From an uncultured Lachnospiraceae bacterium (GTDB taxonomy: Bacteria; Bacillota; Clostridia; Lachnospirales; Lachnospiraceae): DNA of 50,472 nt. The DNA is taken from contig CATJPU010000338.1 in the NCBI GenBank assembly GCA_949742505.1, positions 1-50,472 on the forward strand. Direction: 5' to 3'. The notes under the pieces were generated by a model. The model did not search any database. It was not told the DNA's origin and was given only the letters and a program-made list of their open reading frames with translations. A program made the translations under genes and the position numbers. This document shows positions 1 to 50,472 of the stretch, in pieces; position 1 is the stretch's first letter; each line of letters begins with the position of its first letter.

Positions 1-27
1 CTTCAAACTGTTGTATACTCTTAATCA
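1..27 (-). CDS. 5' end of a CDS running off the left edge (MIKSIQQFE...), possibly an ISLre2/UPF0236-type transposase
   Basis: Minus-strand ATG at 27 preceded by an AAAGGTG ribosome binding site; only 9 codons are visible. The transposase guess comes from remembered similarity of the leader and is weak. Confidence 0.35.
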
Positions 28-267
28 TAGGGAACACCTTTCTTTATGCTATTGGGTTTCGTCGACTAATATAATAACACAAAACTGGCGTTCCCTTTTC
101 TATGTGTCCTACAAAAATTTTACGCTAGCAATCCGGTCCTAGCGCCGTTTGAGCCAGAGCATGTTTGAAAACGCGGACCTTAGGCTTTAACAGAGAAGAG
201 CGACTACCTTCTATTCCTGCAGGTATGCCGCTCTTTTTACATAATCAGCCTTTCTGTCATTTTCTTA

Positions 268-2178
268 CTATTTCAAATTCATCTGATAAGCTTCCAGTCC
301 ATCCTCATCAATCATCGCCTGCTGAACGCCAAATCGCGTAACGCTCACGTCCGCCGCATAGGTCGCCAGCTCAATTGCCCGGACAATATCATAGTTTCTG
401 GCAAGACATACCGCCATCGCGCTGATAAATGCATCCGCAGCCCCTGTCACATCTACAACCGGAAAGTTCTGGGTTCCAAAGAAACGCGCATGGTCCTTAT
501 TTTTCAGATAACACCCCTTTTCTCCAAGCGTGATAATGATGTTTTTTATCCCTTTCAAAAATAGAATCTCCGCACGCTTTTCTATCGGCATATCTCCCGG
601 CACAAGGCGAACTGCCTCATCTTCGTTTGGCACAAAATAATCAATCTTTTCAAGAAATTCATCTTCCAATGCTTCTATCGCAGAAGGCTTTACAATCATC
701 TTCACTTTCTTTTTCAGGCACATTCCAATTGCCGCAAGAACAGTCTCTTCCAAAAGCTCCATATTAATCAGGCAGTATCCCGCCCCATCGAAAACAGGCT
801 CATATTTTCTGATATGCCCGCCGTCCAGACACTGATTTGCGCCTTCTTCAATGATAATCGTATTCTTCCCGCCTGTACCTACCGTAATATAGGCCTTTCC
901 GGTTGCCTGGGATGGACAGAACACAACCCCGTTCATCCGAACGCCTGCTTCCACTAAGCTGTCGTAAATCATCCGGCCCTCCTGATCGTTGCCCAGACAT
1001 CCCAGCATATAAGCGCATCCCCCAAGCTTTCCGATTCCCACCGCCTGATTGGCTCCGTCTCCTCCCGGAAACTGCATCGTCCTTTTTACCCGGAGGGTTC
1101 CGCCTCTTGTACGGGTCTGATCTACTACCACATTGCAGTCCATGTTCATATTTCCGATTACAACAATCTTCTCTGACCGATTCTTTTCTAACCGGTTGCA
1201 AACGCTCTCCCTTTCTATCATCTCCGGCTCTGTCACAGCGTGATACAACCACCCGGATTCCTGAAATTCGATCATTCCGTTCAGAGCATCCATCGCCTTA
1301 CCTGCAATTTGACCGACCGGAATCTCTACCGTCGTAACAGGCGGTATCAGATGATTTGCCAGGCCGCTGTTTCCCATGCATACGACGGACATCTCATCCG
1401 GAATAGAAACACAATATTTGCCAAGCGCTGTGTATATAACATTGCCAAATCCAATATCGGAGCAGAAAATCGCTGTCACGCCGCTCTCTATACAGCTTCC
1501 AACCATTTCTTCTATTCCTTTCTCTGGCAATTCAAACATCCACTCTTCCTTTGGCTGTGTAAAGATTTCTCTGTAAGCCTTCCGGTAACCCGCCTTGATA
1601 TCTTCCTCGCCCTGTTTCAGAAAACAGGCAATCGTTCTGTGTCCCTGCTCCAGCAAATATTTCACCCCAAGATATCCCATTCTCCCGGTATCGTAATGAA
1701 TCCGGGATAATTTCTCCTCGTTCGCAGCCGAAATCCGACCGCCCACCTCCACCGCCGGAAGTTTCACCTCTCCGCTTCCCTTAGCTCCAAGAAAAATCAT
1801 CCCATTAATTCCTTTATTTCCTAATATCTGAAGATATTTCTTCCTGCGCTCTTCCCCCTTTGCAGCATTACAGACCACAATATTATAACCATAGTCAAAG
1901 GCCTTATCTTCAATAGCATACAAAAGTTCTTTATGAAAATGCTGCTCCTCGTCCAGCACAACAGCAATCATATTCATTCTGGGAGCCGCATTTTTCAACA
2001 CTCCGGAATATGGAACATAATTATATTCTCTCACCACACTCAGGACCTTTTTTCTCGTCTCCCCGCTGATTGTCTTATCGTCATGCAGTACCTTCGATAC
2101 GGTAGAAACAGAAACCCCGCACAGCTTTGCAATATCTTTGATATTCACGCCTGAACCTACTCCTTTCAGCCCCTTCAT
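268..2178 (-). CDS. LacI-family regulator fused to a PfkB/ribokinase-like sugar kinase
   Basis: N-terminus VNIKDIAKLCGVSVSTVSKVLHDDKTISGETRKKV is a LacI HTH, followed by a periplasmic-binding-like domain; C-terminal half has VVIGNMNMDCN, GGDGANQAVGIGKLGG and DVTGAADAFISAM (PfkB motifs) in one uninterrupted 636-aa ORF. Confidence 0.92.
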   Translation of the reverse strand: MKGLKGVGSGVNIKDIAKLCGVSVSTVSKVLHDDKTISGETRKKVLSVVREYNYVPYSGVLKNAAPRMNMIAVVLDEEQHFHKELLYAIEDKAFDYGYNIVVCNAAKGEERRKKYLQILGNKGINGMIFLGAKGSGEVKLPAVEVGGRISAANEEKLSRIHYDTGRMGYLGVKYLLEQGHRTIACFLKQGEEDIKAGYRKAYREIFTQPKEEWMFELPEKGIEEMVGSCIESGVTAIFCSDIGFGNVIYTALGKYCVSIPDEMSVVCMGNSGLANHLIPPVTTVEIPVGQIAGKAMDALNGMIEFQESGWLYHAVTEPEMIERESVCNRLEKNRSEKIVVIGNMNMDCNVVVDQTRTRGGTLRVKRTMQFPGGDGANQAVGIGKLGGCAYMLGCLGNDQEGRMIYDSLVEAGVRMNGVVFCPSQATGKAYITVGTGGKNTIIIEEGANQCLDGGHIRKYEPVFDGAGYCLINMELLEETVLAAIGMCLKKKVKMIVKPSAIEALEDEFLEKIDYFVPNEDEAVRLVPGDMPIEKRAEILFLKGIKNIIITLGEKGCYLKNKDHARFFGTQNFPVVDVTGAADAFISAMAVCLARNYDIVRAIELATYAADVSVTRFGVQQAMIDEDGLEAYQMNLK

Positions 2179-2229
2179 TCATCACTGATATTTACATTAT
2201 ATGGACATTCCTTCAATTTTTCAAATCTT

Positions 2230-2273
2230 TTCTGCCTGTTTTCAGCGGGCAGTTCCCATCCGCACAGGCAGAA
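2230..2273. repeat. Hairpin, copy of a dispersed repeat (TTCTGCCTG...CAGGCAGAA)
   Basis: Perfect 9-bp inverted repeat; inner sequence resembles elements at 7099-7160, 8024-8126 and 27484-27515. Confidence 0.6.
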
Positions 2274-2286
2274 TCTTTTTCAGGTT

Positions 2287-3342
2287 TTACTTCTGTGTCA
2301 GCCGGTAAAATAAATCTCCGAATATATAATTTCTCCAACAGTAATTGGCGACTCTTATCGCCGGTCTGTTTTCTCCGTCCGCATAACTCAAATCATCCTT
2401 TAGAACCGGCGCGCTTTCAAATCTGGACAATACCCAGTTTGGATTTTTCAAAAAAGCAATCACTGAAATATCCCATATGATTCTACTCCAGCTGATATGT
2501 TCTGTGGGAAATTGCTGCAGATACTCCTCACTGTAATCCTCCCTGCCCAGAAGATACCCTCCTCTGTCAACCTGCATAAATGCTTTCTCCGCCTCTTCAT
2601 CACAGAATGCTCCTGCGACAATCGAATACAGATAATCTCCCAAATCATTTTTTCCGGCCAGATTTGCCCGAAGTTCCTGCTCCGATACGGTAAGTGCTGA
2701 GGCAACGTTCATGCAGGGAATCAGGACCAGCGGCACACCGCTGTCAAATATAGTCTGGGACGCCTTCACATCCTGCATCAGATTGAACTCGATTCCATGT
2801 CCAAATTCCAACGGCTGCCCCGCAAGCCAGATAATGACAATCTTTTCTATGATGGACGAATCCATCAGGATGGCCGACGCGATATTGGTAATCGCACCAA
2901 TCGCCGCTATATACAGAATCTCCTCCGACTCCTTCGCGCGCCGAACCAGATCTTTTGCCGCCTCACTGACTATCGGTTTCCCATCCTCTCCTATATATCT
3001 GTCCGACCCATAATAAATCTTATTTTCCGAATCCATCTGCAGCAAATCATAAACCCTCTGAATCTCATCGTAACTCTGTCTCATACCGTCGCCCGGATCC
3101 TCGGCGCGTCCAATCAATTCCGCCGACTTTTCAACTGCCTCTTCCGAAGCCCGGATATTCTGGAAACACTCATGGGAAAAAGGCGCCGCATAGACCGCTT
3201 CAACCTGAAACCGCTCCGGTGATTTCAGCGCCCATGCGATTGCAAACTGATCGTCCACCTCATTTTTCGCATCCGTATCAATTACCAGGTGCAGCCTGCC
3301 CGTCGGAATCTGCAGCCTCTTTTTTCTTTCTTCGTTATTCAT
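2287..3342 (-). CDS. Nucleoside hydrolase-like protein (IUNH superfamily, DTDxxNExDDQ subtype)
   Basis: N-terminal LHLVIDTDAKNEVDDQFAIAWAL; downstream VIIWLAGQPLEFGHGIEFNLMQDVKASQTIFDSGVPLVLIP resembles the nucleoside hydrolase core. Confidence 0.85.
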   Translation of the reverse strand: MNNEERKKRLQIPTGRLHLVIDTDAKNEVDDQFAIAWALKSPERFQVEAVYAAPFSHECFQNIRASEEAVEKSAELIGRAEDPGDGMRQSYDEIQRVYDLLQMDSENKIYYGSDRYIGEDGKPIVSEAAKDLVRRAKESEEILYIAAIGAITNIASAILMDSSIIEKIVIIWLAGQPLEFGHGIEFNLMQDVKASQTIFDSGVPLVLIPCMNVASALTVSEQELRANLAGKNDLGDYLYSIVAGAFCDEEAEKAFMQVDRGGYLLGREDYSEEYLQQFPTEHISWSRIIWDISVIAFLKNPNWVLSRFESAPVLKDDLSYADGENRPAIRVANYCWRNYIFGDLFYRLTQK

Positions 3343-3369
3343 ACTAACCTATCCTCTCCAATCATTTTC

Positions 3370-4005
3370 TTATTCCAAATACCACCTGTCCGCTTCCTTC
3401 ACATTCAGACATTCCACGTATTTTTTCAGATTTCTTTCAACCAGAAGGGACAGAAGCAGCATATATACCGCCGGTGCGGCGACTATGCTTACCGGCAGTA
3501 CATATACCCCGTACATAACTGCCGCCAGCATGATTACTGCGCACAGGCTTGTGACAAAATGACGGTAACTCATGCAGGCCGCCCCCATAAGTACTTCTTT
3601 TGCATTTCCCCGGAATCTGGACAGAACCGGACACAAATAGACCTGTGAAAAAATACCGAATAAGAGGAACGCTCTTGAGATTATGTGAAATATCAGCCCC
3701 TGTGCAGATGTGACCTTAAACTGCTCCGCAAATGCCAGCCAGTTCAACGTAACGATTCCATAGATGCATACTATCACATTTAACAGAATCCCCTGCTTCA
3801 TATTTGTCCGAAACGAACCCCAAAAGACCTTCCCAAGATTCCCTCTCCCGCGGCGCAGATTCTTCATAACCGTATAATACAGCGCGGCGCCGGCCGGAAT
3901 AATGGTAATAACAGGTATGCAGCACAACAGCCACAATATGCTGAGTATCACCACATCCGCTAACTTTCCGACCATCTCCAGAATCCCATATTTCTCATAG
4001 TACAT
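3370..4005 (-). CDS. DUF624 (YesL-like) membrane protein
   Basis: ILWLLCCIPVITIIPAGAALYYTVMKNLRRGRG is typical of DUF624; located inside a sugar ABC operon as is common. Confidence 0.85.
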   Translation of the reverse strand: MYYEKYGILEMVGKLADVVILSILWLLCCIPVITIIPAGAALYYTVMKNLRRGRGNLGKVFWGSFRTNMKQGILLNVIVCIYGIVTLNWLAFAEQFKVTSAQGLIFHIISRAFLLFGIFSQVYLCPVLSRFRGNAKEVLMGAACMSYRHFVTSLCAVIMLAAVMYGVYVLPVSIVAAPAVYMLLLSLLVERNLKKYVECLNVKEADRWYLE

Positions 4006-4011
4006 ATCTTT

Positions 4012-4860
4012 CTACCCTTTCACTCCGCCGCTTGTAATCCCCTGTACGAAATACTTCTGGAACGGTAAAAAGATAAAAATCGGAATTAACGCTGACACTG
4101 TGGATGCAGCGTAAATGTATCCCCAGTGAATCACATTCTGTTCTTTAAAATTCGCCACCGCAACCGTTACGACCTTGACTTCCTGTGCCCTTGCAGCCAG
4201 CAGAGGCCACAGATAATCGTTCCACTGGTTCACAAACACCATAAGTCCTGCTGTAATCAGAATTGGCTTAGACAGGGGAAGGACAATCCTGGAAAACGAC
4301 GTCCACCATCCTCCCCCGTCAATCTCTACGGATTCCAGCAGCGCTTTCGGCGTATCGCTGAAAAACTGCACGAAAAGAAACAACACCAGTCCGTTGGCCA
4401 GCGCCGGGAGCACCAAGCCTGCATAGGTATTAATCAGCCCCATGGAATTTACAAGAGAGTACAAAGGAAGCGCTATCGCCTCTCCCGGAATCATGAATGT
4501 CAGCAAAAACAGCGCAAATAATTGTTTCTTCATTTTAAAGTCATAAAAAGAGAAGGCAAACGCCGCCAATGAACAGATTACAATCGTGCCTGGGATAATC
4601 AGCGCTATCATAATCAATGTATTTTTCAAATAACTGCCAAATTGATATTCTTTGAAAATGGCGATGTAATTCTCCCAGGTCCATTCAATCGGAACAATGG
4701 TGTGCCAGTTAAAAGGCGCCATATTTTCAAATAATTCATTGTCTGTCCGAAAAGACGACAGCAACGGATAAATAATTGGAAACAGCGAAATAATCAGCAC
4801 GATTACGAGCAGCAGATAAATTCCCGCTTTTCCAAGCCTCTTTTTATCAAAACGTTTCAA
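4012..4860 (-). CDS. Carbohydrate ABC transporter permease (CUT1, MalG-like)
   Basis: ESVEIDGGGWWTSFSRIVLPLSKP is the EAA loop; multiple TM segments; next to a second permease and a binding protein. Confidence 0.92.
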   Translation of the reverse strand: MKRFDKKRLGKAGIYLLLVIVLIISLFPIIYPLLSSFRTDNELFENMAPFNWHTIVPIEWTWENYIAIFKEYQFGSYLKNTLIMIALIIPGTIVICSLAAFAFSFYDFKMKKQLFALFLLTFMIPGEAIALPLYSLVNSMGLINTYAGLVLPALANGLVLFLFVQFFSDTPKALLESVEIDGGGWWTSFSRIVLPLSKPILITAGLMVFVNQWNDYLWPLLAARAQEVKVVTVAVANFKEQNVIHWGYIYAASTVSALIPIFIFLPFQKYFVQGITSGGVKG

Positions 4861-4872
4861 GCTCCATCCCTC

Positions 4873-5733
4873 CTAATCTTCCTGGTTTGTCAGCTTAAAC
4901 TGGAAAAATACAATAATCAGAATCAAAACCACCAGTACACAGGTGGTCGCCGCTCCCTTTTCGTAGCTTCCATATTTAAATGCCTGTTTATACGCTTCAT
5001 ACATCAACACATTCGTTGAATCACTGGGACCGCCGCTTGTAATCAGCTGTGTCGGCGCAAACAAAAGGATGTTAATACTCGTATCTGCCACCATGACAAA
5101 CAGCGTGGTTTTCTTAACCAGCGGAATTGTGATATCCCACAGTGTCTGCAATGCATTTGCCCCGTCAATCTTTGCCGCTTCATAGACGCTGGTATCAATG
5201 CCTTTTAACCCCGCGAGGTAGAACATCATCCAGTATCCGCACCCCTTCCAGGTACTTAGAGCTACAATACACCACAGCGCCTGATTCGCATCGGTAAAGA
5301 ATCCCTGGGGCGCTATCCCGAACCAGCTTCCGATAAAGCTGTTCGCAAGACCATTATTAACCGAGAGCATCAGACTCCAGCATATTGCCGCAACCGGCAT
5401 GGATATGGTAACAGGCAGGTAGTAGAGGCTCCGGAAAGCCCCTATCCCTCTCACCGCCTGATTCACCAGCAAGGCCATAAGAAATGAAAGCACAATCTGC
5501 AGGGGCGTCATGACAAGATTCATCTTGATTGTCACCCACAGGGAATGCCAGAAACCTTTGTTAGAAAACAGCACCCGAAAGGTCTCAAGAGACCAGCTGC
5601 CTTTATAATGGAACCCCTGAATAAAGCAGTAAATCAACGGATAGATTTTAAATACCAGCACAAACGCCAGGGCTGGCAGCAACAGACAATAGGGAAGCGC
5701 TCTTTTTTTCATTTTCGCTGATGACTGTTTCAT
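4873..5733 (-). CDS. Carbohydrate ABC transporter permease (CUT1, MalF/UgpA-like)
   Basis: EAAKIDGANALQTLWDITIPLVKK EAA loop; TM-rich. Confidence 0.92.
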   Translation of the reverse strand: MKQSSAKMKKRALPYCLLLPALAFVLVFKIYPLIYCFIQGFHYKGSWSLETFRVLFSNKGFWHSLWVTIKMNLVMTPLQIVLSFLMALLVNQAVRGIGAFRSLYYLPVTISMPVAAICWSLMLSVNNGLANSFIGSWFGIAPQGFFTDANQALWCIVALSTWKGCGYWMMFYLAGLKGIDTSVYEAAKIDGANALQTLWDITIPLVKKTTLFVMVADTSINILLFAPTQLITSGGPSDSTNVLMYEAYKQAFKYGSYEKGAATTCVLVVLILIIVFFQFKLTNQED

Positions 5734-5750
5734 ATAGAATGTCCCCTTTA

Positions 5751-7088
5751 CTATGATTCATTGTATTCGCCGAGAGCCGAGTCGATTTGTTCCACTGTAC
5801 TTTCCATTGCTTCTTCGATATCCGCCCCATTCCGGATGTCTTCCCACATGGTAGAAAGAGCCGCTGAATATTCGTTAAATGCCGGCGTCACTGCGCGTAC
5901 AAAAGCTGTATTTTCAGCTTCATATTTTGCAATCTCCAATACCGGATTCTTCTCTGTCAGCTCATCGGTATATCTTGCAGAGGTATTCGGCCCCATACCG
6001 CTGATAGGCAGGAAGATATCATTTCCCTCTCCATAGGTCATGTAATTCACGAATTTACCCGCTTCTTCTTTATTATTTGAAAACGCGCTGACGCCCAGCG
6101 CCCAGTTGCCGCACCCTGTAGCCACTTCATCTTCATGTCCCTCAAAACAGGGCTGATAGGTCCATCCAAAATCTTCCTCCGTCAGGTCTGCGTCCAGACA
6201 GAAAGTATAAGAATCCGCTGTCATCCATTCAAATACGCATTTCCCTGCATAGAAGTTGTTATAGGTCTCCAGCCCGGAAACGCCCTTCGAGAAGACGCCT
6301 TCTTCCACCAGTCCCTGATACCATGCGATTGCATCCTTCCACTCGTCGGAATCAATCACACCCTTTACCGTCTTGCCGTCGTCACTAATGTTCTTGCCGC
6401 CCATACTATTTGCAAGAAGATTCATCTGATAAACAGAGCTTACCTGTCCAATCTCAATCCCGTAAATTCCCTTGCTTCCGTCGGGATCCAGTTCCGCAAC
6501 CGCCTTTTTCGCAAGATCAACCAGCTCTTCCCAGGTGATTCTGCTTTCCCCGGTATACTGGCTCCAGTCCACTTCAATACCCGCCTGTTTCAGCAGATTC
6601 TTATTGTAGTATAGAACTGTGGAACTGTCTCCTAAAGGCGCTGCATAGAACTCATCGTTAACGGTTCCCTGCTTCAAAAGCTCCGGTGAGAAACTCTCCT
6701 TCTCCTCCTCCGTAAAATACTCAGTCAACGGCTCTAAATATCCTCTGCTGACATATGCGGATGTATTCGGACCGTCCGCCATAATAAGGTCATACTCGTC
6801 AGACTGGGAACTAAGTACGACTTCCAGCGTATCCCCGATGTTCTCATAAGCCGTCTGCTCAATCTCAACCTTAACGCCGGTCTCCTCTTCGTACTTCTTT
6901 GCCGCCTCTGCAAAGGCCGCGTCATAATGGGTCAGTATTTTCAGAGTCTTTCCGCCCTCTGAGCCTCCGTCGTCCGCTCCGTCTCCTTTTTTGCCGCAGC
7001 CTGATACCATTACCGCCAGCAGGCTGACACCCATCAGCACACTAATCACCTGTCTCTTCATTTGTCTTTCCTCCTTCATTCTCCTCAT
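5751..7088 (-). CDS. Extracellular solute-binding lipoprotein (CUT1 type)
   Basis: Lipobox LLAVMVSGCGKK; ADGPNTSAYVSRGYLEPLTEYF..., YYNKNLLKQAGIEVD typical of SBP family 1. Translation may begin at internal Met (MKRQVISV). Confidence 0.92.
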   Translation of the reverse strand: MRRMKEERQMKRQVISVLMGVSLLAVMVSGCGKKGDGADDGGSEGGKTLKILTHYDAAFAEAAKKYEEETGVKVEIEQTAYENIGDTLEVVLSSQSDEYDLIMADGPNTSAYVSRGYLEPLTEYFTEEEKESFSPELLKQGTVNDEFYAAPLGDSSTVLYYNKNLLKQAGIEVDWSQYTGESRITWEELVDLAKKAVAELDPDGSKGIYGIEIGQVSSVYQMNLLANSMGGKNISDDGKTVKGVIDSDEWKDAIAWYQGLVEEGVFSKGVSGLETYNNFYAGKCVFEWMTADSYTFCLDADLTEEDFGWTYQPCFEGHEDEVATGCGNWALGVSAFSNNKEEAGKFVNYMTYGEGNDIFLPISGMGPNTSARYTDELTEKNPVLEIAKYEAENTAFVRAVTPAFNEYSAALSTMWEDIRNGADIEEAMESTVEQIDSALGEYNES

Positions 7089-7098
7089 TCAAAAAATA

Positions 7099-7160
7099 TT
7101 CTGCCTGTGCCGCCCAGAGCTGCCTGCCGGAAATAACACGCTTTATTATGCAACGCTTGG
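7099..7160. repeat. Copy of dispersed repeat (CAGAGCTGCCTGCCGGAAA...TTATTATGCAA)
   Basis: Clear similarity to 8024-8090 (shared CAGAGCTGCCTGCC(A/G)GAAA...TTATT). Confidence 0.55.
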
Positions 7161-7180
7161 TGTCTTGTTGTCAGAATCTA
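7147..7180 (-). promoter_or_regulatory. Candidate promoter with LacI-type operator for the ABC/nucleoside hydrolase operon
   Basis: Minus strand reads CTGACA-N18-CATAAT; the spacer contains ACCAAGCGTTGCA, close to the LacI-family core AAnCGnTT. Confidence 0.4.
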
Positions 7181-7285
7181 TAGACCTTGGTATGACTATA
7201 TCGGATACAACTTCAGCGGGGCGTATGCTGCCCCGCTTGTTTCGCCATTTTTATATAATTCTTTTATCTTTTTATCCATGTGCTT

Positions 7286-7720
7286 CTACAAAAATACCCG
7301 CAGCTGCTTCATAAATTCCTCTTCTGAACGAATCATCTTCGCCGCCAAATCCATGGCTTCCTTCGATGCCTCCGGATTCTGGTTTCTGCACTCGCTGATC
7401 GCCTGGATTCCCATATTGCATCCATCCATCAGAAGCTTTGCAATCTGGCAGTTTCCGCCGTTCATCATCATCTTTACATCCGTCGTAATCTTAGAAAAAG
7501 TCTCCGCCATAACTCCCGGCTGCTTCTCATGCTCTCCCTGCTTACGCAGCAGCTCGCCGCATTTCTTTTCCAGCTTCTCATGCTCCTCCTTCGACTCCAG
7601 AATCTTATGCTCCAGCATCTCATCCTGTACATACTGCAGAATCTGGTTAATACTGTTTAGCGCCATCTTACAGCCGGAGCTGCACTCCTTTAATAATGCC
7701 AGTGTATGTTCTTCCTTCAT
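7286..7720 (-). CDS. Hypothetical alpha-helical protein
   Basis: ORF opens further upstream, but the ATG at 7720 (MKEEHTLALLKECSSGCK) has an AAGGATC-like RBS; charged helical composition. Confidence 0.65.
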   Translation of the reverse strand: MKEEHTLALLKECSSGCKMALNSINQILQYVQDEMLEHKILESKEEHEKLEKKCGELLRKQGEHEKQPGVMAETFSKITTDVKMMMNGGNCQIAKLLMDGCNMGIQAISECRNQNPEASKEAMDLAAKMIRSEEEFMKQLRVFL

Positions 7721-8023
7721 TGCTGATCCTTCTTTCTTTTTTAGGATAGCATTTACCGTTTCCGTTATTTTAATTCGCATTTCTGCCGGTAAATCTCTTT
7801 CAAATCATCAATGGCCATCGCTGCATCAAACGGCGGTTATATGCCACCAGCATAGCCCAGTCCAGCCAAACCTCCATTTCCAGAATGTCAAGTTCTGACA
7901 ATTCAACGCTTAACGTATACAACCCGGCATCGGGATAGTTGCAGTTAACATAAGCGGTTGGATTCGGTTTGTTCCCATGTAAAAGCCTTTGCCAAAATCG
8001 CAGTATTTGCGGCTTGCAGGTAC

Positions 8024-8126
8024 AATTCCACCTGTGTGGCTCAGAGCTGCCTGCCAGAAACAGCGTACCTTATTGCCCAGCTTTGCACAATAAGATACGC
8101 TGTTTCAGCAGGCAACTTCCATCCCC
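8024..8126. repeat. Palindromic element with an approximately 28-bp imperfect stem (hairpin 8046-8116)
   Basis: Left arm GCTGCCTGCCAGAAACAGCGTACCTTATTG pairs with the right arm whose reverse complement is GTTGCCTGCTGAAACAGCGTATCTTATTG. Confidence 0.75.
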
Positions 8127-8162
8127 GCTTTACATTTCTGTTCTCTGTTTTTAGGAGCGCTT

Positions 8163-9005
8163 CTATCTGATATACACGATTCCAAAAGCTCCGGGTCCGA
8201 TATGGGTTCCAATCGTCGGTCCGATTCCTCTGGTCTTTACCTCGCCGAAATCCATGCCCTTTTTCTGCAGCGACTGAATAAAGGAAATGCAGTTCTTTTT
8301 ATCATAAGCATACAGGAAATATACCGGATAATTCCCATCCGGAACCTCTTCCTCCAGAATCTTTCCAAGCTGCCTGCACACCTGCTTTACGCCGCGCTGC
8401 TTTCCATGCATCACCACTTCGCCGTCCTCGCTAACTCGGATAATCGGCTTAATGTTCGCAAGCTTTCCGATTACCGCCTCAGTCTTAGACAGCCGTCCTC
8501 CCTTCTGCAGGTACTCCAACGTATCCAGCCCCGCATAAATACGGATTCTGGGCTTCAATGCTTCCAGCTCGGCCACAATTTCTGCCGCGCCCGCCCCCTG
8601 GTCTCTCATACGCGCAGCCCTGTCTGCCAGCATACGGATTCCAAGCGTCGCGCTTTTGCTGTCCACAATAAAAATATCCTCATACTCCACCAGCTCCTTC
8701 GCCAGATTCGCGCTCTGAACCGTTCCGCTTAAGACCCCCGATATCAGAATCGCGACCACAGAGTCTCCGGCTTCCTTCGCCTCTTTGAAATATTCTTCAA
8801 ACACCGCCGGCGAAGGCTGCGAGGTCTTTGGAAACACCTCCGACCCGATTAGCTTCTCAAAAAATTCATCCTTGGAAAGATCCACCCCATCCGTATATTG
8901 TTCCCCGCCAAATGCGATTGTCATAGGGATACAGGTAATCTTCCTTTTCTCTATTTCTGCTGCTGAATAATCCGCTGTAGAATCCACAATAATCCGAACT
9001 GCCAT
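8163..9005 (-). CDS. DegV family protein (fatty-acid binding)
   Basis: MAVRIIVDSTADYSAAEIEKRKITCIPMTIAFGGEQYTDGVDLSKDEFFEKL; SGVLSGTVQSA; LDTLEYLQKGGRLSK; THIGPGAFGIVY. Confidence 0.95.
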   Translation of the reverse strand: MAVRIIVDSTADYSAAEIEKRKITCIPMTIAFGGEQYTDGVDLSKDEFFEKLIGSEVFPKTSQPSPAVFEEYFKEAKEAGDSVVAILISGVLSGTVQSANLAKELVEYEDIFIVDSKSATLGIRMLADRAARMRDQGAGAAEIVAELEALKPRIRIYAGLDTLEYLQKGGRLSKTEAVIGKLANIKPIIRVSEDGEVVMHGKQRGVKQVCRQLGKILEEEVPDGNYPVYFLYAYDKKNCISFIQSLQKKGMDFGEVKTRGIGPTIGTHIGPGAFGIVYIR

Positions 9006-9129
9006 CTCTTCATCCTCTTCTTTCTAAAAAATTGCCCCGCTTCCTGATTGTAATCTTTCCGGGCAAGCCAGACACCCTGAGAACAATAATAAATAAAAAC
9101 ATTTTCTGCTCAAAACCATTATTTTAGAT

Positions 9130-9159
9130 GTTGACTTATCAACTTTTTTCATATACTAT
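9130..9159 (+). promoter_or_regulatory. Candidate promoter with embedded palindrome GTTGACTTATCAAC upstream of the marR-like gene
   Basis: TTGACT (9131-9136), N17, TACTAT (9154-9159); the palindrome overlaps the -35. Confidence 0.45.
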
Positions 9160-9225
9160 AGCAGTAACTTTCCTATAAATCAACAATTTTAGGAAAATTT
9201 CTCTACTTTGCAGGAGGATTTGAAA

Positions 9226-9693
9226 ATGGCTGATAGTTTTGAGCAGCTAACCAACGGCGTTACCAGAATTTACAAAAGTATTCAGAAGATCAAGCGGCTC
9301 CACATGGACTCCATTGGTCTAAAAGGAACCCATGTCATGTGTATCCACTATCTCTATACGCATCCAGAAGGCTTAACCGGCACAGAACTGTGCAGCAAGT
9401 GCCGGGAAGATAAGGCCGGTATTTCCCGCATTCTTTCCGATTTAGAGGCATTACGCATGATTGATTATCAGGCTTTCGATAACGGCAGAAAATACCGAGC
9501 CAAAGCCTCCCTCACCGAAGAAGGCCGGATTTACGGGGCCAAAATAAACAAATACATTGAACATGCCGTCATCGCCGGAGGCAACGGGCTGAACGCTTCG
9601 GATACCGAAATCTTTTACCGGGTATTGTTTACCATTGCCGACAACCTGGAAGTATTATGCAATAAAATAGAAAAGAGAGGTTACGAACCATGA
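9226..9693 (+). CDS. MarR family transcriptional regulator
   Basis: ATG at 9226 after AGGAGG; TGTELCSKCREDKAGISRILSDLEALRMIDYQ...RKYRAKASLTEEG is a winged HTH typical of MarR. Confidence 0.85.
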   Translation: MADSFEQLTNGVTRIYKSIQKIKRLHMDSIGLKGTHVMCIHYLYTHPEGLTGTELCSKCREDKAGISRILSDLEALRMIDYQAFDNGRKYRAKASLTEEGRIYGAKINKYIEHAVIAGGNGLNASDTEIFYRVLFTIADNLEVLCNKIEKRGYEP

Positions 9694-10889
9694 ATAAATT
9701 CAGAAAACTATACTGCCGCGCCTTTCAAACGGCATTTAAGCTTGCGCTTCCCTTTCTTCCCTACCGCAAGCCTCAGATTGTGGGAAGTGTAAAAGAGATC
9801 CCTGATGTAATCCGGGGCAGTCATAAAAACAGCGTCTTAATCATCACTGATTCCACGATCCGCGGACTGGGACTCACATCCCGGCTGGAACGGGCCCTGG
9901 AAAGACATGAAATCCCTTATGCGATATATGATAAGACCGTCGCCAACCCCACCACTGAGAATGTGGAGGAAGCGCTGAACATCTATCAGGAAATGGGATG
10001 CGATGTGATTATTGGTTTCGGCGGCGGCTCCAGCATGGACTGTGCCAAAGCAGTGGGGGCCAGAGCCGTTAAGCCCAAGCAGTCTCTTGCGCAGATGAAG
10101 GGGATTTTGAGGGTGAGAAAGCGCCTTCCTCTGCTGATTGCGATACCAACCACCGCGGGAACCGGCAGCGAAACCACCCTTGCGGCCGTTATTACCGACG
10201 CAGAGACCAGACACAAATACGCCATCAACGATTTTCCCCTGATTCCGGGATACGCCGTCTTAGACCCCAAGGTAACCTTAAGTCTCCCGCCGTTTGTTTC
10301 CGCCGCCACAGGAATGGATGCGCTGACTCATGCCGTAGAGGCTTATATCGGAAGATCCACCACCGTCAGCACAAGGCGGGATGCCCTTCATGCAGTGAAG
10401 CTGATTTTCAGCAATATTGACACCGTCTATACCGACGGAGGAAATGTCAATGCAAGACGGGATATGCTCCACGCTTCCTTCTACGCCGGCTGCGCATTTA
10501 CCAAATCTTACGTTGGATACGTGCACGCCGTAGCCCACTCTCTGGGCGGGGAATACAACGTGGCCCATGGGTATGCCAACGCGGTACTGCTGCCATTCGT
10601 GCTGGAATCTTACGGAACATCCATTCACAGGAAGCTCCACAAGCTGGCAATCGCGGCAGGCGTCGCCGATAAGGACACCCCCCGCGCCATAGCCGCTTCC
10701 CTGTTTATTGACGCTATTCAGGATATGAAATGCCGTTTCTCTATCGGCGACTCCATCGAAGAAATCCGGGAAGAGGATATCCCAAAGCTTGCCCATTATG
10801 CGGACAAAGAAGCCAATCCTCTCTACCCGGTTCCGGTGTTAATGAATGCCAAAGAGCTGGAAGAATTTTACCGGATGTTAATGAAATAA
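9690..10889 (+). CDS. Iron-containing alcohol dehydrogenase
   Basis: GFGGGSSMDCAKAVG, IPTTAGTGSETT, MDALTHAVEAY, VHAVAHSLGGEYNVAHGYANAVLLP. Confidence 0.95.
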   Translation: MNKFRKLYCRAFQTAFKLALPFLPYRKPQIVGSVKEIPDVIRGSHKNSVLIITDSTIRGLGLTSRLERALERHEIPYAIYDKTVANPTTENVEEALNIYQEMGCDVIIGFGGGSSMDCAKAVGARAVKPKQSLAQMKGILRVRKRLPLLIAIPTTAGTGSETTLAAVITDAETRHKYAINDFPLIPGYAVLDPKVTLSLPPFVSAATGMDALTHAVEAYIGRSTTVSTRRDALHAVKLIFSNIDTVYTDGGNVNARRDMLHASFYAGCAFTKSYVGYVHAVAHSLGGEYNVAHGYANAVLLPFVLESYGTSIHRKLHKLAIAAGVADKDTPRAIAASLFIDAIQDMKCRFSIGDSIEEIREEDIPKLAHYADKEANPLYPVPVLMNAKELEEFYRMLMK

Positions 10890-10962
10890 GAATTTCATCT
10901 TGTGTCTCTTCGCTTTATCCAGTATAATATAAAAGATACATTCACATACGAGAAGAGAGGAA

Positions 10963-12369
10963 ATGAAAATGAGTCACAATTCAACACACAAACGCAGCAG
11001 CTTTACCGGCTCCATCGGATTCGTTATGGCGGCTGCCGGAAGCGCCGTAGGTCTTGGAAACATCTGGCGTTTCCCCTATCTGGCGGCCAAAAACGGCGGC
11101 GGTACCTTTATCTTTGTTTATATTATTCTTGCACTGACCTTCGGGTTCGCGCTTCTGACTACCGAGATCGCCATCGGACGGAAAACCAAGCAGGGTCCCC
11201 TTACTGCATACGGAGTCCTGAATAAGAAATTTGCATGTACGGGGCTTTTTGCCTGGCTGGTCCCGGTTATCATCCTGCCCTATTACTGCACTATCGGCGG
11301 CTGGGTACTGAAATATCTGTTTGCCTATATCACCGGAGACGGCGCCAATGCCGCCGCCGACGGTTATTTTACCGGACACATCACCAGTCAGTGGTCGCCG
11401 ATTATCTGGCTGGTTATCTACCTTGGAATGACAGCTTTCGTTGTGTTCAGCGGAGTGAATAAGGGAATTGAAAAATACAGCCGGATTATCATGCCAATCC
11501 TGATTGTACTGGTCATCGGCATTTCCCTGTTCTCCCTCACTCTGGACCATACGGACGCAGAAGGGGTTACCAGAACCGGACTGGAAGGCTTAAGGATTTA
11601 TCTTGTTCCAAGCTTTGCCGGCATGACGCTAAAAGGGTTCTTCTCACTGCTTATGGACGCAGTCGGACAGCTCTTCTTCTCCATCAGCGTTGCCATGGGA
11701 ATCATGATAGCCTACGGCTCCTACGTCAAAGACGATGTGAATCTGATGAAGTCCATCAATCAGATTGAGTTCTTCGACACCTTAGTCGCTATGCTGGCAG
11801 GACTGATGATTGTTCCAGCCGTATTCACTTTCATGGGTGTGGAAGGTATGTCCGCAGGACCAGGACTGATGTTCGTATCACTGCCGAAGGTATTTGAAGC
11901 CATGGGAACCATCGGTATCTTTATCGGAATCCTGTTTTTCCTGATGGTTACCTTCGCAGCTGTTACTTCTTCCGTATCGGTCCTTGAGGCTATCGTATCC
12001 GGAATCATGGATAAGTGGAAATTCTCCCGGAAGAAGAGTACCGTTCTTGCAACCATTTATGCTCTTGTTATGGGAATTATTGTCTGTCTGGGCTACAATA
12101 TCTTCTACTTTGAATATGAACTTCCGAATGGTTCCGTCGCACAGATTCTGGACGTTATGGATTACTTGAGCAACAATATTATGATGCCTCTGGTTGCGAT
12201 TTTAACCTGTATCTTAGTCGGCTGGGTTGTGAAGCCAAAGACCATTATCGACGAGGTTACAAAGAACAGCAATACATTTGGACGCAAAGGCTTATACATC
12301 GCTATGATTAAATTTATCACTCCGATATTCCTGATCATCCTGCTCCTGCAGTCGCTGGGACTCTTCTAA
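10963..12369 (+). CDS. Neurotransmitter:sodium symporter (NSS/SNF) family transporter
   Basis: FVMAAAGSAVGLGNIWRFPYLAAKNGGGTFIFVYIILALTFG is diagnostic of NSS TM1. Confidence 0.95.
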   Translation: MKMSHNSTHKRSSFTGSIGFVMAAAGSAVGLGNIWRFPYLAAKNGGGTFIFVYIILALTFGFALLTTEIAIGRKTKQGPLTAYGVLNKKFACTGLFAWLVPVIILPYYCTIGGWVLKYLFAYITGDGANAAADGYFTGHITSQWSPIIWLVIYLGMTAFVVFSGVNKGIEKYSRIIMPILIVLVIGISLFSLTLDHTDAEGVTRTGLEGLRIYLVPSFAGMTLKGFFSLLMDAVGQLFFSISVAMGIMIAYGSYVKDDVNLMKSINQIEFFDTLVAMLAGLMIVPAVFTFMGVEGMSAGPGLMFVSLPKVFEAMGTIGIFIGILFFLMVTFAAVTSSVSVLEAIVSGIMDKWKFSRKKSTVLATIYALVMGIIVCLGYNIFYFEYELPNGSVAQILDVMDYLSNNIMMPLVAILTCILVGWVVKPKTIIDEVTKNSNTFGRKGLYIAMIKFITPIFLIILLLQSLGLF

Positions 12370-12492
12370 AGGATGCCTGCGCCGTTGTATGAATTCTCGG
12401 GTAAATAGCGTTCGCTATCCGCACCCTCTGTACGTCTGCAAAGCCGGCCGCAGCACCACTGCGCCGCCGCTTTACAGGTGCATAAGCAACGC

Positions 12493-12533
12493 AAAGAACC
12501 GCTGCAAATACAAACCTGCAGCGGTTCTTTCTT
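12493..12533. terminator. Rho-independent terminator, likely bidirectional
   Basis: AAAGAACCGCTGCA-N10-TGCAGCGGTTCTTTC, perfect 14-bp stem between convergent genes. Confidence 0.85.
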
Positions 12534-12592
12534 ATATGATGATTCTTGCTTCTTCATTTCCGATAAAAGTCCCAAATTCTTCCAACCTTTTA

Positions 12593-14629
12593 TCACGCCT
12601 TTACTGTCGGCATATTCTCCTTAATCTGACCTGTTCTGTAGGCCTCAATCAGCTCTTTCAGCTCGCTGATACGCTCCTGCATCCGTTTTCCGTTGTCCGT
12701 ATCACCCACAAGCTGACGCCTCAAATACTGCTGCACCACAACCCTTCTGGATACGATATCCTGCTCCTCTAAAATCGCCGACTCGACCGACGTCAACGGC
12801 TCATGAGACGTCAAAGTCAGCCCATAGGAATTGTATATCAGCGTATATCCTGCAATACCTGTGGTCTTATGATAAGGTTCTGAGAAACCTCCGTCAATAA
12901 TCAGCACCTTTCCTCCACATTTCACCGGATTTTCCCCTTCACTGTGGTGAACCGGCACATGACCGTTAATAATATGAGCATACTCGCCCGACAGTCCAAA
13001 TTCTCCCAGCACAAGCTCTGCTGTGGCCGGCTCCTCCAAACGCTCATAGTATGCGTTCTTCTGCTCTTTTCTTGCAGGTTTCTCCTTGATAAAATACCCT
13101 TCAAAGGTAGCCATCTTATTGCGGCCAAATAACGGCGAACCCGGCGCGCACCACAAGAACCACAGGATATCCTGCCCCTTCTTCTTCTCCTCCTGATTCA
13201 GATCAAAGAAAGCCCGTCTCACATATTTCTCCAGAACATCATACAGCTCTTTCCCCTGATATTCCCTGCCGTATATCTTTACTTTCTTTAATGTTCCGTC
13301 TGAATCCATCGGCATACACGCATGAAACAGAAGATTGCCGTTAAATATCTTGTAAAGACTTCCCTGCTTCAGCAGGAAATCCACGTGCTTCTGCAGCTTT
13401 TCACTATTTAAAAAAGCCCATACCAGTTTGTCAATCACCTCCTGCTCCTTCTCAGTCAAATCATAGGGACGCTCCCTGTCAACCGTAGGGAACGTGCAGT
13501 CCACCAGCGGATATACCGCACCGTCCACCTCAATCTGCTGATTCTCATAATCAATTTTGTGAAGAAGCTTCCTGCTCTCCATGCCAAATTCCGGATGCTC
13601 GTCAATCAGCTTCCCTTCCAGCTTAAACTGGATTGCCGCAATGGCCTTATGCATCTTCCTCTCTAAAAGAACCGAGGGGCTCACCTCCGGCGCAGGCTTT
13701 GCTCTGGAATAGAAGGATTCCGGTATCATATCGTCCGTATACGTCTCCATGGCAAATGTTGCAAGAGGCATCATATTAATCCCGTATCCGTCCTCTAACA
13801 CATCCATGTTGCTGTAACGCAGGCAGATGCGGATTACCGTTGCCACGCAGGCCGGCTGTCCGGCCGCCGCTCCCATCCAGAGAATATCATGATTCCCCCA
13901 CTGAATATCCAGCATGTGGTAATCCATCAGTCGTTCCATAATCAGATGCGGGTAGGAACCCCTGTCGAAAATATCTCCCACGATATGCAGATGATCCACA
14001 ACCATACGCTGAATCAGCTCGCACATTGCAACAATAAAGTTCTCCGCTCTTCCAATCTCAATAATCGTCTGAATAATTGCCTCGTAATACTGCCCCTTGT
14101 CCAGCACCTCCGACTTTTCTGTAATCAGCTCTTCAATTACATACGAGTAATCCCCTGGAAGCGCCTTCCTCACCTTAGACCTGGTGTATTTGGAAGAAAC
14201 TGTCTTGCAGATTTCAATCAGGCGGTACAGCGTTACGCGATACCAGTCATCCGTATCCAGCCCGTCCTTCTTAATCTGCTCTAACTTCTCCTGGGGATAA
14301 TAAATCAGCGTTGCAACCGCCCGTTTCTCCGCCATCTCAAGGGTATGTCCAAACACATCGTCAATCTTCTTGCGCACCGCGCCGGAACCGTTTTTCAGCA
14401 CATGAGAAAACGCTTCATATTCCCCATGAATATCCGACATAAAATGCTCCGTCCCCTTCGGCAGATTGATAATCGACTGAAGATTGATAATCTCCGTAGA
14501 CGCCTTCGCAATCGTCGGGTACAGCTCTGCTAAATACTCCAGATAATTCTTTTCCTTCTTTTCCATAACTTCCTCCCAATATTGCATAGAATCCTTTTTA
14601 TCCTCTACCCACACTTTATCATTATTCAT
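12593..14629 (-). CDS. fbp: Fructose-1,6-bisphosphatase class III
   Basis: PKGTEHFMSDIHGEYEAFSHVLKNGSGAVRKKIDD; GDIFDRGSYPHLIMERLMDYHMLDIQWGNHDILWMGAAAG; INGHVPVHHSEGENPVKCGGKVLIIDGGFSEPYHKTTGIAGYTL. Confidence 0.95.
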   Translation of the reverse strand: MNNDKVWVEDKKDSMQYWEEVMEKKEKNYLEYLAELYPTIAKASTEIINLQSIINLPKGTEHFMSDIHGEYEAFSHVLKNGSGAVRKKIDDVFGHTLEMAEKRAVATLIYYPQEKLEQIKKDGLDTDDWYRVTLYRLIEICKTVSSKYTRSKVRKALPGDYSYVIEELITEKSEVLDKGQYYEAIIQTIIEIGRAENFIVAMCELIQRMVVDHLHIVGDIFDRGSYPHLIMERLMDYHMLDIQWGNHDILWMGAAAGQPACVATVIRICLRYSNMDVLEDGYGINMMPLATFAMETYTDDMIPESFYSRAKPAPEVSPSVLLERKMHKAIAAIQFKLEGKLIDEHPEFGMESRKLLHKIDYENQQIEVDGAVYPLVDCTFPTVDRERPYDLTEKEQEVIDKLVWAFLNSEKLQKHVDFLLKQGSLYKIFNGNLLFHACMPMDSDGTLKKVKIYGREYQGKELYDVLEKYVRRAFFDLNQEEKKKGQDILWFLWCAPGSPLFGRNKMATFEGYFIKEKPARKEQKNAYYERLEEPATAELVLGEFGLSGEYAHIINGHVPVHHSEGENPVKCGGKVLIIDGGFSEPYHKTTGIAGYTLIYNSYGLTLTSHEPLTSVESAILEEQDIVSRRVVVQQYLRRQLVGDTDNGKRMQERISELKELIEAYRTGQIKENMPTVKA

Positions 14630-14735
14630 GCGATAAGTCCATATTTTTCCTGTAATTCCAGTAATCCGGCCTTATGTAAGTAACAATTTAGACGCCGCTT
14701 GGTAAACAGCGTGTGAACTGTAACTAAACTACAAC

Positions 14736-14764
14736 TTGCATTTTATGCATCATTGTGGTATATT
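14736..14764 (+). promoter_or_regulatory. Candidate sigma-70-type promoter for the esterase/ATP-grasp cassette
   Basis: TTGCAT-N17-TATATT, about 37 nt upstream of the ATG at 14801. Confidence 0.55.
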
Positions 14765-14800
14765 TTTTCAGTAAGCATTTGAGACAGGAGAGAATTACCG

Positions 14801-15562
14801 ATGATAAAGAAATGGAATGTTACCATACCAAAGCTTACGGGATGCGCAGAACGGCGTGCCTATATCTATCTGCCAGACTCCTACACTTATCAGAATGAAA
14901 GTCGCTATCCCGTCCTGTATATGTTTGACGGACACAATGTATTCTACGATGAGGACGCCACTTACGGCAAATGCTGGGGAATGAAAGAATACATGGATTA
15001 CACCTGTACCCAGTTAATAATCGCTGCAGTGGAGTGCAACCACAGTCCGGATCACGGACGCTTAAAAGAGTATTCCCCCTTCGACTTCTCCGACCCTAAG
15101 TTCGGTGATATTGAGGGGAAGGGCCGTCTGACAATGGACTGGATTGTAAATTCTTTCAAGCCATATATAGATCAGCGTTACCGCACACTGCCGGACAGAC
15201 AGCATACCTTCATCGCCGGAAGTTCCATGGGAGGACTGATGAGTCTTTATGCATTATTTGCATATAACCACATTTTCTCCGGAGCGGCTGCGCTATCGCC
15301 TTCTCTCTGGACGAATCCGCCTGAGATTGAACACATGATTCAAACCAAATCAATTCGCAGAGATACGGTCCTCTATATGGATTATGGCTCGAATGAACTC
15401 TCAAACCACAGCAGAATGATTCAGGAATACAGCCGGGTATGCGGACTTCTGCTCGGCAGAAAATTACATCTGACCAGCCGGATTGTTCCAAACGGCAATC
15501 ACTGTGAAGCAAGCTGGGAAAAGCAGATTCCATTTTTTATGAACACATTGCTGTATGATTAG
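14801..15562 (+). CDS. Alpha/beta-hydrolase (esterase D-like family)
   Basis: RRAYIYLPDSYTYQNESRYPVLYMFDGHNVF; nucleophile elbow GSSMGG; C-terminal NGNHCEASWEKQIPFF. Confidence 0.88.
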   Translation: MIKKWNVTIPKLTGCAERRAYIYLPDSYTYQNESRYPVLYMFDGHNVFYDEDATYGKCWGMKEYMDYTCTQLIIAAVECNHSPDHGRLKEYSPFDFSDPKFGDIEGKGRLTMDWIVNSFKPYIDQRYRTLPDRQHTFIAGSSMGGLMSLYALFAYNHIFSGAAALSPSLWTNPPEIEHMIQTKSIRRDTVLYMDYGSNELSNHSRMIQEYSRVCGLLLGRKLHLTSRIVPNGNHCEASWEKQIPFFMNTLLYD

Positions 15563-15678
15563 TGTACGAATCGCCTGGCTATTACAACCATCACCAGGCG
15601 ATATGTACGCTTGCTTTTATAGCCTATCACTTTAATGCGTTACAACAACACATCTCAGAAAGGAAGAGAATAAACATT

Positions 15679-16437
15679 ATGGAAACTCAGTATATAAAGA
15701 ATTACAGCCCTTCTCTTAACCGGGATATGGAATGTAAAGTCTATGGACATGCGGGAAGACCGGTACTCTTCATCCCCTGCCAGGACGGACGTTTCTTTGA
15801 CTTTGAGAATTTTAAAATGACAGACGTGTGGAGTCCATGGATTGACTCAGGACGGGTTATGGTCTTTTCTATTGATACGATTGATGCAGAAACATGGTCT
15901 AATAAAACCGGAGACCCCCGCTGGCGCAGCGAACGATTTGAAGCATGGATTACCTATATCACAAACGAACTGACGCCAATGATTCAGAACACGGCCAGAG
16001 AGCGTAACGGATGGGATGGAAATCCTGGTATTCTTACCTTTGGCTGCAGTCTCGGAGCAACGCACGCTGCCAATCTGTTCTTCCGCCGTCCGGATTTGTT
16101 CGACGGAACACTTGCATTAAGCGGCATCTATACAGCCGACTATGGTTTTGACGGATATATGGACGGACTGGTGTACAACAATTCGCCTGTCCACTATCTG
16201 GCAAATATGCCGACGGATCATCCATATATCGGGATATACAATCAGCGTAAAGCTATTATCTGTGTGGGACAGGGCCCCTGGGAGATTCCCCAGTCTACCT
16301 TCCAGCTCAAACACATCCTCGAAAGTAAGAGCATCCATGCATGGGTTGATATCTGGGGATATGACGTAGCCCACGACTGGGACTGGTGGTATAAGCAGGT
16401 TACCTATTTTGTGCCCTATCTGCTGGGCGATAAATAG
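15679..16437 (+). CDS. Putative esterase / alpha-beta hydrolase
   Basis: ORF opens at 15562 but the ATG at 15679 follows AGGAAGAG; nucleophile elbow FGCSLGATHAANLFFRRPDLFDGTLALSG; VAHDWDWWYKQVTYFVPYLL. Confidence 0.85.
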   Translation: METQYIKNYSPSLNRDMECKVYGHAGRPVLFIPCQDGRFFDFENFKMTDVWSPWIDSGRVMVFSIDTIDAETWSNKTGDPRWRSERFEAWITYITNELTPMIQNTARERNGWDGNPGILTFGCSLGATHAANLFFRRPDLFDGTLALSGIYTADYGFDGYMDGLVYNNSPVHYLANMPTDHPYIGIYNQRKAIICVGQGPWEIPQSTFQLKHILESKSIHAWVDIWGYDVAHDWDWWYKQVTYFVPYLLGDK

Positions 16438-16497
16438 CGTCGCGAATCATTACACATTTACATCAGACTACATATAAAATATACAAAGGAGCTTATA

Positions 16498-17739
16498 ATG
16501 AAAAATTTTATCTTTATTTCCCCCAACTTCCCTACGAATTACTGGTTGTTTTGCAAAGAACTCAAAAGCAACGGACTCAATGTTCTGGGAATCGGCGACC
16601 AGCCCTATGACGAATTAAGCTATCAGTTAAAAAGCAGTTTGAATGAATATTACAAAGTCGATAATCTGGAGAGTTATGAGAGCGTATACCGGGCCGTAGC
16701 TTTCTTTATTCACAAATACGGGCGCATTGACTGGCTGGAATCCAACAATGAGTACTGGCTGGAGCAGAACGCGAAACTGCGCAGTGATTTTAATATTCAA
16801 AGCGGATTCCAGACAAAAGATATTCCGCGGATTAAATTCAAATCGAAAATGAAAGCCTACTATGAAAAAGCAGGTATCCCTACCGCACGTTATACAATTG
16901 CAGATGATTTAAAAGAATGGAAGACATTCGCAAAGAAGGCCGGCTATCCCATTATTGCGAAGCCGGATAACGGCGTCGGCGCTTCCGACACGCACAGAAT
17001 CAGCAGCGACAAAGAACTGACTGCATTTTTCCAGAGCAAAACGCCGGGCGTCACCTACATTCTTGAGGAATACATTGACGCCGCAGTAAATTCCTATGAC
17101 GCTATCATTGATTCCCAGGGAGAACCTATCTTTGAAACTGGAAATGTAACGCCGAATTCCATTATGGATATTGTGAATACTTCTGACAATTCCATTTATT
17201 ACATTGTCAAAGATCTGCCGGAGGATACCCGCAGGGCCGGACGCGCCGCAGTGAAAAGCTTCGGTGTAAAAAGCCGGTTTATCCACTTTGAATTTTTCCG
17301 TCTTTTAAGCGACCATCCTGGAATGGGTAAGAATGGAGATATCGTAGCCCTTGAAGTCAACATGCGCCCATGCGGGGGATTTACCCCTGATATGATTAAT
17401 TTCGGCCACAGCACCAACGTGTACAAAATCTGGGCGGATATGATAGCCTTCGATCAATCTACCATACAAAGCGGCGACGATAAATTCTGCGCTTATGCAG
17501 GTCTCAGGGACGGCAAGAATTTCGTTATGAGCCATGAAGATATTATGAAAAATTACGGGGAGCATTTAAAAATGGTGGAACGGATTCCCGACGCACTCTC
17601 CGGCGCCATGGGTAACCAGATGTATGTGGCGGTTTTTGATACGGAAAAAGAAATGAACGATTTCTATAATCATGTATTAGAATGCAAAAAAACGGAAAAG
17701 TCCGTCAAAAAAACATTGGAAACTAAACAATCCGCTTAA
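16498..17739 (+). CDS. ATP-grasp domain protein (carboxylate-amine ligase-like)
   Basis: KAGYPIIAKPDNGVGASDTHRI, TYILEEYIDAAVNSYDAIID, VALEVNMRPCGGFTPDMINF. Confidence 0.88.
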   Translation: MKNFIFISPNFPTNYWLFCKELKSNGLNVLGIGDQPYDELSYQLKSSLNEYYKVDNLESYESVYRAVAFFIHKYGRIDWLESNNEYWLEQNAKLRSDFNIQSGFQTKDIPRIKFKSKMKAYYEKAGIPTARYTIADDLKEWKTFAKKAGYPIIAKPDNGVGASDTHRISSDKELTAFFQSKTPGVTYILEEYIDAAVNSYDAIIDSQGEPIFETGNVTPNSIMDIVNTSDNSIYYIVKDLPEDTRRAGRAAVKSFGVKSRFIHFEFFRLLSDHPGMGKNGDIVALEVNMRPCGGFTPDMINFGHSTNVYKIWADMIAFDQSTIQSGDDKFCAYAGLRDGKNFVMSHEDIMKNYGEHLKMVERIPDALSGAMGNQMYVAVFDTEKEMNDFYNHVLECKKTEKSVKKTLETKQSA

Positions 17740-17753
17740 AACACTGACAATAT

Positions 17754-17797
17754 AAAATAGCTTACCGGAAGATTCTATTCTTCCGATAAGCTATTTT
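17754..17797. terminator. Bidirectional terminator hairpin
   Basis: AAAATAGCTTACCGGAAGA...TCTTCCGATAAGCTATTTTT, located between convergent genes. Confidence 0.85.
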
Positions 17798-18708
17798 TCA
17801 TTCTCAGTAACCGTCTGTAATCCTTTCAATGTAAAGGACGGGATAAAACTCTCTCTGGCCGTCTCCCCTTCCTGTATAAAAGCTTGCTCCACCCCCAGAG
17901 CAATTGCATAATCTACCAATTTGCCATACTCCTTTCTGGTCACCCTGCGGTTCAGCTCCGGAAATTTGGATGCATCCAGACTGTCTAAAGGCGTATACTG
18001 ATTCATCAGACTCATGTAGATTCTGTCCCCGTACGTCTCATATAGATATCTGACAATCCGCTTCGCCTCTGACACCTGCCCCGGCAGCAGAAGATGCCGT
18101 ACAATTACCCCTTCCGTCATGATTCCCCGACTGTCAAACTCCGGCTTTCCTCTCTGCCTTACCATCTCTTCGATTGCCGCCATGGCAATATCCGGATAAT
18201 CTTCCGCCCCCGAATACCGGCCGGCAATCTCTCCGCTCCAATATTTAAAATCCGGCAGATAAACGTCCGCCAATCCTTCCAGCTCTTTTAATGATTCCAC
18301 ACATTCATAGCCGCTGCTGTTATACACTACCGGAATATGAAGCCCCTGCCTCTTTGCCAGCTTAAGAGACTTTCTAATCTGCGGCAGGAAATGGGCAGGC
18401 GTAACCAGATTAATATTATTCGCTTTCTTTTCCTGTAGTTTCAGAAATAGTTCCGCCAAACGCTCCTCTGTAATCTTCTTCCCTGTCTGGCTCCTCGACA
18501 ATGCAAAATTCTGACAGTAAACGCACCGCAGATTACATCCGGTAAAAAATACCGTTCCGGAACCTTCCCTGCCGGAAATACATGGTTCTTCCCACATATG
18601 CAGCGCCGCCCTTGCAGCGCGGAGTTCCTCTGTTTCCCGGCAGATTCCCGTCTTCCCGTTCTTCCTGTCCGCGCCGCATCTGCGCGGACATAACATACAG
18701 CCCTCCAT
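17791..18708 (-). CDS. Radical SAM protein, PflA-like
   Basis: FFTGCNLRCVYCQNFALS (CxxxCxxC) and N-terminal CMLCPRRCGADR...GKTGICRE. Confidence 0.9.
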   Translation of the reverse strand: MEGCMLCPRRCGADRKNGKTGICRETEELRAARAALHMWEEPCISGREGSGTVFFTGCNLRCVYCQNFALSRSQTGKKITEERLAELFLKLQEKKANNINLVTPAHFLPQIRKSLKLAKRQGLHIPVVYNSSGYECVESLKELEGLADVYLPDFKYWSGEIAGRYSGAEDYPDIAMAAIEEMVRQRGKPEFDSRGIMTEGVIVRHLLLPGQVSEAKRIVRYLYETYGDRIYMSLMNQYTPLDSLDASKFPELNRRVTRKEYGKLVDYAIALGVEQAFIQEGETARESFIPSFTLKGLQTVTENEK

Positions 18709-18713
18709 CCATC

Positions 18714-19004
18714 CTACTTCCTGCAGTACTTTTTCATATATATCACGCTGCCAGATAACGCCAGAACTACAATGACAAGATACATGCCAAATCCTGCCTG
18801 AGTATTTACTTTATGACTGACAGCCGACGCCGCCCCGATGATTAGAAATGCAATCCCATACCCCTTTTGAGCCTTTTTCATATCATATTCTTTATTGCGC
18901 TCCGGCGCGTTCTTATCCTCTAATAACTTTCCGCCTTTCCCCAGCAGCATAAGGATTCCAACCGCCAGACATCCTGTTGTCAGCGCCAAATCAATTGCCC
19001 CCAT
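18714..19004 (-). CDS. Small membrane protein, DUF3784-like
   Basis: Three predicted hydrophobic segments; LLGKGGKLLEDKNAPERNKEYDMKKAQKGYGIAFLIIGA resembles the 27122-27463 protein. Confidence 0.65.
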   Translation of the reverse strand: MGAIDLALTTGCLAVGILMLLGKGGKLLEDKNAPERNKEYDMKKAQKGYGIAFLIIGAASAVSHKVNTQAGFGMYLVIVVLALSGSVIYMKKYCRK

Positions 19005-19163
19005 TTTCTTCCTCCATTCACGTCAAACGATATCTCTCATTTACAGTAGTATCATACCACAATCCATGCCAGTTGTCAGTGAAAAAAAATATAACACTTT
19101 TTACCCTTTCATCACAATTCTTTTATGAAATCTGACAAAATTACAGAGCGTGCTCTAAAAAAC

Positions 19164-19192
19164 TTGCATTCTGATTTTCCAGGGAGTATGAT
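19164..19192 (+). promoter_or_regulatory. Candidate promoter
   Basis: TTGCAT-N17-TATGAT upstream of the ATG at 19250. Confidence 0.5.
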
Positions 19193-19249
19193 AAGAATGT
19201 AATTTTAATACTTTATCACAGCATAATGATAAGAGGGAGACCATTATAT

Positions 19250-19774
19250 ATGACAGGATTCAAACTATTCGAGCGGCTGCTTGATTCTTATCAATCCAGT
19301 TACGATATAGCGAAACCCTTTGCTATCAACGGGGATGTCTATGATGCGTATGCAAGTTTCCATGTAACCAGTGCCAAGTATGTCCTTATGAAAAGAGCGG
19401 AACTATGGCGGGCTAATTGTTTCGAACATACGTTTTTCCGTTGTACAGAAGCCGTAACCATGGACGATTTAACCTTGTTTCACAGACATGTGACAGATTA
19501 TATTGAGCCGGAGCTCATCCGCAAAGGCAGAAAATATCCGGAAAAAGATCACATGTACACCTACATTACCGGGATTTTTATCTGCGAAAACGGCGTGTCG
19601 GTGCATGTAAAAAGAGAACTACGGAAATACAAATATATGAAAAACTACTTTCTTGGCATCCGGGGATACACCCAGGCAAGACTCCTTGTATTCGATATGA
19701 AGGACCGCAAAATCTTCGGAAACCCGGCGGCAAAGGAACTGGTAAAGGGCTATAACAAGTTAGGAATCATCTGA
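19250..19774 (+). CDS. Conserved-looking hypothetical protein upstream of cstA
   Basis: In-frame ATG at 19250 (MTGFKLFERLLDSYQSSYDI) after AGAGGGAGA; good codon structure; no family recognised. Confidence 0.7.
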   Translation: MTGFKLFERLLDSYQSSYDIAKPFAINGDVYDAYASFHVTSAKYVLMKRAELWRANCFEHTFFRCTEAVTMDDLTLFHRHVTDYIEPELIRKGRKYPEKDHMYTYITGIFICENGVSVHVKRELRKYKYMKNYFLGIRGYTQARLLVFDMKDRKIFGNPAAKELVKGYNKLGII

Positions 19775-19856
19775 CTTGTCTGGCAATAGAACCAATAGGA
19801 AACGGCAAAAATACTTACCATTTCCTATCAGAAAAGAGAATGAGGAGGAATGAACT

Positions 19857-21593
19857 ATGAACAGTATTGCAGTACTTATTATCGGCATTGCAATCCTTGC
19901 CATTGCCTATGTTACATACGGCAGATGGCTTGCAAACCAGTGGGGCGTCGACCCTTCCAGAGAAACACCTTCCCACACAGAACAGGACGGCGTGGACTAT
20001 GTTCCGGCCAAAGCGCCTGTTCTGATGGGACATCACTTTTCATCCATCGCAGGCGCGGGACCGATTAACGGACCCATTCAGGCAGCGGTATTTGGCTGGG
20101 TTCCGGTGCTTTTGTGGGTGTTAATCGGCGGCATATTCTTCGGAGCCGTACACGACTTCGGCGCGTTATTTGCATCCATCCGGAACAAAGGACAGTCCAT
20201 CGGCGAAGTGATCGCAGCAGCGATGGGAACCAAAGCGAAGAAGTTATTTATCATCTTCTCTTACCTGACCCTGATTCTGGTTGTGGCTGCTTTTGCATCC
20301 ATTGTCGCCAATACATTTATGGCGACCTATGACGAAAGCGGAGCCGTAGATATGGCGGCAAGCGCATCCAATGCTACAACCGCTATGATTTCTATTATGT
20401 TTATCGTCATCGCAGTTGTTTTCGGATTCTTTGTATACCGGAAGAATATGGGACTTGGCGTATCTACTGTGATCGGCGTGGCCGCCATCATCCTGTGTAT
20501 GATTGTCGGCCTGAACTGGCACCCCATTTACCTGAGTAATACTACATGGATGATCATTGTCGGGATTTATATTACCGTAGCGTCTGTTACGCCGGTCTGG
20601 ATTCTCTTACAGCCCCGGGACTACTTAAGCTCCTTCCTGCTTTACTTTATGATGATTGTAGCCGTTGTGGGCATTATCGGCGGAGGCATTGCAGGCGGCG
20701 CCCAGATGGATATTCCGGCATTTGCAGGATTCAAAGACACCCTTGCTCCAACCGGAACTTCCTTAGGCTATATGTTCCCCGCACTGTTTGTCACCATTGC
20801 CTGCGGAGCGATTTCCGGTTTCCACTCGCTGGTGGGTTCCGGTACAACCGCAAAGCAGTTAAATAACGAGCGGGACGCGCGTCCCATCGCTTACGGCGGC
20901 ATGTTAATCGAATGCGCGCTGGCAATTATCTCGCTGTGCGCAGTCGGTTACGTATGGTCTGAATACGCCGCCGGCCAGACAGTAACCCCGACCGTTGTAT
21001 TTGCATCCGGTATCTCCCGAATGGTAAGCTCCATTCCGGGACTTGCGGGAACCGAGCATGTGGCATACTCTCTGCTGGTGCTGACCGTTTCCGCCTTCTG
21101 TCTGACCTCTCTGGATACTGCAACCCGGCTTGCCCGTTACATGTTCCAGGAATTCTGGCTTGATCCGGGCCAGTCCGTCGAGGACGCACAAGGCTACAAA
21201 AAAGTCCTTACCAATCCGCTGGTTGCGACCATTGTCACCGTAGCGCTGGGCATCGCCCTGGGCCTCACCGGATATGCCAACGTATGGCCCCTGTTCGGCG
21301 CGGCAAATCAGCTGCTTGCAGCCCTGGGTCTCTTAGCAGTCGCCACCTGGCTTGGCAAGGCAGGACGGAATAATAAAATGTTCTATCTCCCTATGGCATT
21401 TATGCTGGTGGTAACCATTACCTCCCTGTGCTTCACGCTGAAAGCAAATTTCGCAGGAATCGCAGCAGGCGGCGCAGGCGTAACATGGTGCGTAATCCGC
21501 GCCGTAATCGCCGCGCTTCTGATCGTCCTTGCAGTGATACTTGCAATCGACGGAATAAAGACAATGGCGGGGCAGAATAAAAAATCCGCATAG
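19857..21593 (+). CDS. cstA: Carbon starvation protein A (CstA)
   Basis: FSSIAGAGPINGPIQAAVFGWVPVLLWVLIGGIFFGAVHDFGALFASIRNKGQSIGEV; ISGFHSLVGSGTTAKQL. Confidence 0.95.
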   Translation: MNSIAVLIIGIAILAIAYVTYGRWLANQWGVDPSRETPSHTEQDGVDYVPAKAPVLMGHHFSSIAGAGPINGPIQAAVFGWVPVLLWVLIGGIFFGAVHDFGALFASIRNKGQSIGEVIAAAMGTKAKKLFIIFSYLTLILVVAAFASIVANTFMATYDESGAVDMAASASNATTAMISIMFIVIAVVFGFFVYRKNMGLGVSTVIGVAAIILCMIVGLNWHPIYLSNTTWMIIVGIYITVASVTPVWILLQPRDYLSSFLLYFMMIVAVVGIIGGGIAGGAQMDIPAFAGFKDTLAPTGTSLGYMFPALFVTIACGAISGFHSLVGSGTTAKQLNNERDARPIAYGGMLIECALAIISLCAVGYVWSEYAAGQTVTPTVVFASGISRMVSSIPGLAGTEHVAYSLLVLTVSAFCLTSLDTATRLARYMFQEFWLDPGQSVEDAQGYKKVLTNPLVATIVTVALGIALGLTGYANVWPLFGAANQLLAALGLLAVATWLGKAGRNNKMFYLPMAFMLVVTITSLCFTLKANFAGIAAGGAGVTWCVIRAVIAALLIVLAVILAIDGIKTMAGQNKKSA

Positions 21594-21644
21594 CAGAACT
21601 GAAACCATCGAATGCCATATAGATTTTTGGCAGTTACATCAACT

Positions 21645-21676
21645 CGGGGCTGGATTGTATCCAGCCCCGGCTTTTG
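21645..21676 (+). terminator. Rho-independent terminator after cstA
   Basis: CGGGGCTGGATTGTATCCAGCCCCGGCTTTTGTTGTT. Confidence 0.85.
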
Positions 21677-21800
21677 TTGTTATTCAATCTTTTTGTACAA
21701 GCTGCGCCAAATCATTGCCGCCGTATCATAATCCATCTTCGCGCTTCGGGACAACTTGTTATCACACATCTTTTCAGAGATTTTTGTGACGGGCACATAA

Positions 21801-23111
21801 CTACAAAATATCAATATACTCACCCGCCAAAGCCTTATTCATGCTCCGAACCGCACAGAATTTCCCGCACATACTGCAGGTATCGCTGTGATCATCCTCC
21901 GGGCTCCGGCTGTCGCGAACGGCCTTCGCCGTCTCCGAATCCAAAGCACAGGCAAACTGCGCGTCCCAGTCCAGATTCCGGCGCGCTTCAGCCATACGGT
22001 CATCCCTCTCTCTCGCACCCGAAATCCCCTTCGCAATATCCGCCGCATGGGCCGCAATCTTAGACGCGATAATCCCCTGCTTCACATCCTCCACATTCGG
22101 CAGCGCCAAATGCTCTGCCGGCGTAACATAGCACAAAAACGCCGCCCCGTTCATGGCAGCCGCCGCCCCGCCGATGGCGCCGGTAATATGGTCATACCCC
22201 GGCGCAATATCCGTTACCAGAGGCCCCAGCACATAAAAAGGTGCTCCCATACAAATGGTCTGCTGAACCTTCATATTCGCGGCAATCTGGTCAAGGGGCA
22301 CATGCCCCGGTCCCTCCACCATCACCTGAACATCGTGCGCCCAGGCGCGTTTCGTCAATTCTCCCAGCCGTACCAGTTCTTCCATCTGACAGACGTCTGT
22401 GGCGTCTGCCAGACAACCCGGACGGCAGGCGTCCCCCAGGGAAATCGTCACATCATATTCCTCACAAATATCCAGAATTTCATCGTAATATTCATAAAAT
22501 GGATTCTCTTCCCCAGTCATACTCATCCAGGCAAATACAAGACTCCCGCCCCTGCTGACAATATTCATTTTACGCTTATGCTTTCTAATCTGTTCCATGG
22601 TCTTCCTCGTAATCCCGCAGTGCAGCGTCACAAAATCCACGCCGTCCCCGGCATGCATACGAATGACATCCAGAAAATCCTTCGCCGTCAGTTCCGACAA
22701 ATCCCTCTGGTAATGAATCACGCTGTCGTAAACCGGCACTGTACCAATCATGACCGGGCACTCCTTCACAAGCTTCCGGCGAAAGGCCCTCGTATCCCCA
22801 TGGCTGGACAGATCCATAATGGATTCCGCTCCTAACTTCACCGCGCTCATCACCTTTTCCATCTCAATATCATAATCCCTGCAATCTCTGGACACTCCCA
22901 GATTCACATTCACCTTCGTCCTCAGCATACTGCCGACGCCTTCCGGCTCCAGACAGAGATGGTTCTTGTTGGCGCATATAACGGCCTTCCCTTCTCCTAC
23001 CAGTTTCATCAGCGTCTTGACCGGCATATGTTCCTTCCGCGCAACCGTCTCAATCTCCGGCGTCACGATTCCTTTCCTTGCCGCGTTCATCTGTGTCGTG
23101 TAATTTCTCAT
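21801..23111 (-). CDS. thiC: Phosphomethylpyrimidine synthase ThiC
   Basis: [71 protein letters not shown] Fe-S motif. Confidence 0.97.
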
Positions 23112-23292
23112 TGCATATTCCTCCTTTTCATCGGGTACGTTCTCCCCAGTCTGCCGCTCCTATCCGGATAATCCCGCTTTACCGTAACTGCTGCTCTCAC
23201 TCAGCGGAGAATGATGTGCTGCCGAAATCATCAAAAACTTTTCCACCCTCTCGAGGGTTTTATCATATAAGGAACGAAAGTTTCCTTTATAA

Positions 23293-23322
23293 TAAAAAAA
23301 GAGACGCTCATAGGGCATCTCT
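23293..23322 (-). terminator. Intrinsic terminator, expression platform of the TPP riboswitch
   Basis: Minus strand AGAGATGCCCTATGAGCGTCTCTTTTTTT between the aptamer and thiC. Confidence 0.85.
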
Positions 23323-23346
23323 TAAAATCATACGCAAACATCGCTG

Positions 23347-23443
23347 CTTCACTTTCTCCCTACGTTGGCATTATCCAAATCAGGTTACGGGTCGAAGCAA
23401 ATCAGCTTCCTCTCAGCCGGCTTTCCCGCCAGCTCCCCGGTAA
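23347..23443 (-). ncRNA. TPP riboswitch (THI element)
   Basis: Minus strand TACCGGGGAGCTGGCGGGAAAGCCGGCTGAGAGGAAGC...GACCCGTAACCTGATTTGGATAATGCCAACGTAGGGA: CTGAGAG, ACCTGAT, GGATAATGCCAACGTAGGGA are the conserved blocks. Confidence 0.96.
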
Positions 23444-23520
23444 CAATATAACATGAAACAAATATATTATAGACTTTTTTTCAACTATTTACAAGATTAA
23501 GATTTCTTAAATTACACACC

Positions 23521-24288
23521 TTATTCGCTAATATGCAATTCATTCTTTTTTCTTGTACTGCAGGCTTTTTTCAAAGTCTTAGCCCCCATAGTCAGAACCA
23601 GTTTATTCACCTTTCTCGCCCGATTCGGACAAATGCCGACGCACCGCATACAGGAAATACAGATTTTCTTATCCGTTTTATTCGGCTCATTTTCCGGAAT
23701 CGCTCCCACAGGACAGGAAACCGCACAAACACCGCATTTGCTGCAGGACTTCCCGGCTTCCGGCTTCATCGGAACGCCGCCAAAGCTCCTGTAAGGTTTA
23801 TTTCCCGGCACATCCGTCCTGTCTAATCTGCATTCCTCCAGCTTCTCACGAACAATTATTCCATATTCTTCCAGTTCCTTTTCGTCTGCCTGATCCGGTC
23901 TTCCCGAAGCAAACTGCCGCATAATCGAATGCTCTGCAACAGCCGCCACTCCCGCCGCAGGTACAAAGCCTGCCTCCGCAAGCGTATCATACAGCTCCAG
24001 CATGGTGTCTTCGTATGCCCGATTTCCATATACTACCATAAGAATTACTCTGGCGCCGTTTCCCTTCATCGCCGCTAATCTCCTGACAGCTGCCTCCGGT
24101 ACTCTCCCTCCATAGGAAGGTACTGCAGCCAGGCAAATATCGTCCGCGGAAAACACTGCCCCAGAAAAATCCCTCCTCCGCTCTGTCAGATCAATCACAT
24201 TCTGTTCTTCTTTCCAGTTTTTCAGAAACAAATCTGCCGCCCGTTTTGTTCCCCCGGTGGGACTGAATACAATATAATTTAGTTTCAT
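23521..24288 (-). CDS. EFR1-type flavodoxin/2x[4Fe-4S] ferredoxin fusion protein
   Basis: MKLNYIVFSPTGGTKRAAD (flavodoxin loop), CSKCGVCAVSCPVGAIP and CISCMRCVGICPNRAR. Confidence 0.92.
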   Translation of the reverse strand: MKLNYIVFSPTGGTKRAADLFLKNWKEEQNVIDLTERRRDFSGAVFSADDICLAAVPSYGGRVPEAAVRRLAAMKGNGARVILMVVYGNRAYEDTMLELYDTLAEAGFVPAAGVAAVAEHSIMRQFASGRPDQADEKELEEYGIIVREKLEECRLDRTDVPGNKPYRSFGGVPMKPEAGKSCSKCGVCAVSCPVGAIPENEPNKTDKKICISCMRCVGICPNRARKVNKLVLTMGAKTLKKACSTRKKNELHISE

Positions 24289-24310
24289 TCTTCAACACCT
24301 CTTTCTGCCT

Positions 24311-24326
24311 TTTTCAAACACGCTCT
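24311..24326 (-). repeat. 16-bp dispersed repeat AGAGCGTGTTTGAAAA (minus orientation)
   Basis: Exact reverse complement of 33315-33330; near match at 156-171. Confidence 0.5.
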
Positions 24327-24578
24327 CTTTTCTCCTTCCCCTTAAGGAAAAATCTCCTTTGAGCACTGCAGAAACCAGGTCAGATTATTTCTGGCAATAT
24401 GACATGCAAGCGTCTTTATAACAAAATAATGATAATTAATATCCATCTGACAGTCCTTTCTGTTCCTGCATGAATGATATCGAATAAAAACATGCCAATT
24501 CCCGAGAAAATGAATCCACATGCTTTTTATTATGTAGGACAAACTTGTCACTCCCCATGTCTCAGCATCTGCCTGTCT

Positions 24579-25196
24579 CTACCGGATAAAATTGGTCCGC
24601 TGAACCGGCTCTTTTTCCGGAAGCCCAAAAGCATCTTTTCCGAGCGCGATACTTTTCATAAGAAACGCCATATTTTTCGCTAATGTACGCATACTTTGCA
24701 GTCCTTCCAAATCCTGTTCTGCCTCTCCATGCAGTCTTCCATGAATACTATTCCAGTACTGTCCCGAAGCCACCGGCATACCCGAAATCGTAAAGAACTT
24801 ATTCAACTCATCAAAAGTCGAGGATAAGCCGCCCCTCCGCGCAGCAACCACGCTGGCGCCTGCCTTCATCGTCTTGTCAAAATGCGTGCTGTAAAAGAGC
24901 CTGGTCAGAAATGCAATCAGCGTTGCATTTGCCGATGCATAATAAACCGGACTTCCAACCACCAGACCATCGCAGGCTTCAAACTGAGCGGCAGCCTCAT
25001 TTACCATATCATCAAATACGCATCTGCCCTTCTCCATACAACTGCCGCAGCCAATGCATCCTCGGATCGGCTTATTTCCAACATGCAGAATCTGAACCTC
25101 AATTCCTTCCTGCTCAAAAATCTTCTCCATCTCATGCAGCGCAATATAGGTATTCCCCTTTGACTGAGGACTGCCGTTAATCATCAGAACTTTCAT
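24579..25196 (-). CDS. Flavodoxin-family NAD(P)H-dependent FMN reductase-like protein
   Basis: MKVLMINGSPQSKGNTYIALHEM...GCIGCGSCMEKGRCVFDDMV...DGLVVGSPVYYASANATLIAFLTRLFY. Confidence 0.9.
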   Translation of the reverse strand: MKVLMINGSPQSKGNTYIALHEMEKIFEQEGIEVQILHVGNKPIRGCIGCGSCMEKGRCVFDDMVNEAAAQFEACDGLVVGSPVYYASANATLIAFLTRLFYSTHFDKTMKAGASVVAARRGGLSSTFDELNKFFTISGMPVASGQYWNSIHGRLHGEAEQDLEGLQSMRTLAKNMAFLMKSIALGKDAFGLPEKEPVQRTNFIR

Positions 25197-25474
25197 TTCT
25201 CCACAACCTTTCTTTTTCATTCATTTCATCTTTTTATTATATTCTGAACATATCCAGAATTGCAATAGTATCATTCACATTCTTTCCCGAGACACTTCCC
25301 TGATGTTACTGTTCACTCCGTTACACAGCAGCCTTCGCAAATCCATTTTACATTCACACACTGCCTGTTCTCCGGCCAGTACAGCCGACATTACATACCT
25401 TTCCTGTTATATGCAGGTTTTCGTAAGGACTCATATAAAAAACGCAGACGCATCAGACTGTGCCGAATCTATTT

Positions 25475-26071
25475 CTATATGTACCGCTTCACCTGATTCA
25501 ACAGGCGAAGTCTCTTCGCACACTGCAGCAGCTGATCTGCCGACGGATTCCGTTTTCTATAACACTCAATGATATAGGCGAAGATATCCTCCTCCAGCTC
25601 AGCCCGAAAACGAACGGCGTCGCAAACACTTCTCTCTATATCATAGACCCTGTATCTCCCATGCCCGGTTTCCAGCGTAATCTGATATTCCGGGAACAAA
25701 CGCTCGGAATAATAATGTCTGGATACCGGGAAATTCATCTGAATTCTGCGTCTGTCGCTGCGCCTTGTAGCTACAGACAATCTGACCGGCTCCTTGTCAA
25801 TCAATCCGAGATAATAGCAGGCGCTGTCCGCACAAATCACAGCCTCCGGATCACTAAAGCTTACCTCAAGCGCCTTGTAATCCCAGGGCTTTGGAAAACG
25901 ATAACACTGAAACCAGTAATGTCCATGACAGATCCGTTCTAACATCTCAATCTGGGTAAACACCCCAATCTGACGATTCGTAATTCCTTCCCGCAAAAGC
26001 TCCTCTGTGCTGATATAGCCTTTATATTTTCTAGATAATTTTTCAATCTTAATAACTGTTTCCCTCAGCAT
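25475..26071 (-). CDS. AbiEi-like (type IV toxin-antitoxin antitoxin family) protein
   Basis: GYISTEELLREGITNRQIGVFTQIEMLERICHGHYWF is an AbiEi-type wHTH; YRVYDIERSVCDAVRFRAELEEDIFAYIIECYRKR matches the AbiEi C-terminal pattern. Confidence 0.75.
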   Translation of the reverse strand: MLRETVIKIEKLSRKYKGYISTEELLREGITNRQIGVFTQIEMLERICHGHYWFQCYRFPKPWDYKALEVSFSDPEAVICADSACYYLGLIDKEPVRLSVATRRSDRRRIQMNFPVSRHYYSERLFPEYQITLETGHGRYRVYDIERSVCDAVRFRAELEEDIFAYIIECYRKRNPSADQLLQCAKRLRLLNQVKRYI

Positions 26072-26089
26072 AAAAATTCCTGTTCACCA

Positions 26090-26386
26090 TCATTGCATAT
26101 CAAGCATTCTTAATGTGTCTGCAACTTCCTTTGGGCTGCATCCTATTTCTTCCTTAACGGAATCATATTTCACAGCAATATGTCCCAAAACTTTATTAGA
26201 CATGTCAATAAACGTACACCTTACATATTCACTAATTTCTCCACGATCCAACAACTTCTCAAGTTTTTTTGTCTGCTCATACTCCTGTTTTAATATTTCA
26301 AATTTGTTCTTATCTTTCTCATACTCATCAAACCGCTCTTCATGAGAAAAATATAGAAAGCTCCTCCCTTTTATATATTCTACCAT
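26090..26386 (-). CDS. Small hypothetical protein upstream of the AbiEi-like gene
   Basis: Same strand, 18-bp gap; lysine/glutamate-rich 98-aa ORF. Confidence 0.5.
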   Translation of the reverse strand: MVEYIKGRSFLYFSHEERFDEYEKDKNKFEILKQEYEQTKKLEKLLDRGEISEYVRCTFIDMSNKVLGHIAVKYDSVKEEIGCSPKEVADTLRMLDMQ

Positions 26387-26559
26387 GTGTCTAACATTTA
26401 CTCAATCAAATTAAACTCTTTTCAATTCCGCATTGTTACATATTTTACAGCTCAAGGTTATCTGTCCTGTTATTTGCGTATGAAAAATGACGGCGCACAT
26501 TCTATTTGCACCGTCATAATATCATTCTCTTTCTACATGGTTCTCCAGGGAACCTTCCC

Positions 26560-27030
26560 TTAACACAGTACAATGATCTTTTCCGGAGTCGTCTGAGGCG
26601 GGATACTTCTGGTTGTCGCCGAATAATACACTAACAGCATCCGGTCTCCGAGACCGCAGGTAAACATCTGTCCGTTTATCGTCCGTACAACTGTATTTCT
26701 CCCCACATTTAACTGCAAAGAATTATCTGCCGCAACCAGATTTCCATCAAAATAATTCAGCGCAATCTGCTCATTCCTGCCAAGTACGGTAATCATCACA
26801 GCCTGATACTGTGGCGGGAAGATAAGGGGCACTGGGAGCGTACTGTCATAAAACGCCGCTACCCGCATCCCTCGCCGGAGCATTCTGCTGTTAATTACCT
26901 GAGTGTCTGAAGTAAGAAAGAAATTCACAACACCGTCTTCCGTACGGAGCGCAATCATCCGATTGCAGCAGTCATTCCCCGATATATTCACAATTGTGCC
27001 AGTAACCGGAATCAAATCTGAATAATTCAT
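26560..27030 (-). CDS. Hypothetical beta-rich protein with internally duplicated halves
   Basis: VTGTIVNISGNDCCNRMIALRTEDGVVNFFLTSDTQVI; RGMRVAAFYDSTLPVPLIFPPQYQAVMITVL resembles LGDRMLLVYYSATTRSIPPQTTPEKIIVLC. Confidence 0.65.
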   Translation of the reverse strand: MNYSDLIPVTGTIVNISGNDCCNRMIALRTEDGVVNFFLTSDTQVINSRMLRRGMRVAAFYDSTLPVPLIFPPQYQAVMITVLGRNEQIALNYFDGNLVAADNSLQLNVGRNTVVRTINGQMFTCGLGDRMLLVYYSATTRSIPPQTTPEKIIVLC

Positions 27031-27121
27031 ACATCCACCATTGCGGTATCTTCATCATTCTGCCGCAATATCCTTTTTCTTTTAACTTATGATTCCCCAC
27101 GAAAAGCGTTCGTTATTTTCC

Positions 27122-27463
27122 CTATTTCCTACAGATTGTATTTCCCAATACACACATGACGATGCAGTCCAGCAAAACTACAATTCCAAAGATGTGAGCC
27201 GAAGCTGCCGGAAGCACATCCTCAAATCTCTCCATAATCATAAGCAGAACCGTAATAAGCGCCATGCCGCCTCCCATAACCCTGCACAGCTTCTTCTCGT
27301 CATATTCCCTCTTTTCTTTCTCAGAAGCAGTATTATATCCTGCCAGAAGCCATGCTCCTTTTCCCATCAGGAGAATAACTGACAGCGCCGCGAACAAAAC
27401 AATTACAACGTACAACAGCCAGTCCGGTCCGGTAGAAACATCTGCCAGTGTTTTTTCCTTCAT
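27122..27463 (-). CDS. DUF3784-like small membrane protein
   Basis: GKGAWLLAGYNTASEKEKREYDEKKLCRVMGGGMALITVLL is typical of DUF3784. Confidence 0.8.
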   Translation of the reverse strand: MKEKTLADVSTGPDWLLYVVIVLFAALSVILLMGKGAWLLAGYNTASEKEKREYDEKKLCRVMGGGMALITVLLMIMERFEDVLPAASAHIFGIVVLLDCIVMCVLGNTICRK

Positions 27464-27483
27464 TCTCGCACCACGATTCTAAA

Positions 27484-27515
27484 TTCTTTCCATCCGCACA
27501 GGTGGAATTCTTTTG
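27484..27515. repeat. Partial copy of dispersed repeat (reverse complement AATTCCACCTGTGCGGATGG)
   Basis: Matches AATTCCACCTGTGTGG at 8024 and CTGTGCGGATGG in the 2230-2273 copy (opposite strand). Confidence 0.5.
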
Positions 27516-27535
27516 AAATACTAAGGAGCATTATA

Positions 27536-27682
27536 CTACACGCAGGGAACATTTACAATTCCCAAAATCGACTTGCTGACACGCTCAGTTATTCCGGCAT
27601 AGGTTTTCTCCCGCATCAGTTCAAATAAAGCTTCTTCTATCATTTTTGCGGACCGTTCCCGCTGCTTTTGATGTCCGTTCAT
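27536..27682 (-). pseudogene. Truncated TetR-family regulator, N-terminal fragment
   Basis: Not in the ORF track; translating the minus strand from ATG 27682 gives MNGHQKQRERSAKMIEEALFELMREKTYAGITERVSKSILGIVNVPCV*, a TetR-like HTH start cut off after about 30 residues. Confidence 0.6.
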
Positions 27683-27821
27683 CCCTCTTTCCCTCCGAAA
27701 TGTGGCCCAAAATTCAATTTTTGTAGCACATTGTCTCCATATCTTGTTTTTTGTATATAACCAGTATATGATAATACAAGAAATGACACAAGTGTAACAT
27801 TTTTATGTTCAGGAGGTTGTT

Positions 27822-27923
27822 ATGAATCATACAGTAGTAATCTACGAATCAAAATATAGTTCAACCAGACGTTATGCAGAATGGATTGGCAAGGCGCTGG
27901 TTAACTACTGCCGGTCTCTTTAA
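27822..27923 (+). pseudogene. Truncated flavodoxin, N-terminal 33 residues
   Basis: AGGAGG then ATG: MNHTVVIYESKYSSTRRYAEWIGKALVNYCRSL*; flavodoxin FMN-binding start YxSKYxSTxxYAEWI. Confidence 0.75.
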
Positions 27924-28313
27924 CTATACCGTTATTATGCAACGCTGCACCAGCCGGGTTGATGGACTGACGTCCGGCAAAGAGTATCCTGATACAATAC
28001 ATGCCGTGCACTCTGCTGCCGGGACTGCCAGCCACACTCCGATAATTCCCAGGAGCTTCGGGAGAATCAGGATTGCCGCCGCAAGCAGCACGAACGTTCT
28101 CACAAATGACAGAAACGCCGCCGCTTCCGTCATCTGTCTGCGAAGCATATAATCATGGAGCGTCATTCCCGTAATCTCCGTAAACATCCTGTGCAAATGA
28201 TATTTTGAATAATGCACAGCCCCAGCCACCCGCTCAAAGTCCATTTTTTCATCCAAATGCGCTTCCATATAAGCAATTGCACGCTCAATCATAGAAATAT
28301 CCTGCAAACCCAT
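27924..28313 (-). pseudogene. Chimeric ORF: AraC-family HTH N-terminus joined to a MATE-transporter-like C-terminal fragment
   Basis: MIERAIAYMEAHLDEKMDFERVAGAVHYSKYHLHRMFTEITGMTLHDYMLRRQMTEAA (AraC) followed directly by FVRTFVLLAAAILILPKLLGIIGVWLAVPAAECTACIV (membrane transporter end). Confidence 0.7.
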
Positions 28314-28429
28314 TCTTACATCCCTCCTCCCGGAAAATCATAACACAAGATCCCGCAGAAGATTTTATGATTCTTGCGGAATCAGGAAAATCTCTGAAAT
28401 ACATTTTTTGTTCCGACGGCAATCTGGTA

Positions 28430-28633
28430 CTATGTCAAGAAAAAGTACAAGTTAAACGTGGACTTTTTTGCAGCAAAAGACATACCAAACCTCCTTGGCC
28501 TGCCGATATATGTCAATCTTCTGTTCGTATCTATCATCTCATTAACCAGACCAATCAGTCCGCTTTTATCCACATAGATATCATTCCGTATCCCTGCAAA
28601 TCCACTGTTCCCAGGATTCAAATATACTCCCAT
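28430..28633 (-). pseudogene. N-terminal remnant of an AAA-ATPase-like/PD-(D/E)XK family protein
   Basis: MGVYLNPGNSGFAGIRNDIYVDKSGLIGLVNEMIDTNRRLTYIGRPRRFGMSFAA: family start is intact, then lost at the P-loop (RPRRFGKS expected, RPRRFGMS seen). Confidence 0.75.
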
Positions 28634-28653
28634 AAATTACCCCTCTGTCCTGT

Positions 28654-29214
28654 CTACCGCTTAAACCCCCGCTTCCTCTTATTCTTCATCACAATCCTGC
28701 GGATATAAGCAAAAGTCTCTTCCTCTCCCCTCTCCGCAAGCATCTTCAGCAAATGATGCAGAAGCGCCGCCGTATCTTTATGTACCATATTGCCAAGTCT
28801 TGCCGCTCCTTGCTCATAATATTCCAGCGGATGACAATCCCGGTAATTCTCTTTCTGATAAGTCTTAGAAGCGGCCACCCGGTCCATAAACATCTCAATC
28901 ACATACTTTGTCGGCATCTTCGTGCCGGCGAGAAGCCGTTCTTTCTCCGCAGTGTAATCAATCCAGTATTCATAGTGGTGCTTATTGCGCCCCTTGTGAT
29001 GAAGCCATGCCGTAGACACTCCTGTGGCCTCCCGCTCTGCGTTATTGGGACTCCTGTTCCCCTGATAATATTTGCATCCAACCAGAAACTCCGAAGGAGA
29101 ATACTTGGACAGGTCATGGAGAAGTCCCTGCTTATACAGGCCCACTTCAAAACAGCCTTTCATGACCAGTAATTTGTGATGATTAATCGTCCGCAAATGT
29201 TCCAACGCCTTCAT
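28654..29214 (-). CDS. DUF5662-like protein
   Basis: HKLLVMKGCFEVGLYKQGLLHDLSKYSPSEFLVGCKYYQGNRSPNNAEREATGVSTAWLHHKGRNKHHYEYW. Confidence 0.85.
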   Translation of the reverse strand: MKALEHLRTINHHKLLVMKGCFEVGLYKQGLLHDLSKYSPSEFLVGCKYYQGNRSPNNAEREATGVSTAWLHHKGRNKHHYEYWIDYTAEKERLLAGTKMPTKYVIEMFMDRVAASKTYQKENYRDCHPLEYYEQGAARLGNMVHKDTAALLHHLLKMLAERGEEETFAYIRRIVMKNKRKRGFKR

Positions 29215-29237
29215 ACTACTACCTCTTTTCTCTTATT

Positions 29238-29308
29238 CCTTATGAAACGGCCGCATGGCCATTAGGGATGCCCGGAGGGTATACCTTATGAAACGGCCGC
29301 ATGACCAT
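29238..29308. repeat. Short tandem duplication (CCTTATGAAACGGCCGCATG(G/A)CCAT), two copies at 46-bp period
   Basis: Copies at 29238-29262 and 29284-29308. Confidence 0.85.
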
Positions 29309-29334
29309 AATGGGGTACCCACTGCCGCGAATTA

Positions 29335-30012
29335 TCACATATATATATACGCCAGAAAATGTAATAGCAACAAATGCAGCGGATAAAAAACATAGAAAAA
29401 ATACTTCATACTCCGCCCTTTCTGCCCGTTATACAAAGCAACAGGCAGCATCGCCAGAGCTCCTACCGTCTGAATTCTGCTGGGCCACAGGAAATTCCAT
29501 GCAGCTCCCGCAAGATACTGCGCCGCCTTCTTCTCCCTTGTCATCCAGAAAATGGCAATCAGTAGAATCCCTCTGAATCCATAATCTGAATGCATAAATT
29601 CAGCCGCCCACATAGCAAGAATCATAATCCCGGCTCTGGTAATGATTTCTCTCTCCCTGTCAAGTAACCACAGCATTCCAAGTCCGATAAATAAGGTTAC
29701 AAATACATTCTGCTTCTCCGGATACCACAAAGACTGATGAAAAGCCAAATCAAAAGGAATCTCTGAAACAATTACAAAGATGCCAAGCCTTGCTATATAC
29801 TTTGCCGCATTCCTCGTATGATAATATCCCTCCACCAGCAAAAAGCAAAAGATCGGAAACGCCAATCTCCCCACATAGCGAAGCCACACTGCCTCAGGAT
29901 AAATGATTACGCCCATATGATCAATCAGCATTGATATAATTGCCAGAACTTTCAACTGAAATGTCGTAAGTCCCGCTTTTCTTTCTATTACATTTTCCAT
30001 CGTACTATCCAT
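29335..30012 (-). CDS. TraX family membrane protein
   Basis: TTFQLKVLAIISMLIDHMGVIIYPEAVWLRYVGRLAFPIFCFLLVEGYYHTRNAAKYIARLGIFVIVSEIPFDLAF. Confidence 0.9.
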   Translation of the reverse strand: MDSTMENVIERKAGLTTFQLKVLAIISMLIDHMGVIIYPEAVWLRYVGRLAFPIFCFLLVEGYYHTRNAAKYIARLGIFVIVSEIPFDLAFHQSLWYPEKQNVFVTLFIGLGMLWLLDREREIITRAGIMILAMWAAEFMHSDYGFRGILLIAIFWMTREKKAAQYLAGAAWNFLWPSRIQTVGALAMLPVALYNGQKGRSMKYFFYVFYPLHLLLLHFLAYIYM

Positions 30013-31832
30013 TACCTGCCTGCCAGAATCAAAATTGTGCGCTCTGCCACAACAGTCTCATGCTGATTCTCAAGAAGCTCCGGCTCCTTAAGAACCCCCT
30101 CCCTCGTAGAAACAATCATATACCACTTTCTCTTGCCGGAAAGAGCCGGCAAAGCAAAACTGTGCTCCAGCCAGTGCATATTATAAATGACAAAATAATC
30201 CCCATCTCCTACGGCCGCGCCGCTGTAATATACTCCAAGCTGCCGGCTGCTAAATTCGTCCGGCGTCCGCCATGCATATTCCCCATGATAAGAGACGTCT
30301 GGAACCCCGCACCGTACAGAGTCTAATCCCCGCAAAGGCTCCTCCTGCATAAACACCGGGTGGGACTTGCGCAGCGCAATCAATTCCTTTATCAGTTCAA
30401 AGGTCTCTGGCTGTTTCTTTAATTTGCTCCAGTCCAGCCAGGAAGTAGTATTATCCTGACAATAAACATTATTATTTCCCTTCTGGGTATTCCCGAACTC
30501 ATCTCCCGCCAGAAGACAAGGCGTTCCCTGCGCAAATAACAACAACAGAAAGGCATTGCATATCTGGTTCTTTCTCAGTTCATTGACAGCCTTTTTCCGG
30601 CTCGGTCCCTCAGCTCCACAGTTCCAGCTATAATTACAGTCCGGACCGTCCTGATTATTTTCTCCATTCGCCTCATTATGCTTACTGTCGTAAGAAACCA
30701 AATCATTTAGGGTAAATCCATTCTGACTGGTGATATAATTATAAGTATCCTTCGTATGATGATTCAGCCAGTAAATTACTCCTCTCACCATGCCTTCGTC
30801 TCCTTTTAGGAATCTGCGCATCGTGTTCTGAAAATCCTCTCTGTGTACAAGAATCTTCGTCTTTTTCAGTATCGGATCAGTATAGATTATATCCATCGGA
30901 GCAACTCCGGGATTTAAAATAAATCCGTCTATATGGTATTCCATCCTATAATACCGAAGGCATTCTTCCATCATTTGCTTTGATGCTCCGCTGTCGAAAG
31001 GCATCTCCAGTATTACTTCAATCCCCGCCTTATGGCAGGATTTTACCATATCTTTCAGTTCATTTACCGCATTTTTTGACGCGGCATAACTCTTCTTAGG
31101 CGCAAAGTAATAGCCTGGACCATATCCCCAATAATTAATCACTGTTCTCGTATACTCATCAAATTCATAAACCGGCATACAATGAATCTGATTAATGCCA
31201 AGTTCCGTCAGGTATGGAAGCTTCTCCACAATTCCCTGAAATGTCCCCTTATGTTTCACTTTAGATGTGGAATGCTTTGTAAATCCCCTTACATGCAGAC
31301 TATAGGCAACTACCTGATTCATAGGAATATTTAAGGGCTCGTCCCCTTCCCAGTCATACTTCTCCCACACAAGTTCTCCCCGCCGCTTTGCCATCTCTCT
31401 GCCAGTACTTATCTCTCCCGGAAAACCTTCCCTCTGCACTCCATACGAAGCCCCGGCAGACTTGTCACATCTCATCTCTTCGACAGACGCCGGCTTCTCT
31501 GCTCCATGAGCCCCCTCTGCCGGCAGATTCTTCTGTTCTCCGCGGCATCTGACCTTTGTAAGTCGCTTTGTATAAGGGTCCACATAATCCTTACCGTCAA
31601 CCCGATAGAGATACTCGCAAGGCTTATCGCCTATATCTTCCACTCCCACGCAGCGCACTTCTCCCACTGCCGTCTCCTCTGTAAGTTCACATGAAAAAAC
31701 AGGGTCCTCCCCCTTCCTATGGTATAACAGGAGCTCGCATGCCTTCCCCTGCGGGATTGCAACCGCGAAATTCAACCCTTTATCTGTTCCTGTTACTCCA
31801 AGAGGTAATGGTGTTCCCTGTGTCTGCTTCAT
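30012..31832 (-). CDS. GH13 isoamylase/GlgX-like protein, predicted catalytically inactive
   Basis: SLHVRGFTKHSTS...GTFQGIVEKLPYLTELGINQIHCMPVYEF; NGFTLNDLVSYDSKHNEANGENNQDGPDCNYSWNCGAEG; QGTPCLLAGDEFGNTQKGNNNVYCQDN: isoamylase scaffold is clear, catalytic residues are replaced (see findings). Confidence 0.9.
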   Translation of the reverse strand: MKQTQGTPLPLGVTGTDKGLNFAVAIPQGKACELLLYHRKGEDPVFSCELTEETAVGEVRCVGVEDIGDKPCEYLYRVDGKDYVDPYTKRLTKVRCRGEQKNLPAEGAHGAEKPASVEEMRCDKSAGASYGVQREGFPGEISTGREMAKRRGELVWEKYDWEGDEPLNIPMNQVVAYSLHVRGFTKHSTSKVKHKGTFQGIVEKLPYLTELGINQIHCMPVYEFDEYTRTVINYWGYGPGYYFAPKKSYAASKNAVNELKDMVKSCHKAGIEVILEMPFDSGASKQMMEECLRYYRMEYHIDGFILNPGVAPMDIIYTDPILKKTKILVHREDFQNTMRRFLKGDEGMVRGVIYWLNHHTKDTYNYITSQNGFTLNDLVSYDSKHNEANGENNQDGPDCNYSWNCGAEGPSRKKAVNELRKNQICNAFLLLLFAQGTPCLLAGDEFGNTQKGNNNVYCQDNTTSWLDWSKLKKQPETFELIKELIALRKSHPVFMQEEPLRGLDSVRCGVPDVSYHGEYAWRTPDEFSSRQLGVYYSGAAVGDGDYFVIYNMHWLEHSFALPALSGKRKWYMIVSTREGVLKEPELLENQHETVVAERTILILAGR

Positions 31833-31842
31833 ATGTTCCTCC

Positions 31843-32850
31843 TTACTGCCATCCGTCAGCTCCGTACATCTTCACATTATCACTGTTAATCATGAACACA
31901 TCTTCATAAATCTCTTCTTCGTATTCATCTCCGTCCAAAATCAAAATCCCGGTTTTGGCCGCTTCTTTTCCTATGCCAATCGGCGACTGGGCCGCCGTTC
32001 CGGCAATCTGTGTGTCCGGCTTCATAAGCTCCTTCTTAATATCTGGCGAGCCGTCCACGCCATAAATCATCACATCTTTTAGTCCCGCAAGATTCACTGC
32101 CGTAGTAGCTCCCACCGCAATCTGATCGTTGCCGCACATGATTACATCAATGTCCTTATGCTCCTTTAACATCTCCTGGGTAATCTCCAGCGCTTTCTGA
32201 AATTCCCCGTTGGTATCCGCCCTGTCTACAATCTCGAATCCCACTTCCGCAGAAGATATCGCTTTCTCAAATCCCGTGATTCTCTCATTAATAGAATTCT
32301 GGGTCGGACATTCCAGAATCAGTATCCTTCCGCCGTCCGGACATTTCTCCAGCAAATCCTCGCCGCAGATATATCCGGCGTTCTCATTATCCGAACCGAT
32401 ATATGCATCCACATATTCCATCTCTTTGACCTGAGTATCCACATTAATAATCTTTACTTCCGCTTCCCTCAGAGCCTCCAGGCTTTCGGTAATCTCCACC
32501 CAGTTCACCGGACAGATGAAAATCGCATCGATTCCCTCGTCTATCATCTCCATAATCTGCTCATTCTGAATGTTTGGATCACTCTCCGGATTCTTCGTAA
32601 TCAAAGTATATCCTTCCTTATCAAGAACCTCCTTAATCGCACTCTCCAGCGTAATAAAATAAGGATTCTCCATATCAATCGCGCTGAATCCAAACTTATA
32701 TCCCGTATCTTCTTCCTCTACTTCTGTCTCGGATTCCTCCTCTGACGAGGCTGCATTATCCTCCGGCGTTCCCACTGCTTTCTTACAGCCATACAAGGCC
32801 AGAATACCTATAAGCAAAACAGCAATCACAATCAATGCTTTCTTTTTCAT
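31843..32850 (-). CDS. Sugar ABC transporter substrate-binding lipoprotein (RbsB-like, periplasmic-binding type I)
   Basis: ATG at 32850 (MKKKALIVIAVLLIGILALYGCKK, lipobox); FSAIDMENPYFITLESAIKEVLDKEGYTLITKNPESDPNIQNEQIMEMIDEGIDAIFICPVN. Confidence 0.92.
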   Translation of the reverse strand: MKKKALIVIAVLLIGILALYGCKKAVGTPEDNAASSEEESETEVEEEDTGYKFGFSAIDMENPYFITLESAIKEVLDKEGYTLITKNPESDPNIQNEQIMEMIDEGIDAIFICPVNWVEITESLEALREAEVKIINVDTQVKEMEYVDAYIGSDNENAGYICGEDLLEKCPDGGRILILECPTQNSINERITGFEKAISSAEVGFEIVDRADTNGEFQKALEITQEMLKEHKDIDVIMCGNDQIAVGATTAVNLAGLKDVMIYGVDGSPDIKKELMKPDTQIAGTAAQSPIGIGKEAAKTGILILDGDEYEEEIYEDVFMINSDNVKMYGADGWQ

Positions 32851-32952
32851 AGTTCCTTCCTCCCTGTGCATACACATCTATTCTACAACATTTTAAAGTG
32901 TTTGACCAGAAAAAAATATTACTTGCCTTTTCAAAGGGTCTCTGCTAAAGTA

Positions 32953-33013
32953 GTTACAGTCCACACATTGCCGGCGGACGTAGATCGAAGCAGGCGAATG
33001 TGTGCGTAGTAAC
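32953..33013 (+). ncRNA. Candidate structured 5' leader upstream of the DUF1292 gene
   Basis: GTTAC/GTAAC outer pairing, perfect CACACATT/AATGTGTG stem, inner GCC/GGC, just downstream of TTGCCT-N17-TAAAGT promoter-like sequence. Confidence 0.45.
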
Positions 33014-33043
33014 CTAAAGTAAAAGTCAAAAGGAGAACCGTTT

Positions 33044-33316
33044 ATGGAGAATTTAGGCACTGTAACCCTGACTCTGGATAACGACAAAGAACTGGAATGC
33101 GAAATCCTCACCATCTATACAGCCGCAGGCAGAGACTATATCGCCCTTGCGCCCATGGATGAATCTTTGGACGGTATCGTCTATCTCTACCGCTATATTG
33201 ACCGGGGAGAAGAGGAACCGGAACTTGAACTCATTGAGGAAAACGAAGAATATGAGATTGCCTCAGACGGCTTTGACGAATGGCTGGATACCATGGAATT
33301 TGCGGAATTGGACTAG
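33044..33316 (+). CDS. DUF1292 domain-containing protein
   Basis: VTLTLDNDKELECEILTIYTAAGRDYIALAPMD...GIVYLYRY...EEYEIASDGFDEWLD; RBS AGGAG. Confidence 0.9.
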   Translation: MENLGTVTLTLDNDKELECEILTIYTAAGRDYIALAPMDESLDGIVYLYRYIDRGEEEPELELIEENEEYEIASDGFDEWLDTMEFAELD

Positions 33317-33330
33317 AGCGTGTTTGAAAA
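33315..33330 (+). repeat. 16-bp dispersed repeat AGAGCGTGTTTGAAAA
   Basis: Exact inverted copy at 24311-24326; 15/16 match at 156-171. Confidence 0.5.
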
Positions 33331-33365
33331 TTCTGCACTCGCTATCTGCACCAAATGAAGCGCTA

Positions 33366-35213
33366 TCACTGCTTCCGGCCGGCAAGCAAATCACTGACAA
33401 AACGGGAAGGAGACGCCTCTTTGCCGTTTTTTGTTTTCACATAACTGATTATCAGCTCTCTTTTCGCCCGGGTCATCGCCACATAGAACATTCTCCGCTC
33501 TTCCTCAATCTCAGCATCCAGCTTTGCTTTCTTATAGGGAATCACGCCCTCATTGCTCTGGATAATAAAAACAGTATCAAATTCCAGTCCTTTCGCCCCA
33601 TGCATCGTCATCAGACAGACGCCTTCCCGGTTTTTTGCCCTTCTGTCTTTTCGTTCCTTCAGCGTTCTCCCATATTCCTCTATATAGGCAAGCCATTCCG
33701 AAACAGAGGCAAATTCCTTCGCCCGCTCTTCCACTTCTGCCAGCAGCGAAAACAACTCATCAACGCTAATCTTCCTCGCCGCCGCATATTCCTTCAAATA
33801 ATCATCATAGCCTATATGCCGGCGAATATACTGGACAGAGGCATAAGGCGTCTGCCCGGTTAACATCTTAATATCCCACTCAAACTGGTCAATCCTGTCT
33901 AACATCCAGTCTTTATCCATATAAAACCGTCTCAAGTCTTCAAAAGACACCTGCGCCTCTTCTAAGCTCTCCCTGCTGATATATCGTTTCGGTGCGTTCA
34001 TCACATCCAGAAATACTCTTCTGCTCCGGTCGCCTTCCGCTATCCTTACATAGCTAAGAAGCTTTCTCACAACAAAATGCTCATAAATATTCTGCACCTG
34101 TTCCCTGGCCTGAAATGGTATCTGGTTCTCCACAAGGAGTTCTATCAGCACTCTCGCATCATTCCCAGTCCGGTACAATACTGCCATCTGACGGTAATCC
34201 AGTCCCTTTCCATTCAGTTCCTTCACCTTCTGAATCAGATACCGGCCCTCCTCCGGGGAGTCCTTTACCTCCTGCACGTGAACGCAGGCTCCCTTCTCAT
34301 TCTCTGTGGAGAGATTCTTCTCATACCTCCGGCTGTTACAGCCAATCACCTTCAGCGCACCGTTCACAATATTCTTACTGGAGCGGTAATTCACTCCCAG
34401 AAGAAGCTTTCTGGTATCCGGGTAATCATCCCCGAATCCCAGCATAATCTCTGGACTGGCGCCCCGGAACCGGTAAATAGACTGATCATCATCTCCCACA
34501 ACAAACAGATTATTCTCCGGCAGAGCAAGCAAACGAATCACCTCATACTGAATCCGGTTCACATCCTGAAATTCGTCAATCAGAATAAAACGAAACCGCT
34601 CCTGCCACTGATTTAAAATGTCCTCCCGGCGCCGGAACAAATCATAACAAAGCAGCAGCATATCGTCAAAATCAATCTTGCGCAGCGCTTTGCGCCGCTT
34701 CTCATATGCTTTAAAAATCCTTCCAAACACCGCCCCATGACGGGCGGATTCATACCTGCCAACCGGGATTCCCCTGTTCTTCACCGTACTAATCTCGGTA
34801 ATCAAATCCTGCAGTTCTTCTCTCTCATCCATGGTCTCCAGCTCATATCCCAGCTCCGGGGAAGATACAATCTCACGCAGCATCTGAAACTTCTCTTCTT
34901 CCGTCAGAATATTCTCCGAGCCTAAGCGGTAAGCCCATTTTAAAATCCCAAAATATACGCCATGGAAGGTTCCGAATGTCACCGGAAGGCTCCTGCCCTC
35001 CATCAGCGCCTGAAACCGCTTCTGCATTTCATAGGAAGCCGCCCGGGTAAAAGTAATGACCAGAATCTGCTCTGGCCTTACTTTATAATGCTCTATTAAA
35101 TAACAAACCCTCTTCGCAATGGTAAAGGTCTTCCCGGAACCCGGCCCTGCAAGCACCATGCAGGGACCCTTAAAATGCCGGATTGCCTCCTCCTGCACCT
35201 GATTCGGCCGCAT
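33366..35213 (-). CDS. UvrD/PcrA-like ATP-dependent DNA helicase
   Basis: ATG at 35213 (MRPNQVQEEAI); VLAGPGSGKTFTIAKRV (Walker A), LIDEFQDVNRIQYEVIRLLA, GDDDQSIYRFRGA, TMHGAKGLEFDTVFI, RRMFYVAMTRAKREL. Confidence 0.95.
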   Translation of the reverse strand: MRPNQVQEEAIRHFKGPCMVLAGPGSGKTFTIAKRVCYLIEHYKVRPEQILVITFTRAASYEMQKRFQALMEGRSLPVTFGTFHGVYFGILKWAYRLGSENILTEEEKFQMLREIVSSPELGYELETMDEREELQDLITEISTVKNRGIPVGRYESARHGAVFGRIFKAYEKRRKALRKIDFDDMLLLCYDLFRRREDILNQWQERFRFILIDEFQDVNRIQYEVIRLLALPENNLFVVGDDDQSIYRFRGASPEIMLGFGDDYPDTRKLLLGVNYRSSKNIVNGALKVIGCNSRRYEKNLSTENEKGACVHVQEVKDSPEEGRYLIQKVKELNGKGLDYRQMAVLYRTGNDARVLIELLVENQIPFQAREQVQNIYEHFVVRKLLSYVRIAEGDRSRRVFLDVMNAPKRYISRESLEEAQVSFEDLRRFYMDKDWMLDRIDQFEWDIKMLTGQTPYASVQYIRRHIGYDDYLKEYAAARKISVDELFSLLAEVEERAKEFASVSEWLAYIEEYGRTLKERKDRRAKNREGVCLMTMHGAKGLEFDTVFIIQSNEGVIPYKKAKLDAEIEEERRMFYVAMTRAKRELIISYVKTKNGKEASPSRFVSDLLAGRKQ

Positions 35214-35217
35214 GAAA

Positions 35218-36678
35218 CTACCTCGCTTCCAACTTTCTGATTCCGGCGCGAATCCGGGCAAGTGATTCCTCTTTCCCCAGCACATCCATAATCTCCGTTG
35301 CTCCTCCCGGCGTATTCTGCCTGCCGGAGACAGCCGTACGAATCGGCCACATCACATATCCAATCTTCTTCCCTGTCTCTCCCGCATACTGCTTCAAAGT
35401 CTCAAACAGCGCGTCGTTGCCAAAATCATTCTGCTGCTCCAGGACAGGAAGCACACTCTTAAGAAGCTCCAAAGAATTCTCCTCGTTCGTCTTCATCTTC
35501 TTATGACAGTACATAGCCGTATCATATTCCGGCACTGCCTCAAAGAAATCAATCTGCTCCCTGATATCCAAGAATGTCTCAATACGGGTCTTAATCAGCC
35601 CCGCAATCTTATGCAGATCATACTTATCCCCGACAACTTCCTCTATATACGGCTTCGCAAGCGCGAAGAACTTCTCTTCCTCCATCGCCTTTAAATATTC
35701 GCCGTTCATCCACCGCAGCTTCATCACGTCAAATACCGCCGGAGACTTACTCATATGCCGGTAATCGAATGCCCTCACCAGTTCCTCCAGAGAGAAAATC
35801 TCCCTGTTATCCTCCGGACACCATCCCAACAGAGCCACATAATTCACAATGGCCTCAGAGACAAATCCCTGCTCCAGCAAATCCTCATAAGAAGAATGGC
35901 CGCACCGCTTACTCAGCTTCTTATGCGTCTCGTCCGTAATCAGCGGACAGTGAACATAAGTTGGAACCTCCCATCCGAAAGCCTCATAGAGCCGGTTGTA
36001 CTTGGGCGCTGAAGACAGATACTCATTGCCTCTCACCACATGGGTGATTCCCATCAGATGATCGTCCACCACATTGGCAAAATTATAGGTCGGATATCCG
36101 TCCGATTTAATCAGAATCATATCGTCTAACTCTGCATTCGGCACCGTAATATCCCCGTAAATATCATCGTGGAAAGTGGTCGTCCCTTCTGACGGTATAT
36201 TGATACGGATGACATAAGGCTTCCCCGCGTCCAGATTCGCCTGAATCTCCTCCTTACTCAGATGCAGACAGTGCTTGTCATATACCACAATCTCCGTTCC
36301 CGACTCAGACACCTTACTCCGAAGCGATTCCAGCCTCTCCTTATCGCAGAAGCAATAGTAAGCGTCTCCCTGCTCAATCAGCTGCTTTGCATACTTTAAA
36401 TAAAGCCCGGAAGCATTCCGCTCGCTCTGCACATAAGGTCCCACGCCTCCGTCCTTATCCGGCCCCTCGTCGTGAACCAGCCCGGTTTTCTCTAAAGTCC
36501 TGTAAATAATCTCAAGAGCTCCTTCTACAAACCGCTCCTGGTCCGTATCCTCAATACGCAGCATAAAATCTCCGTCCTCATGCTTCGCAATCAGATACGC
36601 ATACAACGCAGTCCTCAAGTTCCCCACATGCATCCTGCCCGTAGGGCTCGGTGCAAATCTCGTTCTAACTTTACTCAT
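35218..36678 (-). CDS. gltX: Glutamate-tRNA ligase
   Basis: [55 protein letters not shown]. Confidence 0.97.
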
Positions 36679-36759
36679 CTTATATCCCCGTTTCTTTCAT
36701 TTTGCATACATTTCTTTACATAATACTATCAGATTCTCCATATCCAGTCAACAAAAAAT

Positions 36760-37218
36760 TTATTTCTTTGCCTTCCTTCCTCTCCAGTAGTCCAATCCAA
36801 ATACTTCCCTTGGAATTGATACCGCCGATACAATCCCCAGCACAATTCCAAATGCGACTTTAATGGCAAGGAATCCGCTCTGTCCGGCTTCCCTGGTCTC
36901 CCCAATCACTAAATCATAAGCCATATAATACACGCTGGCTCCCGGTATCAGAGGGAAAATACCCGGTATCAGAAACATGGTAATCGGACATTTCATCCGC
37001 ACCGTAAGTACTCTCGAAATCAGCACCACTGTCAGGGATGCAAAAAAAGACGCCATCGCCGGAGAAGTAGGCTTCAACGAGGCACAATACACCAGCCACG
37101 CCAGGGTCCCGATAATCCCGCAGCTTACATAAAACCGTTTCGGAACATTGAACATAACAGCAAAAGCAACGGTACCAAGACAGGGACAGATTACATTTAC
37201 AACAATCCAGTTAAGCAT
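36760..37218 (-). CDS. Threonine/serine exporter family, C-terminal-type subunit (DUF3815-like)
   Basis: MFNVPKRFYVSCGIIGTLAWLVYCASL...FLIPGIFPLIPGASVYYMAYDLVIGE. Confidence 0.88.
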   Translation of the reverse strand: MLNWIVVNVICPCLGTVAFAVMFNVPKRFYVSCGIIGTLAWLVYCASLKPTSPAMASFFASLTVVLISRVLTVRMKCPITMFLIPGIFPLIPGASVYYMAYDLVIGETREAGQSGFLAIKVAFGIVLGIVSAVSIPREVFGLDYWRGRKAKK

Positions 37219-38447
37219 ACTCCGATACCTCCAATCCAGTTACTGAAAACCCCCAGCGCAAGACCTACGCCGGTAGCAATATATACAAACACAAGCAGCG
37301 CGTCGATCATTCTAACCGTACCCGACAAAAAATCGCTGTCCGCAATATCCCGAATCGCATTGACAAAGGCAACTCCCGGCACCAGCGGCATAATCCCGGC
37401 AATGATCATGCCGTCTATCTGCATGGAAACCGGAACAAAGACATACATTACCACCGCCAGAGAGGTAATCAGAATCCCTCCGAATATATTAATAATAATC
37501 TTCGACAGTCTGTGCCTGCCTGCAAATAATACCCATATGTATAGAACGCACCCGATAAAAAAAGCACAGATACTTTCCATAGCGCTGGCTCCCAGAAGAT
37601 ACCCGAAAGCGCTGGCTCCCACTCCGGCGGATATTACAAGCTGATACTTCTTCTTCGCGGGCAAATGTTCGATTCGATGCAGTTCCTCAATCGCCTCTTC
37701 CAAATTCATCATACCCGCCGTAATCTTTCGGGACAAATCATTCACTTCCGCTACGATTAGAAGGTTCGCGCTGGATAAGGGAACATGCTTGATCTTGGAA
37801 TAGATCTCTTCTCCGTCCCGCTCTGCATTAATAAAGATTGCATGACTCAGAACAAAGGTATCCACTTCCTCCACATGAAAACGCTTGCAAATCCGCTGGA
37901 TTGTCTCGTCCACACGAAAAATCTCCGCCCCGTTTTTCAAAAGAATCCGCCCCGCATCCAGTGCAAAATTAACAACCTTTTTGATATCTACTTCCGCATC
38001 CAGAGATTTCTTCATACAGATTCGGTCCTTCATCTGTTTTCCGTCCAGAAAAATAGACTCTTTATAATTCTTTACAAAATAATCCGCCTGCCTGTCAACC
38101 TCCACAAACCCGCATTTCTTATAAATTCTCAAACTTTCGTTATCATTCCATGTTCCAGCATACATGGAGTCACACCCGCTTCGGTATCGTTCGCTCAAAT
38201 AATGAATCATTGCCCGGGTATAGCCTTTGCCGCCATTTCCGTATGTAGTCACCAGATTACGTATCTCGCATTCCCGGTTTCCGGAAACCGTAACCACCGC
38301 CAGCGTACAGAGCTCCTTCCCCTCATATAACGCAAACATATCCCCAGTGTCCAGATATCTGTCTATCATGTCCCTCTGAGGATCTGTCAGCAAAAGTAAA
38401 TCCATATATTCTGTCTTATTCTCTATAATGTGCTCAACTCTCATCAT
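37197..38447 (-). CDS. GNAT acetyltransferase-like domain fused to ThrE N-terminal-type (DUF1212) exporter subunit
   Basis: Residues about 1-140 GNAT-like (IRNLVTTYGNGGKGYTRAMIHYLSERYR...NDNESLRIYKKCGFVEVDRQADYFVKNYK); then ALDAGRILLKNGAEIFRVDETIQRICKRF and VPGVAFVNAIRDIADSDFLSGTVRMIDALLVFV (ThrE). Confidence 0.88.
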   Translation of the reverse strand: MMRVEHIIENKTEYMDLLLLTDPQRDMIDRYLDTGDMFALYEGKELCTLAVVTVSGNRECEIRNLVTTYGNGGKGYTRAMIHYLSERYRSGCDSMYAGTWNDNESLRIYKKCGFVEVDRQADYFVKNYKESIFLDGKQMKDRICMKKSLDAEVDIKKVVNFALDAGRILLKNGAEIFRVDETIQRICKRFHVEEVDTFVLSHAIFINAERDGEEIYSKIKHVPLSSANLLIVAEVNDLSRKITAGMMNLEEAIEELHRIEHLPAKKKYQLVISAGVGASAFGYLLGASAMESICAFFIGCVLYIWVLFAGRHRLSKIIINIFGGILITSLAVVMYVFVPVSMQIDGMIIAGIMPLVPGVAFVNAIRDIADSDFLSGTVRMIDALLVFVYIATGVGLALGVFSNWIGGIGVCLTGLL

Positions 38448-38532
38448 CCATCCCCCTTAGAGCGTATCGGGAACTTCATTTCCCAATTTACCAATCCACT
38501 CCTATACACCCTAAATCAATCTGCCTCTGCAA

Positions 38533-38564
38533 ATGTAACAGTTTAGGTATCTGAACTGTTACAT
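38533..38564. repeat. Near-perfect hairpin ATGTAACAGTTTAG-GTAT-CTGAACTGTTACAT
   Basis: 11 bp perfect plus 3 inner pairs (one T-G), 4-nt loop; related sequences at 14689-14724 and 47825-47882. Confidence 0.85.
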
Positions 38565-38686
38565 GAAAACCTCACACATTATAGCACTGTCAAATAGAAA
38601 ATTACAGTTTTTTTCTAAATTTTTCTATTATAAATATTCATATAATCTATAAGCAGACGTTATATCCGATAGCTTCCTCCAGACAA

Positions 38687-39649
38687 TTAAGCATATGGCT
38701 GACATTCCGCCGATATGTGAACCGCCGCAACCGCTCCGTCAGCCGCCGCAGTCACCACCTGCCTTACGCTCTTTACCCGGATATCTCCAGCCGCATAGAT
38801 CCCCTTTAAACTAGTACGCATCTCATCATCCGTCTGAATATATCCCTTCTCATCCATGTCCACAAGTCCCTTAACCAGCGCGGAACTGGGTATATTGCCC
38901 ACAAATCCGAAGAGTCCCAGCATACCGTCCGCCGGGTCCGCCTCTATCCTTGTCAGTTCCCCGGTCTTCACATTCCGAATGACAAGTCCCTGCAAGACGC
39001 CCTCGCCGTAAGCTTCTTCCACCACGCTGTCCCAGAGAAAGGCAATCTTCGGATTCTGAAATGCCTTTTCCTGAATAGACTTTGCCGCCCGAAGCTGATT
39101 CCTTCTGTGAACAATCGTAACCTTTCTGGCAAATCTGGTCAGAAAGACCGCCTCTTCCACCGCGGCGTCTCCGCCTCCGGCAACAAACACCTCAAGCCCT
39201 TTAAAGAAATTCCCGTCGCAGGTGGCGCAGTAGGAGATTCCGCTCCCCTTAAACTGTTCTTCACCCTTGCAGCCGATGGGTCTCGCCGAAGCTCCCATAG
39301 CAAGAATCACATAGCGGGCCAGGTAAGTCTCCTTCTGCCCCAGAAGCTCCTTCACCTCCTGGTCTAACCTTACCTCCTCAATCACATCCTGCACTTTTAC
39401 CGCGCCAAAGCGCTCTGCCTGAAGAGCCATCCGCTTTGACAGACTTTCTCCGCTTTCCCCCTCTAACACCTGCCCGGGGTAATTCTCAACCATATCCGTC
39501 GCCGCAATCTGTCCGCCGTCAATTCCCTTTTCAATGACCAGAACCGACAACCCGCCCCTGGCTGCATACAGAGCCGCAGTAAGCCCTGCCGGTCCCGCTC
39601 CTAAAATCACTACGTCATAAATTTTCTTATTCTTATCCATACTCATCAT
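38687..39649 (-). CDS. Thioredoxin reductase-like NAD(P)/FAD oxidoreductase
   Basis: VVILGAGPAGLTAALYAARGGLSVLVIE; GISYCATCDGNFFKG; GIYAAGDIRVKSVRQVVTAAADGAVAAVH. Confidence 0.93.
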   Translation of the reverse strand: MMSMDKNKKIYDVVILGAGPAGLTAALYAARGGLSVLVIEKGIDGGQIAATDMVENYPGQVLEGESGESLSKRMALQAERFGAVKVQDVIEEVRLDQEVKELLGQKETYLARYVILAMGASARPIGCKGEEQFKGSGISYCATCDGNFFKGLEVFVAGGGDAAVEEAVFLTRFARKVTIVHRRNQLRAAKSIQEKAFQNPKIAFLWDSVVEEAYGEGVLQGLVIRNVKTGELTRIEADPADGMLGLFGFVGNIPSSALVKGLVDMDEKGYIQTDDEMRTSLKGIYAAGDIRVKSVRQVVTAAADGAVAAVHISAECQPYA

Positions 39650-39714
39650 TATTACAAATTTTCCTTACTTTATTCTTATGAATTTTTTCCTTGCAAATAT
39701 GCCCGAAGGTATTT

Positions 39715-41148
39715 TTACACATGAATCTCCGCTTTTACGCCAAGCAGCTCCTCGTGCTTCTTAAGCAGAGGCCGAATAGTCCCCTCTAAATACTGAGAAG
39801 TCTGCAATGCCGCCCTCCCTGTATACTTGGCCGGGTCCATGGCCTCCTTTAATTCCTCCAGTGTCAGATTAAATGCAGGATCCCCTGCAATCAGCTCCAG
39901 CAGATTATTTTCCAGACCTTCCGCCTTAACATTGCGGCCTGCTTCCATGGACAGCTCCCGGATACGCTCATGCAGCTCCTGCCTGTCCCCTCCGGCCTTT
40001 ACCGCATCCATCATAATATTCTCCGTTGCCATAAACGGAAGCTCTGACATCAGACGTTTCTCAATGACCTTCGGATATACTACCAGACCGTCCACCACAT
40101 TCAGGCACAAATCCAAAATGCCGTCAATCCCTAAAAATCCTTCCGGGATACTCAAACGCTTATTGGCGGAATCATCCAGCGTCCGTTCAAACCACTGGGT
40201 CGCCGACGTAATCGCCGGGTTCAGCGCGTCAATCATCACATATCTGGACAGAGAGGCAATCCTTTCGCTCCGCATAGGATTCCGCTTATAAGCCATGGCC
40301 GAAGAACCAATCTGACTCTTTTCAAAAGGCTCTTCCACCTCTTTTAAATGCTGCAGAAGGCGGATATCATTGGAGAACTTATGGGCGCTGGCCGCAATCC
40401 CCGCAAGTATGTTCAGTACTCTGGCATCCACCTTCCGGGAATAGGTCTGCCCCGAAACCGGATAACATTCCGCGAATCCCATCTTCTCTGCAATCATCGG
40501 ATCTATCTTATCAATTGTCTCCTGGTCTCCGTCAAATAACTCCAGAAAACTTGCCTGCGTACCGGTAGTTCCCTTAGAACCAAGGAGCTTTAACGTCCCC
40601 AGCACATACTCCAAATCCTCAAGGTCCATGGCAAATTCCTGCATCCACAGGGTTGCCCGCTTTCCTACGGTCGTAGGCTGGGCCGGCTGGAAATGGGTAA
40701 ATGCCAGAGTCGGCTGGGCCTTATACTGATCCGCAAAATCAGCAAGCTCTGCAATCACGTTCACAAGTTTCTTCCTCACCAGCTTCAGCGCTTCCGCCAT
40801 CACGATAATATCCGTATTATCCCCCACATAACAGGACGTAGCTCCCAGATGAATAATCCCCTTCGCCTTCGGACACTGTACGCCATAGGCATATACGTGA
40901 GACATCACATCATGGCGGACAATCCGCTCCCTCTCCTTCGCCACGTCATAGTTAATATCCTCTGCATGAGCCTTCAATTCTTCAATCTGCTCCTCCGTAA
41001 TGTCAAGCCCCAGCTCCCTCTCCGTCTCCGCAAGGGCAATCCACAGCCTTCTCCAGGTACGGAACTTCATATCAGGGGAAAAAATATACTGCATCTCCTT
41101 ACTGGCATACCGTTCAGACAACGGACTTACATATCTGTCGTTACTCAT
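39715..41148 (-). CDS. purB: Adenylosuccinate lyase
   Basis: MSNDRYVSPLSERYASKEMQYIFSPDMKFRTWRRLWIALAE; signature SSAMAYKRNPMRSE. Confidence 0.95.
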   Translation of the reverse strand: MSNDRYVSPLSERYASKEMQYIFSPDMKFRTWRRLWIALAETERELGLDITEEQIEELKAHAEDINYDVAKERERIVRHDVMSHVYAYGVQCPKAKGIIHLGATSCYVGDNTDIIVMAEALKLVRKKLVNVIAELADFADQYKAQPTLAFTHFQPAQPTTVGKRATLWMQEFAMDLEDLEYVLGTLKLLGSKGTTGTQASFLELFDGDQETIDKIDPMIAEKMGFAECYPVSGQTYSRKVDARVLNILAGIAASAHKFSNDIRLLQHLKEVEEPFEKSQIGSSAMAYKRNPMRSERIASLSRYVMIDALNPAITSATQWFERTLDDSANKRLSIPEGFLGIDGILDLCLNVVDGLVVYPKVIEKRLMSELPFMATENIMMDAVKAGGDRQELHERIRELSMEAGRNVKAEGLENNLLELIAGDPAFNLTLEELKEAMDPAKYTGRAALQTSQYLEGTIRPLLKKHEELLGVKAEIHV

Positions 41149-41225
41149 GGTTCTCCTCCTTTTCCTCACTATTTGCTGCTATACCGTAATTTTCGGGTCA
41201 GAGCAAACGCCTTGTGTACAATCCT

Positions 41226-41993
41226 TTACTTATTTGTTCTTCTGTATTCCTTTTTCCAGCGTTCATATGCCTCATCCGTTATATCCGGATTCATCTGGCT
41301 TTCCGCTGATTTCAGCTCTTCCTTCAGCTCCGCGTCCAGCATCAGATAAACAGGCTCTTTCGACAGCATCTTCACATACTTCGCTTCCGGCAGATACCGG
41401 TAACAGCAGTACAGAAACGCTTTCAGCATATAGGGCTCCTGGCAAATCTCAAAACCCTTCTCATACATATGTGCAGCCTCCTCATAAAAAAACATCCTGC
41501 CATAAGCCGCTCCCAGACATGCATAAACTCTGCCGTAGAACTCCTTCCCCACCGAATCGTCCCACTCCTTGTGAATAATAGACTGGTAAATCAGGATTGC
41601 CGAGGCATTTTCCCCGGAATTTAACAGATTATCCGCCTTATACTTCTCTCTCTCCACCTCGTTCTGATTCCGAAGCCTCTCCAGCACATTGTGCATCTTC
41701 GTAATCTCAGCCATGGAATATATCGACGCATAGCTTAAAACCGTCAGAAGAAACTGCTCCACCGACGCGTTATGTTCTAACTGATTTCTAAGCTCCGCAG
41801 CCAGATCATACAGCTCCAGTTCATCCTCCAGCCAGTCGCAGAGCTTCCTGTTTACAATCGTATAATCCACAAGATACAGATTATTACAGAAATAATAACA
41901 CAGCTCTTCTATGGTATAGATATGCATATGAACTCTTGCAATCTCATATGGATGTTTTGCCTTCTTCTTATGACAGAGAATTAAACTGCCCAT
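41226..41993 (-). CDS. Hypothetical helical/TPR-like protein in the DUF5716/5717 cassette
   Basis: LLNSGENASAILIYQSIIHKEWDDSVGKEFYGRVYACLGAAYGRMFFYEEAAHMYEKGFEICQEPYMLKAFLYCCYRYL reads as TPR-like helices; overlaps the upstream ORF end. Confidence 0.75.
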   Translation of the reverse strand: MGSLILCHKKKAKHPYEIARVHMHIYTIEELCYYFCNNLYLVDYTIVNRKLCDWLEDELELYDLAAELRNQLEHNASVEQFLLTVLSYASIYSMAEITKMHNVLERLRNQNEVEREKYKADNLLNSGENASAILIYQSIIHKEWDDSVGKEFYGRVYACLGAAYGRMFFYEEAAHMYEKGFEICQEPYMLKAFLYCCYRYLPEAKYVKMLSKEPVYLMLDAELKEELKSAESQMNPDITDEAYERWKKEYRRTNK

Positions 41994-43251
41994 TGCTTCC
42001 TCCTAAATGTATCGTTTTTTCAGCCTGAAAATCCGTCGCCGGATAAAATTCCCCGAAACCAATATCCCGGAATCTTATCCTGCAGGTATTCTCGTCCAGA
42101 AACATGGTCTCAATCGAAAGTCTCAGCGCATAATCATTCCGCTCGGGCAGCCCCGCCAAAGACACCGTTTCGGCCTGCAGCTCTCCTGTTGCCAGCGATT
42201 CAATATGAATCTCAATATCAGAAGTATCCTCTAAGAGCACGTCCCACTGCCCGTCCGACTCGTACCAGTGACTCCCCCATTCCACAATCGGATACCACCC
42301 TTCCTTGCCATGAACCCGCATTCTTAAGCATACCTGCTCCATCATCTTCGTCTCATCCAGATAAATAGGCATCTCATCATCCTCGCTCATTCTGCGGTGA
42401 GAGCCGTAGCAGGCCCCTTTGCTGTACAGATTATTGCCGATAAAGGCCCTGCGCCCATTGCAGAGCACCTTCAGCGAACTGGGATACCAGTTATTTTCAA
42501 ATCCTTCCCCCGTAAGAAATACGGAAGAGACCACCTTCTTATCAAATACACTCTGAATAAACGCCTTAAAACGCTCGTCCGCATCCTTTGCCTTATCCAC
42601 GTTCAGCACTGGATACACAGCCGCAAGCTCTTTCATCTGGGCATTTGCTACCTCGTCCACCGTCACAAACATATCGGCTCCCCTGCCGCTTACCGTCTTA
42701 AGCCTGCGGAGCATGTAAGCCCGAATCTCATTCCTGTCACAGTAGAATAACGCAGCCTCATACTGCCACAGCTCTTTCGGCTGATAAAACATATAATCGC
42801 AGAAACTCTCTTTAAAATCCTGCACAAACACCCGTTCCTTCGGCACCTCTAAAAAACGCCCCAGTCCCTTTAGCATCTTGCTGATATCAATATCTGTCTT
42901 CGGCACAGAAAACGTAATATACTCAATATTGTCAAATTTCTCCAGCGCCAGCCGCAGAAACTTCGCCAGCAGCCACACCGCGTCCCGAATCTGCCCGGCA
43001 AAGTTCACCCGCTCCTGCCGGACCGCCCTGTCATACAGCTCGGAAATGGTACATCTCTCATCCACCGTTGCCAGATGCTTCGCCTCTTTTCCGTAGAGCC
43101 ACTTACTATTCACATATCCCAGAATCAGCGGGATTTGATAGTTATCTACCGCCGCCTCCATGGTCTCCGGCTCATGCTTCTCTCTGTCATAATAACTGAT
43201 CTGGCAAAATTCTTCGTTTAATTCAAGTCCAAGTATGCTGCCGCCCCTCAC
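41968..43251 (-). CDS. DUF5716-like protein, possible degenerate actin/Hsp70-fold
   Basis: SILGLELNEEFCQISYYD (phosphate-1-like) and SSVFLTGEGFENNWYPSSLKVLCNGRRAFIGNNLYSKGACYGS (adenosine-motif-like). Confidence 0.75.
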   Translation of the reverse strand: MRGGSILGLELNEEFCQISYYDREKHEPETMEAAVDNYQIPLILGYVNSKWLYGKEAKHLATVDERCTISELYDRAVRQERVNFAGQIRDAVWLLAKFLRLALEKFDNIEYITFSVPKTDIDISKMLKGLGRFLEVPKERVFVQDFKESFCDYMFYQPKELWQYEAALFYCDRNEIRAYMLRRLKTVSGRGADMFVTVDEVANAQMKELAAVYPVLNVDKAKDADERFKAFIQSVFDKKVVSSVFLTGEGFENNWYPSSLKVLCNGRRAFIGNNLYSKGACYGSHRRMSEDDEMPIYLDETKMMEQVCLRMRVHGKEGWYPIVEWGSHWYESDGQWDVLLEDTSDIEIHIESLATGELQAETVSLAGLPERNDYALRLSIETMFLDENTCRIRFRDIGFGEFYPATDFQAEKTIHLGGSNGQFNSLS

Positions 43252-43254
43252 TTA

Positions 43255-46200
43255 TTACATCCTCCTGTTATGTTCCCGAAACATCTTGTCCGCAAAATAT
43301 AGTTCCTGCTCGTACTCCATCATCGCACGTTTCCTCTCAGCCGGCCCCATAGACGCCATAGCATTGAGCTTACCATATTTTCCGGTCGCTGTAATCTCTC
43401 TTTCCTGCTTCAGAATTTGTTCCGGCTCTGTATGAGCCTTTTTTGTCCTGTCATTACTTTCATGAAAAGAATATTTTACCAGTTCGTCTCCAAACAGAAT
43501 AAAATCCTTTACATAGATATTCTCATACATCGGCGTCAGACTTTCTGTCTGGTATCCCAGATCTTCCATCTCTCCCCGCCGCATCTTATAGATAATCTTC
43601 ACCTTTCCTCCCGGCGAAGCCTGATAAGAAATCATCACTCTGTCATACAGCTGAACTTCCCTGAGCCACCCCTCCGGATAATTCAGATAGAATGGGAAAA
43701 TAATCCGCTTCTCGCACATTTCCCTCAAAACTCTGTGGAAAATCTCTTCCGCTTCTGAAACCATATCCCTGTCCGAGTAATACTTAAGCAGCGCAATCTT
43801 ACAGATATCCGCCAATTCCTCGTCCCGGTGTTCTTCATTCAGAATCACCTCAAATATAGAATGGCCAATCTCTCTGCCATATACCACATATTCTTTACAC
43901 ACATAGGCAAGATATGCCTGCTTCAACCGGAAATAAGGATTCCCATTCACATAATAATCAACAAAAATATCCTCTTCTCCAAACATATATTCCGAAAACA
44001 GCATCTGCGTGATAATCCGCTCGCCAAGCTTGGTAACCGGAAGCTCATATTCCTTCGCCACCTTCCAGAGCGCCTTCATGCTTCTGGTAGAGCCGCAGTA
44101 ATAATTAGCCAGATAAGTCAGCGTGACCTTATCATACTGCTGCCGCTTAAACAATTCAAAGCTCAAATACAGCATGAAATCATCTTCCTCGTAGCTGTCT
44201 TCCCGAATCCGCTTTGTGCACAGACGGAATACCTCTTTCTCGTCAAAAGCTCCTACCCCATGCTGCATAATATTTTCAAAATTCACTTCCAGCTTACTGC
44301 CCTCACTGCCCCAGTTCGCAATTCTGGACATATATTTCTTACACATCTCCATATAGCGGGGTTCGTAGAACAGACGCTTCGTCTCAAAAGCCACCGAATC
44401 CGTATGGTAAAATCCATCCATAGACTCCCATACAATTCTTGCTTCCTTGTCGTACAGATAGACGATCATACCTTCTTTTTTATATGGTACTCTCTGCTGA
44501 ATGCTTCCGTCCTTCTCGATTACGCGGACACATTTCAGATTATGGACCTTCGTCTTAACCTCATAGGCATAGCAGATATCCCGCATAGCTTCCAGACGCT
44601 CGCCGGTCATCTCCTCTTCCACGCAGAATCTCTTATATATAATCTTCAGAGAATCGGTAATATGACGCTTCATAAGCTGATCCCAAGCAAAGATTACCAT
44701 CTGCTCCCGGTAGCTGATATACAAATCACTGGCGTACTCCTCATACGTAATCAAATTCGCATAAAGTAACGCCGCCTTCTTATAATTCAGCGTATTGCCA
44801 TGCATAAAATAAAGGAAAATTGATCTGGGAAGCGCCTCTCTTACATATTCTTCTTCGATGGTCGACATATAATATTCATAAAGTCTTGCAATCTTAAGCT
44901 CCGCATCCACCGCTCTCTGATACCACACAAAATACCGTTTATCCAGCTTATTCCCCTTAATCAGCAGAGTACAAATCGTATTTAGAATCATCGGCTCCGG
45001 ATACATACCATAAATCCGCTCCAGAATACGAAACAGAAAAAGACTGTAGCTTTTGCGCTGACTCGCAAGATTCGATACATAGAGAGCAAATTCTCTCGGC
45101 ATCAGCCTGTATTTAGACGCAAAATTCAGCACCATCAGCTCAAACTGACCCAATTTTTTCAGGAGCATATTCCTGTCTTTGTAGCACTCGAAAGCCTGAA
45201 GAAGAAACAGTACCTCATTCGTCTGGTAATTATAATAATGCTGCTCCAGAGCCCGAAGCCTTCGATTGCTGTCCCGATACTGGGGATCAATTTCCAAAAG
45301 CATCAAAAGCAGCAGAGTCGAATCCTGATGCCGCATGTAAATCTTCCCAATCTCGTCCACTACCCGGCTCATATGGCTGCCCGCGCCCCGCACCAGGGCA
45401 GTCAGATACAGATAATATGCATTGCTTATGGGATCTTTGCCGATGGCAAACCGGTTATAATTATAGTTCTCCAGAATCCACTTCGCTTCCTCAACTCTCC
45501 GGCCCCGAAGATAAACATGGGCCTGAAACAACTGGAGAAACTCATCCATAGGATCATGCTGACGCATCTTCTTGACCTTCTCTACCGCGCTGTCCACCCA
45601 CTGATTCAGTTCCATGCGTCCGCCCATACAGGAGACATATTCTTTCACAACCTGCGCCATCATAAATTCAATCTCGCGCCGGTCCTCATTCATACTGACA
45701 TTCTGAATCACTTCCACATCATATGGCAGTATCTCATAGGGAGTTACCAGAAGCACCTTGCCAAAGTTACGTCCTGCATGCAGCCTGTCCGGATTCACCA
45801 AAAAGTCCACCTGATAGACATTCCCCACAAAATCGTCGGTAGAGAGGCGGGTTCGTCCCACAGACAGAAATTCTCCTTCCGTCTTCACTTCAATCGGCAT
45901 ATATCCCCAGGTGTTCTTAATAATCGTCACCATTCCCTTGGTGACCTCTTTGATATCCTCAAAAAACATACCCTCGCCCGGAAGAGTCAGAAAGATACAC
46001 TCCTTCTGCTTAATACCCACAAGAAACTCTTCCATGGCCTGTTCCCCCAGAGACCACTTCCTCATATTATCATATAAATAGAAGGTTCTGGGATTCTCGT
46101 ACTTTAACACCTCGTAAAACTCTCTGGAGCGAAACAGCTTCTGCGCCTCTACAAAATCCCGGATTGCCAGTCTCTTGAAATCGTCGGTATTCTGAACCTT

Positions 46201-46566
46201 GCCGTAACTTGTCATAACGTAAGGCTTTTCGATAATTGCAGTAAATGGAATCCGGTATTCTCCTCCAGTGCAGACAACCGTAAAGTCGCCTTTCTCCACA
46301 TGTCCGGGAAGCAGTCCCCTTCCGTCATACTCAAACTCCACCTTAACAGGATTCCCCTCAAACCCCTGATCAATGCAGCGCATACGATAGGAAGACGGAT
46401 ATACGAGTCCCCTGATAGACCCCTCTGCCCGGTTTTTCACTGTAAAACTTCCCCGGTATACCTCACCTTCCCCAATGGTAAGAATCAGGCTTGTCTCTGG
46501 AAAGACAACCTCAGGCTTTTGCACCTGAAAGTCCCCTTTTGAAAACTTTTTGATTTTATTTTTCAA
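43255..46566 (-). CDS. DUF5717-like large protein: N-terminal beta-sandwich-like region, then long helical repeats
   Basis: ORF is open from 46659, but a TTG at 46566 (LKNKIKKFSKGDFQV) lies after AGAGGTG and is the better start; continuous to 43255. Confidence 0.75.
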   Translation of the reverse strand: MKNKIKKFSKGDFQVQKPEVVFPETSLILTIGEGEVYRGSFTVKNRAEGSIRGLVYPSSYRMRCIDQGFEGNPVKVEFEYDGRGLLPGHVEKGDFTVVCTGGEYRIPFTAIIEKPYVMTSYGKVQNTDDFKRLAIRDFVEAQKLFRSREFYEVLKYENPRTFYLYDNMRKWSLGEQAMEEFLVGIKQKECIFLTLPGEGMFFEDIKEVTKGMVTIIKNTWGYMPIEVKTEGEFLSVGRTRLSTDDFVGNVYQVDFLVNPDRLHAGRNFGKVLLVTPYEILPYDVEVIQNVSMNEDRREIEFMMAQVVKEYVSCMGGRMELNQWVDSAVEKVKKMRQHDPMDEFLQLFQAHVYLRGRRVEEAKWILENYNYNRFAIGKDPISNAYYLYLTALVRGAGSHMSRVVDEIGKIYMRHQDSTLLLLMLLEIDPQYRDSNRRLRALEQHYYNYQTNEVLFLLQAFECYKDRNMLLKKLGQFELMVLNFASKYRLMPREFALYVSNLASQRKSYSLFLFRILERIYGMYPEPMILNTICTLLIKGNKLDKRYFVWYQRAVDAELKIARLYEYYMSTIEEEYVREALPRSIFLYFMHGNTLNYKKAALLYANLITYEEYASDLYISYREQMVIFAWDQLMKRHITDSLKIIYKRFCVEEEMTGERLEAMRDICYAYEVKTKVHNLKCVRVIEKDGSIQQRVPYKKEGMIVYLYDKEARIVWESMDGFYHTDSVAFETKRLFYEPRYMEMCKKYMSRIANWGSEGSKLEVNFENIMQHGVGAFDEKEVFRLCTKRIREDSYEEDDFMLYLSFELFKRQQYDKVTLTYLANYYCGSTRSMKALWKVAKEYELPVTKLGERIITQMLFSEYMFGEEDIFVDYYVNGNPYFRLKQAYLAYVCKEYVVYGREIGHSIFEVILNEEHRDEELADICKIALLKYYSDRDMVSEAEEIFHRVLREMCEKRIIFPFYLNYPEGWLREVQLYDRVMISYQASPGGKVKIIYKMRRGEMEDLGYQTESLTPMYENIYVKDFILFGDELVKYSFHESNDRTKKAHTEPEQILKQEREITATGKYGKLNAMASMGPAERKRAMMEYEQELYFADKMFREHNRRM

Positions 46567-46675
46567 GCCATTCACCTCTTTAGCATTGCATTTTATTTTA
46601 AACATACTATAATAAATTATAGCATTATTGTATGAAGTATGTAAATGGTCAAAGCACAAAATATAGGAGAATTAT

Positions 46676-47788
46676 ATGTCAGACAAAATGAATCTGCAAA
46701 AACGCCCCGCATTTCATGGGAGTGATATTGAACAAATCGCACGCTGCTACGGCATCCCTAAGGAAACGATTATCCGATTCGGAGCCAACGTGAATCCTCT
46801 CGGCCTGTCGGCTTCCCTTCGCGAGAAGCTTGCAGCTAACTTAGATGTAATTACCCGTTACCCGGACCGGGATTATAAGAGTCTAAGAAAGGTGATTGCC
46901 GAATATTGTCATAGCGATATGAATTATGTGGTAACCGGCAACGGCTCTACCGAATTGATTTCCCTGCTTATCAGCCAGAGGAACGCCCGTCACGCGCTGG
47001 TAATCGGCCCCACCTACTCCGAATACGAACGGGAACTATCCCTTACCGGAGGCCGAATCTCCAACTATTATCTAAAAGAGTCCGAAGATTTCCGGCTGGA
47101 TATGGATGATTTGAGCAAATCATTGGAACGCGGCGTGGACTTTCTGATTCTCTGCAATCCCAACAATCCAACTTCTTCCGCTCTGAATCAGGAAGAGTTA
47201 AAGGCCGTACTGGATGAATGCAGGAGGCAGAATATCTTTGTCATGATTGACGAGACTTATGTGGAATTCGCACCTTCGATCGAAGAGATTACCGCCATGC
47301 CTTTGGTTCCGGATTACGACAACCTAATGGTCATCCGCGGCGTATCCAAGTTTTTCGCCGCCCCGGGGCTCCGCTTAGGTTACGGTATTACCAGCAATCA
47401 GGAATTCCTCACTACCTTAAAGAAACATCAGAACCCATGGAGCTTAAACAGTATCGGCGCCTGCGCAGGAGAGCTGATGCTTCAGGAGACCGGTTATATC
47501 TCAGAGACCAGACGGCTTATCGCATCCGAACGGGAACGGTGCCTGCGCACTTTGAAAGACTTCCGCTATGCGAAGACCTACCCTTCTTACGGGAACTTTA
47601 TTCTGGTTAAAATCCGCAAAGAAGAACTGGACTCCTTCATGATATTTGAACACGCCATCCGGCAGGGACTCATGATCCGGGACTGCTCCTCCTTCGCAGG
47701 ACTCCCGGGAGAATACATCCGGTTCTGTATTATGAAACCGGAAGACAATACAAGGCTGCTCGGGTGCCTTGGAGAATTGCTTGCATAA
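46676..47788 (+). CDS. Pyridoxal-phosphate aminotransferase, HisC/CobD-like class I/II
   Basis: IIRFGANVNPLGLSASLREKL...ITRYPDRDYKSLRKVIAEYC; VVTGNGSTELISLL; FLILCNPNNPTSSALNQEEL; VIRGVSKFFAAPGLRLGYGI. Confidence 0.92.
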   Translation: MSDKMNLQKRPAFHGSDIEQIARCYGIPKETIIRFGANVNPLGLSASLREKLAANLDVITRYPDRDYKSLRKVIAEYCHSDMNYVVTGNGSTELISLLISQRNARHALVIGPTYSEYERELSLTGGRISNYYLKESEDFRLDMDDLSKSLERGVDFLILCNPNNPTSSALNQEELKAVLDECRRQNIFVMIDETYVEFAPSIEEITAMPLVPDYDNLMVIRGVSKFFAAPGLRLGYGITSNQEFLTTLKKHQNPWSLNSIGACAGELMLQETGYISETRRLIASERERCLRTLKDFRYAKTYPSYGNFILVKIRKEELDSFMIFEHAIRQGLMIRDCSSFAGLPGEYIRFCIMKPEDNTRLLGCLGELLA

Positions 47789-47937
47789 TAACATCGAACA
47801 AAGGCAGTTGTATCTCCCGTCTTAAGTAACAGTTCGGACAAGTTCTGCGCCGCAGTATGCGGGGAAGCTGACCGTCTGAACCGTTGCCGCCTTAATGCAA
47901 CTGCCTCTGCTTAATTTATACAAAACCTGACTTTCTC

Positions 47938-48288
47938 TTATTTCTTCAAAATTAAAGCAATCATGGCAAGTTCTTCGCTGCCCGTATTCTTCAGCCCATG
48001 ACCATGACCGTCGCCGCAGTAGGTCACATCTCCCGCTTCTACGTCGATTGCCTGTCCGTCCTCTTCATACATTCCCTTTCCTGACAGAATGTAATAGACC
48101 TCCGCCTCGTCATGATGCTCATGATGTCCAATCTCACAATTGGGCTTCAACGTGATGCGGCTGAACATCCGGCAGTGCTCTCCGCACTGTTCCGGTGTAA
48201 TCAGAAGCTCTTTCGTCATATATCCGGCGCCTCCGTACACACGCTCCACATCCGTCTTCACTCTGTCCTTCGTTGTTGTCTTTAACAT
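47938..48288 (-). CDS. Cupin-domain protein
   Basis: ITLKPNCEIGHHEHHDEAEVYYILSGKGMYEEDGQAIDVEAGDVTYCGDGHGHGLKNTGSEELAMIALI. Confidence 0.9.
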   Translation of the reverse strand: MLKTTTKDRVKTDVERVYGGAGYMTKELLITPEQCGEHCRMFSRITLKPNCEIGHHEHHDEAEVYYILSGKGMYEEDGQAIDVEAGDVTYCGDGHGHGLKNTGSEELAMIALILKK

Positions 48289-48433
48289 GATAGAACCCTC
48301 CTTACAATTTCCTTATCATAGTAAACATTTTATCACACATCAATTTTCTCCGCAACAAGCCGGTTGTACGCCGGCCATGTCTAATATCTGTAAATTTAAA
48401 TTCACTCTTACGATTCCCTCCTACACAAAACTA

Positions 48434-49288
48434 TTATTTCTCATGGGAGCTCTTCCAAAACCAAAAACCTCCGAGAATCCCTCCTATGTAAAGAATATTG
48501 ACAAATATCGTAGGATTATCCTTTAACAGATACACAACTGCAACACCTGCCGCAAGGGAAACCGACAGCTTAAATGCAGAAATGATTCTCTTCTCCCGGA
48601 TATCCTTCGCACGTTGAAGCTGTTCATTCCTCTTCTGCTCCAGAATAAGATACTCCATCAAATCTTCGTCCCGGATTCTCGAAAGAATCCATTTATCTCT
48701 CAAAAAGTGAGCTTCTTCCCTGTTCCGGCGGAAAAATCCTCTTTTCTTCGGTTCCTCTTCCACAAATTCCAACTCCGGCCTTTCTTCACCTTCTGAAACA
48801 TTCCAATCCTGCTCTGCCATCTTCTCTTCACCTTCCCCTTTGTCAATTATTTCTTCTATGTCCGATTCTTCTTCCGCAGTCTCTTCTGCTTCCGACCCAT
48901 TTTCCCCGGCCTTTTCCTCTATTTCCAACTCCTCTTTCACAGGCTCTTCTGCTTCCGGCTTATTCTCTCCGGTCTTGTCTTCTATTTCTGGCTTCGCTTT
49001 CGCAGTCTCTTCTGCTTCCAACTTATTCGCTCTGGTTTTTTCTGTTCCCGGCTCCTCTTTCACTGCTTCTTCCGCTTCCGGCTCATTCTCCCCCGCTTCT
49101 TCTGTTCCCTCATCCTCTTTCACTGCTTCTCCTGCTTCTGGTTCATTCTTTCCATCTTCCTCTCCTGTCATTTTATCACCGATACCGGCTTCCCCCTCTT
49201 CGCCTGTTTCCGTTTCCCGAACAGCCTCGCCTGCAGCAAACTCTTCTTTTCTTATTTCGTCTTCTGTATAAAACTTTTCTTCCGGCAT
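48434..49288 (-). CDS. Acidic repeat protein with C-terminal hydrophobic segments
   Basis: About five imperfect 20-21-aa units (e.g. GENKPEAEEPVKEELEIEEKA), then RGFFRRNREEAHF and two hydrophobic stretches. Confidence 0.7.
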   Translation of the reverse strand: MPEEKFYTEDEIRKEEFAAGEAVRETETGEEGEAGIGDKMTGEEDGKNEPEAGEAVKEDEGTEEAGENEPEAEEAVKEEPGTEKTRANKLEAEETAKAKPEIEDKTGENKPEAEEPVKEELEIEEKAGENGSEAEETAEEESDIEEIIDKGEGEEKMAEQDWNVSEGEERPELEFVEEEPKKRGFFRRNREEAHFLRDKWILSRIRDEDLMEYLILEQKRNEQLQRAKDIREKRIISAFKLSVSLAAGVAVVYLLKDNPTIFVNILYIGGILGGFWFWKSSHEK

Positions 49289-49600
49289 TTATATTCCCCT
49301 TCCTATTTTCGGCGCTTTACCGCACTTAAATCCACCTTATTAATTATATCTTAACAAACATTAGCAGCCCGTTAAGTATATCTAATTGAACATTAGTCGT
49401 TCAATAAGTATACATTGCAGCGCTTTCCGCAAAATTCGACTTCTGATGATATATTAAACCAAAATACAAAAAATGTACATATGATTTTAACAGATTTTCA
49501 CCCACTCTTACTGGCTTTGACCGAAAGAACTAACCTTGCGTCACAGCAAATTATTGCAGCGGATTGCCTAATACACTCTAAAAGGCGCCCGATAAGCCAA

Positions 49601-49647
49601 AAACAGAGCAGGCAATTCCCAATTTCCGGGGATTGTCTGCTCTGTTT
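49601..49647 (-). terminator. Rho-independent terminator for the cell wall hydrolase gene
   Basis: Minus strand AAACAGAGCAGACAATCCCC...GGGAATTGCCTGCTCTGTTTTTGG. Confidence 0.85.
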
Positions 49648-49680
49648 GAGCCAAATAAGGTATTCCTCATTATTTCTCTT

Positions 49681-50391
49681 TTAGTGGAAGAAATGCGCTC
49701 CAATCTGCATTCCATAACCGCCCTGGTCAAAATATAAGCATCCGCCGATTGGATTCTGGCCGGAAAGTGCAGCATCCGCCGCCTGCAGAGCTGTCGCGGT
49801 ATACCCTCCTGAACTTCTTACCTGATCTAACCATCCGCTTCCTGCAGGACCAAACTGTCCCGGCTGATAGATGACGGCTTCCATCGTATTCGGATATACG
49901 CCGCTGGCAATCCGGTTCAGAACCACCGCTCCTACGGCAACCTGTCCCTCAAAAGACTGGTTTCCCGCTTCGCAGAAAATAATAGATGCTAAAAGTTCTC
50001 TGTCTAAACCGCCTCCGGAAACAGATGTCGTTCTGGCTGCCGCTTCGGCTGCCTGCGCTTCTTTCGCCGCCTGCTCGGCCTTCTGTCTCTCTTCGGCTTC
50101 CTTCTGCGCCCTTAACTCTTCCGCCTTTTCCTCCGCTTTCGCCAGCGCTTCTCTTACAGTGTCCGCAGGCTTCTCATTCACATCAGCCTTTTTACCGTCC
50201 GCCGCTTCCTCAAAACCATCAGACAGAAGCAGTTCCATGGACAGCACCGCTGTCCCCGTAAGAATCCCATCCTGCATATCTGCCGCATGACTCGTAAATC
50301 CTAATGTCATCGTAGATACAGCCACCGAAGCGGCCATACACATTCGCGCCTTTGCAATTCCGTTTTTTAAATTAAATTTGTATTTCAACAT
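49681..50391 (-). CDS. Cell wall hydrolase (SleB/Hydrolase_2 family)
   Basis: ELLASIIFCEAGNQSFEGQVAVGAVVLNRIASGVYPNTMEAVIYQPGQFGPAGSGWLDQV; secretion signal at N-terminus and an Ala/Glu/Lys coiled-coil linker. Confidence 0.93.
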   Translation of the reverse strand: MLKYKFNLKNGIAKARMCMAASVAVSTMTLGFTSHAADMQDGILTGTAVLSMELLLSDGFEEAADGKKADVNEKPADTVREALAKAEEKAEELRAQKEAEERQKAEQAAKEAQAAEAAARTTSVSGGGLDRELLASIIFCEAGNQSFEGQVAVGAVVLNRIASGVYPNTMEAVIYQPGQFGPAGSGWLDQVRSSGGYTATALQAADAALSGQNPIGGCLYFDQGGYGMQIGAHFFH

Positions 50392-50472
50392 AAATATGAT
50401 TCCCTCCTGTATACATACTTTGTATTGTTAATAAAGTATACTCATTTTTTTCAACTTTATTACAATTATTAC

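Follow-up and report, generated by a model that had tools for sequence, protein, structure and literature searches.

A family-wide isoamylase-like pseudoenzyme of the Lachnospiraceae, derived from GlgX and predicted to be catalytically inactive

The locus described here raises the question of why a bacterium would keep, in an intact reading frame, an isoamylase-like protein whose catalytic residues have been replaced. The gene lies at 30012..31832 on the minus strand of the window (the whole 50,472-nucleotide stretch of contig CATJPU010000338.1 that was analysed, from a draft genome that is 82% complete and in 351 contigs). It encodes a protein of 606 amino acids (aa) that is GlgX/GH13_11-derived and, by sequence, catalytically dead. 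The preliminary description had reported an intact 606-aa open reading frame at this position, and this was found to be so, the frame starting with ATG and running uninterrupted, with many stops in the plus-strand translation. No signal peptide was seen by eye at the N-terminus. The blocks NEANGE.N.DG and GNNN.YCQDN are common to the pseudo-isoamylase and GlgX. Pfam returns only a partial alpha-amylase domain (PF00128, E 2.5e-12), and the best NCBIfam model is that of GlgX (TIGR02100) at 329.9 bits, about half of the equivalog cut-off of 640.9, several true GlgX proteins of Lachnospiraceae also falling slightly below it. The solved structures nearest by sequence (phmmer) are those of Chlamydomonas ISA1, TreX, rice ISA1 and GlgX.

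An AlphaFold2 model built from a 48-sequence alignment (pLDDT 87.3, pTM 0.89) has the domain layout of a CBM48 domain, a (beta/alpha)8 barrel and a C-terminal beta domain, and only aa 96-147 are largely disordered. The N-terminal domain (aa 1-93; 31554..31832, minus strand) is modelled as an all-beta sandwich with a pLDDT of ~92 and is called CBM48-like from its position and its fold similarity to GlgX, there being no Pfam CBM48 match. The linker that follows (aa 94-147; 31392..31553, minus strand) is predicted to be disordered, with pLDDT <50 at 96-137 and 140-147, and is in part an insertion that the alignment places in the window protein and its nearest congener only. The top Foldseek matches are rice and Chlamydomonas ISA1, Streptomyces venezuelae GlgX and TreX, with ISA2 lower (query TM 0.76-0.85), and the top PDB matches of the model are all isoamylase, GlgX or TreX. 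The comparison with GH13 structures proposed in the preliminary description thus returned an isoamylase fold, and the catalytic columns hold no combination of Asp, Glu and Asp, as judged by alignment and not by atomic superposition.

Catalytic columns were read after aligning 92 distinct clade members (for the most part a single one from each Lachnospiraceae genus, family being assigned by named relatives) with 24 GlgX sequences, among them E. coli GlgX, in which D336, E371 and D443 were confirmed in the sequence as the catalytic columns. The named relatives are Lachnospiraceae or loosely clostridial, for example Dorea, Roseburia, Butyrivibrio, Acetatifactor and Velocimicrobium. The changes that had been described in regions I, II and IV are all present where they had been placed. 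In region I (aa 276-281; 30990-31007, minus strand) EMPFDS replaces DVVxNH, the Asp having become Glu and the His Ser in the alignment with the 24 GlgX. In region II (aa 303-307; 30912-30926, minus strand) GFILN replaces GFRFD, which puts N307 at the nucleophile column and removes the Arg, as alignment with GlgX confirms. In region IV (aa 370-372; 30717-30725, minus strand) QNG replaces HDG, so that N371 occupies the stabiliser column. Region III, which had been considered unrecognisable and probably deleted, is represented by the remnant KILVH (30843-30857, minus strand) with H330 at the acid/base column, and KILVHREDFQNTMRRF is found from aa 326. The deletion is real but at the level of the genus, the shortening being a later event confined to the genus of the window and its nearest genera; in clade members beyond these the region III stretch is present and its Glu is mostly absent. 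A further change, additional to those in the preliminary list, is the absence of a segment of ~40 residues between regions I and II, with the junction at approximately aa 284/285 (30978..30983). The missing segment is the equivalent of E. coli GlgX 270-310 (AEGNE...NCNHP) and is absent from 92/92 pseudoenzymes and present in 24/24 GlgX in the alignment.

Across the 92 pseudoenzymes the nucleophile Asp (D336 column) occurs once, the acid/base Glu (E371 column) in 11 and the stabiliser Asp (D443 column) in 17; two of the three residues coincide in three members, and the full triad is found in none of them, as against all 24 GlgX. The sole Asp at the nucleophile column belongs to the member from genome G015 (L055:9373-11127), where the motif reads GFVLD and the other catalytic residues are gone. 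Canonical orthologs, which would have pointed to a sequence error or recent decay, were therefore not encountered. We regard the existence of an isoamylase-like pseudoenzyme clade as close to certain, and the catalytic loss, as predicted from these alignments, is ancestral to the clade and complete. An active enzyme drawing its catalytic residues from elsewhere in the barrel would suit the many glycogen-making genomes in which this is the sole GlgX-like protein, and three members do retain the Glu and the stabiliser Asp together. Against this, the nucleophile column holds N, I, M, L, V, S, Y and further residues, none of which serves as a common replacement, the clade has lost the region I His, the region II Arg and the entire segment that precedes region II, and the barrel acids that are invariant in the clade belong to motifs also found in GlgX (GDE, DGF, NGE), with no new pair unique to the clade; we consider an active enzyme very improbable. 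Two other positions, K246 (31097-31099) and D504 (30321-30323), are ~95% conserved in the clade and differ in true GlgX, and are candidates for a gained function.

The main surprise of the clade is its broad distribution. A first draw of 41 genomes gave open-frame orthologs in 9 of 10 congeners (best stretch 66-84% identical), and more distant orthologs in the majority of Lachnospiraceae genera. Seven of the nine carrier congeners also possess a separate GlgX of ~700 aa with every catalytic residue present; no GlgX was found in the draft genome of the window, which is only 82% complete. In a family set of 100 genomes, one per genus and each at least 90% complete except the window's own, the pseudoenzyme was present in 81 of the 100 genera and true GlgX in 29. 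Wider sampling placed it in 10 of 12 family members and in none of about 104 genomes elsewhere in the order, and in 5 of 7 family members and in none of about 189 other genomes of the class.

A tree of 36 pseudoenzymes and 45 GlgX resolved the pseudoenzymes as one clade (SH-aLRT 100) with a stem length of 0.95 changes per column, and showed them to be faster evolving than GlgX. With E. coli GlgX as outgroup the clade falls inside the GlgX group, its exact attachment being uncertain because the tree is a quick one with long branches. Between congeners the NG86 dN/dS was 0.06-0.12 at dS 0.8-1.7 (0.119 for the pair G000/G003 and 0.056 for G004/G005), and one near-identical congener pair (dS 0.01) gave 0.135. 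The neighbouring genes gave similar values of 0.05-0.13, with 0.088 for the helicase, 0.060 for TraX and 0.053 for DUF5662 in the pair G000/G003. The gene is under purifying selection, the check suggested in the preliminary description being answered both by the dN/dS values and by retention of the gene in 81/100 genera of the family. That the gene is decaying, or is a sequencing or assembly artefact, might be suspected from the incomplete and fragmented state of the draft; the frame is intact in nearly every member, including those from the one-contig genomes G006, G010, G055 and G099, a single in-frame stop was flagged among 81 best matches, and the low dN/dS and family-wide retention add to making this explanation scarcely credible.

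Whether the protein could still hold a glucan was approached through the S. venezuelae GlgX-acarbose complex, in which subsite -1 is contacted by Trp222, Tyr224, His271, Asp342, Glu378, Trp380 and His449 and the other sugars by Arg212, Glu470, Asn534 and Tyr536 (PMC9530166). These contacts were mapped onto the clade via alignment with E. coli GlgX. The aromatic pair that meets the -1 sugar in GlgX is kept as W235-G236-Y237 (31122..31130, minus strand), with W235 in 100% of the clade and Y237 in 92%, the rest having Phe. Among the distal contacts, E391 (30660..30662, minus strand), equivalent to S. venezuelae GlgX E470, is kept in 98%, which is notable because the true GlgX of Lachnospiraceae mostly has Trp there, and N455 and Y457 (30462..30470, minus strand), equivalent to N534 and Y536, are kept in 100% and 91%, the rest of the latter being Trp. 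The equivalent of Arg212 has no conservation in the clade. On the catalytic side, the equivalents of His271, Asp342, Glu378, Trp380 and His449 are found in 2%, 1%, 12%, 30% and 34% of pseudoenzymes, respectively. Measured by permutation against all GlgX-invariant aligned columns, contact retention had p ~0.03 and catalytic loss p 0.0005, neighbouring columns being treated as independent. In the loops of strands 7 and 8, 29 of 37 GlgX-invariant columns are kept at >=90%, whereas between strand 3 and strand 7 only 4 of 45 are kept, so the cleft appears to have one half preserved and its cutting half gone. Retention of the contacts could be structural, since the loops in which they sit show conservation along their whole length. 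Few parts of the pseudoenzymes are as poorly conserved as the CBM48 region. The retained non-catalytic role proposed at the outset, such as glycan binding, gains from the kept glucan contacts, and the function itself is something we still infer. Binding of alpha-glucan by the pseudoenzyme seems moderately probable on these contacts.

The glycogen pathway surrounds the protein in nearly every genome, with glycogen synthase (glgA) in 99 and glycogen phosphorylase in 97 of the 100 Lachnospiraceae genomes; being near-universal in the family, the co-occurrence of glgA and glgP cannot tie the pseudoenzyme to glycogen. GlgX itself is found in 26/81 carriers and 3/19 non-carriers, which is no association (Fisher p 0.26). 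Type I pullulanase was found in 23 and a GH133-type debrancher in 17 of the 100 genomes. Counting GlgX, type I pullulanase and the GH133-type (other pullulanase subfamilies lying outside the count), 37 of the 100 genera carry the pseudoenzyme and none of the three debranchers at the thresholds used, a puzzle in view of the near-universal glgA and glgP. Replacement of the missing debrancher by the pseudoenzyme acting as an enzyme was considered and rejected, a conserved catalytic set being absent from the clade.

These counts bear on a comparison with ISA2 of plants. This isoamylase paralog is non-catalytic and alters the structure of starch via complexes with ISA1 and through hydrolysis-independent functions (PMC12510319). 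The pseudoenzyme might similarly be a regulatory subunit that has to pair with the true GlgX in its cell and tunes the activity of that enzyme. Its origin and loss are of the same kind as those of ISA2 (PMC12510319), its fold matches chains of ISA1-ISA2 complexes, and GlgX accompanies it in the seven carrier congeners mentioned above. However, 55 of the 81 carrier genera have no GlgX, the presence of the two is unassociated, 37 carriers have none of the three debrancher types at the thresholds used, and the protein has no counterpart of the additional N-terminal domain seen in ISA2. An obligatory subunit of this sort is, in our estimate, clearly improbable.

The genome context does not point to glycogen, neither glgA, glgB, glgC nor glgP being found within ~7 kb of the gene in 60 loci. 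Immediately downstream, a gene for a TraX-family membrane protein (29335..30012, minus strand; PF05857, E 1.5e-51) has a start codon that shares one base with the stop codon of the pseudo-isoamylase gene. TraX occupies position +1 in 15/60 loci at a spacing of -53 to +3 nt, and the TraX-family gene here sits in a chromosomal operon-like block. The next gene in the same direction encodes DUF5662 (PF18907; 28654..29214, minus strand), a neighbour conserved in 31/60 loci, at +1 in 19 (often at -4 nt) and, with TraX in between, at +2 in 12. In genome coordinates, DUF5662 follows the pseudoenzyme gene at up to ~0.9 kb and in the same direction in 42 of the 71 genera that have both genes. The DUF5662 protein has invariant His/Asp motifs (H13, H33-D34, H72-H73, H79-H80, E107 and D111) and looks like a metal-dependent helical hydrolase; its AlphaFold model (helical, pLDDT 83.2, pTM 0.81) had no significant PDB match, Pfam returned the DUF alone, and no paper naming DUF5662 was found among the open-access papers searched. 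Upstream, 10 nt away, is a gene for an RbsB-like sugar-binding lipoprotein (31843..32877, minus strand; PF13407), which neighbours the pseudoenzyme in 12/60 loci, restricted to the genus and its closest relatives, and beside which no ABC transporter gene was recognised among the immediate neighbours. Further along, an ORF of 129 aa (27924-28313, minus strand) by eye resembles an AraC-type regulator at its start and the C-terminus of a MATE-type transporter at its end, and may be a deletion scar fusing two genes.

This arrangement would suit a barrel that had been recruited outside glucan metabolism into a small operon with DUF5662 and TraX, for example as a protein-interaction platform or a small-ligand sensor. 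In many genera the gene adjoins or overlaps that for DUF5662, that for TraX or both, with overlaps of 1-4 nt being common, and to this can be added the consistent distance from glycogen genes, the faster evolution of the clade relative to GlgX and its own near-invariant K246 and D504. Such a recruitment does not account for the non-catalytic glucan contacts being kept at 91-100%. Moreover, DUF5662 occurs in 85/100 Lachnospiraceae genera, including 14 of the 19 without the pseudoenzyme, so it is not dependent on the latter, and because its model matches no solved fold it says nothing on the function of the pseudoenzyme. Taken with this evidence, recruitment outside glucan metabolism is considered unlikely.

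The reading that we favour, with moderate confidence and from sequence comparison, is that the protein would be a non-catalytic alpha-glucan-binding factor from a Lachnospiraceae-specific, GlgX-derived clade, acting beside GlgA and GlgP, with no obligatory place in a GlgX complex. A role as glycogen-binding helper is probable because the protein has lost its cutting residues, keeps its sugar-gripping ones and is more widespread than GlgX. A linear alpha-1,4-glucan chain would be held by the half cleft formed by strand 2 and the loops of strands 7 and 8 (W235, Y237, E391, N455 and Y457), and cleavage of a branch would be impossible with the catalytic half gone. The protein could then serve in the cytosol as a glycogen- or maltodextrin-binding factor, either a docking scaffold or a sensor of chain length or occupancy, alongside the near-universal GlgA/GlgP system. 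A scaffold or sensor role rather than that of an enzyme subunit is put forward tentatively, at somewhat short of even chances.

Beyond the features already noted, the protein resembles plant and algal ISA2 in being a non-catalytic GH13_11 paralog that has lost its nucleophile and most of its catalytic residues and is ancient and under selection, and in outpacing its active relatives in evolution (PMC12510319). The two have the same fold (TM 0.76-0.77 to ISA2 chains 9j6x_C and 9xvi_C). They differ in that the pseudoenzyme clade is bacterial and confined to one family, its sequence is closer to ISA1/GlgX (E 7e-66 to 8e-73) than to ISA2 (~1e-32), it begins with the CBM48-like domain without the extra N-terminal beta-sandwich of ISA2, it is missing the ~40 residues that lie between regions I and II, and most of its carriers lack an active isoamylase that could be its partner. 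An origin independent of Archaeplastida ISA2 is favoured by the phmmer scores and the confinement to one bacterial family. A more specific proposal, that of a free-standing glycogen-binding regulator, near-core in the family and working with DUF5662 (and often TraX), as an independently evolved bacterial counterpart of ISA2 that works without its enzyme, is doubtful at present. With GlgX and TreX (2wsk from E. coli, 7u3d from S. venezuelae and 2vnc from S. solfataricus) the pseudoenzyme shares the CBM48-like domain, barrel and C-terminal domain as well as the glucan-contact residues W, Y, E, N and Y, but not the triad, the region I His, the region II Arg or the segment between these regions. 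Regulation of a GlgX is known from Streptomyces, where the c-di-GMP-regulated enzyme uses an ExR(X)6R motif in its N-domain together with arginines of the partner subunit (PMC9530166). Another parallel is GlgD, a non-catalytic gut-bacterial paralog of GlgC kept as a regulatory subunit of glycogen synthesis (PMC10395257), which differs in belonging to an unrelated protein family and in being a subunit of its active paralog. No description of a bacterial inactive GlgX or of the Lachnospiraceae pseudoenzyme was found among the open-access papers searched.

Lachnospiraceae such as Roseburia, Dorea, Blautia and their relatives rank among the dominant commensals of the gut. It has been suggested that storing glycogen is a trait by which gut members of the family adapt to their niche, and a review counted two glgX homologues in Blautia obeum (PMC10395257), one of which may be the pseudoenzyme. 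The pseudoenzyme clade is not separated by family libraries, and general tools are likely to label its members glycogen debranching enzyme or alpha-amylase; the debranching capacity of the Lachnospiraceae has therefore probably been overcounted. Culturable bacteria with a conserved dead isoamylase would also make the question posed by ISA2, namely why selection keeps a debrancher that does not cut, testable by knockouts.
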